A DNA stretch of 64,000 bases, from positions 992,001 to 1,056,000 of the forward strand of contig NZ_PDBS01000001.1 in the NCBI RefSeq assembly GCF_002572525.1. Direction: 5' to 3'. Below are positions 1 to 64,000 of the stretch, in pieces. The translations under genes were made by a program, and so were the position numbers. This DNA is from Natrinema sp. CBA1119. GTDB taxonomy: Archaea; Halobacteriota; Halobacteria; Halobacteriales; Natrialbaceae. The first letter of the stretch is position 1; each line of letters starts with the position of its first letter. Below the pieces are notes generated by a model. It did not search any database and had not been told where the DNA came from. It saw only the letters and a program-made list of their open reading frames with translations.

Positions 1-1285
1 AGTCGGTCCCAGCGTCGGTACTGGCGCTATCGTCAGTGGCGTCACTCGAGGCGCTCGAGGAGGTGCTCACACCGGCGTCGCTCTCGTCCGCGTCTCCGTC
101 GTCACCGGCGAAGGCGGAGAGGCCGGCGTTCTCGTCGCTCGAGTCGCTCGTATCGCCCCCGGACTCGCCAGTGCCGGACGAGTCGGATTCGAGGACCGTG
201 ATCGTCGACTGCCAGCCCGCGGAGGCCTCGAGATCGTCCTGCCAGCCGTCCTGGATCTCAACGTCGCCGAGTGCGACCTCGTCGCCCGGACCCACGTCGA
301 TGTCGGCTTTCTCGCCCCACAGCGCGACGCGGATGTCGCCGGTCGCGTCCTGAACGCGGATGTTCCGGACCTGTCCCTCCGAGCCGTCGTCGCGGTCGAA
401 CGTTCGCTTGGGATCGGCCGAGCGAACGACGCCGGCGATGTCGACCATCTGATCGATCTCGAGATCCTCGATCGGCGTGCTCTCGGGGACGTACTCGACC
501 GCCTCGTCGACTTCCTCGACGGCACCGCGGTTGCCGACGTGGAGTTCTAGCTGTCCGTCGCGGTCCTTGACGTAGCCGTCGATCACTTCGACGGTCGTCC
601 CGGCCTCGAGTTCAGTTGCGAGATCGGCCTGCTCGTCCCACAGGGTCACGCGGATGCGACCGGTCGAATCGCCGAGGACGAGGTTCGAGACCTTCCCCTC
701 CGAGCCGTCGTCGCGGTCGAACGTCCGCACGCTGTCGGTGTCCAGAAGCAGGCCGACGAGGTTGACGTTCGAGAGACCGAGCGAGAGGTCCTCGACGGTG
801 TACGTATCGGAGACCTGCACGTCGATCTCGGTATCGTCGTCGGGTTGGACGTCGTCCACGCTGATTTCGACGCCGGAAAAGCCCTCCTTGGGTCGGCCCT
901 TGATCCGCAGGACCTGTCCCTCCTCGAGTTCCTCGATGGCGGCCTGGGCGTGGTCGTCCCAGAACGCCGCTCGCACGGACCCGGTCTCGTCCGCCACCTC
1001 GACGTTGACGACCTGCCCGTCCTCGTCCTCACCGTCGCGCTCGAACGTGCGCACCTCGCCGATCGAGAGCACCTTGGCGACGAACTTCGCCTCCTCCATC
1101 CCGGGTTCGATATCGGCGATGCCGCCGACCTCGCTCTCGCCGACTTCGTGAGCGATGAGCATCGCCGCCGTCTCCTCGTCAGCGAGTCCCCCCATCTGCT
1201 CGACTTTCGCCTCGACGGCCTCGCGAAACTCCTCGAGAGAAACGTCGGCCTCGAGGTCCTCATATACGCCCTCGATGTCGCTCAT
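1..1285 (-). CDS. Replication protein A, three-OB-fold type (3' end outside window)
   Basis: This is a single-stranded DNA-binding protein for replication and repair. The visible 428 residues start MSDIEGVYEDLEAD. A short helical N-terminal region is followed by three OB-fold repeats at about residues 65-165, 170-265 and 270-365. Each repeat carries the pattern RTFxRDxGxEGxVxN. A Ser/Asp/Glu-rich linker then runs off the window edge. The layout resembles the longer haloarchaeal RPA (RPA2 class, about 480 residues in Haloferax), so roughly 50 residues are probably missing; that assignment is from memory of the family. The ATG is at 1285, and a TATA-like GCATAAAC (read on plus) lies at 1312-1319, about 30 bases upstream, which fits a leaderless transcript. 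A second RPA-type gene is at 35.7 kb. Confidence 0.9.
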   Translation of the reverse strand, partial: MSDIEGVYEDLEADVSLEEFREAVEAKVEQMGGLADEETAAMLIAHEVGESEVGGIADIEPGMEEAKFVAKVLSIGEVRTFERDGEDEDGQVVNVEVADETGSVRAAFWDDHAQAAIEELEEGQVLRIKGRPKEGFSGVEISVDDVQPDDDTEIDVQVSDTYTVEDLSLGLSNVNLVGLLLDTDSVRTFDRDDGSEGKVSNLVLGDSTGRIRVTLWDEQADLATELEAGTTVEVIDGYVKDRDGQLELHVGNRGAVEEVDEAVEYVPESTPIEDLEIDQMVDIAGVVRSADPKRTFDRDDGSEGQVRNIRVQDATGDIRVALWGEKADIDVGPGDEVALGDVEIQDGWQDDLEASAGWQSTITVLESDSSGTGESGGDTSDSSDENAGLSAFAGDDGDADESDAGVSTSSSASSDATDDSASTDAGTD

Positions 1286-1701
1286 TCTATGCTCGTGCAT
1301 GGGTAGGTCGCGCATAAACGTTGCCAATTCGTCGATACTGGTTCGTCGATACTGGTCGTCCCGGTTCGCGCTCGCGTCCCCTCCGACCGCGGGGCCGGCG
1401 GCGTCGAATACCCGAGGTTCGACCGATGAGGACGGGGCCAGTCGGACCGCGTTTCGACGAATCAGCGCGGCGACGCGTTTCTGTGTCGGTCCGGGCCTCG
1501 AGACGATCACGTCGGTCCTCGAGTCGGTGACGGCTCTCGAACATGCTTCATGCTGGCCGCGCCTTGTGGCTTAAACTACAGGATGGACACGGCTCGGTGG
1601 CAGTCAATTGGTGGATCCGGTTCGCCAACCGGGGCGAACGGTGCGATCCGCTGGGTCCCCGAAGTCCGCATTTGACGCGAGAAACCGCGAGCGGAGGGAC
1701 C
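1286..1701. other. Intergenic region with a perfect 14-bp tandem duplication
   Basis: No convincing gene is visible on either strand. The stretch holds the promoter region of the RPA gene and a perfect tandem duplication of TTCGTCGATACTGG at 1328-1341 and 1342-1355. Open frames here are short and lack acidic, haloarchaeal-like composition. Confidence 0.5.
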
Positions 1702-2151
1702 TCACAGCGATGGTTCCGCGTGTCGAACGTCGACGTCCTCGATCTCGCCTGGATCCGAGAGGACGAGCACCCCGCTATATTCGACGGAGCCGATACAGAA
1801 GTAACATCCGTCACTGTCCTCCGGCTCGAGGCCGACGGTAACGACCAGTGTCTCGTCTTCGACGTGTGTCGACTCTAGGACCGCCCGATAACAGGGCGTC
1901 GGGGAACTGGTTGCTCCCGAAAACGAGACGAGCGAACGCTGCCGTCGCACCTCGGACTCATCGATGTCCTGGTTCCCGCACTGCGACGCGGTAGTGCGTA
2001 TCTGCGAGAACTCGACGGAATCGGTTTCCGCCGATGTCCCGTCGCCGTCGCTGGAGCGGTCCTCGTCGGCGGCGGCCGCTGTGCCTGCGCCGACTATCGT
2101 CGCAGTCGTAGCCGATACGGTCCGGATGATGGAACGCCGTGTTCGTGCCAT
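1702..2151 (-). CDS. Tat-exported hypothetical protein
   Basis: This 149-residue protein begins with a twin-arginine signal (TRRSIIRTVSATTATIVGAG) and an Ala-rich cleavage region, so it is probably exported folded. An acidic linker follows, then a compact domain with four Cys: one in SQCGNQ, one in TPCYRA, and a pair in GCYFCIG. The Cys could form disulfides or bind a metal. I do not recognise the family. A larger plus-strand frame overlaps it (1543-1878) but lacks a signal peptide or plausible composition. Function unknown. Confidence 0.7.
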   Translation of the reverse strand: MARTRRSIIRTVSATTATIVGAGTAAAADEDRSSDGDGTSAETDSVEFSQIRTTASQCGNQDIDESEVRRQRSLVSFSGATSSPTPCYRAVLESTHVEDETLVVTVGLEPEDSDGCYFCIGSVEYSGVLVLSDPGEIEDVDVRHAEPSL

Positions 2152-2466
2152 GGTGAGTATCGTCCCGGGCCCGCCACCCGGAACAATGGTAAATTCAGTG
2201 ATTTGCTATTTGATTTTTGTTCCTCAGTTATGAATGTGTATTTCCGACGAGCTGGGGGCGTCGATCATCGCCGACAGCTATTGCAGGACGGCTGGCGGTC
2301 AAATCCGCCGGTAGACGGAACGCCAGCAGTTCACCTGCGGACCTGCGGCCGGCTGAGCGATCGAACGTGCCGCATGCGGTCCGCTCTCCAACGGGACCGA
2401 AGCCCGCTCCGAAGCCGACCGATCTCGAGACGAGCACGATGGATGCTTCGAAGACGGGACGGACGA
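2152..2466. other. Intergenic region with an AT-rich patch
   Basis: This gap lies between the Tat protein gene and the GMC oxidoreductase. It contains an AT-rich patch near 2185-2235 (GATTTGCTATTTGATTTTTG) that could include promoter elements for the minus-strand gene at 2151. I see no supported gene. Confidence 0.4.
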
Positions 2467-4182
2467 TTAGAAGTACAGCGCGTTGATCCGGTCCGCCGTC
2501 CGGATCGCCAGCGCCTGTCCGGTGTTCGTCGGGTTCGGCCCGCCGAGGCCGTTCGCGAGCGCGCTGTGGTCGCCGACGAACAGCCGATCGACGTCGTCTG
2601 CCTCGCAGTTCTCGTCGACGACTTTCCCCATCCGCATCGAACTCTGCATGTGCAACAACAGCGGCGGCGCGTCGGCGCGGTGGACGTGCTCGGCGCCGGC
2701 GGCCTGCAGGAGTTCCGCGGCGGTCGTCGCGAGCCGATCGCGCTTCGCGGAGTCGTCGGGATGGGGATCCCACGAGACGTCGGCGACCGGTCCGTGCTCG
2801 TCGACGGTCTCCTCGTCGACCGAGACGCCGTTTTCCTGCCGCGGCAGGTCGTCGGTGAGGATCAAGATTGCCAGCGTCCGCCGGTAGTCGGCCATCCGTC
2901 GTTTGAGCTCCTCGCCGGCGAGCCGGCCGCGGCTATCCCACGGCGCGTCCGGTTCGACGTCGGCGTCGAAGGCGTAACCCGCCCGACTGAACGAGTAGCT
3001 CTGGAAGGCGGCGATTCCCGGCGTCCCGCCGACCATCTCGAAGCAGCCGACCCCCGGCTCGTCGTACCGCGCGGCCGCGTTGTGGCCGACGTAGGGATCG
3101 ATCGTCCGCTGCCCGGTCAGTTCCTCGAGCGTGTCGCTGTCGAAGGAACCGACGACGAAGTCGAACCAGTGTGTGGTCAGTCCCGCGCCGACCCAGCCGT
3201 TGTCCGGCAGGCCGGAGTTGAGCCACAACCGCGGGGTCTCGATGCAGCCGGCGGCCATCACGACCGCGTCCGCGTCGATCGAGCCGGTCTCGCCGGACCA
3301 CGTGTCGCGGTACTCGACGCCGATCGCTTCGAGACTCCCCGCGAACGACTGCGTTCGCACGTTCGTAACGAACGTGTTGGGTCGGATCGTCACGTTGCTC
3401 GTCTCGAGCGCGCGGGGAACGAAACTCACGTTGCTCGATTTCCGGGATTTCTCCGCGACCGGCGCCTCGAGCGGCGTGGGCGCGCCCTGATAGTGGTCGC
3501 CGGCAAGGGTATCGCCCTCGACGTGGGGGTAGGTGAACGGCCCGTCGTAGTCGGGGTCGCGGAGCCTCTCGTCCGGCTGGGAGACGGCGTTTGGCTGCGG
3601 TCGGTAGCCCGCTTCCGTGACGTTCAACTGGTCGAGGAGGTCGTGACCCGCTTCCTTCGCACCTTCGAAGAACACCGCCTCCTTCGCGGTCGTCGGCGCC
3701 GGGTGGACGTCACAGATCTCCTCGTTCACCTGGTAGTAGGGCACCAGTTCCTCGTAGTCGATCGGCCAGTGGTCCTGCGCTCGGAACGCGAAGGGGTACG
3801 CCCGCGGGTGGTTGCCGAAGTAATGCAGCGTCGTCCCGCCGACGCCGGCGAGCTGGGAGATGTACATGGGCCGGTCCGTCGATCGGTCCCACGCCGATCG
3901 GTCGCGATCCGCGGGACCGAACCGGAACTTCCCGCCGTTGGAGTCGTTCGTCGCGTTCTCGCGTCGATCGAGTTGCTCGTCCATCAGCGGGCCGCTCAGA
4001 TCGGCGGGGTCCGAACTCGCCGTACCGCCGGACTCGTCGTGCGGGTTCTGCCAATTCTCGTTGCCGTGCCACGGCCCCGCCTCGAGAACGAGAACGTCGA
4101 TATCGTGCTGGCCGAGCCGCCAGGCCAGTGCCGGTCCGTCGCCGCCCGCGCCGATGACGATGACGTCTGGATCGTGTATCAT
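2467..4182 (-). CDS. GMC-type FAD-dependent oxidoreductase
   Basis: This 571-residue flavoprotein is of the glucose-methanol-choline class, which oxidises alcohol groups of sugars or polyols. The FAD-binding motif is at the N-terminus (VIVIGAGGDGPALAWRLGQ). A GVGGTTLHYFGN segment near residue 115 matches the FAD-contacting loop. The C-terminus has the active-site His region (LLLHMQSSMRMG) and the NPTNTGQALAIRTADRI signature. The next gene upstream (4193-5224) encodes a Tat-exported subunit like subunit 3 of gluconate 2-dehydrogenase, 10 bases away, so the two probably form a membrane-associated dehydrogenase whose large subunit is exported with its partner. The substrate cannot be read from sequence. 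Confidence 0.9.
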   Translation of the reverse strand: MIHDPDVIVIGAGGDGPALAWRLGQHDIDVLVLEAGPWHGNENWQNPHDESGGTASSDPADLSGPLMDEQLDRRENATNDSNGGKFRFGPADRDRSAWDRSTDRPMYISQLAGVGGTTLHYFGNHPRAYPFAFRAQDHWPIDYEELVPYYQVNEEICDVHPAPTTAKEAVFFEGAKEAGHDLLDQLNVTEAGYRPQPNAVSQPDERLRDPDYDGPFTYPHVEGDTLAGDHYQGAPTPLEAPVAEKSRKSSNVSFVPRALETSNVTIRPNTFVTNVRTQSFAGSLEAIGVEYRDTWSGETGSIDADAVVMAAGCIETPRLWLNSGLPDNGWVGAGLTTHWFDFVVGSFDSDTLEELTGQRTIDPYVGHNAAARYDEPGVGCFEMVGGTPGIAAFQSYSFSRAGYAFDADVEPDAPWDSRGRLAGEELKRRMADYRRTLAILILTDDLPRQENGVSVDEETVDEHGPVADVSWDPHPDDSAKRDRLATTAAELLQAAGAEHVHRADAPPLLLHMQSSMRMGKVVDENCEADDVDRLFVGDHSALANGLGGPNPTNTGQALAIRTADRINALYF

Positions 4183-4192
4183 CTCTATCGCC

Positions 4193-5224
4193 TCAGTAGT
4201 CGTTCTCCCGAAATTCGCTCACTTCGAAGCCGCGATGGCCGGCGTACCCCGGTGCCGGGCCGGGATACCCGGTCTGTCGTCGACTCTGTACCTGATCGAC
4301 TGGCGTCTCGAGTGCGCGCTGGGACGGCGGTGCGGTTTTGGTCTCTCCGTAGCCGGCCCACTCGCTGTAGTAGCCAAGCGCCGTGAGGATGTGCGTCGTC
4401 ATGACGACGCCCGGGAGCGTCTCCGGAGCCGCGACGAGTTCCGAGAGCTCGGCCTCGCGGACGGCAACCGGGGCGCCCCCGGAGAGCCACTCGAAGCACC
4501 GGAGGCGGTCCCGTCGCGACAACCAGGAGAACGTACCGCCCGCGGTGAACGCCGAGTCGGGACCGACGTTGTCCTCGTGTCGGTCCTGCGCGACGAATTC
4601 GAGTGCGATACCGTCGAAACAGGCCGCGAACACCGGTGCGTACGGATAGTTCACCGAGTGGTCCGCGACGGACGTCTCCGCGGTCTCGATCGCGTATCCG
4701 ACCGTCACCGGCCCCGTCTCGGAGCCGGTGTAACCGACGCCGATTCCGATCCGTCGGAGCGCCCCGAATACGGCGTCGACGTCGGTCAGCCCGAGCCGGT
4801 CGAGCCGCTTACGGGTCGACTGCGAGTGGTCGCTGCGAACGTCATCGACGATCGTTTTGAGATCCTCCTCGCCATGATCGATGCTGAGCGCCCGCGCGAC
4901 CTGCCACGAGAGCCCCTCCGCTCGCATCTCATCGGCGTTGTTGTAGTTCCAGATCAGGAATCGCTCGAGGTCGACGGCCAGCCCGCCTGGTTCGTGTTCT
5001 GGACCGAGTTCGTCGGCTAGCGCCGGTGTTTCCGGGACGATCGCGTCGACGACTGCGCGGAACGTGTCCCGCGTGTGCGGGTCCGCCTCGAGATCCTCGA
5101 GACCGGTCGAATCCTGTGCGGTTACCGCCGGTAGCCCCGATAGCGACGCGACACCGGCACCGCCGATTCCGCCGAGTACCGACCGGCGGGAGACCGTCTC
5201 GTCAGTATCGTCCTCGCCTGTCAT
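4193..5224 (-). CDS. Gluconate 2-dehydrogenase subunit 3-like protein, Tat-exported
   Basis: This is the small subunit partner of the GMC flavoprotein. The chosen start is MTGEDDTDETVSRRSVLGG, which places the twin-arginine motif (SRRSVLGGIGGAGVASL) close to the N-terminus; an upstream in-frame start at 5266 would add 14 unlikely residues. The mature part is helical, with a segment DTFRAVVDAIVPETPALADE typical of this family. In known dehydrogenases this subunit is needed for export and membrane attachment of the catalytic subunit. The C-terminus has TGYPGPAPGYAGHRG, a Gly/Pro-rich tail. Confidence 0.85.
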   Translation of the reverse strand: MTGEDDTDETVSRRSVLGGIGGAGVASLSGLPAVTAQDSTGLEDLEADPHTRDTFRAVVDAIVPETPALADELGPEHEPGGLAVDLERFLIWNYNNADEMRAEGLSWQVARALSIDHGEEDLKTIVDDVRSDHSQSTRKRLDRLGLTDVDAVFGALRRIGIGVGYTGSETGPVTVGYAIETAETSVADHSVNYPYAPVFAACFDGIALEFVAQDRHEDNVGPDSAFTAGGTFSWLSRRDRLRCFEWLSGGAPVAVREAELSELVAAPETLPGVVMTTHILTALGYYSEWAGYGETKTAPPSQRALETPVDQVQSRRQTGYPGPAPGYAGHRGFEVSEFRENDY

Positions 5225-5454
5225 TCTACTTCCGACGCCAACATCCACCCAATTAAATATTTCCATGTGGAGTCATAAAATAACATTCAATGGGTCGCAA
5301 GATACCAGCTGACACGTCCGAGAGAGGACGACGGTTTGAGACCGGCGACCGTCTCGAGGAGCCGTAATTGACGCCACAACGGCCACGAAAGTCCGGGGCG
5401 GCAACGGGAGCCTTTCGAAAGGGCTTTAATGTCCACGCAGTTACGAAGAGATGA

Positions 5455-5527
5455 GTCCTGGTAGGGTAGTGGACTATCCTCTTGGCTTGCGGAGCCAGGG
5501 ACCGGAGTTCAAATCTCCGTCAGGACG
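5455..5527 (+). tRNA. tRNA-Arg (anticodon GCG)
   Basis: The 73-base sequence folds as a cloverleaf. The acceptor stem GTCCTGG pairs with TCAGGAC. D-arm positions 8-14 are TAGGGTA, with A14 conserved. The anticodon stem TTGGC/GCCAG closes the loop TTGCGGA, giving anticodon GCG, which reads CGC/CGU. The T stem CGGAG/CTCCG closes the loop TTCAAAT, and the discriminator is G. No intron is present and CCA is not encoded. Partial copies of its 3' end lie 180 and 281 bases downstream. Confidence 0.95.
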
Positions 5528-6423
5528 TTTCTGCCGACACCAAACCGCGAGCGACGCGTGGCGCGTTAGCGCCACGAAAAGCGAACGGCGAAGCCGTGAG
5601 CAGCGAGCGGTTGGTGTCGGCGAAACTCCCCGGAGATTTGAGCAGGGAAGTCGCAGCGCGACCGAAGGGAGCGACCGTCTTCCCGTGTTCAAATCTCCGT
5701 CAAGACGCTCACTCCTAACGAGTGCTTCGCGTTGCTCAGCACTCGCTTCGTCGTTCGGTCCTGACGTGCCTCACGCTCACTTCGTTCGCGTGAGACTCCG
5801 TCAGGACGGTTCTCTCCAATACGAAATCGCGAGTGGAACGTGGCACGGTAGCGCCACGGAACAGCGAGCGTCTGCTATCGAAGAACTCGGGCTATCAGTT
5901 CGTCGCGACGAACGGTCCGGCGACGTTCTCGCCGAAGCTCTGTGAGAGATAGTAGCCACTGCAAGTCACTGCACACCTGCTCGCACGACAGTAGCGCGGT
6001 TCGGAGCGAGCGCGGTTCGGAGCGAACGGAGTGAGCGAGAACCGCGGGAATGCGAACGGCGAGCGAAGCGAGCCGTGAGCGAGCACCGCGAGCGAGAACC
6101 GCGGACTGTGCGATCAGTGTGTAAATAGCTGCAGTTGTTACTATAGCCGCGGTCGCGAACTGAGAGCACCTACATATCGGCGGTGACGAGGGTATCCTGC
6201 CTTTTTCGTGAGCACAACCGTCCCTTCCACCCGCACGCGGATGCGCACAAGTAACGCTGATGGGCTCTGAAGTCGTCCCGGCACGCTTTGAGTGCACGCG
6301 TTGGCGCCCTCAGGCGACGATCGGTGACTGTTGCAGAAATGAAACGGAATGAAATAGTATGTTTCCCATATGAATCGGTTTAATTGTAAAATATATAGGA
6401 CGGCTACCGCACCGTAGAAATGT
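5528..6423. repeat. Hairpin-rich non-coding region with partial tRNA-Arg copies
   Basis: No gene is supported in these 896 bases. The last 21 bases of tRNA-Arg recur at 5687-5707 with one mismatch, and the last 13 recur exactly at 5796-5808. The 60 bases after the third copy also resemble those after the tRNA, including a hairpin (GTGGCGC..GCGCCAC at 5558-5575; GTGGC..GCCAC at 5840-5857) and the following GAAAAGCGA or GGAACAGCGA. Longer inverted repeats flank the units, for example GCCGACACCAAACCGC with its near complement before 5625. From 5990 to 6110 the sequence is built of GCGAGCGAAGCGAGC-type palindromes, then becomes AT-richer before the next promoter. Confidence 0.7.
6391..6399 (+). 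promoter_or_regulatory. TATA box of the propeller gene
   Basis: AATATATAGG-like sequence in an AT-rich context lies 25-33 bases before the GTG start at 6424. That spacing is expected for a leaderless haloarchaeal transcript and supports the GTG start. Confidence 0.6.
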
Positions 6424-7896
6424 GTGCACAAAAACACGAGACGACGATTCTTGACGGGATGTGCAACGACTATCGCAGCCAGTGGCGTACTCGCGGGGTC
6501 AGGGAGTGCAGCTTCGACGACCGACGCGGGAGGTGAGCTCCCGCCGCAACCACCAGAGGCTGTGGCAGGCTGGTCCGCCGCTCGAGGCGGATACGGAAAC
6601 ACGGCCGCGGTCGGCTCCGACCACGGATTCGGCGACGGGTTCGATTTCGACGCGCTCGAGGTCGACTGGACGGCCGACGCCGGGGGATTGCCGGTCGTCG
6701 ACGACGGTATCGTCTATCTCCCGGTGGAGGGGGCGGTGCACGCGCTCGATGCCGCCGACGGGTCACTCGAGTGGCGAAGCGAGGACGTCGGTGCCAGCGA
6801 ACCGCCGACGGTCGCGTACGGGACCGTCTTCGTGAGCGGCGAGCGGGGCGTCACCGCGCTCGATGCCGCAAACGGGGACGTTCGATGGCAAACCTCGGTC
6901 TCTGACGCCGCCACCGATTCCGACGCTGACGAACCCGCCGTCTCGCCGCCGACGGTCGCGTTCGAGCGGGTCTATGTCTCCGCCGACGGCGGGCTGTCCG
7001 CGATCGACTGTGAGACCGGCGAGATCGACTGGCGTTGCGACTCGGTCACCGTGACCATCGGCGATCCCTGGGAAGAACAGAACGAAGTCGACCGAACGAT
7101 CGAGGGGGGAGTGGCGGCCACCGACGAGTGCGTCTTCGTGCTCGCCGAAGCGGGAACGATCGTCGGTCTCGATCCGCTGACGGGCGAGCAGGGGCTGACG
7201 CTCGATACATATTATTATTACCTGTACGACCTCGTGGCGACCGACGAGCGGGTATTCGTTCGAACCGAGTCAGAGGAGGTCGTCGCCTACGATTCGACGA
7301 CCGGCGAGCGCGAGGAGGGATGGAGCGGCGGGATCCGCCGACTCGCCGTCCGCGGGGAGACGCTGGTCTTCGTCACGGGATACGAACTCGTCGCAATCGA
7401 CCTCGAGAGCGGCGACGAGCGGTGGTCCGTGGGGAAGTACTCGCACAGTATCGGCGATCCCGTGATCGCCTGCAACGCAGTCCTCGTCAGCTTCGGGTTA
7501 CAGGGCGGTGAGTACGAAAACTCGCTCGTCGCGTTCGATCTCGACGACGGCAGCGAGCAGTGGATCTTCTCGCGAACGGAGAGCGCGTTCGTGGGAGGGG
7601 GGTGTGCGGTCGCCGGTAGAACGATCTACATCGACGATGGCGGGCTGACCACGATTCGCGCAAACGAGGGCGAACGCGACGAGGGAGACGAGGAAGCGGA
7701 GGGAGACACGGGAGACGACGAACGCAGTGAAACCGACGGTCCGAATTCGAACAGTACGGATGAGGTGCAGGCCGGATCGGACAACACCGAAGATGGCGGA
7801 GAGACCGATGTCCAGAACGAGAGTGACGACCCAGAAACCGACGGAGAACAGCGAACCCGATACATGCTACGGGCGATGTGGAGCTGGATATCGTAG
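6424..7896 (+). CDS. Tat-exported PQQ-type beta-propeller protein
   Basis: This 490-residue protein starts with GTG and a twin-arginine signal (TRRRFLTGCATTIAASG). A Cys in this region could serve as a lipobox, but the context is weak. The body has repeated blades with ALDAADGSLEW, ALDAANGDVRW, AIDCETGEIDW, AIDLESGDERW and AFDLDDGSEQW, the PQQ/Trp-docking propeller signature. Blades of this type often act as extracellular scaffolds and not as PQQ enzymes; catalytic residues cannot be assigned. An acidic, Ser/Thr/Asn-rich linker (about residues 415-475) and a short C-terminus ending MLRAMWSWIS follow. The position of the TATA box argues for this start. Confidence 0.85.
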   Translation: MHKNTRRRFLTGCATTIAASGVLAGSGSAASTTDAGGELPPQPPEAVAGWSAARGGYGNTAAVGSDHGFGDGFDFDALEVDWTADAGGLPVVDDGIVYLPVEGAVHALDAADGSLEWRSEDVGASEPPTVAYGTVFVSGERGVTALDAANGDVRWQTSVSDAATDSDADEPAVSPPTVAFERVYVSADGGLSAIDCETGEIDWRCDSVTVTIGDPWEEQNEVDRTIEGGVAATDECVFVLAEAGTIVGLDPLTGEQGLTLDTYYYYLYDLVATDERVFVRTESEEVVAYDSTTGEREEGWSGGIRRLAVRGETLVFVTGYELVAIDLESGDERWSVGKYSHSIGDPVIACNAVLVSFGLQGGEYENSLVAFDLDDGSEQWIFSRTESAFVGGGCAVAGRTIYIDDGGLTTIRANEGERDEGDEEAEGDTGDDERSETDGPNSNSTDEVQAGSDNTEDGGETDVQNESDDPETDGEQRTRYMLRAMWSWIS

Positions 7897-8060
7897 CGAG
7901 GGAGTTCCCCTCGGCGAACCCGGCGGGGCCGAAGCCGCACCGATCGCGCCTCCGCTTCGGGAAGCGATCCGCAGTAGTTGACGGTGAGGAATGACGGGGG
8001 TCCGCACGTGCCGTTAGAACACTCGAGCCCGACTTCCTCGAGCCGGCGTACCCTCTCTCG

Positions 8061-8702
8061 AGGGTGAAACTGGGTGAGAGGAGTAAGCCCCCTTCTGTTC
8101 GGCCCGGCATTCGGCTGAGCGTCCGCGCCGTCCGCGGCGAGGCCGCGGGGTGTTCGGGCTACCACGGCGCGGACTTGCACCGGTGAGGATTCGCCGTTCC
8201 ATCGATCCTCGGCCAGCAGTGGTGGTCGATCACGCCGAGCGTGATCCGCGGATTCAAACCGCGAGCGATATGCGGCCACGCGCGGCTCGCGGCTATCGCC
8301 GCTCGCCTCTCGGCGGTTCTCGCGCCAAAGGCGCTCCGAACCGCCCTCCCTCTGCGGGTCAACTCCCCTTCCTCTCGGTCGGGTTCGCACGCATCATCGG
8401 TCTGGCCGAGACGTGTCGTTTCTGTTCCAGAGCCAGCGGTCTCCCGCTCCGGACTTGCGTCCGGTCACCCGCCCGAACGGGTGGGGGGACTTTCCTCGCG
8501 AGCGTTGCGCGTCCCGGGGGGGACGGGCAACGTTAGAGCGTGATGCATCCCGAAGGGATGGATCACGTTGTGAGCGTGGACCGACTCGAGTCGCTCCACG
8601 TTATGAGCGTGGGGCGTCCCGGAGGGACGGCCCACGCCAGGTGGTCGCGCCGTCGCCGGCGGGACCATCGCGGCAGCCAGGCTCTCTCTCCCACCGTTTC
8701 TT
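8061..8702 (-). ncRNA. rnpB: RNase P RNA, archaeal type A, with expanded P3 region
   Basis: This is the catalytic RNA that matures tRNA 5' ends. Conserved region I (GAGGAAAGTCC, minus strand) is at 8487-8497 and conserved region V (GAACAGAAGGGGGCTTAC) at 8083-8100; they form P4 through AAGTCCCCC with GGGGGCTT. P1 is GAAAC plus GGTGGGAG (8700-8688) with CTCTCACC and GTTTC (8080-8066). P2 is GCCTGGC (8682-8676) with GCCGGGC (8108-8102). The 3' end CAGTTTCACCC resembles the bacterial 3' end. The length of about 640 bases exceeds the usual haloarchaeal 400-500 because five stem-loops sit between P2 and P4. The ends are estimated to about 10 bases. A TTATTCGA sequence (minus strand) at 8720-8713 could be the TATA box, but its spacing to P1 is short. 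Confidence 0.9.
8503..8667 (-). repeat. Tandem array of five P3-like stem-loops inside RNase P RNA
   Basis: Units lie at 8503-8532, 8539-8567, 8575-8600, 8608-8636 and 8642-8667, a period of 33-36 bases. The first four have a 6-bp outer stem beginning CGT and ending ACG (CGTTGC, CGTGAT, CGTGGA, CGTGGG in RNA sense, each with its complement). Units one, two and four also share an internal CC/GC loop and a 5-bp GC-rich inner stem. Spacers in the plus strand read TTAGAG, TTGTGAG and TTATGAG. The stems differ by compensatory changes. The fifth (8642-8667) is the most diverged. The unit next to conserved region I is the canonical P3. Confidence 0.75.
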
Positions 8703-8798
8703 GGGGCGTCGATCGAATAAGTCCCCCGGTTGAAGACACGAAAAGCGGCCCGTGACGAATGGAAGCGTTTTAGGACGACTATCCCCTTGTCCATCTGT

Positions 8799-9401
8799 AT
8801 GTCCCAGGGACAGGGCGTCGACCTTTCCTACGAGGACGGTGCGCGCGCGGTCGAACTCGCGCGTGAATCCGTCGACTCCTACGTACGACACGGGCAGCGA
8901 GAACAACCAGGCAGCATGCGCGAGGCCTTCTACGAGCGGACCGGTGCGTTCGTCCGCCTCGAGTCGACCCGCGGCCGGGGGAGCCTGCGGGGCTGTGCGG
9001 GTGGCTACCACTCGGACGACCAGCTCGGCCACGTCATCGTGGACGCCGCGATCGAGGCCGCCAGCGAGGACTCCTGTGGCTCGGAGGTGAGCCCCTCAGA
9101 GCTCCCGAACCTGACGGTTTCGGTCTGTACCGTCAGGAACGTGTTGCTGACGGACGACCCGCTGGCCGATCTCGAGCTCGGCACCCACGGCGTTGCCATC
9201 GACGGCGGCGGCGAGGGCGGCTGGATGTATCCGACGGTGCCGGTCGAGAACGAGTGGAGCGCCCGCGAGTATCTCGATCGAACCTGCCGAAAAGCCAAGC
9301 TCTCGCCGGGCGCGTGGCAGAACGACGACGTCATCGTCACGCTGTTCGAAGGACAGGTCTTCCGCGAGCGGAAGGCCGACGGAAGCATCGAAGAACTGTA
9401 A
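8799..9401 (+). CDS. AMMECR1 domain protein
   Basis: This 200-residue protein has the AMMECR1 signature LRGCAGGY near residue 65 and the conserved region GTHGVAIDGGGEGGWMYPTV near residue 130, followed by a C-terminal half containing SPGAWQNDDVIVTLFEGQVF. The biochemical role of this widespread archaeal/eukaryotic family is not established. The start ATG at 8799 is preceded by TTTTAGG at 8768-8774, about 28 bases upstream, fitting a leaderless transcript. An in-frame upstream start at 8730 would lie ahead of that TATA box. It is divergent from the RNase P RNA gene. Confidence 0.9.
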   Translation: MSQGQGVDLSYEDGARAVELARESVDSYVRHGQREQPGSMREAFYERTGAFVRLESTRGRGSLRGCAGGYHSDDQLGHVIVDAAIEAASEDSCGSEVSPSELPNLTVSVCTVRNVLLTDDPLADLELGTHGVAIDGGGEGGWMYPTVPVENEWSAREYLDRTCRKAKLSPGAWQNDDVIVTLFEGQVFRERKADGSIEEL

Positions 9402-9613
9402 CGGACGACTCGGTTCTGTTATTTTCTCCGCCGAGCGATTGCCCTGTCACCAGGGCTGGCGGTGCTGTCAGTCGCTCATCAATCCGATCGCGACGGCTGA
9501 TTCACGCAACCGATCGCGGCGATTGGTCGGGTCCTCGAGTATCCACTCGAGTAGACCGCTCGTTCAGCGATAGTCTGTGAAAGTCGTGCTCGAGTTCTGG
9601 GCCGGCCGATCGG

Positions 9614-10786
9614 CTACCGATCGACTGCGGGCGTCGACCGGTCGAAGCCGACTGCCTCGGCGTCGGCCAGACACCGCTCGCTGGCCGCCTCGAGGTTGAA
9701 CTCCCGGACGATCTCGCCGTCCCGAATCAGCGGCTCGAACAGCGCCTCGCCCTCGTCGGGGCCGTCGCGGTCGGCCAGTGCGACGTGGTGGCCGCCATCG
9801 GCGGTCCGGTAGACTTCCTTGACGCCGGAGAGTTTGCCGCGTTTGGAGATGGGGTCGCCCTCTATTTCGACGATATCGAGACTGAAGTCGACCGAGTCGG
9901 CACCCGTGATGTGGCTGCCGACGCCGAAGCCGTCGGCGATGTCGCGCAGCGGGCGGATGGTTTCGGGCTTGAGGCCGCCGCTACAGAAGATGTCGACGTC
10001 CTCGTGACCGCGAGCGTCGAGTTCCCAGCGGACTTCGCGGATGATGTGCCGGAAGTCGCCGCGCCGGGAACTCGTGGTATCGATGCGAACGCCGTCGAGA
10101 TCGTCGCCGAGCGTCTCGGCTGCCAGCAGGCTCTCGCTCTTCTCGTCCCAGAAGGTGTCGACCAGCGCGATCCGAGGCACCTCCTCGCCGACGGCTTCGT
10201 CGAACGCCGTCCACGCCTCGGCCTGGTTGCCCTCGCCGAAGCAGAACATGAGCGCGTGGGGCATCGTCCCGCCCGCCTCTCGACCCAGAATCTCGCCCGC
10301 CGCGACGTGGGAGAAGCCGTCGAGACCCGCGAGCAACGCGGCTCGCTCGACCGTCGTCGCGATCGAGGGATGGACGTGGCGCGCGCCGAAGGAGAGGACG
10401 AGCGACTCGGGAGCCGCCAGTCTGGCCTCGAGGGCGGCCGTCGCGAACCCGCTGGGCTGGGACAGAAAGCCAAGCAGCGAGGTCTCGAGTTCGGCGAACT
10501 CGAGGTAGGAACCCTCGATCCGGAGGACGGGGCCGCCGTCGAACAGCTGGCCGTCGGGAAGCGCATCGACGTCGACGCCGCGCCCCTCGAACAGCGTTGC
10601 CACGTCTTTCACGCCGGTGAAGACGTCGAATTCCCCCGTTGGGAACTGATCGGCGGTGACTTCGGCGACGACGCGGGGGTTCTTGTCCGCGTGCTCGAGC
10701 GTCGCCCGCGTGCGCTCGAAGTACGCATCAGTCGCGTCCCCCTCGAGAATCGCCGCCGCGGGGACGGTTCCGAACGGATTTGACAT
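9614..10786 (-). CDS. pncB: Nicotinate phosphoribosyltransferase
   Basis: This enzyme of NAD salvage converts nicotinate and PRPP to nicotinate mononucleotide. The 390-residue protein has the family features: N-terminal substrate domain (TDAYFERTRATLEHADKNPR), a TIM-like barrel with SFGARHVHPS, and the PRPP/phosphate-binding C-terminal strands IFCSGGLKPETI and GFGVGSHITGADS. It stands alone on this strand. A cysteine hydrolase with nicotinamidase-like motifs is encoded at 20984-21556 and could supply nicotinate, but that link is inference. Confidence 0.93.
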   Translation of the reverse strand: MSNPFGTVPAAAILEGDATDAYFERTRATLEHADKNPRVVAEVTADQFPTGEFDVFTGVKDVATLFEGRGVDVDALPDGQLFDGGPVLRIEGSYLEFAELETSLLGFLSQPSGFATAALEARLAAPESLVLSFGARHVHPSIATTVERAALLAGLDGFSHVAAGEILGREAGGTMPHALMFCFGEGNQAEAWTAFDEAVGEEVPRIALVDTFWDEKSESLLAAETLGDDLDGVRIDTTSSRRGDFRHIIREVRWELDARGHEDVDIFCSGGLKPETIRPLRDIADGFGVGSHITGADSVDFSLDIVEIEGDPISKRGKLSGVKEVYRTADGGHHVALADRDGPDEGEALFEPLIRDGEIVREFNLEAASERCLADAEAVGFDRSTPAVDR

Positions 10787-10816
10787 ATCGCCGGTTTCCC
10801 GCGGGAGACAAAAAAG

Positions 10817-12337
10817 CTACCCGTCTGCCGGCGCGCGCGGCGTCTTCGGTGGCCCGTCCGGCGACGCCGATGCGGACCGTCGCGACGCGTCGACTGGAGT
10901 CGGTTCGGAGATGCCTGCTGGCTCGAGGGTCGCTGTGGGCTCGAGGGCGGCCCCAGACGTGCGTTGGGTCGAGCCAGATTCGGCGGGGTGAATCGCCTCG
11001 AGGTCGTCGACGGTCGGCGCGCCGACGATTTCGACCGTCTCGCCGGTGACGGAAATGCGATACGCCCCCTCGAAGGCCTCGCCCTCGGGGATCCGGTAGA
11101 CACCGTTTCCAGCAGTGTCGACCCGGTCGGCCCCGCGGTTCGCGAGGAGCTGTCGGTACGCATCGCCGAACGCAGCCGCGTCGGCGCGGCTCTCCCAGGC
11201 GAGCCGCCAGACGTGGCCGGTCCGATCCGACTCGTCCGTCCGCTGGTAGACGCGGATGCTATCACCGGCCCAGCCGGCCGTCGCGGAATGGGAGTAGTTG
11301 TACTGCGAGCGCTCGGTCGCCCCTTCGGTGAGCGGGCGCTCGATCACGCCGTTCGCCCAGAGCGTCGCGAACAGCGTGGCCTCGCCGATCGTCTCCGTCC
11401 GGGCCTCGCCGTCTCCACCGTCCGTGATCGGCCGCCACTCGTCGCTCGAGCGGTCCGGGATCGAGACATCGACCGGCTCGGTGGCCGGATAGCGCTCCGG
11501 GTGGATCAGCTGGGCGGTGCTCCGGGGCGGCGCCTCGTGGGCGGCGTCGACGGCGTCCCAACCGCCGCGGTCGTGAAGGTCAGTAACAAACGGCGGCCCC
11601 TCCGCATACGGCACGTAGATCGAGAGGAAGAGCCCGGCGTTGAACGGGAGATCGGCGAGCGTTTCACCCCCGGTCGCCGGCGGCTGTACGGCTGGCAGAC
11701 ACTGCCACTCGTCCCCGCACCGACGATCGTACCGACCGGGAACGACGCTCGCCTCGCCCTCGAGCAGGCCGTTTTCGGCGCGGATCCCGTCGATCGTCTC
11801 GCTCTCGCGAGCGATACCGAAGTGCTGGTCTTGCAGCGCGTGGGTCAGCTCGTGGACCAGGATCCGCCGGTCGATCCGGATCTCGTCGGTGTCGTCGGTG
11901 ATAATGACGATCCGGTCGTTCACGTAGTAACCCTGGATGGAATCCCCGTAGAGATCGTCGAACGCCCGGTTGACGTCCGTCTCGCCGTCGACGACGAACG
12001 CCCCGCGCCAGATCTCGTTGGCGAACGCCGACGCGTTTCCGGTCCCGTCCGATCGCCGGTCGCGGTACTCGGCGCGGCTCATCACCTCGAGGTCGACATC
12101 GCGGTCGTATTTCAGCCCGCGGACGACCTCGATCCGGGCCATCGAGCGGTGTTTCACGGCCTCGAGTTGCGCCTCGGTGAGGCCGTCGCTCGCGTCGAAT
12201 TCGAAGACGTCGTCGTGGGCGTACTCGCCGACGTGCCCGAGTTCGCGGTCCGCGTCGAACCCGTCGGGGGAGCCGGGAAGTGCACAGCCCGAGAGCACGA
12301 CCAGTGCGACGACGGTGAACAGTCGGCCTCGGTTCAT
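10817..12337 (-). CDS. Surface lipoprotein with HELTHALQDQ motif (Hvo_1808-like)
   Basis: This 506-residue protein starts with a lipoprotein signal peptide and lipobox (VVLSGCALPG), so it should be lipid-anchored outside the cell. Near residue 165 it has ILVHELTHALQDQHF, an HExxH zinc-metallopeptidase motif, and further on GLLEGEASVVPGRYD, where the Glu could be a third ligand. It matches what I know of the Hvo_1808 surface protein family. The C-terminus is a Thr/Pro/Ser/Ala-rich tail without a membrane helix. A paralogue lies immediately upstream (12450-14150). Proteolytic activity is inferred from the motif only. Confidence 0.85.
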   Translation of the reverse strand: MNRGRLFTVVALVVLSGCALPGSPDGFDADRELGHVGEYAHDDVFEFDASDGLTEAQLEAVKHRSMARIEVVRGLKYDRDVDLEVMSRAEYRDRRSDGTGNASAFANEIWRGAFVVDGETDVNRAFDDLYGDSIQGYYVNDRIVIITDDTDEIRIDRRILVHELTHALQDQHFGIARESETIDGIRAENGLLEGEASVVPGRYDRRCGDEWQCLPAVQPPATGGETLADLPFNAGLFLSIYVPYAEGPPFVTDLHDRGGWDAVDAAHEAPPRSTAQLIHPERYPATEPVDVSIPDRSSDEWRPITDGGDGEARTETIGEATLFATLWANGVIERPLTEGATERSQYNYSHSATAGWAGDSIRVYQRTDESDRTGHVWRLAWESRADAAAFGDAYRQLLANRGADRVDTAGNGVYRIPEGEAFEGAYRISVTGETVEIVGAPTVDDLEAIHPAESGSTQRTSGAALEPTATLEPAGISEPTPVDASRRSASASPDGPPKTPRAPADG

Positions 12338-12449
12338 TGGATCACTGTTCGGCGAGATCGTGAAAGCGCCGTCGATCGGGCGGCAGCGAAAATGCGGTGT
12401 CGGTCAGTTTCGAGGACGGTACGTGGCTCGTTCGGTCCCCCGGTCACTG

Positions 12450-14150
12450 TCAGCGGCGGCCGACGGCGAACCAGGCCGCCGATCCGAGCAGTGCGAGCCC
12501 GATCGCGCCCGCTGCGGCCGTCACACCGAACCCGGGAATGGGGTCGGGAGCAGCTTCGGGTGCCGCGCCGGCCTCGACGTTCGACAGCTCTGCGACCGAC
12601 GGGGCGCGGACGATCGTCACCGTCGTTCCGTTTTGCTCGAGGTAGTACGCGCCGGCGTACCCGCCGTCGTCGATCACGAAGGTGTCCTGGCGATCGTCGA
12701 CCGCCTCGGAACCGTGGTTGTCGAGTAGCCGGCGGTAGCCGTCGAGGAACTCCTCGGAGTCCCCGGCCGACTGCCACTTCGTTCGCCAGACGTAGCCGGC
12801 CTCTCCAGCCGCGGCGGCGAAGTCGGTCTCGTTGTCGATCTCGTCGCTGGTGTAGACGACCAGCTCGTCGCCGGCCCAGCCGTCGGTAGCGGAATGGTCG
12901 TAGTTGTAGCTTCCGTCCTCACTGCCGAAGAGTTCGCTAGCGCTGATCACCGACGATTGGCTCCCGTCCATCGCGTCGGCGGCGAACATCGCGACCATGC
13001 CCGCTTCGCCGACGGTGTCGTTCGCCACCTCGCCGTCGACGGTGAGCTGTCGCCAGCCGCCGCTCGAGCGGTCGGGGACCGAGACGTCGATCGGCTCGCG
13101 CTCGGAACCGGGGTGGATCACGGCCGAGGTCGTCGCGGGCGGGTCGTCGTAGGCCGCATTGACCGCCGACCAGCCTTCACCCTGCCGGCGCAGGTGGTCG
13201 ACGTAGTCGGGGCCGTCGCTGTAGGGCTGATAGACGGCGAAGTAGATGCCCCAGTTGACGTCGAAGGTTCCGGCCTGTTCCCCGCCGCTGGGGCTGAGAC
13301 AGTCCCACTCGGAGCCACACCGCGCCTCGTACTCGCGTTCGACCCAACTGGCGTCGCCTTCGGCCAGCCCGTTGCCGGCCAATTCCGCGTCCTGCGTCGA
13401 GCCGTGGAGCTGCGACAGGTTGAAACGCTGGTCCTGCAGCGCGTGGACGAGTTCGTGGCCGAGCGTCAACTCGTCCAGTTCGGGCGTCTCGGGGTTCTCG
13501 GAGACGATGACGATCTCGTCCGTTTCGGGGTCGTAGTAGCCCTTGACGGCACCGCCGTACACCGTCTCGGTCGCGTCGGCCGCCGCCGTCTCCCGATCGA
13601 CCGTGAACAGCGCCTCGTAGCCGACGTTCTGCTCGAGTCGTTCGGCCGCGGTATAGTTCGCGAAGCGCTCCTCGTTGGTCTGCCGGTAGGTCTCGCGGGA
13701 GACGACGTCGACGGCGACCTCGTCCGCGAACGTCATGTTACGGATCGTCTCGACGCGGGCCATCGCTCGATAGAGAACGGGATCGAGTTCGTCCTCGGCG
13801 ACGACCGCGTTCGACTGGCCGTCGACGGCCAACTCGTCGTCGTACCAGTAGCCCTCGACGTAGCCGACGGTGTCCTCGGTCGAGGGGTTCTCGGGACGGG
13901 CGTCCTGCGTCGCGGCCACCGCGCTCGAGGCCGTGGCCGACTCGAGGACCGACGGCCGATCGGTCGTCGCGGCGGCCGCCCCGTCGGGAGCCGCGGTGGT
14001 TGCGCCGTCCAAAGCCGCGGCGGACGCGCTATCGGACGCCGCAGCCGAACTGGTCGCCACCAGCGGGCCGGCGAGCCCGCCCGCCACCGTCATCACAGCG
14101 AGAACGACCGCGAGCAAAGCGACGGACGAGCATGTGCGCGTCGGTTGCAT
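12450..14150 (-). CDS. PGF-CTERM surface protein, paralogue of the neighbour
   Basis: This 566-residue paralogue of the downstream lipoprotein shares HELVHALQDQRF, the GYYDPETDEIVIVSENPETP segment and the IHPGSEREPIDVSVPDRSS region. It differs in anchoring: it starts with a hydrophobic Sec-type signal (SVALLAVVLAVMTVAGGLAG) and ends in PGFGVTAAAGAIGLALLG, a membrane helix and WFAVGRR, a PGF-CTERM sorting signal processed by archaeosortase A with lipid attachment. The start MQPTRTCSS at 14150 places the signal peptide at the N-terminus; the in-frame start at 14300 adds an unlikely 50-residue extension. A Ser/Ala/Thr-rich spacer follows the signal. Confidence 0.87.
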   Translation of the reverse strand: MQPTRTCSSVALLAVVLAVMTVAGGLAGPLVATSSAAASDSASAAALDGATTAAPDGAAAATTDRPSVLESATASSAVAATQDARPENPSTEDTVGYVEGYWYDDELAVDGQSNAVVAEDELDPVLYRAMARVETIRNMTFADEVAVDVVSRETYRQTNEERFANYTAAERLEQNVGYEALFTVDRETAAADATETVYGGAVKGYYDPETDEIVIVSENPETPELDELTLGHELVHALQDQRFNLSQLHGSTQDAELAGNGLAEGDASWVEREYEARCGSEWDCLSPSGGEQAGTFDVNWGIYFAVYQPYSDGPDYVDHLRRQGEGWSAVNAAYDDPPATTSAVIHPGSEREPIDVSVPDRSSGGWRQLTVDGEVANDTVGEAGMVAMFAADAMDGSQSSVISASELFGSEDGSYNYDHSATDGWAGDELVVYTSDEIDNETDFAAAAGEAGYVWRTKWQSAGDSEEFLDGYRRLLDNHGSEAVDDRQDTFVIDDGGYAGAYYLEQNGTTVTIVRAPSVAELSNVEAGAAPEAAPDPIPGFGVTAAAGAIGLALLGSAAWFAVGRR

Positions 14151-14316
14151 CTGAAGTGAGTAGCTATCCGTTAGAATGGCAGTGCAAAAAGCACGACGGT
14201 TGTACCGCTCGGAAACCGCGGCGAACGGTGGCGAACGGTGAGCGTTGACGGACGGTGACGAACGGTGAGCGGCGGCGGACGGCGAAAGCGGACGTCCCAA
14301 GCGTCGTGCGAGCGGC
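14151..14316. repeat. Short direct repeats of a CGAACGGTG motif
   Basis: The intergenic segment between the PGF-CTERM gene and the SDR gene holds three imperfect copies of GCGAACGGTG or ACGAACGGTGAGCG between 14219 and 14275. Their function is unknown. A similar ACGAACGGTT array is found at 28785-28900. Confidence 0.5.
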
Positions 14317-15336
14317 TCACCCGGATTCGGCCGACGCGGCCCGCCGACCGAGAAGCGCGCTCACGATCGCGACCGCGAGGGCGGCGAGCAGGGCGAGCGC
14401 TCGCCGGTGCATCGACGCCCGTAGCTGGTAGCTCCGATCGCGCGCCCGGTCGTCGAACGGCCCGTGTGCCCCGAAGTCCCCGGACAGCGGCTCGTGGAGG
14501 TTGTTCTCTCGGTCGGGATCGGTCGGCTCGTCGGTCAGCTGGGAGTCGTAGCCGCCGCTCGCGAGCATGTTGTCGAGCCGCCGCGGAATCAGGCGGTTGC
14601 CCAGAATCGCCTTCACCGTCGACCGGCCGACCCACAGCTCGTCCTTGCCGCGGTCGACGGTCCACGTGATCGCTCGAGCGGCGACCTCGGGCTGGTAGAT
14701 CGGCGGCACCGGCTGGGGGTTCTTCGACATCCGGCTCTTCGACCACTCGAACTGCGGGGTGTTCATCGCGGGCATCTGCACCATCGAGAGCTGGACGTCG
14801 CAGTCGTCGTGGATGAGTTCCGTTCTGACTGATTCGGTGAATCCCTGGATCGCGTGTTTCGCACCGCAGTAAGCCGATTGCAGCGGGATGCCCCGATACG
14901 CCAGCGCGGAGCCGACCTGCACGATCGTCCCCTCGTCGCGGGGACGCATCCGCTCGAGCGCGACCTGTGTGCCGTGAACGTAACCCAGATACGTGACCTC
15001 GGTGACCCGCCGGTAGTCGTCGGCGGTCATCTCCGCGGCCGGCGAGAACACCGACACCATCGCATTGTTCACCCAGATATCGATCGGCCCGAACGCGTTC
15101 TCGACGGTCTCGGCCGCGGCGTCGACCGCGTCGAAATCGGAGACGTCCGTCGGAACGACGACCGCCTCGCCGCCCGCTTCCTCGACGTCTTCGCGCGCGC
15201 CCTCGAGGCCGTCCTCGCCTCTCGAGAGCAGGCCGATCTTCGCGCCGCGTTCGGCGAACGCACGAGCGGTGGCTCGTCCGACGCCGGCCGATGCGCCCGT
15301 GACGACGACGACTTCGGAGTCAGTGGGTTCGGACAT
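14317..15336 (-). CDS. Short-chain dehydrogenase/reductase with C-terminal membrane helix
   Basis: This 339-residue NAD(P)-dependent oxidoreductase has a Rossmann fold: VVVTGASAGVGRATA at the N-terminus, VNNAM near residue 92, and the catalytic Ser-Tyr-Lys set in VGSALAYRG and SAYCGAK. The first 250 residues are the SDR domain. The C-terminal part is specific: a basic segment and the hydrophobic helix RALALLAALAVAIVSALLG, suggesting membrane attachment. The substrate is unknown. The downstream end is 2 bases from the stop of the VKOR-SPW gene, so the two are probably co-transcribed. Confidence 0.9.
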   Translation of the reverse strand: MSEPTDSEVVVVTGASAGVGRATARAFAERGAKIGLLSRGEDGLEGAREDVEEAGGEAVVVPTDVSDFDAVDAAAETVENAFGPIDIWVNNAMVSVFSPAAEMTADDYRRVTEVTYLGYVHGTQVALERMRPRDEGTIVQVGSALAYRGIPLQSAYCGAKHAIQGFTESVRTELIHDDCDVQLSMVQMPAMNTPQFEWSKSRMSKNPQPVPPIYQPEVAARAITWTVDRGKDELWVGRSTVKAILGNRLIPRRLDNMLASGGYDSQLTDEPTDPDRENNLHEPLSGDFGAHGPFDDRARDRSYQLRASMHRRALALLAALAVAIVSALLGRRAASAESG

Positions 15337-15338
15337 GG

Positions 15339-16874
15339 TTAGCTACTGAGGGGGTTGAGTCGATCGAACGTTTGGAGGGTGGCGTACTCCTCCCAGCCGC
15401 CGTAGCGGTCCTCGAACGAACCGCGCGGGACGCTGAGCACCACGACGAGTGCGGCGGCGGCGACGGCATTGATCGCGGCGAGCGTCGGGACGCCGTCGAA
15501 CAGCCAGGGGGCGACGGCAACCCACGCGGCCAGCGGGACGTTCAGGAACCGAATCGCGCGCGCGGGCTCGGCGGTCGCGATCACGGTGAAGGAGACGATC
15601 AGCGAGCCGACCAGGTGGCTGCTATCGGCCATGAGCCCCGTCGTCCCGAAGACGGTCGGCGAGAGCATGAGCCAGACGCCGAGCGCCATCGCGCCCAGCA
15701 GGGTCCACGGAATCGAGACGCCCCAGAACGGCTCGCTAACCGGCGAGTCGCCGATCGGTCGCTCCGAGGTCATGTCGACGCCCTCCTCGTCCTCGGAGAT
15801 CGTCCCGCCCATCCAGAAGGCCGTCCAGAGGCTGTCGCCCTGGCGCATCAGCCGGACGACGTACTGTCCCATGGCGACGACCTCGTCGACGGTCAGCGAG
15901 ATCATCCAGAGCATGCCAAAGGCCGAGAGGAGGCAGAGCGTACACCACGTCCCGACCATGATCGGCTGCATGATGACCAACAGTACCTGCGCGAAGCCCA
16001 GCGGGATGACGACGACGCCGAAGAAGGCGACCATCCACGGCATCGTCCGCCAGCGCCGGCGGTCGCCCATGAATCCCATCAGGGCCTCGACCGAGTAAGC
16101 GACCGCGCCGAGGCCGGCGTCCGAGACGGGGAACGCCTCCGAGACACGCGACGTCAGTATCGCCTGGGTTCCCGGATCGTACAGCGGGTCCCAGACACTC
16201 TCGATGTAGCCCAGTTGGAAGGCGGCCATGTACCACGAGGCGAAGAAGCCGAAGATCCCGAGCGCGATCAGCGGCGCGCGCTGGGCCCCCGTCGAGGGGT
16301 TGTACGACCAGCCCGGCGGGACGGTCGGCCCGTCCATCTCCGAGCGCATCACGATCAGTACCGAGAACGTGATCACCATGGTCCCCACGAGCGCGTTGTT
16401 GGCGTAGGCGGCGGCCGTCGGCGCCCAGAACGCGATCGGTGCGAACACCAGCCAGAGGCCCACGAATCCGTTGGCGTAGTTGGCGTAGCCGTTCTCGCGG
16501 TAGATCGTGATCCCCGCGAGTGTGATCAGGACGAGTCCGCTGACGATGCCGTTCCAGACCATCAGCGCGCTCCCATAGTCCAGTGCCGGCGTACTCGCGA
16601 GGAGCCAGATCCCGAGCGAGATGACGGCGTACTGGGGCCAGATCTCCTCCGTCGGATGTTTGAGCATCATGTCACCCGGCCGCATCGAGTCGCCGTCGTC
16701 CCCGTCTCCACTGGGATCGCCGTTTCCGTCTCCGCCGCCGTGTCCGTTTCCGTTCCCACCACCGCCGTCGGCCCGCGAACGTCGGTCTCGAGCGTCGGTC
16801 GTGACGGCGGTGTGTTCGTCGGTCGTGACGGCGGTGTGTTCGTCAGTCGCGTCGTGAGTGCTATCTTCTGTCAT
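15339..16874 (-). CDS. SPW-repeat protein fused to a vitamin K epoxide reductase-like domain
   Basis: This 511-residue polytopic membrane protein starts with a low-complexity N-terminus that includes a DEHTAVTT duplication. The N-terminal third has an SPW-type motif (WLLASTPALDYGS...WNGIVSG). The middle third resembles the VKOR four-helix bundle, with the redox motif TWCTLCLLSAFGM near residue 320. The C-terminal third is again SPW-like (GVWLMLSPTVFG and WLFDGVPTLAAINAVAAA). VKOR domains pass electrons between quinones and disulfide-forming partners. Whether this one oxidises exported proteins cannot be decided. Another SPW protein is at 18887-19252. Confidence 0.85.
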   Translation of the reverse strand: MTEDSTHDATDEHTAVTTDEHTAVTTDARDRRSRADGGGGNGNGHGGGDGNGDPSGDGDDGDSMRPGDMMLKHPTEEIWPQYAVISLGIWLLASTPALDYGSALMVWNGIVSGLVLITLAGITIYRENGYANYANGFVGLWLVFAPIAFWAPTAAAYANNALVGTMVITFSVLIVMRSEMDGPTVPPGWSYNPSTGAQRAPLIALGIFGFFASWYMAAFQLGYIESVWDPLYDPGTQAILTSRVSEAFPVSDAGLGAVAYSVEALMGFMGDRRRWRTMPWMVAFFGVVVIPLGFAQVLLVIMQPIMVGTWCTLCLLSAFGMLWMISLTVDEVVAMGQYVVRLMRQGDSLWTAFWMGGTISEDEEGVDMTSERPIGDSPVSEPFWGVSIPWTLLGAMALGVWLMLSPTVFGTTGLMADSSHLVGSLIVSFTVIATAEPARAIRFLNVPLAAWVAVAPWLFDGVPTLAAINAVAAAALVVVLSVPRGSFEDRYGGWEEYATLQTFDRLNPLSS

Positions 16875-16883
16875 CAGTATCTC

Positions 16884-18821
16884 TCACTCGATTTCGTTCG
16901 TTCCGCGGACGATCTCGCCGCTCGAGGCGACGTCCTCGAGCGACTCGTTACGGCCCAGGGGTGCCGGCGACGCTGCGGCGCTGGAACCCACGTCGCTCGA
17001 GCCGGTCGAATCGGCCAGCGAGAGCGCGCTGTTGAGCAGGCCGATGTGACTGTACGCCTGCGGGTAGTTACCCCGCTGTTCGCCGCTCTCGGGATCGACC
17101 GCCTCGGCCAATAGCCCGAGCGGACTGGCGTACTCGAGGACGGACTCGAAGCGATCGCGGGCCTCCTCGGTTCGCCCCGCGAGCGCGAGCGCGGTGACGA
17201 GCCAGAACGAACAGACGAAGAACGGGCTGTCCTCGCCGGGGAGCCCGTCCTCGCCCTCGTACCGGCGGACGAGGCCGTCGTCGGTCGCCAGCCGGTCCAG
17301 CGTCGCGTCGATCGTCCCCTGCACGCGATCGTCGTCGGCCGGGAGGAAGCCGACGACCGGGATCAGCAGGTTCGCCGCGTCGAGCGTGTCGCCGTCGCCG
17401 AACGATCGCACGAAGCTGTTCGCCCCCTCGCTGAACCCGCGCTCGAGGATCGCCTCGCGGACATCGTCTCGGGCCGCCCGCCAGCGCTCGATCGGAGCCT
17501 CGACGCCGTTGGCCGCCTCGGCAAGCCTGATGCCGCGGTCGAGCGCCGTCCAGCACATGACCTTCGAGTAGACGAATCCCTCGTGGTCGGTCCGCATCTC
17601 CCAGATACCGGCGTCGGGCTCGTCCCAGCCCTCGCAGACGTAGTCGACGAGGTCGCGCACCACCGGCCAGTCGCCGGACCGCATCGGCTCGCCGTACCGA
17701 ACGCTCTCGTAGATCGCGAGCACCAGCTCGCCGTAGATATCGAGCTGATGTTGGTTCCGAGCCGCGTTGCCGACGCGAACGGGAGCGGAGCCGCGGTATC
17801 CCTCGAGGTGGTCGAGGACGCGCTCCTCGAGGTCGCTCCCGCCGTGGAGGCCGTAGACCGGCGGCATCTCCGCCGGCTCGTGCCGGCTGCAGTGGTCGAG
17901 ACACAGCTCGAAGTAGGACCGGGCCTCCTCGAGATGGCCCAGTTCGGCCAGCACCCGGACGGTGAAGGCCGAGTCGCGGATCCAGTTGAAGCGGTAATCC
18001 CAGTTGCGGACGCCACCGACGTCTTCGGGCAGCGAGGTCGTCGGTGCCGCACACACTGCGCCCGTTTCTCGGTGAATCAGGAGTTTGAGAACGAGCGACG
18101 AGCGGACCGCGAAGTCGTGCCACTGACCGCCGACGGGACAGTCCGTCTCGTCACAGTCGTGGACCCACGACCGCCAGTAATCGACCGTCTCGGCGAGCGT
18201 CTCCCGGTGCCGCGACGGCTCGAGGGGGATCTCCTCGCCGTAGCCCAGCACCAGCCAGCGCGTCTCGCCGTCCTCGAGCGTCGCCGTCGCGCTCGCCCCG
18301 TGGCCGTCGCTCGCGGGCTCGAAGGGAAGACCGCTCGAGAGAACGGCTCGCTCGTCATCGCCGGTCGCGACGACGCCGTCAGTGGTCAGTTCGATCTCGG
18401 GTACGTCTCGTGCGTACGCAAAGCGGGGATCGAACTCGATCTCGACCTCGAGCGGGCCGTCCTCGCACTCGAGTTTGCGGTAGATCGCGGGCGGCCAGTC
18501 GTCGGGCCCGATCGCCCGGTCATCGGATCCAACCGCCTCCGGGACGGGCATGAAGTCCGTCACCGTTGCGCTCCCGCCGGCGGTCCGAAACGTCGTCTCG
18601 AGGACGTTCGTCCGGTCGCGGTAGCGCTGGACGGACTCGAACGATTGGGTCGGTCGGACGGCGAAGTGGCCGCCGCGGTCGGCGTCGAGCACGGCGGCGA
18701 AGACGCTCGGCGACTCGACGTGCGGGAACGGACACCAGTCGATCGAGCCGTCGCGACCGACGAGGGCAACCGTGTTCCCGTCGCCGATCGCGCCGTACTC
18801 CTCGAGGCGTTTGTACTGCAT
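16884..18821 (-). CDS. Glycoside hydrolase family 15 (glucoamylase/trehalase-like)
   Basis: This 645-residue enzyme has GH15 layout: an N-terminal beta-sandwich (IDWCPFPHVESPSVFAAVLD) and an (alpha/alpha)6 barrel. Signature motifs are NWDYRFNWIRDSAFT, GIWEMRTDHEGFVYSKVMCW (with a Glu at the catalytic acid position) and LLAEAVDPESGEQRGNYPQA (second Glu), matching cytosolic archaeal/bacterial glucoamylase-trehalase enzymes that hydrolyse alpha-glucosidic bonds. There is no signal peptide, so it is cytoplasmic. The true substrate (maltodextrin, trehalose or another) is not shown by sequence. Confidence 0.92.
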   Translation of the reverse strand: MQYKRLEEYGAIGDGNTVALVGRDGSIDWCPFPHVESPSVFAAVLDADRGGHFAVRPTQSFESVQRYRDRTNVLETTFRTAGGSATVTDFMPVPEAVGSDDRAIGPDDWPPAIYRKLECEDGPLEVEIEFDPRFAYARDVPEIELTTDGVVATGDDERAVLSSGLPFEPASDGHGASATATLEDGETRWLVLGYGEEIPLEPSRHRETLAETVDYWRSWVHDCDETDCPVGGQWHDFAVRSSLVLKLLIHRETGAVCAAPTTSLPEDVGGVRNWDYRFNWIRDSAFTVRVLAELGHLEEARSYFELCLDHCSRHEPAEMPPVYGLHGGSDLEERVLDHLEGYRGSAPVRVGNAARNQHQLDIYGELVLAIYESVRYGEPMRSGDWPVVRDLVDYVCEGWDEPDAGIWEMRTDHEGFVYSKVMCWTALDRGIRLAEAANGVEAPIERWRAARDDVREAILERGFSEGANSFVRSFGDGDTLDAANLLIPVVGFLPADDDRVQGTIDATLDRLATDDGLVRRYEGEDGLPGEDSPFFVCSFWLVTALALAGRTEEARDRFESVLEYASPLGLLAEAVDPESGEQRGNYPQAYSHIGLLNSALSLADSTGSSDVGSSAAASPAPLGRNESLEDVASSGEIVRGTNEIE

Positions 18822-18886
18822 GGGTATGTGGGTTCGATGGCGAATTGCCAGCGGACGGCACGTCCGTACTCGTCGGACGACCTTTC

Positions 18887-19252
18887 CTATTGGGCAGTCG
18901 CTCGAAGGGGGGCCGCGCTGCCGGCGACGTAGGCGTTATAGCCGGCGAAGCTCGCGACAACCGTCCCCGTCACGACGTCGTTCCAGAGCGCCGGCCCCTC
19001 GAGGCCGAAGACGAACGGCGCGACGACGAGCCAGCAGCCGAGGACCGCGACGAGCGCGGCACCCGTCTGACTCGTGGCTCGCCGTCTGGCCGCTCTGGTG
19101 TAGTTGTAGCCGGCGACGAGGACGATCGCCGTCCCGACGATGATGTCGTTCCAGCGATCGGCGGCCGGTGCACCGAAGACGAACGGTGCCGCGAGCAGCC
19201 AGCAGCCGAGGACGCTCGTGCCGGCGGCGGTCCACTTCGTCGTCAGGTCCAT
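18887..19252 (-). CDS. SPW-repeat membrane protein
   Basis: This 121-residue, four-helix membrane protein consists of two SPW-type repeats, GCWLLAAPFVFGAPAADRWND and GCWLVVAPFVFGLEGPALWND, about 57 residues apart, each followed by a second helix. The start MDLTTKW at 19252 precedes the first helix directly; the longer in-frame start adds a basic, non-haloarchaeal leader. The role of the family is unknown. The same repeat occurs in the VKOR fusion two genes downstream. Confidence 0.85.
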   Translation of the reverse strand: MDLTTKWTAAGTSVLGCWLLAAPFVFGAPAADRWNDIIVGTAIVLVAGYNYTRAARRRATSQTGAALVAVLGCWLVVAPFVFGLEGPALWNDVVTGTVVASFAGYNAYVAGSAAPLRATAQ

Positions 19253-19399
19253 GATCCGGGAGTTCCGTCGGGAGGGAGTGGTCCTCTCTCGCGGTCGCGA
19301 ATCGGGGTTCGGGCCGTCATACGGTCTGCTGTAACGATTCACCGGAGTAACCGCAGGACGATTCGCGGTTGCTCCGGAACTGACTGACAGCAGTCCGTC

Positions 19400-19753
19400 T
19401 CAGGCCGACGCCATGTTCCGGCAGGTCTCCGCACAGTCCCGGAGGACATCCGCACAGACCTGACAGTGCTCGGCGTCGTGTCGTTCGCACTCGTCTGCGC
19501 ACTCCTCGCAGGCGTCGGCGGTGATCGCGGCGATGTCCGAACTGTAGCCGGAGTTGCGAGCCATGAACCGAGCGTGCATGGCAGTCAGATCGGCGACGTC
19601 TCGGCAGAGTCGGAGACACTCCGCCATCTCCTCGCCCTCGCCGGCGCACTCGTCGGCACACCACTCACAGGCCTGTGCGCACTCGAAACAGCTGTCGATA
19701 CACTCCTGCATCTCCTCGTCCTCGCTGACGTGGTCGATCTGGGTCAGTGCCAT
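19400..19753 (-). CDS. Cys-rich four-helix bundle copper-binding protein (DUF326/Csp-like)
   Basis: This 117-residue protein starts MALTQIDHVSEDEE and contains 14 Cys, mostly spaced as CxxC or CxxxC (CFECAQACEWCADEC, CLRLC, CEECADEC, CQVC). That pattern matches the DUF326 four-helix bundle family, including copper storage proteins that bind many Cu(I) ions with inward-facing Cys. There is no signal peptide, so it is cytosolic. The longer start at 19840 gives a basic leader and is less likely. Copper binding is inferred from the family. Confidence 0.88.
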   Translation of the reverse strand: MALTQIDHVSEDEEMQECIDSCFECAQACEWCADECAGEGEEMAECLRLCRDVADLTAMHARFMARNSGYSSDIAAITADACEECADECERHDAEHCQVCADVLRDCAETCRNMASA

Positions 19754-20035
19754 TGCGATCGGTCGGTCGGCGACGATCGGCTTTGTTATCCACACCCCAC
19801 GACGGACCGACCGAACGGTGAGGCGCGGTACCCGCAGCAAGGACCGCGGGACGGCCGATCGGTGAGGACCGATTCATGAACGATTACCGCCGGACGGTAC
19901 GGGGTCCGTTCGCCGGCGAGTCGCCGGGGAAATCGCCGTTCGAGTCCGTAACTCGTGGGGAGTCGCGGCCCGCGTCGTCGCACCGATGAAAGCCCATGCC
20001 ACAGTTTAACGACAGCCGGTGCCGTAGCCCGCGAC

Positions 20036-20356
20036 ATGACTCACTCCGTCGTTCACCTCCTCGGCGTCCCCTTCGCGATCATCGCGGGGACCGGGGCCGG
20101 AGTGTTCGCGTTGCTGTCCTGGGGCATCTTCCGGAACTCCCCGTTCGGGACGGCCATCGCTCTCCTCACGGTCGGAATGGTCGCGCTGACGATCTACCAC
20201 ACGACGCTGCTCGTCACCGGGCCGGAGCCGCTGGTCCTCCACGTGCTCCGGAGTGCGGCGAACACGAGTATCGCGATCTTTCTCGGACTGCTGATACTCC
20301 GCCATCGACAGCTCCACCGGAGCCGACCGGGGGGTGAGTCGTCGTGGACGGACTGA
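20036..20356 (+). CDS. Small membrane protein, three predicted helices
   Basis: This 106-residue protein starts at the ATG of MTHSVVHLLG and has three hydrophobic segments (GVPFAIIAGTGAGVFALLSW, ALLTVGMVALTIYHTTLLV and a shorter one near LGLLILRH). The family is unrecognised. It overlaps the next gene by 13 bases, indicating an operon with the membrane-anchored winged-helix protein that follows; the pair may sense a membrane signal. Function unknown. Confidence 0.7.
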   Translation: MTHSVVHLLGVPFAIIAGTGAGVFALLSWGIFRNSPFGTAIALLTVGMVALTIYHTTLLVTGPEPLVLHVLRSAANTSIAIFLGLLILRHRQLHRSRPGGESSWTD

Positions 20357-20934
20357 CTCCCTTCGTCGGCTACAACCTCGCGATCGGGATCGTCGTCACC
20401 TGCGAGTTGCTGTACTTCTACTCGCTCGAGGCGTCGGTGACGGCGTACCGTCGGTTCGTGCTCGTCACCGTCGCCGGATTGATGCTGGCCGTGATCGGCG
20501 GGCCGGTCGCCGAACTGATCGCGCCGCCGCTGGTCCACTGGGTCCACGGGACCGCCGCGCTACTGGTCATCCTCGGTCTCTACGACCCCGTGACGAACGA
20601 GGTGCGGCGGACGGAGTGGGCGCGTACGCTGCTGAGCGAGCCGTCACGGATCCGGCGGCCCGCCGAGTGGATGACGCCGATGGACGACGAGATCCTCGCC
20701 GTCTTCCACAGCGCCGATCTCGTCCTGACGCCGTCGGTCGTCGCCTTTAACGCTGGATTCAGCCGAAAGGAAGTGAACCGTCGCCTGCTCGCGCTGGACG
20801 AGCACGGCCTCCTCGAGAAGGTCGAACGAGGGAAATACCAGTTGACGCGACGAGGCGAGCGGTATCTCCGGGGAGAACCTCGTGACGCCCCGACGGGCGA
20901 CGAGGTGGACAACGAACCCAGCGTCCCCCGCTGA
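20344..20934 (+). CDS. Membrane-anchored winged-helix transcriptional regulator
   Basis: This 196-residue protein starts with GTG, overlapping the preceding gene by 13 bases. The first 80 residues carry three membrane helices. The C-terminal half is a winged helix: EWMTPMDDEILAVFHSADLV, the recognition helix GFSRKEVNRRLLALDEHGLL, and KVERGKYQLTRRGERYL. Similar haloarchaeal proteins put an HTH at the membrane. Its target genes are unknown. Confidence 0.8.
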   Translation: MDGLTPFVGYNLAIGIVVTCELLYFYSLEASVTAYRRFVLVTVAGLMLAVIGGPVAELIAPPLVHWVHGTAALLVILGLYDPVTNEVRRTEWARTLLSEPSRIRRPAEWMTPMDDEILAVFHSADLVLTPSVVAFNAGFSRKEVNRRLLALDEHGLLEKVERGKYQLTRRGERYLRGEPRDAPTGDEVDNEPSVPR

Positions 20935-20948
20935 GGTCTCGGCGCGAA

Positions 20949-20957
20949 CGTTTTTAC
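20949..20957 (+). promoter_or_regulatory. TATA box of the cysteine hydrolase gene
   Basis: GTTTTTACG lies about 30 bases before the ATG at 20984, the usual spacing for a leaderless haloarchaeal mRNA, and supports that start over a longer in-frame one at 20882. Confidence 0.5.
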
Positions 20958-20983
20958 GATCCCGTTCGTACCATCGCAGAGAC

Positions 20984-21556
20984 ATGCACCTCGAGCCAGA
21001 CAGCACGGCGGTGGTGGTCGTCGACATGCAAAACGGGTTCTGTCATCCCGACGGCTCGCTGTACGCGCCGGGTAGCGAGGACGTCATCGAGCCGATCGCG
21101 GATTTCGTCGATCGGGCCCGCGAGAACGGGACGCAGGTGATCTTCACCCGCGACGTCCACCCGCCCGAACAGTTCGACGACGCCCACTACTACGACGAGT
21201 TCGAACAGTGGGGCGAACACGTCCTCGAGGGATCGTGGGAGGCCGAGATCGTCGACGAACTCTCCGTCGAGGACGGGGATCACGTCGTCGAGAAACACAC
21301 CTACGACGCCTTCTACAACACCGAACTCGAGGGGTGGCTGAACGCCCGCACCATCGACGATCTGGTGATCTGTGGCACGCTCGCGAACGTCTGCGTGCTC
21401 CACACCGGCGGCAGCGCGGGGCTGCGGGACTTCCGGCCGATCATGCTCGAGGACTGTATCGGTGCGATCGAGGACGACCACCGCGAGTACGCGCTCGATC
21501 ACGCCGCGTGGCTCTTCGGCGAGGTCGAACCGAGCGAGACCCTCGAGTTCGCCTGA
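20984..21556 (+). CDS. Cysteine hydrolase of the isochorismatase/nicotinamidase family
   Basis: This 190-residue enzyme has the catalytic triad of the superfamily: Asp in VVVVDMQNGF, Lys in VVEKHTYDAF and Cys in GTLANVCVLHT. The RDVHP segment resembles the Asp-x-His metal-binding motif of nicotinamidase (PncA), and a further His is at DDAHYYDEF. It therefore probably hydrolyses a small amide, possibly nicotinamide, feeding pncB at 9.6 kb. The substrate remains an inference, so no symbol is given. Confidence 0.88.
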   Translation: MHLEPDSTAVVVVDMQNGFCHPDGSLYAPGSEDVIEPIADFVDRARENGTQVIFTRDVHPPEQFDDAHYYDEFEQWGEHVLEGSWEAEIVDELSVEDGDHVVEKHTYDAFYNTELEGWLNARTIDDLVICGTLANVCVLHTGGSAGLRDFRPIMLEDCIGAIEDDHREYALDHAAWLFGEVEPSETLEFA

Positions 21557-21762
21557 GTCGCGCGTCGTCAGTCTCTCCAGTACCAGCTACAAGTCACTGC
21601 ACACTCCCATCGCCCGGTTCCGAGTCGGACCAGTCCGCGGCTCTCGAACTGCAGTGTTTTATTCGAGCGGCCCCGAGGCTCGGCTATGGAGACGAGCTTT
21701 CGCCGACGCTCGAGACCGCCGGAGCGACCGCGCCTCGAGCCGCGGACGGACGGTGAGGATCG

Positions 21763-21939
21763 ATGAGCGAACGACGGTGGAAATCGGTGTACGTCGCGGG
21801 GATCGCGCTCAACGCGATCGCGTTCGCGAACGCCGTCATGAACGGGTCGTGGCTGTTCGCCGGCGTGTTCGCGTTCGTCGCCGTGTACCTCGTGGTTCGA
21901 CTGCGGATGGGGATCCCCGATACCAGTAGCAACAATTGA
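21763..21939 (+). CDS. Tiny two-helix membrane protein, copy 1
   Basis: This is a 58-residue protein that starts MSERRWKSVYVAGIAL and has two hydrophobic segments: VAGIALNAIAFANAV and LFAGVFAFVAVYLVV. It resembles the protein encoded at 22101-22265 in start (M-x-ERR..VY), length and helix positions, so they are probably paralogues. An ATG context and a run without stops support coding. Function unknown. Confidence 0.6.
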   Translation: MSERRWKSVYVAGIALNAIAFANAVMNGSWLFAGVFAFVAVYLVVRLRMGIPDTSSNN

Positions 21940-22100
21940 ACCGTGCGATCGGGGGTGCAGCGCGTCACGCCGTCCCCGCCGCCAATGCGTCCCTTTTCAA
22001 CGCCGCCGATCGAACGGGGGCGTATGAGAGCGCGTCGATCGCAGCCCGTCGAACCGGTGAGCGAACTGCGACTCGAGACCGGAACGAAGAGGGAGTTCGA

Positions 22101-22265
22101 ATGAACGAACGACGGTTACGACCGGTGTATCTGGTCGCCGTCGGGCTCAGCGCGTACGCGTTCTGGTACTTCGCCTCGCTCGGCGACTATCTGTACGCCG
22201 GCCCGTTCGCGCTCGTGGTCGCGTTCTCCATCGCTCGCCTTCGGGTACTGACCGCCGACTCCTGA
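22101..22265 (+). CDS. Tiny two-helix membrane protein, copy 2
   Basis: This 54-residue protein starts MNERRLRPVYLVAVGL and has two hydrophobic segments, VYLVAVGLSAYAFWYF and YAGPFALVVAFSIARL. It shares the basic N-terminal ERR and helix layout with the 58-residue protein encoded 160 bases upstream. In-frame upstream starts exist (to 21936) but give a basic leader without membrane character. Function unknown. Confidence 0.6.
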   Translation: MNERRLRPVYLVAVGLSAYAFWYFASLGDYLYAGPFALVVAFSIARLRVLTADS

Positions 22266-22365
22266 CGGCCGAGCGTCGAGACGCTCGCGAATCCGCGGGA
22301 ACGGACCCGAATGAGGTGAGACCGAAACGGTGAACCGCCGGGACGATCCGAGAAACGGAGAGTAG

Positions 22366-22869
22366 CTACGTCGAGTTCTCGCGGAAGACCCGGTACGCGC
22401 CCTGTCCGATCGCGACAGCTTTCGTCTCGCCGTCGGGTGCCGTACTCTCGACGGTGATCTCGCTGACGCCGACGCTGCCGCCGACCCGGATCACGTCCGC
22501 GGTCGCCACGAGATCCCCCGTCGCCGGCCGGAGGTAGTTGACGTTCAGGTTGATCGTCGCGATCCGCGTCCCGAAGGGATCGTCCATCGCCGTTCGCAGC
22601 GACAGGCCGCCAACGGTGTCGATAAGGGTGGCGGCGACGCCGCCGTGGAGATCCGCCTGCTCGTCGGGCGCGGCGTTCGGCCGCGTGTTCGTCAGTTTCT
22701 CGTCGTAGGGGATCGACATCGTCATCGTCCCCTCGCCGACGTTGTCGACGGTCGTGCCGAGCCACGAGAGGAACTCCTGATTCTCCTCGAGGAAGTACTG
22801 GAGCATCGCCTCCGGGTCGTCGAACTCGTCGACTGCATCCATCGTCGGCGCGCCGTCGGTCATAGCCAT
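22366..22869 (-). CDS. PaaI-type hotdog thioesterase
   Basis: This 167-residue protein has the hotdog thioesterase features: ADLHGGVAATLIDTVGG (the HGG motif with the catalytic Asp region) and INLNVNYLRPATGDL, typical of acyl-CoA thioesterases of the PaaI class. A 35-residue acidic N-terminal helix precedes the fold. The start may be the ATG at 22869 or the one six bases downstream. It releases CoA from acyl-CoA, but the physiological substrate is unknown. Confidence 0.88.
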   Translation of the reverse strand: MAMTDGAPTMDAVDEFDDPEAMLQYFLEENQEFLSWLGTTVDNVGEGTMTMSIPYDEKLTNTRPNAAPDEQADLHGGVAATLIDTVGGLSLRTAMDDPFGTRIATINLNVNYLRPATGDLVATADVIRVGGSVGVSEITVESTAPDGETKAVAIGQGAYRVFRENST

Positions 22870-23023
22870 CCGTCTGTCGGCGACGGTCTTGACAGCTACG
22901 TTTCCAGACCTGTCCGTTGTCGGGCGTTCACTCGGCCGCGAACCGGAGACGACCTCGAGCGGACGGCCGGGGAGACGCTACCATCGTCGGTCCTGCGGCG
23001 GAGGACGGACTCAGTCAGGGACG

Positions 23024-23914
23024 TCACCGGTCTCCGCTCGAGCGAACGCGCACTCGAACCCGCTCGCCGCGTTCGAACTCGCGATCCGGACAGATCAGCT
23101 TTGCACCGAAGTCCTCGTCTCGAGCGTAGAACAGCGACAGCCCGGTGATGGCCTCGCCGTTCGCGGTGACGGTCACGTCGTCCCACGCGATCGTGCGGCC
23201 GTCGGCCACGCCGAGTCGGTCGCCGTTCAGCGAGACGACGTGATCGGCTCCGTTCCCCGCGGGCGAATCGGTCGGCTCGAGCAGTCCGCCGCCGTCGTAG
23301 TGTGGCAGTCCGCCGTCGAGGACGCCGCCACCGTCGGCTCGCACGCCGACGAACTCGGTTCCCGGGTCGGGGTGTGCGGGCGCGTCGAGGACCGCGTACG
23401 TGTCGCCGCTCGAGACGACTCGGCCGGTGCCGTCCCACTCGAGGGGGCGGACCGACACCCCGAGTTCGATCGGGAGCGATCCAGTCGCTCGATAGGGGTT
23501 CTGATCCAGCCCGCGAAAGCCGACGTGGAGGTGGTTGTCGACCCACGGCGCAAAGAAGCCGGCCCGGACGAGTCGGCCCAGCGAGTCGCCCGGTTCGACC
23601 CGGTCGCCCGCCTCGACCGAGGGATCGACGTGGAGGATTCGGACCGTCAGCCCGGACAGCGGGCTGGAATCCGCGGGCTCGAGCAGAATCAGGTGATCGT
23701 GCTCGGGCGCGTAGGGTTTCGGCGGCGCGCGGACGGTGCGCGTCTCCCGGACCGTGCCGGCGACCGGACTCGGCGCGGCGGTGGTTCGACCGTCGGTCAG
23801 CGTCCCGGGATACAAATCGATCGCACAGCCCCCGTCGTGGGCGGGGTACGGCGAGTTGTACAGCGAAAATCGCTCGTAGCGCGCCAGCACGGTCTCGGGA
23901 AGCGTGACGGCCAT
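23024..23914 (-). CDS. Hypothetical protein with M23 (LytM)-like metal motif
   Basis: This 296-residue protein has PYPAHDGGCAIDLYPG near residue 25, SPVAGTVRETRTV, ILHVDPSVEAGDRVEPGDS and NHLHVGFRG near residue 135. The order H...D, beta strands with GxxV, and a final HLHV matches the M23 peptidase/LytM beta-sandwich, whose zinc ligands are His, Asp and the last His of HxH. Haloarchaea lack peptidoglycan, so an M23 substrate is not obvious. The C-terminal 130 residues are unassigned. There is no signal peptide. This could instead be a non-enzymatic duplicate of the biotinyl-like fold. Confidence 0.7.
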   Translation of the reverse strand: MAVTLPETVLARYERFSLYNSPYPAHDGGCAIDLYPGTLTDGRTTAAPSPVAGTVRETRTVRAPPKPYAPEHDHLILLEPADSSPLSGLTVRILHVDPSVEAGDRVEPGDSLGRLVRAGFFAPWVDNHLHVGFRGLDQNPYRATGSLPIELGVSVRPLEWDGTGRVVSSGDTYAVLDAPAHPDPGTEFVGVRADGGGVLDGGLPHYDGGGLLEPTDSPAGNGADHVVSLNGDRLGVADGRTIAWDDVTVTANGEAITGLSLFYARDEDFGAKLICPDREFERGERVRVRVRSSGDR

Positions 23915-23972
23915 CGTTCATCGTGATCTGGACGGCGGGAGCGTTTAGTCTCACCGGGTTCAACGGTTCGGT

Positions 23973-24704
23973 ATGCGCGTCGTTCGCGGACGGAGGGACA
24001 CGCTCGCGGCCGACCGAGACGCGAGTCGACGGCTGCTCTCGATCGCCGCCGACGGCGGCGAGCCAGCCGTCCGCGTCTGGACGCCACACCGGCAGGTCGC
24101 CTTCGGTCGTCGGGACGCTTGTCTCGAAAGGTACGATCACGCCCGCGAGGCCGCACGCGGGAGAGGGTTTTCGCCGCTCGAGCGCGATGTCGGGGGGAGA
24201 GCGGTCGCCTACGACGGAACGACGACGCTGGCGTTCGCTCGCGCCGAACCGATCGCGGATATCCGGGCCGGAACGACCGAGCGCTACGAGCGGGCCACGG
24301 CCGATCTCGAGCGAGCACTCGACACGCTGGGCCTCGAGCCGACTCGAGGCGAACCCGACGACTCGTTCTGTCCCGGAACGCACTCGCTGTCGGTGGTGGA
24401 CGCGAGCACCGGCGGGCGGCGACGGCGGAAGATCGTCGGCATCGCCCAGCGCGTCCGGCGGGGCGCTGCCCTCGTCGCCGGCGTCGTCCTCGTCGCGAAC
24501 CGCGAGGAACTCGCGGGCGTGCTCGAGCCGGTCTACGACGCGCTCGGGGTGCCCCTCGAGCCGGCGTCGATAGGGACTATCGCGGATGCGGGCGGCCCCG
24601 CCGATCCGGCGAAGGTTCGGACCGTGATCGAGGACGCGCTGGTCGGCGACGCGACGGCCGTTTCGCTCGAGGGCGTCGGTGACGGAGACGAGAGGTGCCA
24701 CTGA
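23973..24704 (+). CDS. Lipoate-protein ligase A-like protein
   Basis: This 243-residue protein of the BPL/LplA/LipB fold has PHRQVAFGRRDAC, RDVGGRAVAYDGTTTLAFA (RRxxGGxxVxH-like motif) and the catalytic-Lys segment RRRRKIVGIAQRVRRG. LplA enzymes attach lipoate to dehydrogenase subunits. The stop codon lies inside a 19-base palindrome (24697-24715), so the final Cys-His residues derive from that hairpin; the natural end may have been altered by it. Confidence 0.85.
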   Translation: MRVVRGRRDTLAADRDASRRLLSIAADGGEPAVRVWTPHRQVAFGRRDACLERYDHAREAARGRGFSPLERDVGGRAVAYDGTTTLAFARAEPIADIRAGTTERYERATADLERALDTLGLEPTRGEPDDSFCPGTHSLSVVDASTGGRRRRKIVGIAQRVRRGAALVAGVVLVANREELAGVLEPVYDALGVPLEPASIGTIADAGGPADPAKVRTVIEDALVGDATAVSLEGVGDGDERCH

Positions 24705-24715
24705 AAGTCAGTGGC
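24697..24715. repeat. Hairpin palindrome over the ligase stop codon
   Basis: GCCACTG AAAGT CAGTGGC is a perfect 7-bp stem with a 5-base loop, spanning the stop codon of the lipoate ligase-like gene. It may act as a terminator hairpin or belong to the dispersed repeat that starts just after it. Part of it (CTGAAAGTCA) resembles the CAAGTCACTGCACAC motif at 5962 and 21590. Confidence 0.6.
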
Positions 24716-24734
24716 TGAAAGACTGACGGTGAGT

Positions 24735-24935
24735 ACAGGGTAACGACGTTTCACTCCGGGCTGACCAACCTACGTGCGGTGGCGCGCGCTGGGTCGCGGC
24801 GAACCGACAGTGAGCCGCGACCCGATTCTGCGCGAGGGATGAGTGAGCGAGTACAGCGAGCGAACGAATCGGCTGGGGAGGGCGTGGCGATTCCCTGGTG
24901 CCACGATAGCAGGACACTTCTTTCATCGAACTCAC
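24735..24935 (+). repeat. Dispersed non-coding element, copy 1
   Basis: This stretch matches the reverse complement of 35095-35460. The left conserved block (ACGTTTCACTCC ... GTGGCGCGCGCTG) is at about 24748-24795 and the right block (GGCTGGGGAGGGCGTGGCGA through CGATAGC) at about 24870-24911. The middle differs and is shorter here. The ORF across it (24779-24967) is probably repeat-derived. It looks like a MITE-like or other interspersed repeat with conserved ends. The rest of 24936-25047 has no feature I can support. Confidence 0.75.
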
Positions 24936-25047
24936 TACTGAGCATCCCGCTCAGCAAACTCCTGTAGTGAGCGACAGAACCGGCCGCGACGAGCGTGATC
25001 TCCACTCGAGCGAAGCGTTTTGAACGCGGCGGCCCGAGACGTGCCCG

Positions 25048-25284
25048 ATGACACGACTGGTCGAACTCGAGGAGAGCGGGCCACGCAGACTCGAGCCGTC
25101 CGATATCGACGACGAAAAGGGGGATATCGCGGTCTGTCAGTGTGGACTGTCGGACTCGTTTCCGTTCTGTGACGGGAGCCATCGGGCGACGCGCGACGAG
25201 GACGACGACGCGACCTACGTCTACGAGGACGGCGAGCGCCGGGAAGTCGAACGGGTCGTGACGGTCGACGAAAGCGATGGGTAA
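25048..25284 (+). CDS. CDGSH iron-sulfur protein
   Basis: This 78-residue protein contains CQCGLSDSFPFCDGSH, the CDGSH signature with three Cys and one His for a redox-active 2Fe-2S cluster (residues about 32-47). The family acts in redox or iron handling; this small form has no membrane helix. It starts MTRLVELEESG. Operon partners are not obvious. Confidence 0.93.
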   Translation: MTRLVELEESGPRRLEPSDIDDEKGDIAVCQCGLSDSFPFCDGSHRATRDEDDDATYVYEDGERREVERVVTVDESDG

Positions 25285-25344
25285 CGCTCCGTCGATCGAC
25301 CCAAAAACCGAACTCGCGGTCCGTCACTCGAGTAACCGAGGCCC

Positions 25345-27909
25345 TCACATCGAACGCGCGGAGTTACAGACGACCAGCGCGCTGCTCGCGGCCATCGCGA
25401 CGGCGGCGAACAGCGGGTTCAGGAGGCCGGCGACCGCCAGCGGGATCGCGACCGCGTTGTAGGCGAAGGCCCAGCCGAGGTTCTGGCGGATCCGCCGATG
25501 GGTGCTCGTCGCGATGTCGAACGTCTCCGCGACGGCCGTGAGATCGTCGCCGACGATCACCGCGTCGGCCGCGTCGGTCGCGAGCCGGGTCCCGCCGCCC
25601 ATCGCGATCCCGACATCTGCGGCGGCCAGCGCGGGCGCGTCGTTGCTCCCGTCGCCGACCATCGCGACCGTTCCTCGAGCCCGAAGCCGGTCGACCGTTT
25701 CGGCCTTCGCTTCCGGCGGCACGCCGGCGAAGACCTCGTCGACGCCCTCGAGCGAGCGGAAGGCCTCGGTCGCCGGCCCCTCGTCACCGGTGAGGACGAC
25801 GACCTCGCGCCCGTCGGCGAGCGTCTCGAGCGCGTCGTCCAGTTCCTCGCGGGGCGAGTCCCCGACGACGATCAGCCCGCGAGCCCGATCGTCCCAGCCG
25901 ACGACGACGGGAACGCGACCGGCCGCGCGAGCGTCGTCGATCCGCGGCTCGAGGGCGTCGGGAACCGCGAGCCCGCGCTCCCGGAGGAAGTCGGGGTGGC
26001 CGACGACGACGCGCTCGCCGTCGACGAGGCCGCTGACGCCGCGGTCGGCGTGCTCGAATTCCTCGACGGCGCTGTTCGCGACGGTGTCGCTCGCCGCGCG
26101 GTCGGCCGCGGCGTCGGCCACGGCTTGCGCGATCGGATGCTCGGAGAGCGCTTCGACCGCGCCGGCGCGCCGGAGCAGTTCGTCGGCGTTCCGGTCACTC
26201 ACACCTCCGTTGCCGCCGTCGGTCGCGCGAACGCCCTCGTCATCATCGTCGATCGCGTGAGCCCCTCCGTCGCCGTCGTCGACGGTGTGAACGCTCTCGA
26301 CGGCCATCGTCCCCGTCGTGAGCGTTCCCGTCTTGTCGAGGACGACCACGTCGATGTCTGGCGCGTCCTCGAAGATCGTCTCCGCGGCGACGACGATACC
26401 CCGCTCGGCGGCGGTCTGAACGCCCGCGGCGATCGCCAGCGGGGTCGCGAGCCCGAGCGCGCACGGACAGGAGACGATCACGACCGTCAGCCCGAGCAAC
26501 AATGCAGTCGACGCGCTCGAGCCGGTCGCGAGCGAGACGGCGGCCGTCCCGACGGCGAGGACGACCACCAGCGGAACGAAGACGGTCGCGAGTTTGTCAG
26601 CGAGCCGCTGGACGCCCGGCCGCGAACTCTGAATCGACCAGAGCAGGGAGACGAGCCGATCGAGAGTGCTCTCGGCCTCGTCGCCGACCGCGATGACGAT
26701 CGGGGCGTCGGTGACGACGGTGCCGCCGCGGACGAAATCACCCGCACGCTTCCCGACGGGCAGGGATTCGCCGGTGATCAGCGACTCGTCGACGGCGGCG
26801 GATCCCTCTCGGATCTCGCCGTCGAGGGGAACCCGCTCGCCGGGTCGGACGAGGAGCCGGTCGCCGGGCTCGATGGCCTCGAGCGGGACGGTCTCGCCGC
26901 TCTCGAGGCGGGCCTCGTCGACCTGCTGCTCGGTCAGTTCGGCGAGCAGTCCGGTCGCGCGGCGCTTGACCGACGTCTCGTAGTGGGTGCCCGCGGTGAC
27001 GACGAGGACGATTGCGACGGTGACATCGAAGTAGAGGTGGCTGTGACCGAGCAGTACGGCGACTGCGCTGTAGCCGTACGAGCCGAGCGCGGCCGTCGCC
27101 ACGAGCAGGTCCATGTTCGGCCGACCCGCCCGGAGGCTGACGAACGCGCCCCGGAGGATCGGATAGCCGGTGTAGAAGAGGATGAACGACGTGAACAGCC
27201 AGATGTTCGCCGAGAGAAAGGCGGTCTCGTAGCCGCCGAAGTCGGCGACCGGCTCGAGGCCGAAGTAGGTCGGGTAGAGGAACAGGACGTACCACACCAT
27301 GACCATCATCCCGAAGAAGCCGCCCAGCAAGAGCGGGGCGAGGCCGTCGTCGGCTCCCGCGTCACCGTCGGCGGCCGATCGATCGGCCGCGGTGTAGCCG
27401 TAGCCGGAGACGAGATCGGGAAGGTCGTCGGCTGCGAGCCGGTCGGGATCGTAGACGAGCCGGATCGTGTCCGTCGCGTAGCTCGCCGTCGCGCCGAGAA
27501 CACCCGGTTCGCGCTCGGCGGTCGTCTCGAGGAAGGCCTCGCACGTCGAGCAGTGCATGCCATCGACCGCGAGGAAGGCGTCCTCGCCGTCGAGGTCGTC
27601 GAGATTGCGGTCGCGATCGCGGTCGTCCCCGACCCGGTCTCGCTGGTCGAGCCTCGATTGCACCGCCGACTCGTCCGGTGCATCGTCCGCTCGCTCGAGG
27701 GTTCGGTGGACCTCGAGACAGCCCCGACAGCAAAAGGTTCCGTTCACGTCGGAGGCAACGATCGGCTCCGCGGGAGTCGGCAGGTCACAGAGGTCGCAGG
27801 TGTCGGTGTCAGCGTCGGTACCGGCGCTCGGTTCGCCGGCCGCGCTCGAGCCGTCGGTCTCCGTTGTGGATCCGGACGAGCGCTCGGTCGGCGGTGAGTC
27901 CTGTGCCAT
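25345..27909 (-). CDS. Copper-translocating P-type ATPase (CcoI/CopA-like)
   Basis: This 854-residue P1B-type ATPase moves Cu(I) across the membrane. The N-terminal metal-binding region (residues 38-64) carries Cys in CDLC and CCRGC; an HMA domain follows, with GMHCSTC at 118-123. The membrane transport motif CPC is at 481-483. ATPase motifs are TGES at 379-382, DKTGT at 525-529 and GDGSNDAP in the hinge region. The start is the ATG at 27909; longer frames through 28608 are antisense to the next gene. It lies beside a SafE-like gene and the ba3 oxidase operon, the arrangement of CcoI-type pumps that deliver copper to oxidases. That role is inferred. Confidence 0.93.
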   Translation of the reverse strand: MAQDSPPTERSSGSTTETDGSSAAGEPSAGTDADTDTCDLCDLPTPAEPIVASDVNGTFCCRGCLEVHRTLERADDAPDESAVQSRLDQRDRVGDDRDRDRNLDDLDGEDAFLAVDGMHCSTCEAFLETTAEREPGVLGATASYATDTIRLVYDPDRLAADDLPDLVSGYGYTAADRSAADGDAGADDGLAPLLLGGFFGMMVMVWYVLFLYPTYFGLEPVADFGGYETAFLSANIWLFTSFILFYTGYPILRGAFVSLRAGRPNMDLLVATAALGSYGYSAVAVLLGHSHLYFDVTVAIVLVVTAGTHYETSVKRRATGLLAELTEQQVDEARLESGETVPLEAIEPGDRLLVRPGERVPLDGEIREGSAAVDESLITGESLPVGKRAGDFVRGGTVVTDAPIVIAVGDEAESTLDRLVSLLWSIQSSRPGVQRLADKLATVFVPLVVVLAVGTAAVSLATGSSASTALLLGLTVVIVSCPCALGLATPLAIAAGVQTAAERGIVVAAETIFEDAPDIDVVVLDKTGTLTTGTMAVESVHTVDDGDGGAHAIDDDDEGVRATDGGNGGVSDRNADELLRRAGAVEALSEHPIAQAVADAAADRAASDTVANSAVEEFEHADRGVSGLVDGERVVVGHPDFLRERGLAVPDALEPRIDDARAAGRVPVVVGWDDRARGLIVVGDSPREELDDALETLADGREVVVLTGDEGPATEAFRSLEGVDEVFAGVPPEAKAETVDRLRARGTVAMVGDGSNDAPALAAADVGIAMGGGTRLATDAADAVIVGDDLTAVAETFDIATSTHRRIRQNLGWAFAYNAVAIPLAVAGLLNPLFAAVAMAASSALVVCNSARSM

Positions 27910-27911
27910 CG

Positions 27912-28778
27912 TTAGAACAGTGGGGTGTACGGCAGCGGCAGGTGCGGGAGGTGGATTCCGTACAGCATCAGCCCGTGCGAGAGGGGGATGTAGCCGAGAA
28001 CGATGAACGCTGCGCCCAGGCCGCGGTGGAGCCGAACGCGCGTCTCGGCGCCGATCGTGGTCATGACGGTGCCGTAGGCGAACAGCGTAGGGATCGTCCC
28101 GAGTCCGAGGACGCCCAGCGAGAGTGCTCCGCGCGTCGGCGAGCCGAGCGAGAACGCGTAGAGGTAGGCCGGGTAGATGATCGGACACGGCATGAGCCCG
28201 TGGACCGCGCCGAGCGCCACGATCCCCGGCGACGTCGCGAGTCGATCGACCCGACTCGAGAGCAGCCCCGAGAGGCGGCGGAACAGCGCGCCGACGACGG
28301 GGAGGTCGTGGCCGGGGACGGCAGTCCGCCCGCGCACGTAGTAGAGCCCGCTCGCGATGATCGCGATTCCGACGAGGATCCCCGTCGCGCCCCTGACGCC
28401 ATCGCCGACCGCGGCGACGGCCTCGCTCGAGGCGATCGTGACCGCGCCCAGCAGGCCGAACAGGCCGCCGATGGCCGCGTAACTGGCCGTTCGACCGAGG
28501 TTGAACAGGGCGTGCTGGCGCACCTCGTAGCCAGTGAGCGTATCGTCGCGGCGCTTGTCGCTCGCGGCACCGATTCGGTCGGCGTAGGTCGTCACAAGCG
28601 GCCCGCACATTCCCAGGCAGTGTGCACCCGCGAGGAGTCCGACGACGAAGAGCACGAGCAGGTTTACACGCTCGAGTCCGGTCCCCGCTCCCGTGGCTTC
28701 GATCAGCGGAGGGACGGCCGAAAGCCGGCCGTATTCGAGTGGCGCGCCGAGTACGGGGGCGGTCGATGCGACTGACAT
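27912..28778 (-). CDS. SafE/TauE-family membrane protein (CcoH/Cu handling)
   Basis: This 288-residue protein has about six membrane helices and the family signature LLAGAHCLGMCGPLVTTYAD near residue 55, plus AVHGLMPCPIIYPAYLYA near residue 195. Cys in GAHCLGMCG and MPCP recur in sulfite exporter/cytochrome biogenesis proteins. It starts two bases upstream of the Cu ATPase (27909), so they are co-transcribed, matching oxidase copper-insertion clusters. The transported substrate is not certain. Confidence 0.88.
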   Translation of the reverse strand: MSVASTAPVLGAPLEYGRLSAVPPLIEATGAGTGLERVNLLVLFVVGLLAGAHCLGMCGPLVTTYADRIGAASDKRRDDTLTGYEVRQHALFNLGRTASYAAIGGLFGLLGAVTIASSEAVAAVGDGVRGATGILVGIAIIASGLYYVRGRTAVPGHDLPVVGALFRRLSGLLSSRVDRLATSPGIVALGAVHGLMPCPIIYPAYLYAFSLGSPTRGALSLGVLGLGTIPTLFAYGTVMTTIGAETRVRLHRGLGAAFIVLGYIPLSHGLMLYGIHLPHLPLPYTPLF

Positions 28779-28784
28779 GATATC

Positions 28785-28905
28785 ACGAACGGTTACGAAC
28801 GGTTACGGGCAGAGCCGTCACGATCGGTCACGAGCGGTGTCGATACGCGTGCGAGGGTTACGAGTGGTCACGAGCGGTATCGGTTCGAGTACAACGGGTG
28901 TCATC
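28785..28905. repeat. Imperfect short repeats of ACGAACGGTTACG type
   Basis: A run of related units (CGAACGGTTACGAACGGTTA, CGATCGGTCACGAGCGGTGT, CGAGTGGTCACGAGCGGTAT) fills the gap between the SafE-like gene and the small oxidase gene. The spacing is irregular. It may be a repeat expansion or regulatory sites. Confidence 0.5.
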
Positions 28906-28917
28906 CGGCGGGACGAA

Positions 28918-29148
28918 TCAACCGGCTGTGCCGTTTCCGTCGCCACCGTGGTCGTGTCCGTGGCCGTCGCCGTGCGTTCCCTCGACCGGCGACATCGCGA
29001 GGTACAGCGAGCCAATGATGAGAACTACGTTAACCGCGCTGACGACACCGGCAAGTCCCGAGTCGGTAACACCGTAGATAAGTACCGGGACGATCGCGAG
29101 CAGCCCCGCGGTCGCCGCGAGTCGGGGCGTGACTGTCTCGAGGGCCAT
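28918..29148 (-). CDS. Small membrane protein of the ba3 oxidase cluster, His-rich tail
   Basis: This 76-residue protein has two hydrophobic segments (AATAGLLAIVPVLIYGV and GVVSAVNVVLIIGSLYLAM) and a tail GDGHGHDHGGDGNG, which could bind copper or another metal. Similar proteins lie next to haloarchaeal ba3 oxidases and have been annotated as oxidase-linked, from memory. On the minus strand TATTAAAC lies about 29 bases upstream of its ATG (29148), consistent with a leaderless transcript. Confidence 0.75.
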   Translation of the reverse strand: MALETVTPRLAATAGLLAIVPVLIYGVTDSGLAGVVSAVNVVLIIGSLYLAMSPVEGTHGDGHGHDHGGDGNGTAG

Positions 29149-29247
29149 ACCGGTACTGGGAACGACTGACGTTTAATACCCCCTGCTATTTTCACGGTTC
29201 GGGAATAACGGCTGGCCGTAAGTCACCCCCTTACCCTACTCATCCGT

Positions 29248-29472
29248 ATGAGCTCTCAAACACACCAACAGGATTCTGGAACGCATCAACAGGATCCCGA
29301 ACACGTTCGCACGATCGGTCACGACGAGTATGATCCGATCGGGACGCTGATCCTGATCGCGATCTACTTCGTGATACTGGTATTGCTGTGGCTGTTCATG
29401 TATTTCGTCGAGTTTCTCGGAAACGGCCCGACCGTGATCGGCGCGCTCCTCACGGTGGTGGGGCTGGCATGA
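29248..29472 (+). CDS. ba3-type oxidase subunit IIa-like protein
   Basis: This 74-residue protein has a hydrophilic, Gln/His-rich N-terminus and one or two membrane helices (ILIAIYFVILVLLWLFMYFV). Size, position directly before subunit II, and ATGA overlap with it (ATG at 29469, TGA at 29470-29472) fit subunit IIa (CbaD-like) of ba3 oxidases. The sequence is short, so the match rests largely on position. Confidence 0.75.
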   Translation: MSSQTHQQDSGTHQQDPEHVRTIGHDEYDPIGTLILIAIYFVILVLLWLFMYFVEFLGNGPTVIGALLTVVGLA

Positions 29473-30281
29473 ACATTCACACCTACGAGAAGGTCTGGCT
29501 GGTCGCGTCGATGGTGTTGATCGTCGGCTTCATCGCGACGATCACGTACGGCGCGATCGGCCCCGGCATCGCGATGATAAACGACGAGGGCGGTGACATC
29601 AGTCCGGACGCTATCGCCGACGACGAGCGGTTCGACGACCCCGGCGTCGAACACGTCGGCGGCAACGAGTACGAGGTGGCCGTCATCGCGCAGGCGTGGT
29701 CGTACTCACCGAGCGAGATCGAAGTGCCGGCCAATAGCGAGGTCACGTTTTACGTCACGAGCCTGGACGTGACACACAGCTTCTCCGTCGTCGGGACGAA
29801 CGTCAACACGATGGTCGTCCCCGGACAGGTCTCGGAGATGACAGTCCAGTTCGACGAACCGGGGGAGTACGGCATTCTCTGTAACGAGTACTGCGGGGAG
29901 TTCCACCACACGATGGAGGGGAAACTGAACGTCGTCCCCGAAGACGAGTTCGACCTGACCGAGCTGTCCGTCGAGGCCCCCGACGAGGTCGCGGCGGGTA
30001 ACGAGACAACGATCAACGCGACCGTGTCAAACGGGATGCAAACCGACCTCGAGACGACCGCGACCCTCGAGATCGGCGACCAGACGGACGAGCGCGATGT
30101 GACGGTCTCGGGCGACAGTAGCGAGACCGTCGAGTTCCCGGTCGACACCGCCGAACTGGAGCCAGGCGAGTACGACTGGACGGTCACCGTCGACGGCTAC
30201 GAGGAGACCGGAACGCTCTCGATCACCGACGCGACCGCCGGCGGTGACGGCGGTTCCGACGGAGGTGACGGCGATGCGTAA
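29469..30281 (+). CDS. cbaB: Cytochrome ba3 oxidase subunit II with extra C-terminal domain
   Basis: This 270-residue protein accepts electrons from a soluble carrier into CuA. An N-terminal membrane helix (KVWLVASMVLIVGFIATITY) precedes the CuA domain: His103 in VTHSF, then CNEYCGEFHHTM with C138, E140, C142, H146 and M149. Residues 155-255 form an extra beta-rich domain (LSVEAPDEVAAGNETTINAT ... EYDWTVTVDG) like a CARDB-type adhesion domain, which most subunit II proteins lack. It overlaps cbaD-like and cbaA genes by 4 and 8 bases. Confidence 0.92.
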   Translation: MNIHTYEKVWLVASMVLIVGFIATITYGAIGPGIAMINDEGGDISPDAIADDERFDDPGVEHVGGNEYEVAVIAQAWSYSPSEIEVPANSEVTFYVTSLDVTHSFSVVGTNVNTMVVPGQVSEMTVQFDEPGEYGILCNEYCGEFHHTMEGKLNVVPEDEFDLTELSVEAPDEVAAGNETTINATVSNGMQTDLETTATLEIGDQTDERDVTVSGDSSETVEFPVDTAELEPGEYDWTVTVDGYEETGTLSITDATAGGDGGSDGGDGDA

Positions 30282-32025
30282 CGCCTACGTCGACCAGTTC
30301 CCGACCGAAGCGCGCGTGATCAAGGCGGCGTTCTGGAGCTCCTTCATCGCGCTGGCGATCGGCGGCTCGCTCGGCCTCGTGCAGGCGCTCCACCGGACGG
30401 ACGTCTTCCGGTTCCTCGAGTCGCCGGACTACTATACCGTCCTGACCGCCCACGGCGTCTTGCTGGCGATCTCGTTCACGATCTTCTTCCTCGTAGGAGT
30501 CTTTACCTGGGCGGTGACGACCAGCCTCGATCGCGGTGTCGAAGACATTCGATTCACGTGGGGCTGGTACGCCATGATGGTGGTCGGAACGGTGCTGGTC
30601 GGCGTCACGATCTTCGCCGGATTCCTCGAGGAACCGCCCGTGGTTCTCGGCTCGGAACTGTACGCGGACGTCCTCTTTACGTTCTACGCGCCGCTGCAGG
30701 CACACCCCTTCTTTTACATCGGGCTGGTGCTGTTCGTCGTCGGCTCTTGGCTCGCCGGGGTCGACTGGTTCCGAACGTGGTGGGCCTGGCGGAGCGAGAA
30801 CCCCGACGAACGGATCCCGCTCCCGACGTTCATGGTGTTGACGACGACGCTGTTCTGGTACATCTGTACGCTTGGCGTCGCGCTGTCGATACTCGTCTTC
30901 TTGCTGCCGTGGTCGCTGGGGCTCGTCGACTCCGTCAATCCGCTGTTGACCAGAACGCTGTTCTGGTACTTCGGACACGCCGTCGTCTACTTCTGGCTCA
31001 TGCCGACGTACATCCTGTGGTACACGATGTTGCCGAAGTTCTCCGGCGGCAAACTGTTCAGCGACCCGCTCGCACGCGTCGTCTTCGTGCTGTTCCTGTT
31101 GCTCTCGACGCCGCTGGGCATTCACCACCAGTACCTGGATCCGGGCATCGCTGAAGGGTTCAAGTTCATCGCGATGACGAACACGATGTTCCTCCTCCTG
31201 CCGAGTCTGCTCACCGCCTTTACCGTCGTCGCCAGCATGGAACACGGTGCGCGCCAGCGCGGCGGCGAGGGCTACGTCGGCTGGCTCACGGCGCTGCCCT
31301 GGCGCGATCCGATCTTTACCGGCATGGCGCTCGCTGGGCTGATGTTCGCCGCGGCCGGCTTCTCCGGCATGATCAACGCGGGGATGAACATCAACTACCT
31401 CGTCCACAACACGTGGTGGGTCGTCGGCCACTTCCATCTGACCGTCGGCACCGCCGTTGCGTTGACCTTCATGGCGTCCGCCTACTGGTTCATTCCGCAG
31501 TTGACCGGTAAGGAGCTCTGGAACCGCTCGGTCGCGCTGGGGCAGGTACTGCTCTGGTTTATCGGAATGACGTTCATGTCGAACGCGATGCACCGATCCG
31601 GGCTGTTCGGAATGCCCCGCCGGACCGCCGAACCGCAGTACCAGGGCTTCGAGTTCGAGCCCGCCGTGGGCACCGTCGGCGAGATCAACGCGCAGGTCGC
31701 CCTCGGCGCGGTGTTACTGACCGTGTCGCTGGCCCTGTTCCTCCTGAACATGGTCATGACCTCGTTCAACGAGACCAGCGACGCGATCCCCGACAACACC
31801 TTTGCCGGCACGCTCTCGGGCCCCGAGGACTCGCCGGCCATCCTCGACAACCTCGCGCTCTGGACCGCGATCGCCGTCGTCCTCGTGATCTTCGCGTACA
31901 CGCTCCCGCTGGCGAGCATCATCGACGGGAGCGGTCTGTTCGGCTCCGATATCGACGGCTTCCAGCTCGGCATCGAGACCGGTCGCGCACTCGTCCTCGA
32001 GTCCATCCGGGAGGTGGTCCCCTAG
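30274..32025 (+). CDS. cbaA: Cytochrome ba3 oxidase subunit I
   Basis: This 583-residue subunit is the heme-copper catalytic core that reduces O2 and pumps protons. It has about 13-14 membrane helices. Key motifs are TAHGVLLAISF (low-spin heme ligand), FGHAVVYFWLMPTY (CuB His with the cross-linked Tyr), IHHQYLDPG (two CuB His) and VHNTWWVVGHFHLTVG (heme ligands). The chosen start is MRNAYVDQ, overlapping subunit II by 8 bases; the first ten residues of the longer frame lack hydrophobicity. An adjacent electron donor (halocyanin) is not present. Confidence 0.95.
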   Translation: MRNAYVDQFPTEARVIKAAFWSSFIALAIGGSLGLVQALHRTDVFRFLESPDYYTVLTAHGVLLAISFTIFFLVGVFTWAVTTSLDRGVEDIRFTWGWYAMMVVGTVLVGVTIFAGFLEEPPVVLGSELYADVLFTFYAPLQAHPFFYIGLVLFVVGSWLAGVDWFRTWWAWRSENPDERIPLPTFMVLTTTLFWYICTLGVALSILVFLLPWSLGLVDSVNPLLTRTLFWYFGHAVVYFWLMPTYILWYTMLPKFSGGKLFSDPLARVVFVLFLLLSTPLGIHHQYLDPGIAEGFKFIAMTNTMFLLLPSLLTAFTVVASMEHGARQRGGEGYVGWLTALPWRDPIFTGMALAGLMFAAAGFSGMINAGMNINYLVHNTWWVVGHFHLTVGTAVALTFMASAYWFIPQLTGKELWNRSVALGQVLLWFIGMTFMSNAMHRSGLFGMPRRTAEPQYQGFEFEPAVGTVGEINAQVALGAVLLTVSLALFLLNMVMTSFNETSDAIPDNTFAGTLSGPEDSPAILDNLALWTAIAVVLVIFAYTLPLASIIDGSGLFGSDIDGFQLGIETGRALVLESIREVVP

Positions 32026-32235
32026 ATGCGCATCTCGAAGGGCGCGCTGTTGGTCGTTATCGCCGTCCTCGTGCCAGTTATCGTCGAGCTCCGAACGGCC
32101 CTCTCGTGGTTCGGCATCGAACTGTCCATCCTCGAGTCGCTCGGGCTGAGCGCAGTGCTCATCCTCGGGCTGGTGCTCTGGGCGGTGTGGCCGCCCGACG
32201 GTGACGCCGAGGCCGACCCCTCAAGTTCGAACTGA
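32026..32235 (+). CDS. Small membrane subunit of the oxidase operon
   Basis: This 69-residue protein starts one base after subunit I ends. It has two membrane helices (ALLVVIAVLVPVIVEL and LGLSAVLILGLVLWAVW) and a short acidic tail ending DPSSSN. The immediate position suggests a small accessory subunit (CbaC-like) of the ba3 oxidase. Family identity is by context only. Confidence 0.72.
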   Translation: MRISKGALLVVIAVLVPVIVELRTALSWFGIELSILESLGLSAVLILGLVLWAVWPPDGDAEADPSSSN

Positions 32236-32376
32236 GGCTCGCGCTGTTTCTTGCTCGGTTCTCCGTTTACTACGCATCGGGGAGTATCGGAGACGGTCAT
32301 GATTCGGAAGACAGGACCAAGAGACACGACCGAATCGAGAATTACGAACCGCCCCGGGTGGCGACGATACACCCTC

Positions 32377-33420
32377 TCAGAACGCGTCGCGTTCCCGAAG
32401 CCGATCGACCACGTCTCGGACCCGCTGCGATGCTCCCCGCGGCGCGACGAGGATCCGATCGTCGAACGCGGCGACGATCAACTCATCAACCTCGAGCAGT
32501 GAGACGTGTGAATCGGGCGCGGCGACGACGTTGTCCGCCGCGTCGATCGAGCGGACGTCTCCCGCGACGGTATCGTTCGCCGCGTCGTTCGCGTCGCCGT
32601 CAGCGCCCGTCTCGAGCGCTCGTCCGACCGCGTCCCACGTCCCGAGGTCGTCCCACTCGACGGACAGCGGCGTCAGGAAGACGTCGGTCGCGCGCTCCAT
32701 GATCGCGTAATCCACGCTGACCGACTCGACCGCGTCGAAGCCCCGCTCCGGCTCGCCGTCCTCGAGCGCGTCGACCAGCGGTGCGAGCGGCGAGTCGCGC
32801 GCTTCCCGCAGTAACGCACCGGGCGTCCAGGCGAAGATCCCGGCGTTCCAGTACGCGCCGGACTCGAGGAGCCCCTTTGCGCCCGTTCGGTCCGGCTTTT
32901 CGGTGAACCGCTCGACTGCGGCGTACGCGTCGCGCTCGCCGAAATCTCCCCGTTCGGGAACGATGTAGCCGTAGCCCGTCGCTGGCCGCGTCGGCTCGAC
33001 GCCCAGCGTGACCAGCCCGTCCGTTTCGGCCGCGATTTCGGCCGCGCGCTCGAGCCGTGTGGCAAACGCCGCGTCGTCGGTGACGTGGTGGTCACTGGGG
33101 AGACAGACCAGGACTGGCTCCCGATCGAACCGCTCGCGGAGCCGCCAGGCGGCGTAGACCAGCGCCGGGCCGGTGTCCTTGCCGTCGGGTTCGACCAGCA
33201 CGCCCGCTTCGGGTGCGTGCTCGTGGATATCGTCCGCAAAAGCGTCGCGGGTCAGGACGTAGCGTTCGTCGGCAAACGCAGTCCGAGCCATCGTCCCCGA
33301 GAGCAGCGAGCGCTCGCCATCGAACGCGAAGAACTGTTTCGGCCGGTCGCTTCGGCTCGCGGGGTAGAGTCGGCTGCCGATGCCGCCGGCGAGGACGCAG
33401 GCGACGATTGGCCGATCCAT
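32377..33420 (-). CDS. Mannose-1-phosphate guanylyltransferase-like nucleotidyltransferase
   Basis: This 347-residue NTP transferase activates a sugar-1-phosphate. The signature GGIGSRLYPASRSDRPKQF is at the N-terminus, with EPDGKDTGPALVYA, CLPSDHHV, GVEPTRPATGYGYI, FTEKPDR and GAYWNAGIFAWTP typical of GDP-mannose pyrophosphorylases. A C-terminal part follows (VSVDYAIMERATDVFLTPL, VEWDDLGTWDAVGRAL). GDP-mannose would feed N-glycosylation or surface polysaccharide. The start ATG is at 33420; a longer in-frame start would overlap the small gene upstream. Confidence 0.88.
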   Translation of the reverse strand: MDRPIVACVLAGGIGSRLYPASRSDRPKQFFAFDGERSLLSGTMARTAFADERYVLTRDAFADDIHEHAPEAGVLVEPDGKDTGPALVYAAWRLRERFDREPVLVCLPSDHHVTDDAAFATRLERAAEIAAETDGLVTLGVEPTRPATGYGYIVPERGDFGERDAYAAVERFTEKPDRTGAKGLLESGAYWNAGIFAWTPGALLREARDSPLAPLVDALEDGEPERGFDAVESVSVDYAIMERATDVFLTPLSVEWDDLGTWDAVGRALETGADGDANDAANDTVAGDVRSIDAADNVVAAPDSHVSLLEVDELIVAAFDDRILVAPRGASQRVRDVVDRLRERDAF

Positions 33421-33421
33421 G

Positions 33422-33733
33422 TTACCAGGTCTCGATTCGTCCTTCGCGGACGTCCTCCGCACATCCCTCGCAGTCGGGGTGGCCCGCCTCGTAACAGGCC
33501 GGCCGGTACTCGTCGTCGAGCTTCGCCGCCCGCTGTTCGGCGTAGCGCCGACAGACGATCTTCGCCCGCCCCGCATCGTCCGACGGCAACTCGCGGGCGT
33601 TTTTCGCCACCTCGTAGGCCTCGCGGGCCTCCTCGAGTTGGCCGTCGGTCGATCTGCGAAGCTCCTCGAACTGTTCGCCCGCGCCCTGCAGCGTCGAGCG
33701 CAGGATCCGCTCGAGCCGACGCCGATCCGCCAT
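33422..33733 (-). CDS. Conserved haloarchaeal hypothetical protein (DUF7091-like)
   Basis: This 103-residue protein starts MADRRRLERILRSTLQGAG, has a helical N-terminal half (FEELRRSTDGQLEEAREAYE) and a C-terminus with Cys in CRRYAEQR, CYEAGHPDCEGC that may bind zinc. It ends one base before the nucleotidyltransferase start, so both are probably in one transcript. I recall this as a haloarchaea-only family with no known function. The longer in-frame start at 33949 is unlikely because the segment is antisense to the next gene's start. Confidence 0.8.
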   Translation of the reverse strand: MADRRRLERILRSTLQGAGEQFEELRRSTDGQLEEAREAYEVAKNARELPSDDAGRAKIVCRRYAEQRAAKLDDEYRPACYEAGHPDCEGCAEDVREGRIETW

Positions 33734-33847
33734 TGGACACCCGTTCGACCGGCGGGCACATAGGCCCGTCGGCGACGGCGGCCGTCGGAGTCGGCGACGC
33801 GGAATCGATGACAACGACTTTGCCCGACTCTCCCGTCGAGTACGGAC

Positions 33848-34738
33848 ATGGATGTCCGCGACGCGCTCCGGGGGATCACCTGTCCGACGGTAACGCCCTT
33901 CGACGACGGATCGATCGACGAAACGGCCCTCACTGGTTTGCTCGAGCACCTGCAGTCGGGCGGCATCGACGCCGTCTTCCCCTGCGGGACGACCGGCGAA
34001 TTTCCGAGTTTGACGGCCGGCGAGCAGCGTCGCGTCGTCGAGGCGACCGTCGAGCGCGCCGACGTCCCCGTCGTCGCGGGCGCCGCGGCGACGAGCGTCG
34101 ACGACACGTTCGCGGCCATCGACCGCGCCGCCGACGCTGGGGCCGACGCCGCCGCCATCGTCGCGCCCTATTTCACCACCGCGAACGCGCCCGACGGGAA
34201 TCGGCGGTTCTTCGAGGCCGTCCTCGAGGACGCGTCGCTCCCCGTTCTACTGTACAATATCCCGCAGTGTACGGGCCAGCGCATCGAGCCCGAGACCGTC
34301 GCCGCCGTCGCGGCCCACGAGCGAGCGATCGGAATCAAGGACTCGAGCGGCGACCTCGAGTACTTCCTGTCCGTGCTCGCGAAGACGCCCGACGAGTTCC
34401 TGTGTCTCCAGGGGTACGACGCGCTGTTGGTCCCCGCGCTGCGGATGGGCGCCGACGGCGGGATCAACGCGCTCTCGAACGTCGTCCCCGCGGTCCTTCG
34501 GGAAGCGTTCGAGCGAGCCGAGGACGACCGCGGTCGGGAGCTCCAGCGCGACGCGATCTCCCCGCTGTTCGAGGCGTGTACGACCCACGGCTTCGCCCCG
34601 GCGACGAAGACGGCGCTGGCCGAGCGCGGCGTCATCCCCGCCGACGAGGTCCGCCCGCCGCTGGTCGCCGTCGACGACGCGGGTACCGAAGCGATCAGTG
34701 GCGCGCTCGAGGCCGCGCTCGCGGTCGGCGAGCAGTAG
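33848..34738 (+). CDS. DapA-family (dihydrodipicolinate synthase-like) aldolase
   Basis: This 296-residue TIM-barrel enzyme has PCGTTGEFPSLT, the Tyr motif LLYNIPQCTG, and the Schiff-base Lys in AIGIKDSSGDLEY. The family includes 4-hydroxytetrahydrodipicolinate synthase, N-acetylneuraminate lyase and 2-keto-3-deoxygluconate aldolase, and the substrate cannot be told from these motifs. No lysine genes are adjacent. It may act in sugar acid catabolism. Confidence 0.9.
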   Translation: MDVRDALRGITCPTVTPFDDGSIDETALTGLLEHLQSGGIDAVFPCGTTGEFPSLTAGEQRRVVEATVERADVPVVAGAAATSVDDTFAAIDRAADAGADAAAIVAPYFTTANAPDGNRRFFEAVLEDASLPVLLYNIPQCTGQRIEPETVAAVAAHERAIGIKDSSGDLEYFLSVLAKTPDEFLCLQGYDALLVPALRMGADGGINALSNVVPAVLREAFERAEDDRGRELQRDAISPLFEACTTHGFAPATKTALAERGVIPADEVRPPLVAVDDAGTEAISGALEAALAVGEQ

Positions 34739-34788
34739 CGAGAGCGGGTGTATCAGAGAACTGCGCGGCCGGGAAAGAAAGCGTACGA

Positions 34789-34962
34789 TTAGCAGTAGTA
34801 GACCCAGAAGGTGTGGTCATTCGAACACTCGATTTCCGTGTGGTCACCGAACGCGGCGACGTACGGACTGATTTTCAGTTCCATGTCCCGTTCCGGGACT
34901 GGAATGGTACTGTGCTCTCCGCACTGTGGACACGCGATTTCTCGAGTTTCTTGTACTTGCAT
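34789..34962 (-). CDS. 57-residue zinc-finger microprotein
   Basis: A short open frame starts with ATG at 34962 and ends with TAA. The peptide starts MQVQETREIACPQCGEHST and ends TEIECSNDHTFWVYYC. It carries CPxCG (zinc knuckle) followed by a C-x3-H pair and a final Cys, fitting a small zinc ribbon. Haloarchaea encode many such small CPxCG proteins. A TATAATAC-like site lies on the minus strand about 15-25 bases before the ATG, slightly closer than usual. It may equally be a decayed piece of a larger gene. Confidence 0.55.
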   Translation of the reverse strand: MQVQETREIACPQCGEHSTIPVPERDMELKISPYVAAFGDHTEIECSNDHTFWVYYC

Positions 34963-35094
34963 CGGCGCTGATCACGTATTATACGTCACGAATGATAATG
35001 AACTGCACCTCACACTACCTGATAGGTTCGCAGTCACGCACTCAACTGAATGGAACAGTGGGTTCTGCGAGTGACTGAGTGAGATGAAGAGACC

Positions 35095-35460
35095 CGCTAT
35101 CGTGGCAACAGGGAATCGCCACGCCCTCCCCAGCCGATTTCTGCTCACGGGCGCGCAGCGCCCGTTCGCATCGTTCGCGGGACCTCCGGTCCCGCGCTAA
35201 CGCTCACGCCTTCCGGCGTTCGCTCATCCACTGGAAGACGCTTTGCGTCTTCCAAGCCATTCGCTCACAAAGTTCGCGAAGACCTCGCGCAGTGTCATCG
35301 GCCACCCTCACTGTGCTCACGGTTCCCTGCGGTCACCGCTCGCTTTCCGAGGCGCTCACTGTGTTCGCGCCTCGCGACGTTCGGCCGGCCGACAGCGCGC
35401 GCCACCGCATGCCAAGTGGCCAGTCTGGAGTGAAACGTGGTTTCCCTCTACTGAGCGATT
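35095..35460 (-). repeat. Dispersed non-coding element, copy 2 (inverted)
   Basis: Read on the minus strand this copy has the same ends as 24735-24935: CACGTTTCACTCC ... GCGGTGGCGCGCGCTG near 35455-35395 and GGCTGGGGAGGGCGTGGCGA through CGATAGC near 35148-35098. Its middle is longer by about 150 bases and made of palindromes ending in GTGAGC, including GCGCCTC GGAAAGCGA GCGGTGACCGC. These are the same modules as at trpA, trpB and tRNA-Arg. Confidence 0.75.
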
Positions 35461-35619
35461 CATCGATTCGAAGAGCAGTGGTGTGCGACGAGTTCTATGA
35501 TACCCTGGCGATAGAACCAACTGAAACGAGTTACACCCGATCGCCAGACCGGCGGTGCTCCATCGACGCCCGCTTGCGGTTTCTTTCGCCGACGTTCACT
35601 TCCGCTCCGGTGGCGGTAC

Positions 35620-35627
35620 TTTAAATA
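35620..35627 (+). promoter_or_regulatory. TATA box of the rpa operon
   Basis: TTTAAATA in CGGTACTTTAAATACTATCG lies where a transcript would start near 35648-35651, leaving a 36-base leader before the ATG at 35686. Confidence 0.6.
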
Positions 35628-35650
35628 CTATCGGGCGCGAACGGACGTAT

Positions 35651-35680
35651 GCCTCCCAATGAAACCAAAGAGGAGGCGAG
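35651..35680 (+). promoter_or_regulatory. Leader hairpin and Shine-Dalgarno of the rpa operon
   Basis: GAGGAGG at 35670-35676 precedes the ATG (35686) by nine bases and is an unusually strong ribosome binding site for a haloarchaeon. GCCTCC at 35651-35656 can pair with GGAGGC at 35672-35677, placing the site in a stem at the 5' end of the predicted transcript, so translation could be controlled by melting it. This is inferred from sequence. Confidence 0.45.
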
Positions 35681-35685
35681 AAACA

Positions 35686-36618
35686 ATGAGCGACGTACGA
35701 CAACACGCGGACGACATACACGAGCAGTTTTCGGACCACCTCGACGACGTGAGCGTCGAGGACGTCGAAGAGCGCCTGACCACGCTCGTCGACGAATACA
35801 AAGTACCGATCGACGAGGCGCGCCGGAGCGTCACCAACCACTACCTCGAGGAGGCCGGCCTCGAGCGCGAGGATATCTCGAGCGGCGACAGCGAGGAGGC
35901 CAACGTCGAGGACGTCGACGAACCCGAGGAGTGGATCGACCTGACCGCCAAGGTCATCGAACTCTGGGATCCCCGCAGCGACTCGGTCGCGCAGGTCGGC
36001 CTGCTCGGCGACCCGACGGGGACGATCAAGTTCACCAAGTGGGCCAAGTCCGACCTCCCAGCGCTCGAGGAGGGCGGCGTCTACGAACTTCGCAACGTCG
36101 TCACCGACGAGTACCAGGGCCGGTACTCGGTCAAACTCAACTCGACGACGGTGATCGAGGAACTCGACGACGACCTCGAGGTCGGCAACGACACCAGCGA
36201 GATCGAGGGCGCACTGGTCGACATGCAAAGCGGCAGCGGCCTCATCAAGCGCTGCCCGGAGGAGGACTGCACGCGCGTCCTCCAGAACGGCCGCTGTAAC
36301 GAACACGGCGAGGGCGAAGGGGAGTTCGACCTCCGCATCAAGGCCGTCGTCGACGACGGCATCGACGCACACGAGGTCATCTTCGACAAGGACGCCACCG
36401 AGGACCTGACGGGGCTGAGCCTCGAGGAGGCCAAGGACATGGCGATGGACGCGCTCGATACGACCGTCGTCGCCGACGAGATCAGGGATGATATCGTCGG
36501 TACCTACTACCGCATCGAGGGGCCGACGTTCGGCCGCTACGTGCTGGCCGACGACGTCGAGGAACTCGACGGGCCGGTGGATGCAGAGGAACTGCTGATC
36601 AAAGCGAGGTCGATGTGA
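35686..36618 (+). CDS. rpa3: Replication protein A, single OB-fold/zinc-finger type
   Basis: This 310-residue single-stranded DNA-binding protein starts MSDVRQHADDIHEQFSDHL. A helical N-terminus (to about 70) is followed by an OB-fold (about 80-180, VIELWDPRSDSVAQVGLLGD), a zinc-finger motif CPEEDCTRVLQNGRC (about 192-206) and a C-terminal OB-like domain. The length and the COG3390 partner directly downstream match the rpa3-rpap3 operon of Haloferax. Translation starts at the ATG with the strong Shine-Dalgarno; the earlier in-frame ATG at 35659 is less likely. Confidence 0.9.
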   Translation: MSDVRQHADDIHEQFSDHLDDVSVEDVEERLTTLVDEYKVPIDEARRSVTNHYLEEAGLEREDISSGDSEEANVEDVDEPEEWIDLTAKVIELWDPRSDSVAQVGLLGDPTGTIKFTKWAKSDLPALEEGGVYELRNVVTDEYQGRYSVKLNSTTVIEELDDDLEVGNDTSEIEGALVDMQSGSGLIKRCPEEDCTRVLQNGRCNEHGEGEGEFDLRIKAVVDDGIDAHEVIFDKDATEDLTGLSLEEAKDMAMDALDTTVVADEIRDDIVGTYYRIEGPTFGRYVLADDVEELDGPVDAEELLIKARSM

Positions 36619-36619
36619 T

Positions 36620-37270
36620 ATGAGCCAGTCAGAACTCACCCGCGAAGTCGCCCGCCGCGTCTTCGCCTCCGAATTCAACGACTCGACGTACACCTTCAAA
36701 GAGAGCGACGACGAGCGCGCGCCAAACTACGCGCTGCTCCCGACGGGCGACCGCGCCAACCGCGTGTTCGTCGTCGGCACCCTCACCGAGACCGAGGACG
36801 TCGGCGACGAAAGCGAGTACTGGCGCGGCCGGGTCGTCGACCCGACCGGGACGTTCTTCGTCTACGCCGGGCAGTACCAGCCCGAGGCCGCCTCGGTCCT
36901 GCGGGACACGGAGCCCCCGGCCTACGTCTCCATCGTCGGCAAACCCCGCACCTACGAGACCGACGACGGCACCGTCAACGTCTCCCTGCGGCCCGAGTCC
37001 ATCTCGATCGTCGACGACGCGACCCGCGACCGCTGGGTCGTCGAAGCCGCCGAGCTCACCCTCGATCGCATCGAGGCGTTCGAAGAGTGGGAAGCCGAGC
37101 AGGAAGCGCCGGAAAGCGGCTCGACCGCACCGACGAACGAATACGCCGAGATGGCTCGCGAGCGGTACGACTCTCCCGTCGTCAACTACCGCAACGACGT
37201 CATCCAGGCACTCGAGAGCCTCGAGACCGTCGAAGAAGAGGAAGCAGACGACCCGGAAGCGACGGTCTAA
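36620..37270 (+). CDS. rpap3: RPA-associated protein (COG3390)
   Basis: This 216-residue protein has an OB-fold-like body (NRVFVVGTLTETEDVG, EYWRGRVVDPTGTFFVYAGQ, YVSIVGKPRTYETDDG) and a C-terminal helical region with ESLETVEEEEADDPEATV. In Haloferax such proteins partner RPA3 in DNA damage resistance. It starts one base after rpa3 ends, so it is co-translated. Assignment as rpap3, not rpap1, rests on the partner's size. Confidence 0.87.
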   Translation: MSQSELTREVARRVFASEFNDSTYTFKESDDERAPNYALLPTGDRANRVFVVGTLTETEDVGDESEYWRGRVVDPTGTFFVYAGQYQPEAASVLRDTEPPAYVSIVGKPRTYETDDGTVNVSLRPESISIVDDATRDRWVVEAAELTLDRIEAFEEWEAEQEAPESGSTAPTNEYAEMARERYDSPVVNYRNDVIQALESLETVEEEEADDPEATV

Positions 37271-37329
37271 GCACTGAGCGCGGCCAGCTCGATTCTTTGT
37301 TTTTACGCCGATAGCAGCTACCAGGTGAG

Positions 37330-38007
37330 CTAGAGGATTTCCTCGAGCATCGCACCGATCGCCACGAACTCGTCGTCGGTGACTTCGTGACCCGTCTCGG
37401 GATAGCACCGCTCGTCGACCGTGGCGTCCGCCCGCTCGAACAGCCGGACCGTCTCGGCGATGTGCTCAGGACCCACGTGCGGGTCGTCTTCGCCGTAGCC
37501 GAGGAGGATCGGCGTTTCCTCGAGCGAGCCGTCGATAGCGCTCGAACGGATCTCCTCGGCCGTGCCGGGCAGCGATCCGGAGAGGACGGCGAGGCCACCG
37601 TAGCGGGCCGGGTTTCGGCGGACGAACGCCGCGGCGACGCAGGCACCCTGCGAGAAGCCGGCGATGACGGTCCGTTCGGGCGGCACGTCGATCGCTCGCG
37701 CGCTCTTCAGTGCGGCCGCCACGCAGTCGACGCTCGAGGAGAGCCACGGTTCGTTGTCGGCTCGCGGGGCCGTCGACGGTCGCGGATACCAGCGGCTCCG
37801 TTCGGCCTGCGGTGCGAGGATTGCGACGCCGTGTCGGTGGACCGGTTCCGTGAGGTTGACAACGCCCTGAGCGGTCGCGCCGCGACCGTGACAGAGCACG
37901 AGCGCCGCGTTCGCGGCCAGCGCGGGCGCACCGGCGGTGAGCAGTGGCTGGCCGGCGTGGGGTCTCGAGACGGCGTCCATCGGCCGGCCCGACTCCGCCC
38001 TCGTCAT
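37330..38007 (-). CDS. Alpha/beta hydrolase (carboxylesterase/phospholipase-like)
   Basis: This 225-residue serine hydrolase has LCHGRGATAQG (oxyanion loop), the nucleophile in VIAGFSQGACVA, GYGEDDPHVG (Asp) and the His in PETGHEVTDDE. The size matches small carboxylesterases. The start MTRAESGRPM at 38007 overlaps the stop codon of the VOC gene (ATGA), so the two genes are translationally coupled and may act on related ring-cleavage or ester substrates. Confidence 0.9.
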   Translation of the reverse strand: MTRAESGRPMDAVSRPHAGQPLLTAGAPALAANAALVLCHGRGATAQGVVNLTEPVHRHGVAILAPQAERSRWYPRPSTAPRADNEPWLSSSVDCVAAALKSARAIDVPPERTVIAGFSQGACVAAAFVRRNPARYGGLAVLSGSLPGTAEEIRSSAIDGSLEETPILLGYGEDDPHVGPEHIAETVRLFERADATVDERCYPETGHEVTDDEFVAIGAMLEEIL

Positions 38008-38975
38008 CGGTTCTCGCCCCGTCCCGTCGGTTCTCGGCCCGTCGGAACCGTCAGTTCCGGTAGTTGGCTCTCGATCAGGTCGCGGTCCGCCTCGAACCAC
38101 TCGGGCAGAAACAGCGATTCGCCCGGTTCTTCGCTGTCTTCGCTCGCCGCGACGCCGTCGGTTTCGGTCGCCAGTTCGAAGAGGATGCCGCCGGGCTCGC
38201 GGACGTACAGCGAGTGGAAGACGTGGCGATCCTTGACGCGGGAGACATCGTAGCCGCGGTCGTCGAACAGCTCCCGCCACTCGTGGAGGTCGTCTTCGGA
38301 TTCGACGCGGACCGCGACGTGGTGGAGGGTCCCCTGCCCTTCGCGGCCGAAGGGCGCGTCCCGGTCGAGTACGTCCACGACGGTGGCTCGCGACCCGGAG
38401 GCGCGGTACCGAATCCGATCGCCGTCTTCCGCGTCGTGCTCGAACCCCAGCGTCTCGAGCGTACCCGCGGTCGCGTACGGGTTGACCGACAGCGTCGCGA
38501 CGCTGTGGAGGCCGCGGATCGCGTGCTCGATCGGTACCGGCCCCGCCGTCCAGAGCTCGACGCCGCTCGATAGCTGCGGACCGGCCACGAGTTCGATTCG
38601 CGTGCCTGAGGGGTCTTCGAATCGCAGGACCCGCTCGTCGAATCGCTCGAGCGGCCCCTCCACCGCGATGTCGCAGTCCTCGAGTCTCGTTTTCCAGTAC
38701 TCGAGGGAGTCGGACGGAATCCCGAACGAGACCGATTCGATCTGGGGGGTCCCGGGCCGACCGGGATCGCCGTAGGGATCCGGGAAGTGCGTCAGCACCG
38801 TTCCCGGCGTCCCGTTCGCGTCGCCGAAGTAGAGGTGGTGTTGCAGGATGTCCTCGAAGTTCACGGTCTGCGTGACGAGCCGGAGGCCGAGCACGCCGCT
38901 GTAGAAGTCGATCGCCGCCTGGGCGTCCCCGACGATCCCGGTCACGTGGTGGAGTCCCGGCGTGTCGGACAGCAT
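38004..38975 (-). CDS. VOC-fold dioxygenase (ring-cleaving/glyoxalase superfamily)
   Basis: This 323-residue protein contains two VOC modules: LHHVTGIVGDAQAAIDFYSG ... DPSGTRIELVAG and LHSVATLSVNPYATAGTLE ... EPGGILFELATETDG. The His in LHHVTG and the TLHHVAV, and the Glu at each module end are candidate metal ligands. NCBI-style names include ring-cleaving dioxygenase. The start MLSDTPGLHH places the first VOC at the N-terminus. The downstream gene encodes a coupled esterase. Confidence 0.87.
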   Translation of the reverse strand: MLSDTPGLHHVTGIVGDAQAAIDFYSGVLGLRLVTQTVNFEDILQHHLYFGDANGTPGTVLTHFPDPYGDPGRPGTPQIESVSFGIPSDSLEYWKTRLEDCDIAVEGPLERFDERVLRFEDPSGTRIELVAGPQLSSGVELWTAGPVPIEHAIRGLHSVATLSVNPYATAGTLETLGFEHDAEDGDRIRYRASGSRATVVDVLDRDAPFGREGQGTLHHVAVRVESEDDLHEWRELFDDRGYDVSRVKDRHVFHSLYVREPGGILFELATETDGVAASEDSEEPGESLFLPEWFEADRDLIESQLPELTVPTGREPTGRGENR

Positions 38976-39095
38976 GAGGCGTTCGTACGCGCTCGAGATG
39001 AATAGCCTGCCGGGTCGGCCGACGGGTCGAGCGAGCGCGACCGACCTCCTGTCTGACAAATGGTTAAGTGCCGTGAACGACGACTAGGGGTATCC

Positions 39096-39515
39096 ATGGG
39101 GAACAAGAACAAGACCATCTCGTTTCGGGTCAACGAGGACGCGTTCGAGGCGCTCCAGGCGATCGCCGAGGAGCGCGATATCTCGCTGTCCGCCGTCTTC
39201 CGGGACTACGTCGACCAGCTCGTCGAGCACGACGGCCGGATCGAGGTCGTCCCCGAAACCGAGCTACAGGCTCGGACCGCCCCAGCGGACGACGAGGAAG
39301 ACGTCTCGTTCCCGCCGACCGTCGAAGTCCCGAAGCGCTTCATCCGCGAACACGAGCGACTGGAACTCGAGGCCGAGCACCTCCGGGAGCAACTCGACGA
39401 GTACAAGGGGTACGTCAACGACCTGCAAGATCGCCTCGAGGACGAGGAAGAGGAGGTACTACTGCTCGACGAGTTAGACGACGAGGACGAGGACGAACCC
39501 TACCAACTCGGGTAG
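39096..39515 (+). CDS. Ribbon-helix-helix DNA-binding protein with acidic coiled coil
   Basis: This 139-residue protein starts MGNKNKTISFRVNEDAFEAL, an RHH/CopG-type domain (strand TISFRV then two helices, RDISLSAVFRDYVDQLV). A linker is followed by a long helix (REHERLELEAEHLREQLDEY ... LQDRLEDEEEEV) with coiled-coil character and an acidic tail. It probably dimerises and binds DNA. Targets are unknown. The coding strand has no close partner genes. Confidence 0.85.
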   Translation: MGNKNKTISFRVNEDAFEALQAIAEERDISLSAVFRDYVDQLVEHDGRIEVVPETELQARTAPADDEEDVSFPPTVEVPKRFIREHERLELEAEHLREQLDEYKGYVNDLQDRLEDEEEEVLLLDELDDEDEDEPYQLG

Positions 39516-39754
39516 CGCGGTGCGCTCGAGCGAGGCGGGTAGCAAAACAGGGCGGTGAACATCCTCGATTGGTTTCGGTAGTAGACCGAGTGAAGGCAGT
39601 TTCGTGATCCGTCGTTCTGACCGTTCGCTTCTCGTGGCGCTTCCGGCGCTGTCGCGTTGCAGTTCACCGGACACTGTCTCCCTCGAGGGGTAGAAGAGGG
39701 TTTCGAGCCCGTTGACGTTGCTCGTCGTCCGACGAATCGCGATGACGCAAGTCT

Positions 39755-39782
39755 TATGTACATATGAGTACGTCGATGTACA
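39755..39782 (+). promoter_or_regulatory. Candidate trp operator overlapping TATA box
   Basis: The perfect palindrome TATGTACATA (39755-39764) coincides with the expected TATA position, about 29 bases before the trpC ATG (39786). A second ATGTACA lies at 39776-39782, exactly 20 bases on, and a related GAGTAC sits between them. A regulator binding here would block promoter and leaderless start. This is inferred. Confidence 0.5.
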
Positions 39783-39785
39783 ATA

Positions 39786-40604
39786 ATGAACTCCGATACG
39801 GAGCTCGCTCCCGCGGTGCAGTCGATACTCGAGGCCGCCCGGGAGCGCGCTGGCGGTGAGGACGACGTGACCGTCGACGCGCGTTCGCTGCCCGACGCAC
39901 TGGCGCGGGCGGCGGCGGACGGGCGAGTCCCGGTGATCGCGGAGGTGAAACCGACGAGTCCGACGGCCGAGGGTACTCGAGCCGACGATCCCGTCGAACT
40001 GGCCGAAGCGATGGTCGAGGGCGGCGCGGCGGCGATCTCCGTCCTCACGGAACCGACTCATTTCGGCGGCTCGTCCGAAGCGCTGACCCGCATTCGAGCG
40101 GCCGTCGACGTCCCCGTCTTGCGCAAGGACTTCGTCCTCGATGAGGACGGAATGGACGTCGTCGCAGCGGATCTCTTGTTGTTGATCGTCAGATTCGTGG
40201 ACGATCTCGAGGGACTCGTCGACGCGGCCCGCGAGCGCGGGTTTCAACCCCTCGTGGAGGTCCACGACCGCGCGGAACTCGAGACCGCACTCGAGGCGGG
40301 GGCCGAAATCATCGGCGTCAACAACCGTGATCTGGCGAACCTCGAGGTCGACCTCGAAACCTTCGAGTCAGTCGCGCCCGAGGTGCCGGACGACGTGACG
40401 CTGATCGCCGAGAGCGGCGTGTCGTCGCCGGCCGATGTGCGGCGGATGCGCGAGGCGGGTGCCGACGCGTTGCTGGTCGGCAGCGCCATCATGGACCACG
40501 GCGCGGGCGACAGCGACGTGACGGAGAACACGCGACGACTCACGCGGGCGGAGTCAGCGGAGACGGCGTCAGCGGACGCGAGGACGGAGACGGACCAGAC
40601 ATGA
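39786..40604 (+). CDS. trpC: Indole-3-glycerol phosphate synthase
   Basis: This 272-residue TIM-barrel enzyme makes indole-3-glycerol phosphate in tryptophan synthesis. Catalytic regions: [12 protein letters not shown] (Glu and Lys), LRKDFVLDE (Lys), [10 protein letters not shown] (Glu), [13 protein letters not shown] (Asn) and LIAESGVSS (phosphate site). It is the first gene of a trpC-trpB-trpA operon; a variable C-terminal tail ([15 protein letters not shown]) differs from other family members. The start is a leaderless ATG. Confidence 0.95.
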
Positions 40605-40629
40605 GCGAGCACGACGGAGACACCCACAC

Positions 40630-41952
40630 ATGAGCACGGAACGCGAACACGACGGCGAGAGCGAGCCCGGACGCACCGGCACGTTCGGCGACTACGGCGG
40701 CCAGTACGTCCCCGAGGCGCTGATGCCGGCCCTCCAGGAACTCGAGGACGCCTACGAGCGATACGTCCTCGAGAACGAGGACGGCTTCATGGACGAGTTC
40801 CGCGAGCGGATGCGCGATTTCGGTGGCCGGCCGACGCCGCTCCAGCGCGCGGATCAGTTGAGCGAGCGCTACGATCGCGAGATCTACCTCAAACGGGAGG
40901 ATCTCGTCCACGGCGGCGCGCACAAACTGAACAATGCACTCGGACAGGTCCTCCTGGCCAAGTACATGGGAAAAGAGCGGATCATCGCTGAGACCGGTGC
41001 GGGCCAGCACGGCACCGCGACGGCGATGGCCGCGGCCCACCTCGACATGCCCTGCGAGATTTACATGGGCCGGACGGACGTCAACCGCCAGCGGCCCAAC
41101 GTCTACCGGATGCGGATGAACGGGGCCGAGGTGAACCCGGTCGAGGCCGGCAGCGGGACCCTGAAGGAGGCGATCAACGAGACGATGCGCGACTGGGCGA
41201 CCACCGTCGAGCGGACCCACTACGTGATCGGCTCGGTCGTCGGCCCCCACCCGTTCCCGCAGATGGTCCGGGATTTCCAGTCGGTGATCGGCGACGAGGC
41301 TCGGAAACAGATTCGGGAGAAAGCCGGACGGCTGCCCGACAGCGTCGTCGCCTGCGCCGGCGGCGGCTCGAACACGATGGGGACGTTCCACGCCTTTGTG
41401 CCGGATTGCGCGGAGTCACACTCCGCGGATAACTCGAGCGGCGAGGGAAGCGAGCCGCGAGAGCACGTCGACCTCTACGCCGTCGAGGCCGGTGGCTCGA
41501 GCCTCGAGATCGACGAAGACGACGGCGTCGCGCCCAACTCCGCGACGCTCTCGACGGGCACCGACGGCGTCCTCCACGGCGCGATGACGAAGCTCCTCCA
41601 GAGTACGGACGGCCAGATCATGGAATCCCACAGCGTCAGCGCGGGACTCGACTACGCCGGCGTCGGCCCGGAACTCTCGCATCTCGTGGCGACGGGCCGA
41701 GTCACACCCGCGAGCGTCGACGACGAGGAGGCACTCAACGGCTTTCACCGGCTCTCGCGACTCGAGGGGATCATTCCGGCCCTCGAGTCGAGTCACGCCC
41801 TCGGGTATCTGGAAGAGGAACACGAGACCCTCGGCGATCTCGTCGTTGTCAACGTCTCCGGGCGCGGCGACAAGGATCTGGAAACCGTGCTCGAGGAGAC
41901 CGAGAAGCGCGATCTCGAGGCCGCGCCGGACGTCGAGGTGTTCGACCAGTGA
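40630..41952 (+). CDS. trpB: Tryptophan synthase beta chain
   Basis: This 440-residue PLP enzyme condenses indole with serine. PLP-Lys is in [13 protein letters not shown]; the phosphate-binding loop is [10 protein letters not shown]; catalytic Glu is in [11 protein letters not shown]. The chain ends in DVEVFDQ. An insertion of about 20 residues ([20 protein letters not shown]) follows HAFVP and is encoded by two hairpins (41410-41461). The stop overlaps the GTG of trpA (GTGA). Confidence 0.95.
41410..41461 (+). repeat. Double-hairpin element inserted in frame in trpB
   Basis: The unit is GCGGAGT-CAC-ACTCCGC (41410-41426), linker GGATAACTCGA (41427-41437), then a second GC hairpin GCGGC...GCCGC (41438-41458). 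The first stem and its CAC loop are of the same design as GAGGCGC-CAC-GCGCCTC in trpA (42363-42379). It replaces no conserved TrpB residue and lies in a variable loop. Confidence 0.6.
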
Positions 41953-42947
41953 GCGACGAGAATCGGCAACCGGAGGGAGGAGATCCTCGGAACGACGAGC
42001 GGGGAGCGAAGCGACCCGCGAGCGACACTGACACCTCGGCCGAGTACGGCAGCGACGTCGAAGCCGCCATCCGCGAGAACCATCCCGCGCTGATCACCTA
42101 CATCACGGCGGGTGATCCGTCGCTCGAGGACACCAAGGCATACGTCGAGGCCCTCGACCGCGGCGGTTCGGACCTGATCGAACTCGGCCTCCCCTTTTCG
42201 GAGCCGATCGCGGAAGGGCCGACGATCCAGGCCGCGATCAACCGCGCGCTCGAGGCCGGGACGACTCCACAGGGGTTCTTCGAGTTGGTCGACGACCTCG
42301 AGACCGAGGCACCGCTGCTGGTGATGACGTACTATAATATGATTCTCCAGTACGGGGACAGCGAGGCGCCACGCGCCTCGGAAGAGGCGAGCGGGCAGCG
42401 CCCGCGAGCCAAGCCCGACGTGAGACCCTTCGTGGAGCGGGCCGCCGAAGCGGGCCTCTCGGGGATCATCGTTCCCGACCTGCCCGCCGAGGAGGCCGGT
42501 CCGCTCCGCGAGGCCTGCGACGACAACGGACTCGACCTGGTCTTCATCATCGCGCCGACGACCGAGGGCGAACGCCTCGATACCATCATGTCACAGGTCT
42601 CGGGCTTCGCGTACGTCCAGGCCCGACTCGGGACGACCGGCGCGCGCGCGAACGTCTCGAGTGCGACCCACGACAGCCTCGCGCGGCTGTCGGAGTACGA
42701 CGTGCCCAAGGCCGTCGGCTTCGGCGTCAGCGAGGGCGACCACGCCGCCGAAATCATCGAGGCGGGCGCGGACGGCGTCATCGTCGGCAGCGCCTTAGTC
42801 GACATAATCGCCTCGAGCGAGACGCCCGAAGCGGCGGTCGACGCGCTCGAGGCGAAAGCCCGTGAACTCAAACGCGGTGCGCAGCGCGGTGCGACTGATG
42901 CCGCGGCAGACGCGGTGGAAGATCCACCGGAAACAGAACACCCATAA
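41949..42947 (+). CDS. trpA: Tryptophan synthase alpha chain
   Basis: This 332-residue chain is longer than the usual 260-280. It cleaves indole-3-glycerol phosphate to indole. The catalytic Glu is in [12 protein letters not shown]; the second acidic residue, usually Asp in a PFSDPxADGP context, is Glu here (FSEPIAEGP). Other motifs are [35 protein letters not shown] and IVGSALVD. An N-terminal extension of 35 residues and an internal insertion ([18 protein letters not shown]) explain the extra length and are encoded by hairpin elements. It starts at a GTG overlapping trpB. Confidence 0.95.
41977..42023 (+). repeat. Double-hairpin element in the trpA N-terminal extension
   Basis: The sequence GAGGAGATCCTC (5-bp stem, 41977-41988) is followed by the linker GGAACGACGA (41989-41998), a hairpin GCGGG...CCCGC (41999-42019) and GAGC. 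The order of parts equals that of the elements at 42363 and 41410. It encodes part of a non-conserved N-terminal extension of TrpA. Confidence 0.55.
42363..42410 (+). repeat. Double-hairpin element inserted in frame in trpA
   Basis: GAGGCGC-CAC-GCGCCTC (42363-42379) is followed by linker GGAAGAGGCGA (42380-42390), hairpin GCGGGC-AGC-GCCCGC (42391-42405) and GAGCC. It sits between the [10 protein letters not shown] strand and the [10 protein letters not shown] helix, in a loop. The gene stays open across it. Confidence 0.6.
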
Positions 42948-42971
42948 CTACAAGCTTGCTACACTCCCGCA

Positions 42972-43766
42972 ATGACCACCGGAACTGACGCACGACTCGA
43001 CCGAATCGGCACAGACGGATCGTACGTGATCGTCCCGATGGATCACGGCATCACAATGGGTGCCGTCCAGGGATTGAAAGACATCGAATCGACCATCGAC
43101 GGCGTGACCAGCGGCGGAGCGGACGCCGTCCTCACGCAGAAGGGGATCGCACCGCGCGTCCACGACAACAAGAATGGACGAGGGTACATCGTCCACCTCA
43201 ACGGCTCGACGACGATCGGGCCGGACGAGGAAGACAAGCGCATGACGGGAACCGTCGAGGAAGCGATCCGAGTCGGTGCCGACGCCGTCTCCTTCCACAT
43301 CAACGTTGGCTCGGACCACGAACCCGACCAGCTCAGCGAGCTCTCGGAGGTAACCGAGACGGCCGAGCGGTTCGGAATCCCGGTGCTCGCGATGGCCTAC
43401 GCCCGTGGGCCCGGCGTTGATCCCGAGGACCCCCAAGCGCTGGGCCACGCGGTCCGCCTCGCCGAAGAACTGGGTGCGGATATCGTCAAAACGGGATACA
43501 GCGGCGACGCCGACAGCTTCCAGCACGTCGTCGAGTCGACCCGGCTGCCGGTGGTCATCGCCGGCGGCTCGAAGGGCTCCGATCACGAGACCATCGAGAT
43601 GGTCCGCGGCGTGATGGACGCCGGCGGCGCCGGCGTCTCGATGGGACGCTCGATCTTCCAGCACGAGGACCCCGAAGCCATCGCGCGGGCCGTCGCCGGC
43701 GTCGTCCACGACGATCTCTCGACCGACGAGGCCCTCGCCGAAGCGGGACTGGCGCTCGAGATCTAG
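42972..43766 (+). CDS. 2-amino-3,7-dideoxy-D-threo-hept-6-ulosonate synthase
   Basis: This 264-residue class I aldolase-like enzyme begins the archaeal route to dehydroquinate, condensing aspartate semialdehyde with a 6-deoxy-5-ketofructose-1-phosphate-derived unit. Motifs: IVPMDHGITMGAVQG, RGYIVHLNGSTTIGPDEED, LAMAYARGPG, the Schiff-base Lys in ADIVKTGYSGD and VIAGGSKGS for phosphate. It differs from true fructose-bisphosphate aldolase only in substrate, so it could also be named class I FBP aldolase. It follows trpA by 24 bases; aroB' and aroD are downstream in the window, supporting this role. Confidence 0.88.
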   Translation: MTTGTDARLDRIGTDGSYVIVPMDHGITMGAVQGLKDIESTIDGVTSGGADAVLTQKGIAPRVHDNKNGRGYIVHLNGSTTIGPDEEDKRMTGTVEEAIRVGADAVSFHINVGSDHEPDQLSELSEVTETAERFGIPVLAMAYARGPGVDPEDPQALGHAVRLAEELGADIVKTGYSGDADSFQHVVESTRLPVVIAGGSKGSDHETIEMVRGVMDAGGAGVSMGRSIFQHEDPEAIARAVAGVVHDDLSTDEALAEAGLALEI

Positions 43767-43840
43767 ATCTGACGGCCCCCCGTCTTTTCTGTAGTGGGCA
43801 CTCTCAGCGGTCACAGCGCTCGCAGCAGCTGTTAGATCGC

Positions 43841-44815
43841 TCAGTGACAGTGCGTATTGAGATGGACGTCGCGGTCGGCGTAGCGCGGACACAGCTCGAC
43901 CGTGGCGTGATCGACGCCGTGACGGGCGAGTTCGTCGTGGACGCGGCGGACGACCGCCTCGGCGTCCGTCATCAGTTCGACGTCCGTCTCGACGTGGACC
44001 GTCGCGACCGTGATCTGGCTGCAGATCTGCCAGGCGTGGAAGTCGTCGACGCCAGCGACCCCCTCTATCTCGCGGAGGTGCGCTCGAATGTCATCGCTCT
44101 CGAGGGGCGTCTTGAGGAAGAAGATCTCGCCGCTGCCGCGCAGTACGGTGATCGCCGACCAGGCGACCACGGCGGCGATGAGCGCCGCGGTGAGTGGGTC
44201 GATGACGCTGATGCCGGTCACCTCGATGGCGACGACGGAGACGATGACGGCGACCGAGCCGCCGGCGTCGCCCAGCAGGTGGTAGAACGCCCCTTTCTCG
44301 TTGAGGCTCATCGCGTCGCCGTGGAGGACGTAGACCGAGCCGAGGTTGACCAGCAGGCCGCCGATCGCGATGGCGATCGTCGGGCCGGCACCGATGGCGA
44401 CGGGCTCGAGGAACCGCTGATACGACTCCCAGAGGATGAAGCCGACCATCGGCAGGAGGAGCAGTCCGTTGAGGAAGGCGGCGAACGGCTCGAGGCGGTG
44501 GAGGCCGTACGACCAGCGGTCGCCCTCGCCGTACTGTTCGGCGACGTGGGCGGCGGCGAAGGCCATCACGTACGCGAGGGCGTCGAACAGCATGTGGACG
44601 GCGTCGCTGATGAGCGCGACCGAGCCGAACGCCAGCCCGCCCGCGAGCTCGACGACGAAGCCGACGACGTTGATCAGCGAGACGGCGGCGAGCTTACGGC
44701 TGCTCGTCGACGCCCCGCCGTGGCTGTGGCCGCCGTGATCGTGGCCGCCGTGCGAGTCGTCGTGGTCGTGGCCACCGTGCGAGTCGTGGGTGTGCGCCGA
44801 CTCGTTGTGACTCAT
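43841..44815 (-). CDS. Zn/Co-type cation diffusion facilitator
   Basis: This 324-residue exporter has a His/Gly/Asp-rich N-terminus (HDHDDSHGGHDHGGHSHGG), six membrane helices and metal sites of the zinc type: HxxxD in helix 2 (SDAVHMLFDALAYVMAF) and in helix 5 (YHLLGDAGGSVAVI). A cytoplasmic C-terminal domain (VAGVDDFHAWQICSQITVAT ... VHVETD) is the ferredoxin-like dimerisation/metal-sensing fold. It exports divalent cations such as Zn(II) with proton exchange. The role in detoxification is inferred. Confidence 0.93.
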   Translation of the reverse strand: MSHNESAHTHDSHGGHDHDDSHGGHDHGGHSHGGASTSSRKLAAVSLINVVGFVVELAGGLAFGSVALISDAVHMLFDALAYVMAFAAAHVAEQYGEGDRWSYGLHRLEPFAAFLNGLLLLPMVGFILWESYQRFLEPVAIGAGPTIAIAIGGLLVNLGSVYVLHGDAMSLNEKGAFYHLLGDAGGSVAVIVSVVAIEVTGISVIDPLTAALIAAVVAWSAITVLRGSGEIFFLKTPLESDDIRAHLREIEGVAGVDDFHAWQICSQITVATVHVETDVELMTDAEAVVRRVHDELARHGVDHATVELCPRYADRDVHLNTHCH

Positions 44816-44972
44816 CGTCGTTCGAATACAGTGGTTCCGGCTTATTAATCAGGCTGCTATTAAACGGCGTTTTCTATGCCAATCATAACAAAAATAGTGA
44901 GGTGTGTTAATAACTTCCCGCGTAGCGTCTCGCAGTTCAGCACACGCGATTTACCCAATCGGAAGAATTTCG

Positions 44973-45569
44973 GTGGCGCTCTCCCTTCTCGAGTCTGTGA
45001 CCGACGGCGAGGAGTACACGCTCGCGGACGAGATCGTCGCTCGTGCGCGGATTCACGCCCGCGAGGTCGTCGACGAGTACGAGCTGGCGGTCGACCTCGG
45101 GGCCCTCGAGTGGGACGTGTCGACGCGAGCGCGCCGCCGGGCGGGGGCGTGTCGCTGGCACGCCGACCGTGAGGTGGCGACGATCGTGCTCGCTCGGAAG
45201 GCCTACGAGGCCTACGAGTGGCCATCGTTCGCCGAGATCGTCCGCCACGAACTCGTCCACGCGTGGGAGTTCCAGCGATTCGGCGAGTCCGGACACGGCT
45301 CGCGGTTTCGCGAGCGAGCCGCGGCGCTCGAGGCCCCGCGCTACTGCGAGGCGTTCACCGAGCCCCGCTACGTCCTCCGGTGTCTCACGGCCGACTGCGA
45401 CTGGCGAGCGAAGCGCCACCGCGCCTCGAAGCCGGTGAAGTCGCCCGATCAGTATCGGTGTGGAGCGTGCAGCGGTGCGCTCGAGGTCGAACACGCGGCC
45501 AGCGGCCGAACGTGGACGACCGCGAGCGGCTACGGCGGCGCGAAAGCGGCGCTCGGCGACGACTGGTAG
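44973..45569 (+). CDS. SprT-like zinc metalloprotein
   Basis: This about 198-residue protein has the SprT motif IVRHELVHAWEFQRF near residue 90, with a third His in GESGHGSRFRERA, and a C-terminal zinc ribbon (RCLTADCDWRAKRH ... RCGACSGALE). The family includes Spartan-type DNA-protein crosslink proteases and uncharacterised enzymes. I chose the GTG at 44973 because TTTACC lies about 22 bases upstream; an in-frame ATG at 44904 gives a basic, unlikely leader. The start is uncertain. Confidence 0.85.
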   Translation: MALSLLESVTDGEEYTLADEIVARARIHAREVVDEYELAVDLGALEWDVSTRARRRAGACRWHADREVATIVLARKAYEAYEWPSFAEIVRHELVHAWEFQRFGESGHGSRFRERAAALEAPRYCEAFTEPRYVLRCLTADCDWRAKRHRASKPVKSPDQYRCGACSGALEVEHAASGRTWTTASGYGGAKAALGDDW

Positions 45570-45627
45570 TGAGACGGGATACAACTATTTGGGACTCGAA
45601 TTGTGCGATAGCATCCGTAGCTAACTA

Positions 45628-45651
45628 CAGCTGGGCGGGAATGAAAGGGGC
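45628..45651 (+). repeat. 24-base dispersed motif, copy A
   Basis: CAGCTGGGCGGGAATGAAAG plus GGGC at 45628-45651 matches, in inverted orientation, 47167-47190 at 21 of 24 positions, including a 15-base perfect core GGGAATGAAAGGGGC. No coding frame explains it. Confidence 0.65.
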
Positions 45652-45721
45652 TTCCCGGGTATTGATTAGGCGAAGCAAATTGAGATACCCTCTGACAAGG
45701 ACACCTGGTCGACCGCGGAAC

Positions 45722-45729
45722 ACTTATTC
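45722..45729 (+). promoter_or_regulatory. TATA box of the hypothetical gene at 45753
   Basis: ACTTATTC lies 24-31 bases before the ATG at 45753, the usual TATA spacing for a leaderless mRNA. It supports the start and the gene. Confidence 0.55.
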
Positions 45730-45752
45730 GCCTCACACGACCTGTTTCGGGT

Positions 45753-46286
45753 ATGGGAATACTCGAGTTGATGCTGGGTAATTCAGAGCCCGGCGAGCAG
45801 GGCGTCGAAGGCAAGTCCTACGCGCTCCCGAAGGAGACGCACGACTTCGTCTACCCCGTCGCGGTCCGTCGCGAGGAGGTGGCGGCGTTCGCCGAGTTGC
45901 TCGCGGCCGAAGCGGACGCGCCGCCGCTGGCGGACGCGAGCGACGACCTGCAGTCGGTGTTCGACGGGCTGGTCGGCGAGGGCGGTATCGACGCCGAGGA
46001 ACTGACCGACCAGATGAGCCGGCCCCGCGAGGCGATCGAGCCGATGATCGAGACCTGGTCCGAGACGATCGAGCGGGATATCGGGGTCGTCTACGCCCGC
46101 GTGGGGGCCTACGAGAACCTGGTGGCGTTCGTCAAGTTCTGCAAGCAACGCGACGAGGACGACGACGACCCGTTCGACCTCCCCGAGACCTTCCCGGACG
46201 CGGCGGCGCTGCTCAAGCGACTCGAGGAGGGCACCGAGACGCAGTACCGCGCGCTGGTGCATACGGACCTCCTGCCGGACGAATAG
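45753..46286 (+). CDS. Conserved haloarchaeal hypothetical protein
   Basis: This 177-residue protein starts MGILELMLGNSEPGEQGVEG and is mostly helical (FVYPVAVRREEVAAFAELLAAE; EELTDQMSRPREAIEPMIETW; GAYENLVAFVKFCKQRDE). No Cys-rich or membrane segment is present. I do not recognise the family. A TATA box at 45722-45729 gives leaderless spacing. The convergent HAD gene downstream is on the opposite strand. Function unknown. Confidence 0.8.
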   Translation: MGILELMLGNSEPGEQGVEGKSYALPKETHDFVYPVAVRREEVAAFAELLAAEADAPPLADASDDLQSVFDGLVGEGGIDAEELTDQMSRPREAIEPMIETWSETIERDIGVVYARVGAYENLVAFVKFCKQRDEDDDDPFDLPETFPDAAALLKRLEEGTETQYRALVHTDLLPDE

Positions 46287-46304
46287 CGCGGCGGTCGCGC
46301 TTCT

Positions 46305-46979
46305 CTAGACGATCGTCTCGAGCGCCTCGAGCGACGCGAGTTCGTAGGTCGGCACGTGCTCGCCGGGCGCGTCGTCGCGGCCGGTATCCAGCCAGGCCGA
46401 ATCGAGCCCCATCGCGTTGGCACCCGCGATATCGGCGTGGAGCGAGTCGCCGACGTGGATCGCCGCGTCGGGCGCGACCTCGAGTTCGGCGAGCGCGCGT
46501 TCGAAGGGGGCCGCGTTCGGCTTCGGGAGAATGCCTGCGCTCGGCTCCGTGAACACTCGGACGTCGAAGGCGTCCGCGATGCCGAGCGCCTCGAGTTTCT
46601 GCGTCTGCGTCGGTCGCCCGCCGTTCGTGATGAGGCCGACCCGCCCCAGATCGCGGGCGCGCTCGAGCGCGGCTTCCGCGCCGGGCCGGAACTCGACGGC
46701 GGTCGGATCCTGCACCTCGAGGTGTGCCGCGGCGAGGGTCGGGGCGAGACCGGAATCGACGCCGGCGCGCCCCGCGACTTCTGTGAAGAGGTGCTCGTAG
46801 AACTCCCGGTCCGTCTCGGCGGTCGGCAGTTCGGGCACCGCGGCCCGGAGATCCGCGGGCGTACAGAACTGCTCGCAGTCGGCGCGCTCGAACGTCGACT
46901 CGAGGACGGTCGCGGCGTCTCGGGTCGGCTCGCAGAGGGTGGAATCGAGATCGAAACAGATCGCGTCGTAGGCGGCCAT
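46305..46979 (-). CDS. HAD-family hydrolase (phosphatase-like)
   Basis: This 224-residue protein has HAD motifs: CFDLDSTLCEPT (motif I, nucleophile and acid Asp), VGLITNGG (motif II) with KLEALGI, motif III Lys in ILPKPNAAPF, and VGDSLHADIAGANAMG (motif IV). The cap domain is inserted after motif I. It is likely a phosphatase of small metabolites. No substrate is indicated. Confidence 0.9.
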   Translation of the reverse strand: MAAYDAICFDLDSTLCEPTRDAATVLESTFERADCEQFCTPADLRAAVPELPTAETDREFYEHLFTEVAGRAGVDSGLAPTLAAAHLEVQDPTAVEFRPGAEAALERARDLGRVGLITNGGRPTQTQKLEALGIADAFDVRVFTEPSAGILPKPNAAPFERALAELEVAPDAAIHVGDSLHADIAGANAMGLDSAWLDTGRDDAPGEHVPTYELASLEALETIV

Positions 46980-47298
46980 CTGCTCTGTTCTATGAGCGGG
47001 GGCGTTCTCAACGTTTCGCCGACTAGATGAGAGTTCTAAACGTGCAATCAGTACCGCTACGAACAGCCCGAAAGCCCCGACGCGCTCGTCGGCTGCAGCT
47101 CGCTGTGATCCTCACCTCGCTGCGCTCGGTTGCGGTTCTTGCGTCGCTTCGCTCGCCGAGCGCGTCGCCCCTTTCATTCCCACCCGACTGGTGGTTTGAC
47201 CAGGCAGCCGAGATTCGCCGGCTGATTGGGCTGAGTTCGACTCGAGCCCCCACCGGCGATTCCACAGCAGTTATTCTCGTTGACACGCCGATTGGTGT
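46980..47298. other. Intergenic region with palindromic repeats
   Basis: The region holds GC palindromes (CGCTCGTCGGCTGCAGCTCG; CGTCGCTTCGCTCGCCGAGC) from 47075 to 47165 and the inverted copy of the GGGAATGAAAGGGGC motif at 47167-47181. TTATTCT at 47269-47275 is a likely TATA box for the gene at 47299. ORFs here are remnants. Confidence 0.5.
47167..47190 (-). repeat. 24-base dispersed motif, copy B (inverted)
   Basis: It carries GCCCCTTTCATTCCC, the reverse complement of the 15-base core at 45637-45651, and matches 21 of 24 positions over the longer unit. Confidence 0.65.
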
Positions 47299-48168
47299 AT
47301 GGACGTTGTCAAGCGAGTGCACGTCGTGCCGCTGGGCTACGAGTTCGATCGGATCCTCGAGCCGATCCGTGACCAGCGGGCCGATCTGGTCTACCTGCTC
47401 GAGAACGACGGCGCGGGCGATGCTGGAACGGGTACTGAACGAACGAGCGAGGGCGATGATGGAACCGCCACGCGGAACGCGACCGCGGACGCGGACTATC
47501 ACGACGAGTTGCGCGCCGCACTCGAGTCGATCGTCCCCGAGATCCGGACGTGGGAGTGCGATCTGACGGACGTCTACGCGGTGCTCGGCGAGGTAACGAC
47601 GATCGCCGACATCCACGCCGACGATCAAGTGTACGTCAACGTCTCCGGGGCCGGCACGATTCCCGCGATCGGCGCGACGATCGCGTGCATGGACGTCTCG
47701 ACCGACGCCCACGCCTACTACGTCGAGCCATCGGAATACGCACACGACGGAATCCGCGAACCCATCTCCTTCGGCCTCGATGAGATGGAGCAGATTCCGA
47801 CCTACCCGATCGAGTCACCGACGCGCGACCAAGTCGCGATCATGGAGTTTCTCGCCGATCCGGCCGCGTGGGATGGCTACCACGACGATCGGACGGCACT
47901 GCCCAAAAAGAAAGACCTCATCGAGTACGCCCGCGAGCGGGAGCTCGCCTTCATGGCCGACCGCCGCTCGCCCGACGAGCGGACCGGCGAGGACAAAGGC
48001 GCGTTTCGAGTGTTGGATACCCACGTCCTCGAGCCGCTCGCCGAGGACGGCTACGTCACGATCGAGCCGGTCGGCCGCCGGCGCGTGGTCGAACTGACCG
48101 AGCGGGGCGAGAACGCCTACCGAGCGTTCCATCACAAGCTCATGGACGACGGCGGCGGGCCTCGATAG
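47299..48168 (+). CDS. CARF-like/winged-helix regulator (HFX_2341-like)
   Basis: This 289-residue protein starts MDVVKRVHVVPLGYEFDRIL. The N-terminal Rossmann-like half has VYVNVSGAGTIPAIGATIA near residue 113, resembling the CARF ligand-binding signature. An Ala/Gly/Thr-rich insertion (GAGDAGTGTERTSEGDDG) interrupts it. The C-terminal half is a winged helix (IESPTRDQVAIMEFLADP; LPKKKDLIEYARERELAF; LEPLAEDGYVTIEPVGRRRV). Proteins of this architecture regulate CRISPR and other genes through cyclic or linear nucleotides, but no CRISPR is in the window. Family name from memory. Confidence 0.8.
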   Translation: MDVVKRVHVVPLGYEFDRILEPIRDQRADLVYLLENDGAGDAGTGTERTSEGDDGTATRNATADADYHDELRAALESIVPEIRTWECDLTDVYAVLGEVTTIADIHADDQVYVNVSGAGTIPAIGATIACMDVSTDAHAYYVEPSEYAHDGIREPISFGLDEMEQIPTYPIESPTRDQVAIMEFLADPAAWDGYHDDRTALPKKKDLIEYARERELAFMADRRSPDERTGEDKGAFRVLDTHVLEPLAEDGYVTIEPVGRRRVVELTERGENAYRAFHHKLMDDGGGPR

Positions 48169-48278
48169 GAGGTGCCACCGGGGAGGAAGAACGTGGGGGA
48201 AAGAACGTCTTGGGAGGGAGGAACGTCAGCGGGGAGCGTGCCGCTCGCGAGGTGGGCACGTGATGAGACGGAGACGGC

Positions 48279-48863
48279 TCAGTCCTCGCGGTGGACCAGG
48301 GTGTAGAGCCTCGTACCGAGGCGAGCGAGTTCGAGGTCGGCCTCGAGCCGCTCGATGTGATCGCGAAGGGCGGCCGCGTCGAGCCCCGGGACCTCGCGGT
48401 CGGTGCGGGAATCGAGATGGCTGCTCGCGCGCGCGAGCAGGAAGGGCGCTGCGTCAGCGAGGCGCGAGCCCGGTAACTCGGGGCCAGCGTTGCGTCCGCG
48501 CTCGACCGCGGCCAGCACTTCCTGCGCCACGACGAGCGTCCGGCGCAGCGACCGGATCTCGTCGGCATCGGCGGGCGAGCACAGGTATCGTGCCAGCAGT
48601 TCGTCGGCCGCGACGACTCGATCGGGATCGACGTCGAACGTCTCCGCGACCCGCTCGCGGTCGGGTTCGCCGACGCCGGTGCGGCGACACGCGAGCCGGA
48701 CGGCACCCAGCACGGCCGCCGATCGGCCGTACTCGAGCGTCGCCATCTGGCCCGCGTGCTCGAACACCGCTCGAGCGACGTCGGCCGCAGACTCCACCTC
48801 GAGCCGACGGGCGGCACGGTCGATCGTCAGTTCGGCGTCCGTCTCGAGGTGGCGCTGACCCAT
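48279..48863 (-). CDS. Single cyclin-box (TFB-like) protein
   Basis: This 194-residue protein starts MGQRHLETDAELTIDRAARR. The segment AVFEHAGQMATLEYGRSAAV ... VRLACRRTGVGEP ... VDPDRVVAADELLARYL follows the pattern of a TFB/cyclin repeat (compare the TFB at 51.5 kb: GRSIEGVSTACVYAAARQAG then VEKNEIARTYRYVV). Only one such repeat is clear and there is no N-terminal zinc ribbon. It could be a transcription-factor paralogue or a regulator of unrelated function. Divergent from aroB'. Confidence 0.72.
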   Translation of the reverse strand: MGQRHLETDAELTIDRAARRLEVESAADVARAVFEHAGQMATLEYGRSAAVLGAVRLACRRTGVGEPDRERVAETFDVDPDRVVAADELLARYLCSPADADEIRSLRRTLVVAQEVLAAVERGRNAGPELPGSRLADAAPFLLARASSHLDSRTDREVPGLDAAALRDHIERLEADLELARLGTRLYTLVHRED

Positions 48864-48960
48864 GACTGAACGATCGGCCGGACGGGTATTATCGACTTCT
48901 GAGAAAGTATTGCTACTATCGTTACTATCGCAAGTATCGCGAGTTTCGTTACAATCTCGG

Positions 48961-48975
48961 TCACAGTAACTGTGA
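48961..48975. promoter_or_regulatory. Perfect palindrome in a divergent intergenic region
   Basis: TCACAGT-A-ACTGTGA is a 7-bp perfect inverted repeat with a one-base centre, 116 bases before aroB' and about 98 bases before the divergent gene. It could be a regulator site. The neighbouring sequence also contains TACTATCG repeats at 48914-48936. Confidence 0.4.
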
Positions 48976-49090
48976 TGACGGGCCGCCGACGCGGGGATGC
49001 GGTAGGGCCGCCCCCATCGACGACTGCCGATCGACTCGTCCCCCTGCCTGATCCGCCACGTTCAAGCCGATTCCCTTCGAGGGTCGATTC

Positions 49091-50296
49091 ATGACGCGAT
49101 CTGTCTGGGTAAAAGCCGACGACACCGTCGGCGACTGGGACGACCGCCGGGCGCGGATCACCGCAGCGCTCGAGGCGGGTGCGGACTGGGTACTGGTCGA
49201 CGAAGACGACGTGGCGCGCGTTCGCGAACTCGGCGACATCAACGTGGCCGCGTTTCGGACCGACGGCGACGTGACGCTGGTCGACGACATCGACGATGCC
49301 GAAGCGGACGCCGAAAGCGACGACGCCGTGTCGGCCCCGCAGGCGGACGCGATGATCGTCGGCAAGGACGGCGAGGGCGACGCGACGATCGACCTCCCCG
49401 AGGACTTCTCCGGCTCGGCGGATCTCTCTACGTTGCGGCGCGAGGGCGACTTCGATCGGGGTGCGTACGTCCGCATCCTTGGAAAAGAGTACGAGCGCTT
49501 CGCCGAAACCGCCGCCGCGGAGGCCGATCACACGATCGTCGTCGGCGAGGACTGGACGATCATCCCGCTGGAAAACCTGATCGCCCGCATCGGCGAGGAG
49601 ACCGACCTCGTGGCGGGCGTGACCAGCGCCGAGGAGGCGAAGACGGCGTTCGAAACCCTCGAGATCGGCTCCGACGCGGTCTTGCTCGACTCGGACGATC
49701 CGGACGAGATCCGGCGGACGGTCGAGATCCGCGACGAGGCCGAACGCGAGAGCCTCGACCTCGAGTACGCGGAAGTGCTCGCCGTCGAGCGCGCCGGCAG
49801 CGCGGATCGGGTATGCGTCGACACCGGCACCCTGCTCGAGCACGACGAGGGGATGCTCGTGGGCTCGATGAGCCGCGGACTGGTGTTCGTCCACGCAGAG
49901 ACCGCCGAATCGCCGTACGTCGCCTCCCGCCCGTTCCGGGTCAACGCCGGCGCGGTCCACGCCTACGTCCGCACGCCCGACGGCGGCACGAAGTATCTCT
50001 CCGAACTCCAGAGCGGCGACGAGGTACAGATCGTCGACCTCGCCGGTAACACCCGCGAGGCCATCGTCGGCCGGGCCAAGATCGAGCAGCGACCCATGTT
50101 CCGGATCGCCCTCGAGACCGAGAGCGGCGACCGCGTCGAGACCCTGCTCCAGAACGCCGAGACGATCAAGGTCGCCACCGCGGAGGGGCGAACGGCAGTG
50201 ACCGACCTCGAGGCCGGCGACGAGATCCTGCTATACGCCGAGGACACGGCCCGTCACTTCGGCGAGGCCGTCGAAGAGAGTATTATCGAAAAGTAA
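49091..50296 (+). CDS. 3-Dehydroquinate synthase II
   Basis: This 401-residue enzyme carries out the second step of the archaeal shikimate route, converting the amino-hept-ulosonate to 3-dehydroquinate with NAD. It starts MTRSVWVKADDTVGDWDDRR; conserved regions are VLVDEDDVARVRELG, VGEDWTIIPLENLIARIG, LLEHDEGMLVGSMSRGLVFVHAET and FRVNAGAVHAYVRTPDGGTKYLSE. It is the AroB' partner of the ADTH synthase at 42972-43766. Confidence 0.92.
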   Translation: MTRSVWVKADDTVGDWDDRRARITAALEAGADWVLVDEDDVARVRELGDINVAAFRTDGDVTLVDDIDDAEADAESDDAVSAPQADAMIVGKDGEGDATIDLPEDFSGSADLSTLRREGDFDRGAYVRILGKEYERFAETAAAEADHTIVVGEDWTIIPLENLIARIGEETDLVAGVTSAEEAKTAFETLEIGSDAVLLDSDDPDEIRRTVEIRDEAERESLDLEYAEVLAVERAGSADRVCVDTGTLLEHDEGMLVGSMSRGLVFVHAETAESPYVASRPFRVNAGAVHAYVRTPDGGTKYLSELQSGDEVQIVDLAGNTREAIVGRAKIEQRPMFRIALETESGDRVETLLQNAETIKVATAEGRTAVTDLEAGDEILLYAEDTARHFGEAVEESIIEK

Positions 50297-50323
50297 CGTC
50301 GCGAGAGCCGTCCGGTGGCCGCG

Positions 50324-50755
50324 TTATGCGTCGTTCGTCTCCGGCTCGACGGGCTCGAGTCGCGTGGTACACCAGTGGCAGAACTCGAGGTCCTCGTCGA
50401 TCTCTTTTCCGCACTCTGGACAGGCCAGTCCGTCCGCTTCGGTGTCCCCGGCTGAGGAGTAGCCGAGCGCGCGAAAGGTCGCGTCGATCGCGGCGAACAG
50501 GGCGATAAACGAGAGGAGGAACTGGGCCATCGGATCGGTGTTCTCGGCCATGACGGTCGCCTGGTCGAGGGCCTGGTCGACGCTCGTCATCGGCCCGGCC
50601 GCCGTGAGCTGGTCGATCGGGAGAAAGAGCGCGCTCGCCGTAAAGAAGAGAGCGGCAAAGGCGGCGGCGCGCAGCCAATCGCGAACGAGGACGTGGCCTG
50701 CGCCGGGCATGATCACCGAGAGGCCGGCAGCGAGGATCGCGCGGAGCCATGTCAT
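50324..50755 (-). CDS. Membrane protein with C-terminal zinc ribbon (DUF7575-like)
   Basis: This 143-residue protein has hydrophobic N-terminal segments (ILAAGLSVIMPGAGHVLV; AAAFAALFFTASALFLPI) and a C-terminal zinc ribbon, ACPECGKEIDEDLEFCHWCT. The zinc ribbon binds one Zn through four Cys. The family is poorly characterised and haloarchaeal. The gene is in the opposite direction to aroB', with a 27-base gap. Confidence 0.82.
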   Translation of the reverse strand: MTWLRAILAAGLSVIMPGAGHVLVRDWLRAAAFAALFFTASALFLPIDQLTAAGPMTSVDQALDQATVMAENTDPMAQFLLSFIALFAAIDATFRALGYSSAGDTEADGLACPECGKEIDEDLEFCHWCTTRLEPVEPETNDA

Positions 50756-50816
50756 TGTACGTGGGGATGGTAGGGGACCCCTGCCCTTAACATTCCGATT
50801 TCGATTGTTTTTCAGT

Positions 50817-51491
50817 TCACTCGAGTCGTTTCACCAGTCCCGCGAGCGTCTCGAGGTCGTATTGCCCTGGCGCAGTCGCGTTCTCCGGATCCACAGGCGC
50901 GTAACCAATTTTCGACCCATACACAGGAGCCACCGCCCGCGTGTGACTTCCCACGTCACCCATCGCCATCGTCGCGACGGCGTCGCCGTGAGCGGTCAGT
51001 TGCTCAGTCGCGGACAACAACGCGAGCGTGTCCGCCTTCGACTCCGCTGTCACAGCCACCTTCGCCACGTCGGCATATTTTCCCGCCTCGGTCAGTGTTT
51101 TGACCATCTCGTTGCGAGGCGGCGTCCCCTCGAAATCGTGTGCCGACGCGACGATCGAGACATCGCGATCGCGAGCCGTCTCGAGCAGGTCCTCGGCGTC
51201 CCCCTCGAGGATCGACTCGAGTTCGATATCGACCGCCGCGACGGCGTCGAACGCGGTCGCCTCGGCGAGCACCTCGAGTCGCCCCTCGTCGCTCGCCTCC
51301 CCGCCTTCCCAGTCGGCCCGGTTGGTCGCGAGGATCGGTAACTCGCCCTCGTACGCCTCGAGCGCGGTCAGCGGCTCGTCGGCCTGATCCATTCGAAATT
51401 CGATCGCGTCCGCGTGCTCGCGTGCCGCGGGCTCGTCGGCGAGATCCGCCGTCGCGGCTGCGAGGACGAACGAATCGAAGTGTAGCGTCAT
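50817..51491 (-). CDS. aroD: 3-Dehydroquinate dehydratase, type I
   Basis: This 224-residue TIM-barrel enzyme dehydrates dehydroquinate, third step of the shikimate path. Features are AIEFRMDQADE near residue 30 (Glu-x-Arg-x-Asp), catalytic His in VASAHDFEGTP, and Schiff-base Lys in DVAKVAVTAES. The C-terminus has GSKIGYAPVDP and APGQYDLETL. It lies near aroB' but on the minus strand, so they are separate transcripts. Confidence 0.94.
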   Translation of the reverse strand: MTLHFDSFVLAAATADLADEPAAREHADAIEFRMDQADEPLTALEAYEGELPILATNRADWEGGEASDEGRLEVLAEATAFDAVAAVDIELESILEGDAEDLLETARDRDVSIVASAHDFEGTPPRNEMVKTLTEAGKYADVAKVAVTAESKADTLALLSATEQLTAHGDAVATMAMGDVGSHTRAVAPVYGSKIGYAPVDPENATAPGQYDLETLAGLVKRLE

Positions 51492-51563
51492 TGCTATTCA
51501 GTGAGAGCGAGAACGACAAAAACGGTGTCGTTTCGGCGAACTCGGCGCGCGTCGTCGCCCGTG

Positions 51564-52544
51564 TTAGGCCATTCCGATGGTCTCCTCGGCCTCGAGGAGC
51601 TCGTGGTACCGGTTTCGAATCGTCACTTCGGAGATGTCCGCGACATCGCTCACGGCTGCCTGGGTGGTCTTCTCGTTGGTCAGGAGCGCGGCGGCGTAGA
51701 CCGCGGCGGCTGCGAGACCGACCGGCGACTTGCCCGAGTGGACGCCCTTCTCCTTGGCGTTCTGGAGCAGCGAGCGCGCGCGGTGCTCGGCCTCGTCGGA
51801 GAGCTCGAGTCCCGAGGCGAAGCGGGGGACGTAGCTCTCGGGGTCAGCGGGTTGGACCTCGAGGCCCAGTTCGCGGACCACGTAGCGGTAGGTGCGGGCG
51901 ATCTCGTTTTTCTCGACGCGGGAGACATCCGCGATCTCGTCGAGGCTCCGGGGGACGCCGGCCTGGCGGGCAGCAGCGTAGACGCAGGCCGTCGAGACGC
52001 CTTCGATCGATCGGCCCGGCAGCAGGTCCTCGTCGAGCGCGCGCCGGTAGATGACGCTGGCGGTCTCGCGGACGTTCGTCGGGAGGCCGAGCGCGGAGGC
52101 CATCCGGTCGATTTCGCCCAGCGCCTGCTTCAGGTTGCGCTCCTTCGAGTCGCGGGTGCGAAAGCGCTCGTTCCACTTGCGGAGGCGCTGCATCTTCTCC
52201 CGTTGCCGGGATCCCAGCGAGTTCCCGTAGGCGTCCTTGTTTCGCCAGTCGATGTTCGTCGAGAGCCCCTTGTCGTGCATCGTGTTCGTCGTGGGCGCGC
52301 CCACGCGGGACTTCTCGTTCTTCTCGGCGGCGTCGAAGGCCCGCCACTCGGGGCCGCGGTCGACCGAGTCCTCCTCGACGACCAGTCCGCAGTCCTCACA
52401 GACCGTCTCGCCGTGTTCGTCGTCGACGACGAGGTTGCCCGCACACTCGGGGCAGGCCAGATCCTCTTGCTCGCTTTCGGTCTCTTGTTCGTTCGTTTCG
52501 GGTTCGCTACGTCGTACTCTCGTGTTCGATGGTGCGTTAGTCAT
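51564..52544 (-). CDS. tfb: Transcription initiation factor IIB
   Basis: This 326-residue TFB recruits RNA polymerase to TBP-bound promoters. An acidic N-terminal tail precedes the zinc ribbon CPECAGN ... CEDCGLVV (about residues 30-55), the B-finger/linker DWRNKDAYGNSLG, then two cyclin repeats (about 130-215 and 225-310), including ASVIYRRALDEDLLPGRSIE and AAAVYAAALLTNEKTTQAA. The start MTNAPSNTRVRR follows a longer in-frame start by 12 residues. One of several TFBs usual in haloarchaea. Confidence 0.95.
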   Translation of the reverse strand: MTNAPSNTRVRRSEPETNEQETESEQEDLACPECAGNLVVDDEHGETVCEDCGLVVEEDSVDRGPEWRAFDAAEKNEKSRVGAPTTNTMHDKGLSTNIDWRNKDAYGNSLGSRQREKMQRLRKWNERFRTRDSKERNLKQALGEIDRMASALGLPTNVRETASVIYRRALDEDLLPGRSIEGVSTACVYAAARQAGVPRSLDEIADVSRVEKNEIARTYRYVVRELGLEVQPADPESYVPRFASGLELSDEAEHRARSLLQNAKEKGVHSGKSPVGLAAAAVYAAALLTNEKTTQAAVSDVADISEVTIRNRYHELLEAEETIGMA

Positions 52545-52761
52545 ACGATGGCGATTGCTGGCCGGCCGAACCGATCGCAAAAGCCCGGACGGATCCGTTA
52601 CCTTCCACGTTCAGACACTCGAGGTTTAATAGTTTCGAAATCCCGGCCGGAAATCCCGTCAAACTGGATAATTCGACGAATGATCATGTGAAATCGTCCC
52701 AGTAAAACGGCGCGCGACGCCGAAGCGGAGCCTCCAACTTCGCCCCGTTCGAACGGGCGGT

Positions 52762-53286
52762 ATGGAACTCGCAGTCGGCAGCACGAACCCGGTCAAGAGC
52801 ACCGCCGTCGAGCGAACGCTCGAGCGATACGAACCGACCGTGACCGCCGTCGCCGTCGACTCCGGGGTGAGCGAGCAGCCGCGATCGATCGAGGAGACCG
52901 TCAGAGGAGCCGAGAATCGCGCCCGACGGGCGCTCGCGGCGACCGACGCCGACTTCGGGGTCGGCCTCGAGGGCGGCGTCGCTCGGCTCGAGGGATCGCC
53001 GGGGCTCTCGTTGATCATGTGGGGTGCCGTCACCGACGGGGATCGAACCGAGCGCGGCGGCGGCCCGACATTTCGTCTCCCAGATACCGTCGCCGAGCAG
53101 GTCGCGGACGGCTCGGAGCTGGGTCCGGTGATGGACGACCTGCTCGGGACCGAGGGCGTCGCCGAGTCCAACGGGGCCGCCGGCGCGCTCACGGCGGGGC
53201 TGACCGACCGCACGCGAGCGCTCGGCCAGGCGGTTGCGTCATCGTTCGGCCCGTTCGTAACGGAGTATTACGACGCGGACGACTGA
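52762..53286 (+). CDS. Inosine/xanthosine triphosphatase (YjjX/DUF84)
   Basis: This 174-residue house-cleaning phosphatase hydrolyses non-canonical purine NTPs (ITP/XTP). Signature: VGSTNPVKSTAVERTL at the N-terminus (nucleotide binding), GVGLEGGVARLEG near residue 65, and MDDLLGTEGVAESNGAAGAL. The family length is about 170 residues. Confidence 0.9.
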   Translation: MELAVGSTNPVKSTAVERTLERYEPTVTAVAVDSGVSEQPRSIEETVRGAENRARRALAATDADFGVGLEGGVARLEGSPGLSLIMWGAVTDGDRTERGGGPTFRLPDTVAEQVADGSELGPVMDDLLGTEGVAESNGAAGALTAGLTDRTRALGQAVASSFGPFVTEYYDADD

Positions 53287-53396
53287 CGATCGTCCCTCTC
53301 ACACGATCGTATTCGTTGCTCTCCGTTCAGCCCCTCGACCGAATCCCGTCGCCCGGAAACCGTCACGGACAAACGATAGTCGCGGGGTAGTATATA

Positions 53397-53493
53397 TTAA
53401 CCGGCCGTACCAACGAAAGCTTTCCACCCGGTTATTGATTGCTTACCGCCGGGAAAAACCGCACGACTGCAGCGGGTTAACCGGACGTACCAA
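53397..53493 (+). promoter_or_regulatory. Two 17-bp direct repeats before the DUF7123-like gene
   Basis: TTAACCGGCCGTACCAA (53397-53413) and TTAACCGGACGTACCAA (53477-53493) differ at one position and start exactly 80 bp apart. A TATATATTA box at 53391-53399 overlaps the first. The gene starts at 53528, so a leader with both sites is possible. They are strong candidates for a regulator's half sites. Confidence 0.55.
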
Positions 53494-53527
53494 ACCCCCT
53501 AAGGCCGTTCCTGTCTTCCGGCCGTGT

Positions 53528-53761
53528 ATGAGCACTGCAATGGCCCCCGACCTCACGAGCAAACAACAGCAGATTCTGGAGTACCTCCGAAACAACGCGG
53601 CGACGAAGTCGTACTTCAAATCTCGCCTCATCGGCAAAGAGCTCGGTATGACGGCGAAAGAGGTCGGCTCGAACATCACCGCACTCCAGGAGGGCGACTA
53701 CGATGTCGAGATCGAAAAGTGGGGGTATTCCTCGAGTACCACCTGGAAGGTCGACATATAA
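53528..53761 (+). CDS. Small winged-helix protein (DUF7123-like)
   Basis: This 77-residue protein starts MSTAMAPDLTSKQQQIL and folds as a winged helix (QQQILEYLRNNAATKSYFKS; LIGKELGMTAKEVGSNITAL; VEIEKWGYSSSTTWKVDI). It looks like a DNA-binding repressor or chromatin-related protein conserved in haloarchaea. The upstream region contains two 17-bp repeats and may be autoregulatory. In-frame earlier starts (53435) would run through the regulatory repeats. Confidence 0.82.
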   Translation: MSTAMAPDLTSKQQQILEYLRNNAATKSYFKSRLIGKELGMTAKEVGSNITALQEGDYDVEIEKWGYSSSTTWKVDI

Positions 53762-53878
53762 CGCCACATCGTCGGCTCGATCCGTGCGCTCGTAATTTAC
53801 TGATCATTTGGAACGACGAGCGACGGCTGGCAGCGATGCCGAACGCTCTTTTCCCTGCGGCGCCTCTGCCCGCGGTGA

Positions 53879-54529
53879 ATGACGGTCGTCCTGTTCGACA
53901 TGGACGGGGTCATCCTCGATGGCCCCGGGACCGATCCGCAGGTGTACGCAGACGCGGCCGACGCCGCCCTCGCCGAACTGGGTGCCGAGCCGACGGCGGC
54001 CCAACGTCGCGACTTCAGGGATCACGACCACGAGCGGATCCGAACGCACTGTGAGACACTCGACATCGATCCGGCACGGTTCTGGGAACTGAAAGAATCC
54101 TACGCCTCGAGGGGCACGCACGATCGACTCCGCTCGGGGGAGCGCGGCACCTACGACGATATCGACGCGATCCGCGAACTGAGCGAGCGAACTGCGATCG
54201 GTCTCGTCACCAACAACCGGCAGGAAACCGCCGAGTTCGTCGCCGACCAGTTCGGATTCGACTTCGACGTCGTCCGCGGGCGAGATCCGACGTTCGAGGG
54301 ATACGAGCGGCGTAAGCCCGATCCCTACTATATCGAGGACGCGCTCGACCGACTCGGCGTCACGGACGGGCGCTACGTCGGCGACTCCCCGAAAGACGTC
54401 ACGGCCGGCCGGGCGGCCGGCCTCGAGACCGCGTTCCTCCGACGGCCGCACAATCGCGAGCGCGAGCGACCGCCGAACGCGACCGACGAGATCGAGTCGC
54501 TGACCGACTTGCTGTCGCTGGTCGACTAG
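53879..54529 (+). CDS. HAD-family hydrolase (phosphoglycolate phosphatase-like)
   Basis: This 216-residue protein has VVLFDMDGVILDGPG (motif I), GLVTNNRQE (motif II), Lys in RKPDPYYIEDAL (motif III) and YVGDSPKDVTAGRAAGL (motif IV). The alpha-helical cap lies between motifs I and II. Sequence patterns suit phosphoglycolate phosphatase or another small-molecule phosphatase. Confidence 0.9.
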   Translation: MTVVLFDMDGVILDGPGTDPQVYADAADAALAELGAEPTAAQRRDFRDHDHERIRTHCETLDIDPARFWELKESYASRGTHDRLRSGERGTYDDIDAIRELSERTAIGLVTNNRQETAEFVADQFGFDFDVVRGRDPTFEGYERRKPDPYYIEDALDRLGVTDGRYVGDSPKDVTAGRAAGLETAFLRRPHNRERERPPNATDEIESLTDLLSLVD

Positions 54530-54573
54530 TCGGCTCGAAGGCGAGTAACTACTCGTTACCGACGGAAAATCCG

Positions 54574-55191
54574 TTATCCCTGGTACTCGAGGTACTGATC
54601 CGCGTCTCGAGCGAGCGTGCGCGCGCGGTCGCCGAAGGAGTCCGCGTGGCCGACGACGAGTACCAGCACCGTCTCCGGCCGTTCGACAGCGTAGCCGTCG
54701 TCGCGCGAGAGGAGTCCGGCCTCCTCGAGTTCGCCGGCGTACTTGCTCACCGTCGGCGCCGAGACGTCGAGCGCGTCGGCGAGATCGCCGGCGGTGGCGT
54801 CGGCGTTCAGGAGGAGTTCGATCAGCATCCCGCGGGGCGTCTCCCGTCGGAGGTAGCCGAGTGTGCCCTTCTCGAACTCGTCGAATCGATCGGCGGTGAC
54901 GAACCGCTTGTAGTCGCCGTCTCGATAGCGCTCGATGGCGTCGAGTTCCTCGAGCCGGCGCAGGTGGTGTTGAGTCTCGCCGGTACCCAGCTGCAGGTCG
55001 TCGCGGATCTTCGAGAAGTGCGCACCGGGCGTCGTGGAGAGATAGCCCGCGATCGCGTCGCGCGCGTCGCTTTCACCCGTATCAGCCGCCGCTGAATCCG
55101 ATCGTCCGACCAGCGGAGAGGCGGCGCCGAGGGCGGCGAATCGGCGCAGGGTCGCTCGTTTATCGTCGTCGACCCCATCGGATCCTGTCAT
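54574..55191 (-). CDS. Two-winged-helix protein with Tat-like N-terminus
   Basis: This 205-residue protein has two winged-helix units: AGYLSTTPGAHFSKIRDDLQ with HHLRRLEELDAIERY, and IELLLNADATAGDLADALDV with VSKYAGELEEAGLLS. The N-terminus DKRATLRRFAALGAASPLVG resembles a Tat signal or lipoprotein-like start, unusual for a DNA-binding protein; it may instead be a short helix. The C-terminal segment is YAVERPETVLVLVVG. It is probably a transcriptional regulator. Confidence 0.8.
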   Translation of the reverse strand: MTGSDGVDDDKRATLRRFAALGAASPLVGRSDSAAADTGESDARDAIAGYLSTTPGAHFSKIRDDLQLGTGETQHHLRRLEELDAIERYRDGDYKRFVTADRFDEFEKGTLGYLRRETPRGMLIELLLNADATAGDLADALDVSAPTVSKYAGELEEAGLLSRDDGYAVERPETVLVLVVGHADSFGDRARTLARDADQYLEYQG

Positions 55192-55478
55192 ACCTACCTA
55201 CCGTCTCCAAGGACGCGGCCCGTAAAACAGGTTTCGCTCCGCTTTGTTCTCCGAGTATTACTGGTTAGGGATTCAATACGTGTGTCGAATCGACGGACGA
55301 AGCAGAGGAGAGACAATTCGCCGTCGTTACCGGCTCGAGACCGGGTCGAGTGTGTTGTGTGTATGAGCACCGCTCGAGGGTTCGCGACATGAACTGCGAA
55401 ACGAGCGTTGCGAAGCGACCCGAACGGCGACTGTGAGCCGATCCTGCACCGACCGTGACGCGCGCGGATCGTGGCCGT

Positions 55479-56660
55479 TCAGTCGGTCGTCGACGACTCG
55501 TCTTCCGCGTCGGCCGGCATCTCGGTGCCGCCGTCGGCCTGACTCTGGAAGTCCTGATCCATCTCCTCGATGACTTCGTCGGGATCGGAGATGTTCGCCG
55601 GATCCTTCCCTTCCTTGATGGCCTGGGCTTCCTGTTCCATCGCTTCGACGTCCATATCCGCTTCCTGGTCGATCTCGCCGATTATCTCGGCGATATCGTC
55701 CAGGCCGATCAGTTCGCGGGTCTCGTCGTCGAACTCGCGGCTCTCGAGTTCCGAGCCGTCCTCCTCGACGTCGCTACCCGAGAGGTGCTTGCCGTAGCGG
55801 CCGACAAGCGAGGTGAGTTCCTGGGGCATGACGAACGTCGTCGACTCGCCCTGCCCGATGTCGCCGAGCGTCTCCATCCCCTTGTCGATGATCGCGCGTT
55901 CGCCCATCGACTCCGCGGAGCGGGCGCGCAACACGGTCGAAATCGAGTCTCCTTGCGCCTCGAGGATCTGACTCTGCTTTTCACCCTGTGCGCGGATGAT
56001 CTCGCTCTGTTTGTCACCTTCGGCCTTCTCGACGGCGCTGCGGCGTTCACCTTGGGCCTCGAGGATCATCGCACGGCGTTTCCGCTCGGCGGAGGTCTGT
56101 TGCTCCATCGCGCGCTGGACGTCCTTCGAGGGGTTGACCTCGCGGACCTCGACCGACTCGACGCGGATCCCCCATTCGTCGGTGGGCTCGTCGAGTTCGG
56201 TGCGGATGCGGGCGTTGATCTCCTGGCGTTTGTTCAGCGTGTCGTCGAGTTCCATGTCACCCAGCACGGCACGGAGCGTCGTCTGAGCGAGATTCGAGAC
56301 GGCGCGCTTGTAGTCGTCGACCTGCAGGAACGCCTTCTTGGCGTCCATCACCTTGATGTAGACGACGGCGTCGGCCGTCACGGGCGAGTTGTCGCGTGTG
56401 ATCGCTTCCTGCCGGGGGACGTCCAGCGTCTGGGTTCGCATATCGAACGCGTACGTGTTCGAGACGAACGGCGGGACGAAGTTGATCCCCGGCTCGAGCA
56501 GCTTGCGGTACTCGCCGAAGACGGTGAGGGCGCGTTTCTCGTAGGCGTCGACGATCTCGATCGCGCTGAGTAAGGCGGCGATAACGACGACGAGGACGAG
56601 GGCACCGACGACTAACAGGGCAGCGCCGGCTGTCTGCATTGGAACCAATGGTACCACCAT
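55479..56660 (-). CDS. SPFH/stomatin-like membrane protein
   Basis: This 393-residue protein has an N-terminal membrane helix (GAALLVVGALVLVVVIAALL) and the SPFH/band 7 domain (about residues 40-240: PGINFVPPFVSNTYAFDMRT; SPVTADAVVYIKVMDAKKAF). Long helices follow (EAQGERRSAVEKAEGDKQSE) and a highly acidic C-terminal tail. Stomatin-like proteins organise membrane domains and protease complexes. The NfeD-family gene directly upstream is the expected partner. The start may be 56660 or the ATG at 56639. Confidence 0.92.
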   Translation of the reverse strand: MVVPLVPMQTAGAALLVVGALVLVVVIAALLSAIEIVDAYEKRALTVFGEYRKLLEPGINFVPPFVSNTYAFDMRTQTLDVPRQEAITRDNSPVTADAVVYIKVMDAKKAFLQVDDYKRAVSNLAQTTLRAVLGDMELDDTLNKRQEINARIRTELDEPTDEWGIRVESVEVREVNPSKDVQRAMEQQTSAERKRRAMILEAQGERRSAVEKAEGDKQSEIIRAQGEKQSQILEAQGDSISTVLRARSAESMGERAIIDKGMETLGDIGQGESTTFVMPQELTSLVGRYGKHLSGSDVEEDGSELESREFDDETRELIGLDDIAEIIGEIDQEADMDVEAMEQEAQAIKEGKDPANISDPDEVIEEMDQDFQSQADGGTEMPADAEDESSTTD

Positions 56661-56745
56661 AGTCCGGAGTTACGGGGGTGGGGAGAAAAGCGTTCCCTTA
56701 TTTCGTCAACATATGCGACTGAATCGCATGGGTTATCTCGACTGC

Positions 56746-57417
56746 TTATCCCGACCGCTCGGTCTCCGTTTCGGAGACCGACTCGTCGATGTCGTCAGCA
56801 TCGGGGTCGGACACCGGCGCGTCGACATCGTCCACCTCAGTTTCCGCGGTCGGTTTGTCGCCGACGCTGCCGGTCTCGTCGGCACTCGCTCCATCGTCGG
56901 AGTCGGACGTCGCGTCCTGTGCGAGCGCGCGATCGATCTCGTCCTCGCCGATCGCACTGACGGATTCGACCGTTAGCACGTTTCCGCCACCCGGATCGAG
57001 GACGATGACCTCCTCGCCCTCCTCGATCGTGCCGTCGGTCGTCCGCGCGCTGTAGTAGGGGGCGAACCCGCCCTCGTCGAGTTTGACCTCGCCGCTACGG
57101 GTCGTGACGGTCTCGGTGACGTAGCCCGTCCGCCCGGAAAGCGAGTCCGAATCCGTCGTCCGACCGGACCCCTTTCCGCCGTAGAAGTCGAACTCCCGGT
57201 AGACGTACGCCGCGGCGAGCCCGATCACGAGCGTCAGCCCCGCCAGCACGAGCACGTTCGCCACGGGCGGAAAGAGCAGTCCGATGAGTCCGGCACCGAC
57301 CAGCGCGATTCCGATGACGATGAGGTGGGCACCCGGCGAGAGGGCCTCGAGGACCATCAACACGAGTCCCGCAACCAGCAACAACAGCGGTATGTTCCCC
57401 ACGAGAGATTCGACCAT
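56746..57417 (-). CDS. NfeD-family protein
   Basis: This 223-residue protein has three to four membrane helices (PLLLLVAGLVLMVLEAL; VIGIALVGAGLIGLLFPP; VLVLAGLTLVIGLAAAYVYR) and a C-terminal OB-type domain (GRTGYVTETVTTRSGEVKLD ... EGEEVIVLDPGGGNVLTVES). An acidic tail closes it. NfeD proteins partner stomatins, and the gene sits 86 bases upstream of the stomatin-like gene. The pair probably works on membrane proteases or lipids. Confidence 0.9.
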   Translation of the reverse strand: MVESLVGNIPLLLLVAGLVLMVLEALSPGAHLIVIGIALVGAGLIGLLFPPVANVLVLAGLTLVIGLAAAYVYREFDFYGGKGSGRTTDSDSLSGRTGYVTETVTTRSGEVKLDEGGFAPYYSARTTDGTIEEGEEVIVLDPGGGNVLTVESVSAIGEDEIDRALAQDATSDSDDGASADETGSVGDKPTAETEVDDVDAPVSDPDADDIDESVSETETERSG

Positions 57418-57557
57418 GTGCGGGGGTTGGGGCTTGTCCCGATTAAATGTTTACCGCATTTCACGAGTGATTTTATCGAGTCGGCGGGGAGTGACGCCGA
57501 TTTGAGAACCGAAAAGGCGTCCACACGACCCAGCGACGACACGCCGGAACCGAACTC

Positions 57558-57920
57558 TCAGACGATAATCAGCACGAGTCGGACGATGACGAGCATCATC
57601 GCAACTGCACCCAAAAGCACGAACAGCGCGTTCTCGAGGTCCGGATCGCCGCCCTCGATCGGCGTCGAACTCGCTTCGGGCCCGTACTCGTCGTCCTCAA
57701 ACGCGTCGGCTTCGTCGGTGTCCCGGTCGTCGCTCCCGCCGGAGAGGTCGATGGGGATCCGGTCCCATCCCTCATCGCGGTCGTCTCTGGTTGGCTGATC
57801 GCCGTCGCCTCGGCCCGTCTGGTCATCGTTGTCCGGTCGGTCGAGCCGATCGGGGTCACCCCAGTCGTCGTCGCCGGACGCGCCCCACTCGTCGCCGCTC
57901 CGTGACGATTCGTCGCTCAT
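57558..57920 (-). CDS. Acidic tail-anchored membrane protein (DUF7312-like)
   Basis: This 120-residue protein starts MSDESSRSGDEWGASGDDDW. The first 85 residues are highly Asp/Glu/Arg/Gly-rich and disordered-looking; a final hydrophobic segment, NALFVLLGAVAMMLVIVRLV, ends at the C-terminus, so it is a tail-anchored membrane protein. It follows the stomatin/NfeD genes and precedes pyk. Function unknown. Confidence 0.78.
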   Translation of the reverse strand: MSDESSRSGDEWGASGDDDWGDPDRLDRPDNDDQTGRGDGDQPTRDDRDEGWDRIPIDLSGGSDDRDTDEADAFEDDEYGPEASSTPIEGGDPDLENALFVLLGAVAMMLVIVRLVLIIV

Positions 57921-57985
57921 ACTCGTCCGTATTGGTCCGGTCGTCAAAAAGCCGCGGTCCGACCGTCGGTCGCGACCGAGTCGGT

Positions 57986-59761
57986 TCAGGGTCGCTCGGG
58001 CCGGTCACCGATATCCCCGCCGTAAACGACGCCGCGTTCGGCGTCGACGGTGACCGTCTCGCCGTCTCGGAGCGCCGTGATGTCGGCATCGCTGATCATC
58101 GGGATCCCCAGTTCGCGCGCGACCAGCGCCGGATAGCCGGTCATTCCTCGCTCGGCGTTGACGATGCCGGCGATCCGATCCGTCTCGCCCGCGAACTCCT
58201 CGTCGAACGCCGCGGGGAGGGCGAGGATCGCTCCCTCGGGCACGTCCGAGAGGTCGCCGTCCGACAGGCGGACGAGCGGTCCGGTCGCTCGGCCCTCGAC
58301 GACGACCTGTCCCGTCGTCAGCGCGTCCGCGGCGACGTGAACCTTCAGCATGTTCGTCGTGTTCGCCCCCTCGAGATCGGTCATCATGCCACAGAGGACG
58401 ACGACGGTGTCCCCGCTCTCGGCGACGCCGGCGTCCAGTGCGGCCTGGACCGCCTTCTCGACGACGGCGTCGGCACCCTGATCCGAGACGTGCGCGTACA
58501 GCGGGGTCACGCCCCACGACAGCGCGAGCTGGCGGCGCACCGACTGGCTCGGCGTCGAGGCCACGACCGGCACGCCGGGCCGATACTTTGCCGTCTTCAG
58601 CGCGGTGTAGCCGGACTCCGTCGCGGCGACAACCGCGTCAGCGCCGATATCACGCGCCAGAAAGCGCGCGGAGCGAGCCAGCGCATCCGTCCGGGCATCG
58701 CCCGAAGCGGGCACGCGCTGCTCGAGCAACTCCGCGTACTCGCCGGAGCCCTCGACCTCGCGGACGATGCTGTCCATCGCGTCGACGACGGCGACGGGGT
58801 GATCGCCGACCGCCGTCTCGGCCGACAGCATGACCGCGTCGGTGCCGTCGAGGACGGCGTTGGCCACGTCCGAGGCCTCCGCGCGCGTCGGCCGTCGAGC
58901 GTGGACCATCGAGTCGAGCATCTCCGTCGCGGTGATGACCGGCCGGCCCGCCTCGCGACACCTGCGGATGATCCGCTTTTGGATCATCGGCACGTCCTCC
59001 ATCGGACACTCGACGCCGAGGTCGCCGCGCGCGACCATCACGCCGTAGGCGGCGTCGATGATCTCGTCTAAGTTTTCGACCGCGCCGGCGCGTTCGATTT
59101 TCGCGATGATCGGAATGTCTGTACCCGCTTCCTCGAGGACCTCGCCGACCTCGTAGACGTCGTCGGCGTCCCGGACGAAACTCGCCGCGACGAAGTCGAC
59201 CCCTTTCTCGGCGGCCAGTTCGAGGTCCCGCCGGTCTTTCTCGGTGACGACGTCGAGGTCGAGTTCGACGCCGGGAACGTTGACTCCCTTGCGGCCGCCC
59301 AACTCGCCACCGGTGTCGACCCGTGCGCGAACGGCGTCGCTCTCGTGATCACCGCGCGTCTCGCGCCCGAGGACGGTCGTCTCGATCAGGCCGTCGTCGA
59401 GCAGGATCCGGTCTCCCGGCTCGACGGCATCGATCGACACCGAGAGCCCGACCACGTTCGACGTCGCCTCCTCGCCCTCGACGAACCGAATTTCGGCCCC
59501 GGTCTCGAGGGACACCGTCTCGCCGTCGGGCAGCGGCGCGGTCCGAATCTCGGGGCCCTTCGTGTCGAGCATGACCGCGACGGGTTCCGTTCGCTCCTCG
59601 TCGACCGCACGGACCCGATCGATCAGGTCGGCCCGATCCTCGGGGCTGCCGTGACTCGCGTTCAGCCGCGCGACGGACATCCCGGCCGCGGCGAGGTCGC
59701 GGATCGTCTCGCGATCGTTCGACGCCGGCCCCAGCGTACAGACGATCTTCGCGTTTCTCAT
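57986..59761 (-). CDS. pyk: Pyruvate kinase with PEP-mobile-like C-terminal domain
   Basis: This 591-residue glycolytic enzyme makes ATP and pyruvate. Catalytic regions are MRNAKIVCTLGPASNDRET at the N-terminus, ARLNASHGSPEDR, IAKIERAGAVENLDEIIDA (Lys and Glu), MVARGDLGVECPMEDVPMIQ and ATEMLDSM. Residues after about 470 form an extra domain like the PEP-utilising mobile domain (VVEGRATGPLVRLSDGDLSD ... GYPALVARELGIPMI). The His usual in TSHxAIVARELGIP is replaced (MTGYPALVARELG), so phosphotransfer at that site is unlikely. Confidence 0.95.
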   Translation of the reverse strand: MRNAKIVCTLGPASNDRETIRDLAAAGMSVARLNASHGSPEDRADLIDRVRAVDEERTEPVAVMLDTKGPEIRTAPLPDGETVSLETGAEIRFVEGEEATSNVVGLSVSIDAVEPGDRILLDDGLIETTVLGRETRGDHESDAVRARVDTGGELGGRKGVNVPGVELDLDVVTEKDRRDLELAAEKGVDFVAASFVRDADDVYEVGEVLEEAGTDIPIIAKIERAGAVENLDEIIDAAYGVMVARGDLGVECPMEDVPMIQKRIIRRCREAGRPVITATEMLDSMVHARRPTRAEASDVANAVLDGTDAVMLSAETAVGDHPVAVVDAMDSIVREVEGSGEYAELLEQRVPASGDARTDALARSARFLARDIGADAVVAATESGYTALKTAKYRPGVPVVASTPSQSVRRQLALSWGVTPLYAHVSDQGADAVVEKAVQAALDAGVAESGDTVVVLCGMMTDLEGANTTNMLKVHVAADALTTGQVVVEGRATGPLVRLSDGDLSDVPEGAILALPAAFDEEFAGETDRIAGIVNAERGMTGYPALVARELGIPMISDADITALRDGETVTVDAERGVVYGGDIGDRPERP

Positions 59762-59894
59762 GTCGGACGATACTGCCAGCATCGCCTAAAAGATGGTCAC
59801 TTACTCGCGTTCGAGTACCCCTCTCGGCGACTCGCCGTCGAGCCCGTCGCCTGCCACGCCAACCGTTTTCCTCGGATCGCCCCTCCGAACCGAT

Positions 59895-60182
59895 ATGCCG
59901 ACCTACGCCACGCTCGTCGATCTCGCCGATCGCGATGTCCAGAACGCGCAGGAACTCGCGACGATCTGGGGCGAAATTCGAACGGAGTTCGAGGAACACG
60001 GTGCGCGACTCCGCAACTCCTACGCCGCCCTCGGCGAATACGATTTCCTCGTCGTCTTCGAGACCGACGACAACGAGGCGGCGTTCAAGTCGGCGCTGAC
60101 GCTCCATCGGCACGGTCTCGAGGGGAAGACGATGGAAATCGTCGACACCGACGACTTCTCGAACGTCGTCGACGAGATCTGA
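59895..60182 (+). CDS. GYD-domain protein
   Basis: This 95-residue protein starts MPTYATLVDLADRDVQNAQE and has YAALGEYDFLVVFETDDNEA near residue 45, the core of the GYD domain, a small ferredoxin-like fold. The biochemical role is not known. It is a single gene between pyk (divergent) and the K-channel-like gene. Confidence 0.85.
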   Translation: MPTYATLVDLADRDVQNAQELATIWGEIRTEFEEHGARLRNSYAALGEYDFLVVFETDDNEAAFKSALTLHRHGLEGKTMEIVDTDDFSNVVDEI

Positions 60183-60259
60183 TCGAGACGTCGCGCCGGC
60201 GACGGTGCCGCCGAGTTCCGCCGCTCGAGAGCAGCGGTACAGCGGGACAGCAGCCCGCA

Positions 60260-61024
60260 TCAGTCCGCCGGCCGCTCGAGCAGCCGGGTGACGCGCTCGC
60301 CGCTGACCACTTCGGGGATGACGACTTCGTCGGCGCCGGCCTCGCGCGCGACCGACTCGTAGACCTCGTCGCCGACGCGGACGAGGACCTCGGCCGAGGA
60401 CGCGGCCGTCCCGCTGACGATCGCGATCTGGATGTTGACGTTCGAGTCGTCGATCGCGGCGACGAGTTTCGTCGCCCGATCGACCCCGGCGGTTCGCAGC
60501 ACCTGTTCCCGTCTGGCGTCGCCCTCCACGAGGAGGTGGCCGTCCTCCCGAGCGCGTTCCGCGTTGTCCGCGTCTATCTCGATGACGACGACCGCTCGAC
60601 CCGCCTCGGCGAGCCGGTTTGCGACCGTGCGTCCGAACATGCCGTAGCCACAGACGATAACGTGATCGTCGCTGTTCCGGATTCGTCGTTGCATCGTTGC
60701 TCGTGATACCTCCGTGGAAATCCGTCCCCCGAATAGTTCGGTGACGACCGTCTCGCCGATCCACAGCCCCGAGAGGACGAGTCCGACCGTCACCACCACG
60801 GCGTAGGCCTTCGTCGATCGATCGGGACCGGCGTGTGCCTCGAAGTGCAGATCGATGCTCGTCGGATCGATCATCCAGAACGCTGCCTCCACGAGACCGA
60901 CGTTCCCGAGCATCGCATAGCCAAGAATTCCCGCCGCGACGATCGCAACGAAGACGCCGATCGGCGCGACCATCTGGCGCAGGATCGGTCGATTCCCGAA
61001 ATTCGGTGTGCTATCGGGGAACAC
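60260..61024 (-). CDS. Potassium-channel-like NAD-binding (TrkA-N) protein without selectivity filter
   Basis: This 254-residue protein begins with GTG and has two membrane helices (MVAPIGVFVAIVAAGILGYA and TKAYAVVVTVGLVLSGLWIG). The loop between them (EAAFWMIDPTSIDLHFEAHA) lacks the TVGYG filter of a K channel. The C-terminal half is a TrkA-N Rossmann domain: HVIVCGYGMFGRTVANRLAE, VVVIEIDADNAERAREDG, VEGDARREQVLRTAGV. It may regulate or form a degenerate channel. TACAAATA at 61046-61053 is a TATA site 22-29 bases upstream. Confidence 0.85.
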   Translation of the reverse strand: MFPDSTPNFGNRPILRQMVAPIGVFVAIVAAGILGYAMLGNVGLVEAAFWMIDPTSIDLHFEAHAGPDRSTKAYAVVVTVGLVLSGLWIGETVVTELFGGRISTEVSRATMQRRIRNSDDHVIVCGYGMFGRTVANRLAEAGRAVVVIEIDADNAERAREDGHLLVEGDARREQVLRTAGVDRATKLVAAIDDSNVNIQIAIVSGTAASSAEVLVRVGDEVYESVAREAGADEVVIPEVVSGERVTRLLERPAD

Positions 61025-61045
61025 AGTTAACGATCCGTATCGGCA

Positions 61046-61053
61046 TACAAATA
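61046..61053 (-). promoter_or_regulatory. TATA box of the TrkA-N gene
   Basis: On the minus strand TATTTGTA lies 22-29 bases before the GTG start (61024), supporting both the start choice and leaderless transcription. Confidence 0.55.
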
Positions 61054-61307
61054 GCTATCTGAAATGGTTTTTAATCCACGTTCGTCGAGTATATCGGAGT
61101 TTTGATGAGGAGATAGTAAAATTTGCGAGCCGGCGAGTCGATGGAGATCGATCTCGAAATCGTCTCGACCACCGTCTCGGAGTACCGGACTCCTCGAGAC
61201 GACCGCGAGAGCGAATGCGACAGTACTGGGCTCTGCGCCGGAGCGTCGAATCGCAGTCGCTTTTCGGTTCGAGGAGAGAAGTGCGGCGGTGCCCGACCGA
61301 GTGGGCC

Positions 61308-61478
61308 TTACCAGAGTCCGGCGAGGTTCCCGAACGCCATGAGAGAAAAAAGTGACAGCGCGATCACTACTAATGCCGTCACTTCCGCCGATTCGGGAGT
61401 CTTCGGCACCCGTGCGAGCCAATTTGACCGCGTATTCGTCCTGACGGACTCCCATACGCTACTGTCACTCTGTGCCAT
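61308..61478 (-). CDS. 56-residue single-helix membrane protein
   Basis: This small protein starts MAQSDSSVWESVRTNTRSNW and ends ALVVIALSLFSLMAFGNLAGLW, with one membrane helix at the C-terminus. The start at 61478 is supported by CTATAAC on the minus strand (61501-61507), 26 bases upstream. The longer in-frame start (61523) would lie upstream of that box. Likely a genuine small gene of unknown function; similar haloarchaeal tiny membrane proteins exist. Confidence 0.68.
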   Translation of the reverse strand: MAQSDSSVWESVRTNTRSNWLARVPKTPESAEVTALVVIALSLFSLMAFGNLAGLW

Positions 61479-61500
61479 ATGGTACCAATGGATAGCATCC

Positions 61501-61507
61501 GTTATAG
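61501..61507 (-). promoter_or_regulatory. TATA box of the 56-residue membrane protein gene
   Basis: CTATAAC on the minus strand is centred 26 bases before the ATG (61478). Confidence 0.55.
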
Positions 61508-61667
61508 TAGTATTTGAGCGCAATTGACACTCCGGACGCTGTACACAGGGCTCGCGCGGTGAGCGACACGCAAGCCCCTCGAGGAAAACGGGGCTCTCGA
61601 GGGTCGAAACACGAACGGAGATCCAACGGCTTCAAAAAACGGATCGTCCCCGCTGGTCTCAGGAGGG

Positions 61668-63797
61668 TTACTTGATCTTCTCGCCGACCGCGGCGTCGCC
61701 GTGGGTGGTCAGCAGGTCCGCCTCCTCGCCGGCCGCGAGGATCATGCCGTTGGATTCGACGCCGAACAGTTCGGCCTTTTCCATATTCGCGAGTAGTACG
61801 CACTTCGTCCCCGGCAACTCCTCGAGGTCGTGAAGTTGCTTGATCCCCGCGACGATCTGTCGCGTCTCGAAGCCGATGTCGACCTCGAGGCGCGCGAGGT
61901 CGTCCGCGCCCTCGATCCCCTCGGCCGTTTCGATCCGACCGACGCGGATGTCGAGCTCCTGAAAGTCGTCGAAGCCGATCCGCTCGTCGGCCAGCGCCTC
62001 GAGGTCGTCGAGGTCGTCGGTGTCCGTCATACCGCCTGATTCGTCCCCTGCCGTGTCGTCGCTTTCGGTTTCGGCTGCGTCGTCCGTCTCGTCGTCGCCG
62101 TCCGTGGCCGCGTCGACGCGATCCTCGAGTTTTTCGGTCAGTTCCGCGACGCGGTCGTCCTCGATCTTCTCGAAGAGTTCGCCCGGTTCGTCGAAGCTCC
62201 GCGGCGGGGCCTCGAGCGCGTCCTCGAGGTGGGCGTCGGCAACGTCGCCGTCCTCGCCGATCTGCGCCCAGAGGTCCTGGGATTTGTCGGGGGTGATCGG
62301 CTCGAGGAGGACGCCGACGGCCTTGGCGAGCTGGACGCAGTCGCGGATGACCTGTGCAGCTTTTTCGGGCTCTTCATCGGTGAGCTTCCAGGGCTCGTTG
62401 CGCTGGATGTACTCGTTGCCGAACTGGGCGAGTTGCGTCGCGGCCTGACCGACCCCGCGCATGGAGTAGTCGTTGACGCTCTCGCGCACGTCGCCGATGG
62501 CTCCCTCGATACGCTCGCGGACTTCCTCGGAGACGTCGGCGTCCGGCGTGCCCTCGTAGTTGCGGTAGGCAAAGAGCAGCGAGCGGTACCAGAAGTTGCC
62601 GACGGTACCCACTAACTCGCCGTTGACTTTCTCCTGGAAGGCGTCCCAGGAGAAGTCGACGTCCTGCTGGAGGCCGCCGGTCGTCGTCAGGTAGTAGCGC
62701 AGCAGGTCGGGATGGAACCCCTCCTCGAGGTACTCCTTCGCCCAGATCGCTCGATTTCGGCTCGTCGAGAGCCCCTTCCCGTTGATCGTAATGAAGCCGG
62801 TCGCGGCGATCCCGCGGGGCTTGTTGTAGCCCGCGCCCTCGAGCATCGCCGGCCAGAAGATCGCGTGGTGCTGGATGATGTCCCGGCCGATGACGTGCAT
62901 GATCTCACCGTCTCCCTTCCAGACCTGTTCCCAGTCGTACTCGTCCGTGCCGACGCGTTCGGAGTACTGCTTCGTGCTCGAGATGTACTCGATCGGGGCG
63001 TCGACCCAAACGTAGAGGACGAGGTCGTCACCGTCGTCTCCGGCGGCTTCGTCGTCAGGATAGTCGATCCCCCAATCCATGTCCCGCGTGATACACCAGT
63101 CTTGGAGGCCGTCTTCGATCCACTGCCGCGGCTGGTTGCGCGCGTTCGAGGTCCCCTCGAGCCCGTCCAAAAATTCGGTGAGGAAATCGGTGAACTCGGA
63201 GACCTCGAAGAACTTGTGGCTCCGCTCGCGATACTCTGCGGGGTTGCCCGTGATCGTGCTCGTCGGGTCTTCGACTTCGCCCGGCTCGAGGTGGCGCTGA
63301 CAGCCCTCGTCGCACTCGTCGCCGCGGGCTTTCGCGCCGCAGTAGGGACAGGTGCCCTCGACGTAGCGGTCGGGGAGGTACTGGTCGGCCTCGGGGTCGT
63401 AGGCGACCTGAATCTCCTTCTCGTAGATGTAGCCCTCGTCGTCCAGCGTGCGGACGATCTCCTGCGTGAGTTCGGTGTTCGTCTCGTCGTGGGTGTGGCC
63501 GTAGTTGTCGAAGTCGACGTTGAACTTCGGGAACGTCTCCTCGTACTGGCGGTGCCACTCCAGCGCGAAGTCTTCTGGGTCGACGCCCTGCTGTTCAGCG
63601 TTGACCGCGACCGGCGTCCCGTGCATGTCCGATCCGCAGACGTAGATGGAGTCCTGGCCCAGCGTCTCGAGCGCGCGATTGAACGCGTCCGCGCCGATGT
63701 ACCCCCGAAGGTGACCGATGTGCAGGTCGCCGTTGGCGTAGGGCAACCCGCAGGTCACGACGGCGGGTTCGTCCGTCGGAAACTCGTCGTGGCTCAT
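61668..63797 (-). CDS. metG: Methionine-tRNA ligase with C-terminal tRNA-binding domain
   Basis: This 709-residue class I synthetase charges tRNA-Met. The ATP-binding signature is GDLHIGHLRGYI near residue 25; a zinc knuckle CPYCGAKARGDECDEGC is inserted near 140; the KMSKS-like motif is NGKGLSTSRNRA. An acidic low-complexity linker (about 545-600) precedes the tRNA-binding OB domain (ELDIRVGRIETAEGIEGADD ... LLANMEKAELFGVESNGMIL). The start is the ATG at 63797; an in-frame ATG three codons upstream gives MTTMSHDE. The stop is at 61668. Confidence 0.96.
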   Translation of the reverse strand: MSHDEFPTDEPAVVTCGLPYANGDLHIGHLRGYIGADAFNRALETLGQDSIYVCGSDMHGTPVAVNAEQQGVDPEDFALEWHRQYEETFPKFNVDFDNYGHTHDETNTELTQEIVRTLDDEGYIYEKEIQVAYDPEADQYLPDRYVEGTCPYCGAKARGDECDEGCQRHLEPGEVEDPTSTITGNPAEYRERSHKFFEVSEFTDFLTEFLDGLEGTSNARNQPRQWIEDGLQDWCITRDMDWGIDYPDDEAAGDDGDDLVLYVWVDAPIEYISSTKQYSERVGTDEYDWEQVWKGDGEIMHVIGRDIIQHHAIFWPAMLEGAGYNKPRGIAATGFITINGKGLSTSRNRAIWAKEYLEEGFHPDLLRYYLTTTGGLQQDVDFSWDAFQEKVNGELVGTVGNFWYRSLLFAYRNYEGTPDADVSEEVRERIEGAIGDVRESVNDYSMRGVGQAATQLAQFGNEYIQRNEPWKLTDEEPEKAAQVIRDCVQLAKAVGVLLEPITPDKSQDLWAQIGEDGDVADAHLEDALEAPPRSFDEPGELFEKIEDDRVAELTEKLEDRVDAATDGDDETDDAAETESDDTAGDESGGMTDTDDLDDLEALADERIGFDDFQELDIRVGRIETAEGIEGADDLARLEVDIGFETRQIVAGIKQLHDLEELPGTKCVLLANMEKAELFGVESNGMILAAGEEADLLTTHGDAAVGEKIK

Positions 63798-64000
63798 GGT
63801 CGTCACGTTGCGCTGCCGGGCGTAAAACCCGCCGGTTTCGATCGCTCGATCCGCCGACCGCTGTCACGCGTTCGCGACCGTTCGGCCCCCGCCTCGAGCG
63901 AGAACGGTGGAGGTGTGTCGAGTACGACCGCGAAAAGCGATAGACGCGAAACGATGACGGCGGCACGAGGGGCGTGATACGGCCGTCGAAACGAACGCGA

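Follow-up and report, generated by a model that had tools for sequence, protein, structure and literature searches.

What does a vitamin K epoxide reductase (VKOR) domain do when it is encoded between two stretches of SPW repeat sequence, in a gene run that offers it no thiol partner? Bacterial VKORs usually have a thioredoxin-like partner, either fused to them or encoded next to them. The question is raised by a locus of the haloarchaeon Natrinema sp. CBA1119, which we analyzed within a window of 64,000 nucleotides (the whole stretch of DNA considered here). The locus is a run of five genes:

19400..19840, minus strand: copper storage protein of the Csp3-like four-helix type (DUF326), heading the run (PDB and Pfam matches)
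18887..19342, minus strand: free SPW protein, 151 aa (Pfam SPW, E 4.4e-19)
16884..18821, minus strand: 645-aa GH15 enzyme carrying a trehalase-like N-terminal domain (Pfam GH15 and TREH_N)
15339..16874, minus strand: SPW–VKOR–SPW fusion protein, 511 aa (Pfam SPW and VKOR)
15891..16274, minus strand: VKOR domain of the fusion, residues 201-328 (Pfam), with a CxxC but without loop cysteines
14317..15336, minus strand: classical SDR oxidoreductase of the PRK07109 type (Pfam adh_short, NF005495)

The first-pass annotation had described the fusion, the GH15 gene and a free SPW gene upstream, an arrangement borne out by Pfam matches in both SPW-containing ORFs, but it ended at 19252, cutting off 90 bases of the free SPW ORF, and overlooked the Csp3-like and SDR genes at the two ends. 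Both are probable members of the operon of the fusion, with the SDR gene starting 2 bases past the end of the VKOR gene. The Csp3-like protein, with 15 cysteines in a 146-aa ORF, matches Bacillus subtilis Csp3 in the PDB (5fig, E 1.5e-16) and exceeds the Pfam DUF326 cut-off (31.8 versus 20.4 bits), while scoring below that of TIGR04401 (34 versus 100 bits). The GH15 protein is recognized by Pfam (GH15, E 3.8e-70; TREH_N, E 1.5e-20), with 378 bits to NCBIfam TreH1, below the cut-off of 820. The SDR, which has a C-terminal segment that is hydrophobic judging from its sequence, matches adh_short (E 1.1e-43) and surpasses the NF005495 cut-off (488 versus 264 bits). PDB searches at strict limits returned no matches for the SDR (E ≤ 1e-30) or the GH15 protein (E ≤ 1e-20) of the window. 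The five genes include none for a thioredoxin-like protein, as had been noted initially.

The fusion itself is real: Pfam recovers two SPW stretches (PF03779; 71.3 bits versus a cut-off of 31.5, whole-protein E 9.7e-20) flanking a single VKOR domain (PF07884; 64.5 bits versus a curated cut-off of 27.5, E 1.4e-17). The only cysteines of its 511 residues are C311 and C314 of the CxxC (WCTLC, residues 311-314). The first-pass annotation had staked the VKOR assignment on this motif lying inside a four-helix VKOR fold, and in the structure model, where the VKOR part comprises helices 196-220, 252-269, 279-307 and 312-344, the CxxC opens helix 4. The same part of the model (residues ~182-342) resembles seven entries with identifiers beginning 6wv, as well as 4nv5 and 4nv6, with Z scores of 8.1-10.8, values which on their own are insufficient for a helical bundle but agree with the sequence match. 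Foldseek returned no match to the fusion model at E ≤ 0.001, and PDB sequence searches yielded no VKOR match with either the fusion sequence (E limit 10) or profile A1 of its relatives (E limit 0.01).

The protein departs from an ordinary VKOR by more than a missing partner. In human VKOR, the loop cysteines C43 and C51 relay electrons, according to PMC7462613. Among 66 distinct SPW-fused domains compared, loop cysteines are missing in all 63 that were readable, L049, L055 and L056 having too little loop to be counted; in a wider stretch, a cysteine is present in 2 of 60, namely, in helix 1 of L091 and, as an artefact of a truncated row, in L049. By comparison, all 27 readable Gemmatimonadota VKORs, from 29 new best-scoring loci rather than a random draw (L147 and L161 were skipped because of a wrong frame), possess two or three loop cysteines. 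Among the 35 controls read in all, the stretch contains at least two cysteines in 28, and the seven without are the haloarchaeal ones. In the wider fused-sequence comparison, 13 non-fused VKORs had been retrieved by means of a model built on fused sequences and hence lean towards that model. Because of the absent loop cysteines, we file the fusion as a VKOR-fold protein rather than a working relay VKOR. Moreover, the Natrinema genome has its own DsbB gene (Pfam match, E 3.7e-15) elsewhere, next to a DsbA-like gene, and Thioredoxin_4 matches occur at three places, all outside the five-gene run. The view of the fusion as a VKOR lacking nothing but its partner is accordingly unsupported, and a canonical DsbA-oxidizing VKOR is ruled out as the best reading, both because of the missing loop cysteines and because the genome has its own DsbB/DsbA pair.

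A survey of such fusions showed that the architecture is recurrent and not a product of chance. Relatives are encoded at 38 distinct loci in a pattern scan of one genome per species (84,980 species), and 139 of 72,556 plasmid records match; a plasmid VKOR without SPW is named in Sulfobacillus by PMC6803676. In the phylogenetic tree, all 62 SPW-fused sequences fall on one side of a single branch (support 96/94), which mixes Bacteria and Halobacteria. The module is patchily distributed and probably mobile. Profile A1 was built from 29 of 39 sequences (the window and the 38 loci), leaving aside near copies (L015, L017, L019, L020 and L022), rows that are truncated or odd (L046-L049) and the CxxC-less L040; owing to the last omission, the 29 of 29 conservation of the CxxC in A1 is an overstatement, the figure for a wider set being 60 of 64.

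The free SPW protein is not a constant companion. A relative is encoded directly upstream of GH15 in three of ten haloarchaeal genome loci (L016, L018 and L019) and one of four haloarchaeal plasmid loci (L096); in L017 it is a 72-aa remnant and in L020 a copy elsewhere. Given this variability, a fixed pair of SPW proteins is ruled out. The first-pass annotation had suggested that the SPW modules may serve as a membrane dock. No paper in the literature collection searched contains the phrase "SPW repeat", and no function for SPW was found. The SPW module of the fusion model superimposes on the Csp bundle 6zif (Z 11.1, rmsd 2.9, 100 residues, 4% identity), a resemblance that we do not take as kinship, since Z scores around 11 also fall in the stated range of unrelated bundles.

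The genomic link of the family to copper genes exceeds background. Of 32 Csp (DUF326) genes across 35 genomes, eight are located no more than 5 kb from an SPW-VKOR, compared with 0.08 expected, an enrichment seen in genomes of Halobacteria, Planctomycetota and Bacteroidota, although the loci are related, so that chance figures overstate independence. Of 18 plasmid loci, 12 have names denoting copper or heavy metals (copper, Cu(I), multicopper, CopD, heavy metal) no further than 10 kb away, versus 2 of 10 control stretches of the same plasmids (Fisher p 0.046), again with independence overstated, given that plasmids are rich in metal genes. We quote this figure because the choice of the ten plasmids supplying control stretches was not random: such names are present near 9 of their 10 loci (p 0.005 versus controls) and in 3 of the other 8. 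The six plasmid loci without any such name within 10 kb, which count against the copper reading, are L056, L088, L092, L093, L094 and L097; L093 has mercury genes only, in a mercury island, and in L088 it is the control stretch that has copper genes, the near stretch having none by name. Among 28 non-haloarchaeal genome loci with flanks of at most 6 kb, 10 lacked any neighbor-query match and 16 lacked a metal-type match above 80 bits; the queries were drawn from the plasmid loci, and counts for the latter hence include self-matches. That relatives in many bacteria often stand beside copper-resistance genes suggests that the fold may have been turned to copper handling.

A candidate for how this might be achieved is provided by methionines. 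A set of six near-fixed methionines in the VKOR domain is complete in 56 of 63 full sequences, and the linker ahead of it is methionine-rich: of the 26 distinct linkers matching the motif pattern, 25 have at least two methionines (that of L091 has none). The methionine pairs could be soft-metal sites, or else packing residues, a possibility that weighs against the copper reading. One sub-clade, L054, L061 and L092 (grouped at 100/99), has lost both cysteines of the CxxC and kept all six methionines, which argues against the CxxC as a needed copper ligand; L054 adjoins CopC, CopD and a four-helix copper protein.

We favor, at somewhat short of an even chance, the reading that the fusion serves a copper-tolerance module as its membrane component, with VKOR as the scaffold, rather than acting as a DsbA-type disulfide generator. 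The scaffold would be set between two four-helix SPW modules, and the outward-facing CxxC and, above all, the methionine pairs would most likely be the soft-metal sites taking up Cu(I). At the membrane, the fusion would then deal with Cu(I) or with damage caused by copper, with a cytoplasmic SDR working alongside it and Csp serving as the cytosolic copper store, and DsbA-like proteins would not be oxidized through the normal VKOR relay.

Retention of the CxxC in 60 of 64 sequences fits redox work as well, counting against the copper reading. It would be expected, for instance, of a VKOR with one cysteine pair, in which the CxxC, oxidized by membrane quinone, directly oxidizes an outer-face protein or a small thiol without a loop relay. 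The position of the CxxC at the opening of helix 4, as in VKOR, accords with this possibility, as do the seven of seven stand-alone haloarchaeal VKORs that keep the CxxC without loop cysteines and the merely modest loss of activity reported upon C51 substitution in the human enzyme (PMC7462613). The 10-kb surroundings of L051, L088 and L092 encode thiol proteins (TlpA/DsbE type, SCO, CcdA), including the DsbA family in two cases. However, L054, L061 and L092 lack both cysteines, L092 despite its nearby DsbA-family gene, and the window's gene run has no thiol partner, the DsbB/DsbA pair being located elsewhere; we consider this explanation unlikely.

An SDR-type protein adjoins, lies just upstream of or is fused with the SPW-VKOR in 38 of 56 loci, being a neighbor in haloarchaea and often fused or just upstream in bacteria (fusions by Pfam: L021, L030, L040 and L051). 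Neither the SDR nor GH15 has an obvious copper role, an observation that weighs against the copper reading. The recurrence of the SDR is what one would anticipate of a quinone- or membrane-linked redox unit, in which the SDR performs cytoplasmic NAD(P)H chemistry and the VKOR fold provides the quinone site, in response to general metal or oxidative stress; the NDUFA9-like protein adjoining the SPW-VKOR in Haladaptatus and the mercury island of L093 point the same way. Yet, by VKOR topology, the CxxC would face away from the NAD(P)H side, and the closest matches to the SDR part of L030 are an SDR whose role is unstated and UDP-sugar epimerases, not quinone enzymes; such a unit seems decidedly improbable. 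A PDB search with the fused SDR of L040 at E ≤ 1e-10 gave no match. Finally, the protein might be a passenger of plasmid stress islands whose task is unrelated to copper and belongs, say, to sugar or envelope metabolism together with GH15 and the epimerase. This would fit the presence of GH15 at every one of the 10 haloarchaeal genome loci, the fused NDP-sugar-epimerase-like domain and the lack of copper or metal-resistance names around L094 and L097, but we hold it to be very unlikely; the Csp enrichment in genomes of Halobacteria, Planctomycetota and Bacteroidota speaks against it.

Returning to the copper-tolerance module, its possible evolutionary course can be outlined tentatively: a disulfide-enzyme fold turned to Cu(I) handling, in which the relay cysteines were lost, six methionines became fixed and the CxxC was dropped in one sub-clade, the module with Csp, SDR and GH15, or alternatively with an epimerase fusion, having spread between Bacteria and Halobacteria. 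If the copper reading is right, the label "vitamin K epoxide reductase family" would be misleading for a widespread protein, attention would be drawn to a new component of mobile copper tolerance, and the uncharacterized SPW domain would gain a first testable setting, the sub-clade with the methionine set but without the CxxC offering a natural experiment on which residues are important.

Compared with known systems, the fusion shares with DsbB (PF02600) the character of a membrane CxxC protein of the disulfide-generating kind but lacks the second cysteine pair. With regard to Csp copper storage proteins, the upstream gene of the window is a clear Csp3 relative, whereas the likeness of the SPW module may reflect only a common four-helix-bundle arrangement. 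Both the two SPW stretches of the fusion and the free protein score above the cut-off of the SPW repeat domain (PF03779). Finally, the fusion resembles the VKOR family (PF07884; human and Synechococcus VKOR) in sequence match, four-helix fold and position of the CxxC, and differs from it in lacking the loop cysteines and a thioredoxin-like domain or neighbor and in possessing the SPW flanks and the conserved methionine set.

The fusion of a VKOR domain with two SPW stretches (SPW-VKOR) belongs to a run of five consecutive genes in the window:

19400-19840, minus strand, Csp3-like copper storage protein (Csp; Pfam DUF326), first gene
18887-19342, minus strand, free SPW protein, second gene
16884-18821, minus strand, GH15, third gene
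15339-16874, minus strand, SPW-VKOR-SPW fusion, fourth gene
14317-15336, minus strand, short-chain oxidoreductase (SDR), last gene

The gaps between the ORFs are, in order, 57, 65, 9 and 2 bases, and because of this close spacing the five genes are probably expressed as a single transcript. The first-pass annotation had listed the three middle genes, but overlooked the outer two, encoding the Csp3-like protein and the SDR. The window consists of haloarchaeal DNA, the nearest relatives being Natrinema, Haloterrigena and Saliphagus loci (76-86% identity). At one related locus, L017, a 72-aa remnant upstream of GH15 (3819-4034) matches its final portion in the free SPW protein, which suggests that the free gene has been lost there. 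A copper-type P-type ATPase (25345-28608, minus strand; TIGR01511 413 bits versus a cut-off of 397; SCPC motif) is located roughly 5.5 kb away from the window's Csp gene, with other genes intervening.

An AlphaFold2 model built on an alignment of 29 out of 39 fused sequences had a mean pLDDT of 72.3 and a pTM of 0.65, with a low-confidence N-terminus. Its VKOR part aligned with the solved VKOR structures 6wvb (Z 10.8, rmsd 3.1, 141 residues), 6wv8 (Z 10.6) and 4nv5 (Z 9.0), values falling in the range (below ~13) for which the structure-alignment tool warns of chance matches between helical bundles; plain Foldseek with the fusion model gave no match at E<=0.001. VKOR is nevertheless a sound reading of the model, because the domain is independently matched by Pfam. 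In the model, C311 and C314 are located where helix 312-344 begins; a CxxC outside the VKOR fold, the outcome that would have spoken against the first-pass annotation, was therefore not observed.

These are the only two cysteines of the 511-aa protein. According to PMC7462613, the loop cysteines of VKOR hand electrons on to the active site. The comparison covered 66 distinct VKOR domains fused to SPW; in the 63 whose loop could be read, no cysteine lies between helices 1 and 2, whereas CxxC is retained in 60 of 64. Control VKORs were taken from the 29 loci with the best scores in genomes of Gemmatimonadota; two were unreadable, and all 27 others have two or three cysteines in the same stretch. 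Loop cysteines are also missing from seven out of seven stand-alone haloarchaeal VKORs (L162, L163, L164, L166, L167, L168, L172), all keeping CPFC; the relay loss is therefore not peculiar to the fusion. One more archaeal stand-alone VKOR, L173, has two cysteines in the loop stretch. In Pontibacter silvestris (L034), the gene just upstream of SPW-VKOR (4530-5051) encodes another, small VKOR-like protein that likewise has no loop cysteines.

Methionines occupy positions 266, 269, 278, 281, 321 and 324 of the fusion protein, all six being present in 56 of 63 full sequences; in 13 related non-SPW VKORs, at most two sequences have Met at any of these positions. In many bacterial members the linker that joins the first SPW to the VKOR part is also rich in Met, with at least two Met in 14 residues in 25 of the 26 distinct linkers matched by the motif pattern (none in L091). 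Such Met pairs would suit Cu(I), as is known from other copper membrane proteins. One alternative is a one-pair thiol oxidase working with quinone. Of the 56 six-Met sequences, 53 have CxxC and three (L054, L061, L092) carry SxxA instead; this sub-clade, which lost CxxC but retained the Met set, offers the best individual argument against plain thiol chemistry, and it also makes it less likely that CxxC is indispensable for binding copper. The genome has no other VKOR above the Pfam cut-off than SPW-VKOR; on contig 2 it encodes DsbB (Pfam DsbB E 3.7e-15; CELC and a second cysteine pair) immediately adjoining a DsbA-like protein (CPFC; Thioredoxin_4 E 5e-23, DSBA E 2.3e-13).

In 10 haloarchaeal genome loci, two of them from one species, GH15 is found in 10, SDR in 9 and Csp in 5. 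Among the 28 non-haloarchaeal genome loci (flanks up to 6 kb; a weak SDR match in L025 excluded), 3 have GH15, 3 have the SDR and 5 have Csp; in 9 an epimerase-type SDR is fused or lies just upstream, and 12 show a metal-type match of more than 80 bits. The 18 annotated plasmid loci include GH15 in 7, SDR in 5, Csp in 6 and an adjacent or fused epimerase-type SDR in 12. SPW-VKOR, SDR and GH15 also co-occur on Candidatus Manganitrophus and Stutzerimonas plasmids and, together with Csp, in Rhodopirellula (L035). The otherwise dissimilar plasmid loci L089, L092 and L095 have a CBS-domain gene near SPW-VKOR. An SDR-type partner accompanies SPW-VKOR in 38 of 56 loci, and Pfam verified SDR-SPW-VKOR fusions in L021, L030, L040 and L051. 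A second alternative is an SDR-quinone stress unit. As for copper, 8 of 32 DUF326 genes in the 35 genomes with the family lie within 5 kb of SPW-VKOR, versus 0.08 expected for random placement; four of these are in Halobacteria, three in Planctomycetota and one in Bacteroidota, so that some of them are not independent. Genes named for copper or heavy metals are present within 10 kb at 12 of 18 plasmid loci, versus 2 of 10 distant ~21-kb stretches of the same, non-randomly chosen plasmids (p 0.046). The copper link is real, yet moderate on plasmids.

In a midpoint-rooted tree of 109 VKOR domains, with several long branches and bootstrap not fully settled, all 62 SPW-fused rows share one side of a branch (support 96/94; 97% of bootstrap trees), and the haloarchaeal rows group (100/98) among bacterial ones. 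The family is patchily distributed: in the window's phylum 5 of 294 genomes carry it, the source genome among them, and in the phylum of another genome, G017, it is found in 2 of 299 (centre genome counted). A relative is present in 139 of 72,556 plasmid records. This pattern fits horizontal spread. That SPW-VKOR is a passenger is the weakest alternative.

We tentatively view SPW-VKOR, with a likelihood just short of even, as a copper-tolerance membrane protein built on a VKOR scaffold, on the basis of the observed model fold, cysteine loss, Met conservation, single branch and neighbours. It would bind Cu(I) and might cooperate with Csp and SDR; its side of the membrane would follow from VKOR topology and from the loop 270-276, which is rich in arginine. 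Literature searches found no paper with the phrase 'SPW repeat', and those joining VKOR with copper terms nowhere described the family; as far as they reach, the relay loss, Met set and copper setting are undescribed. The domains of the fusion are already known, and public records name the proteins 'SPW repeat protein', 'NAD-dependent epimerase/dehydratase family protein' or 'vitamin K epoxide reductase family protein'.
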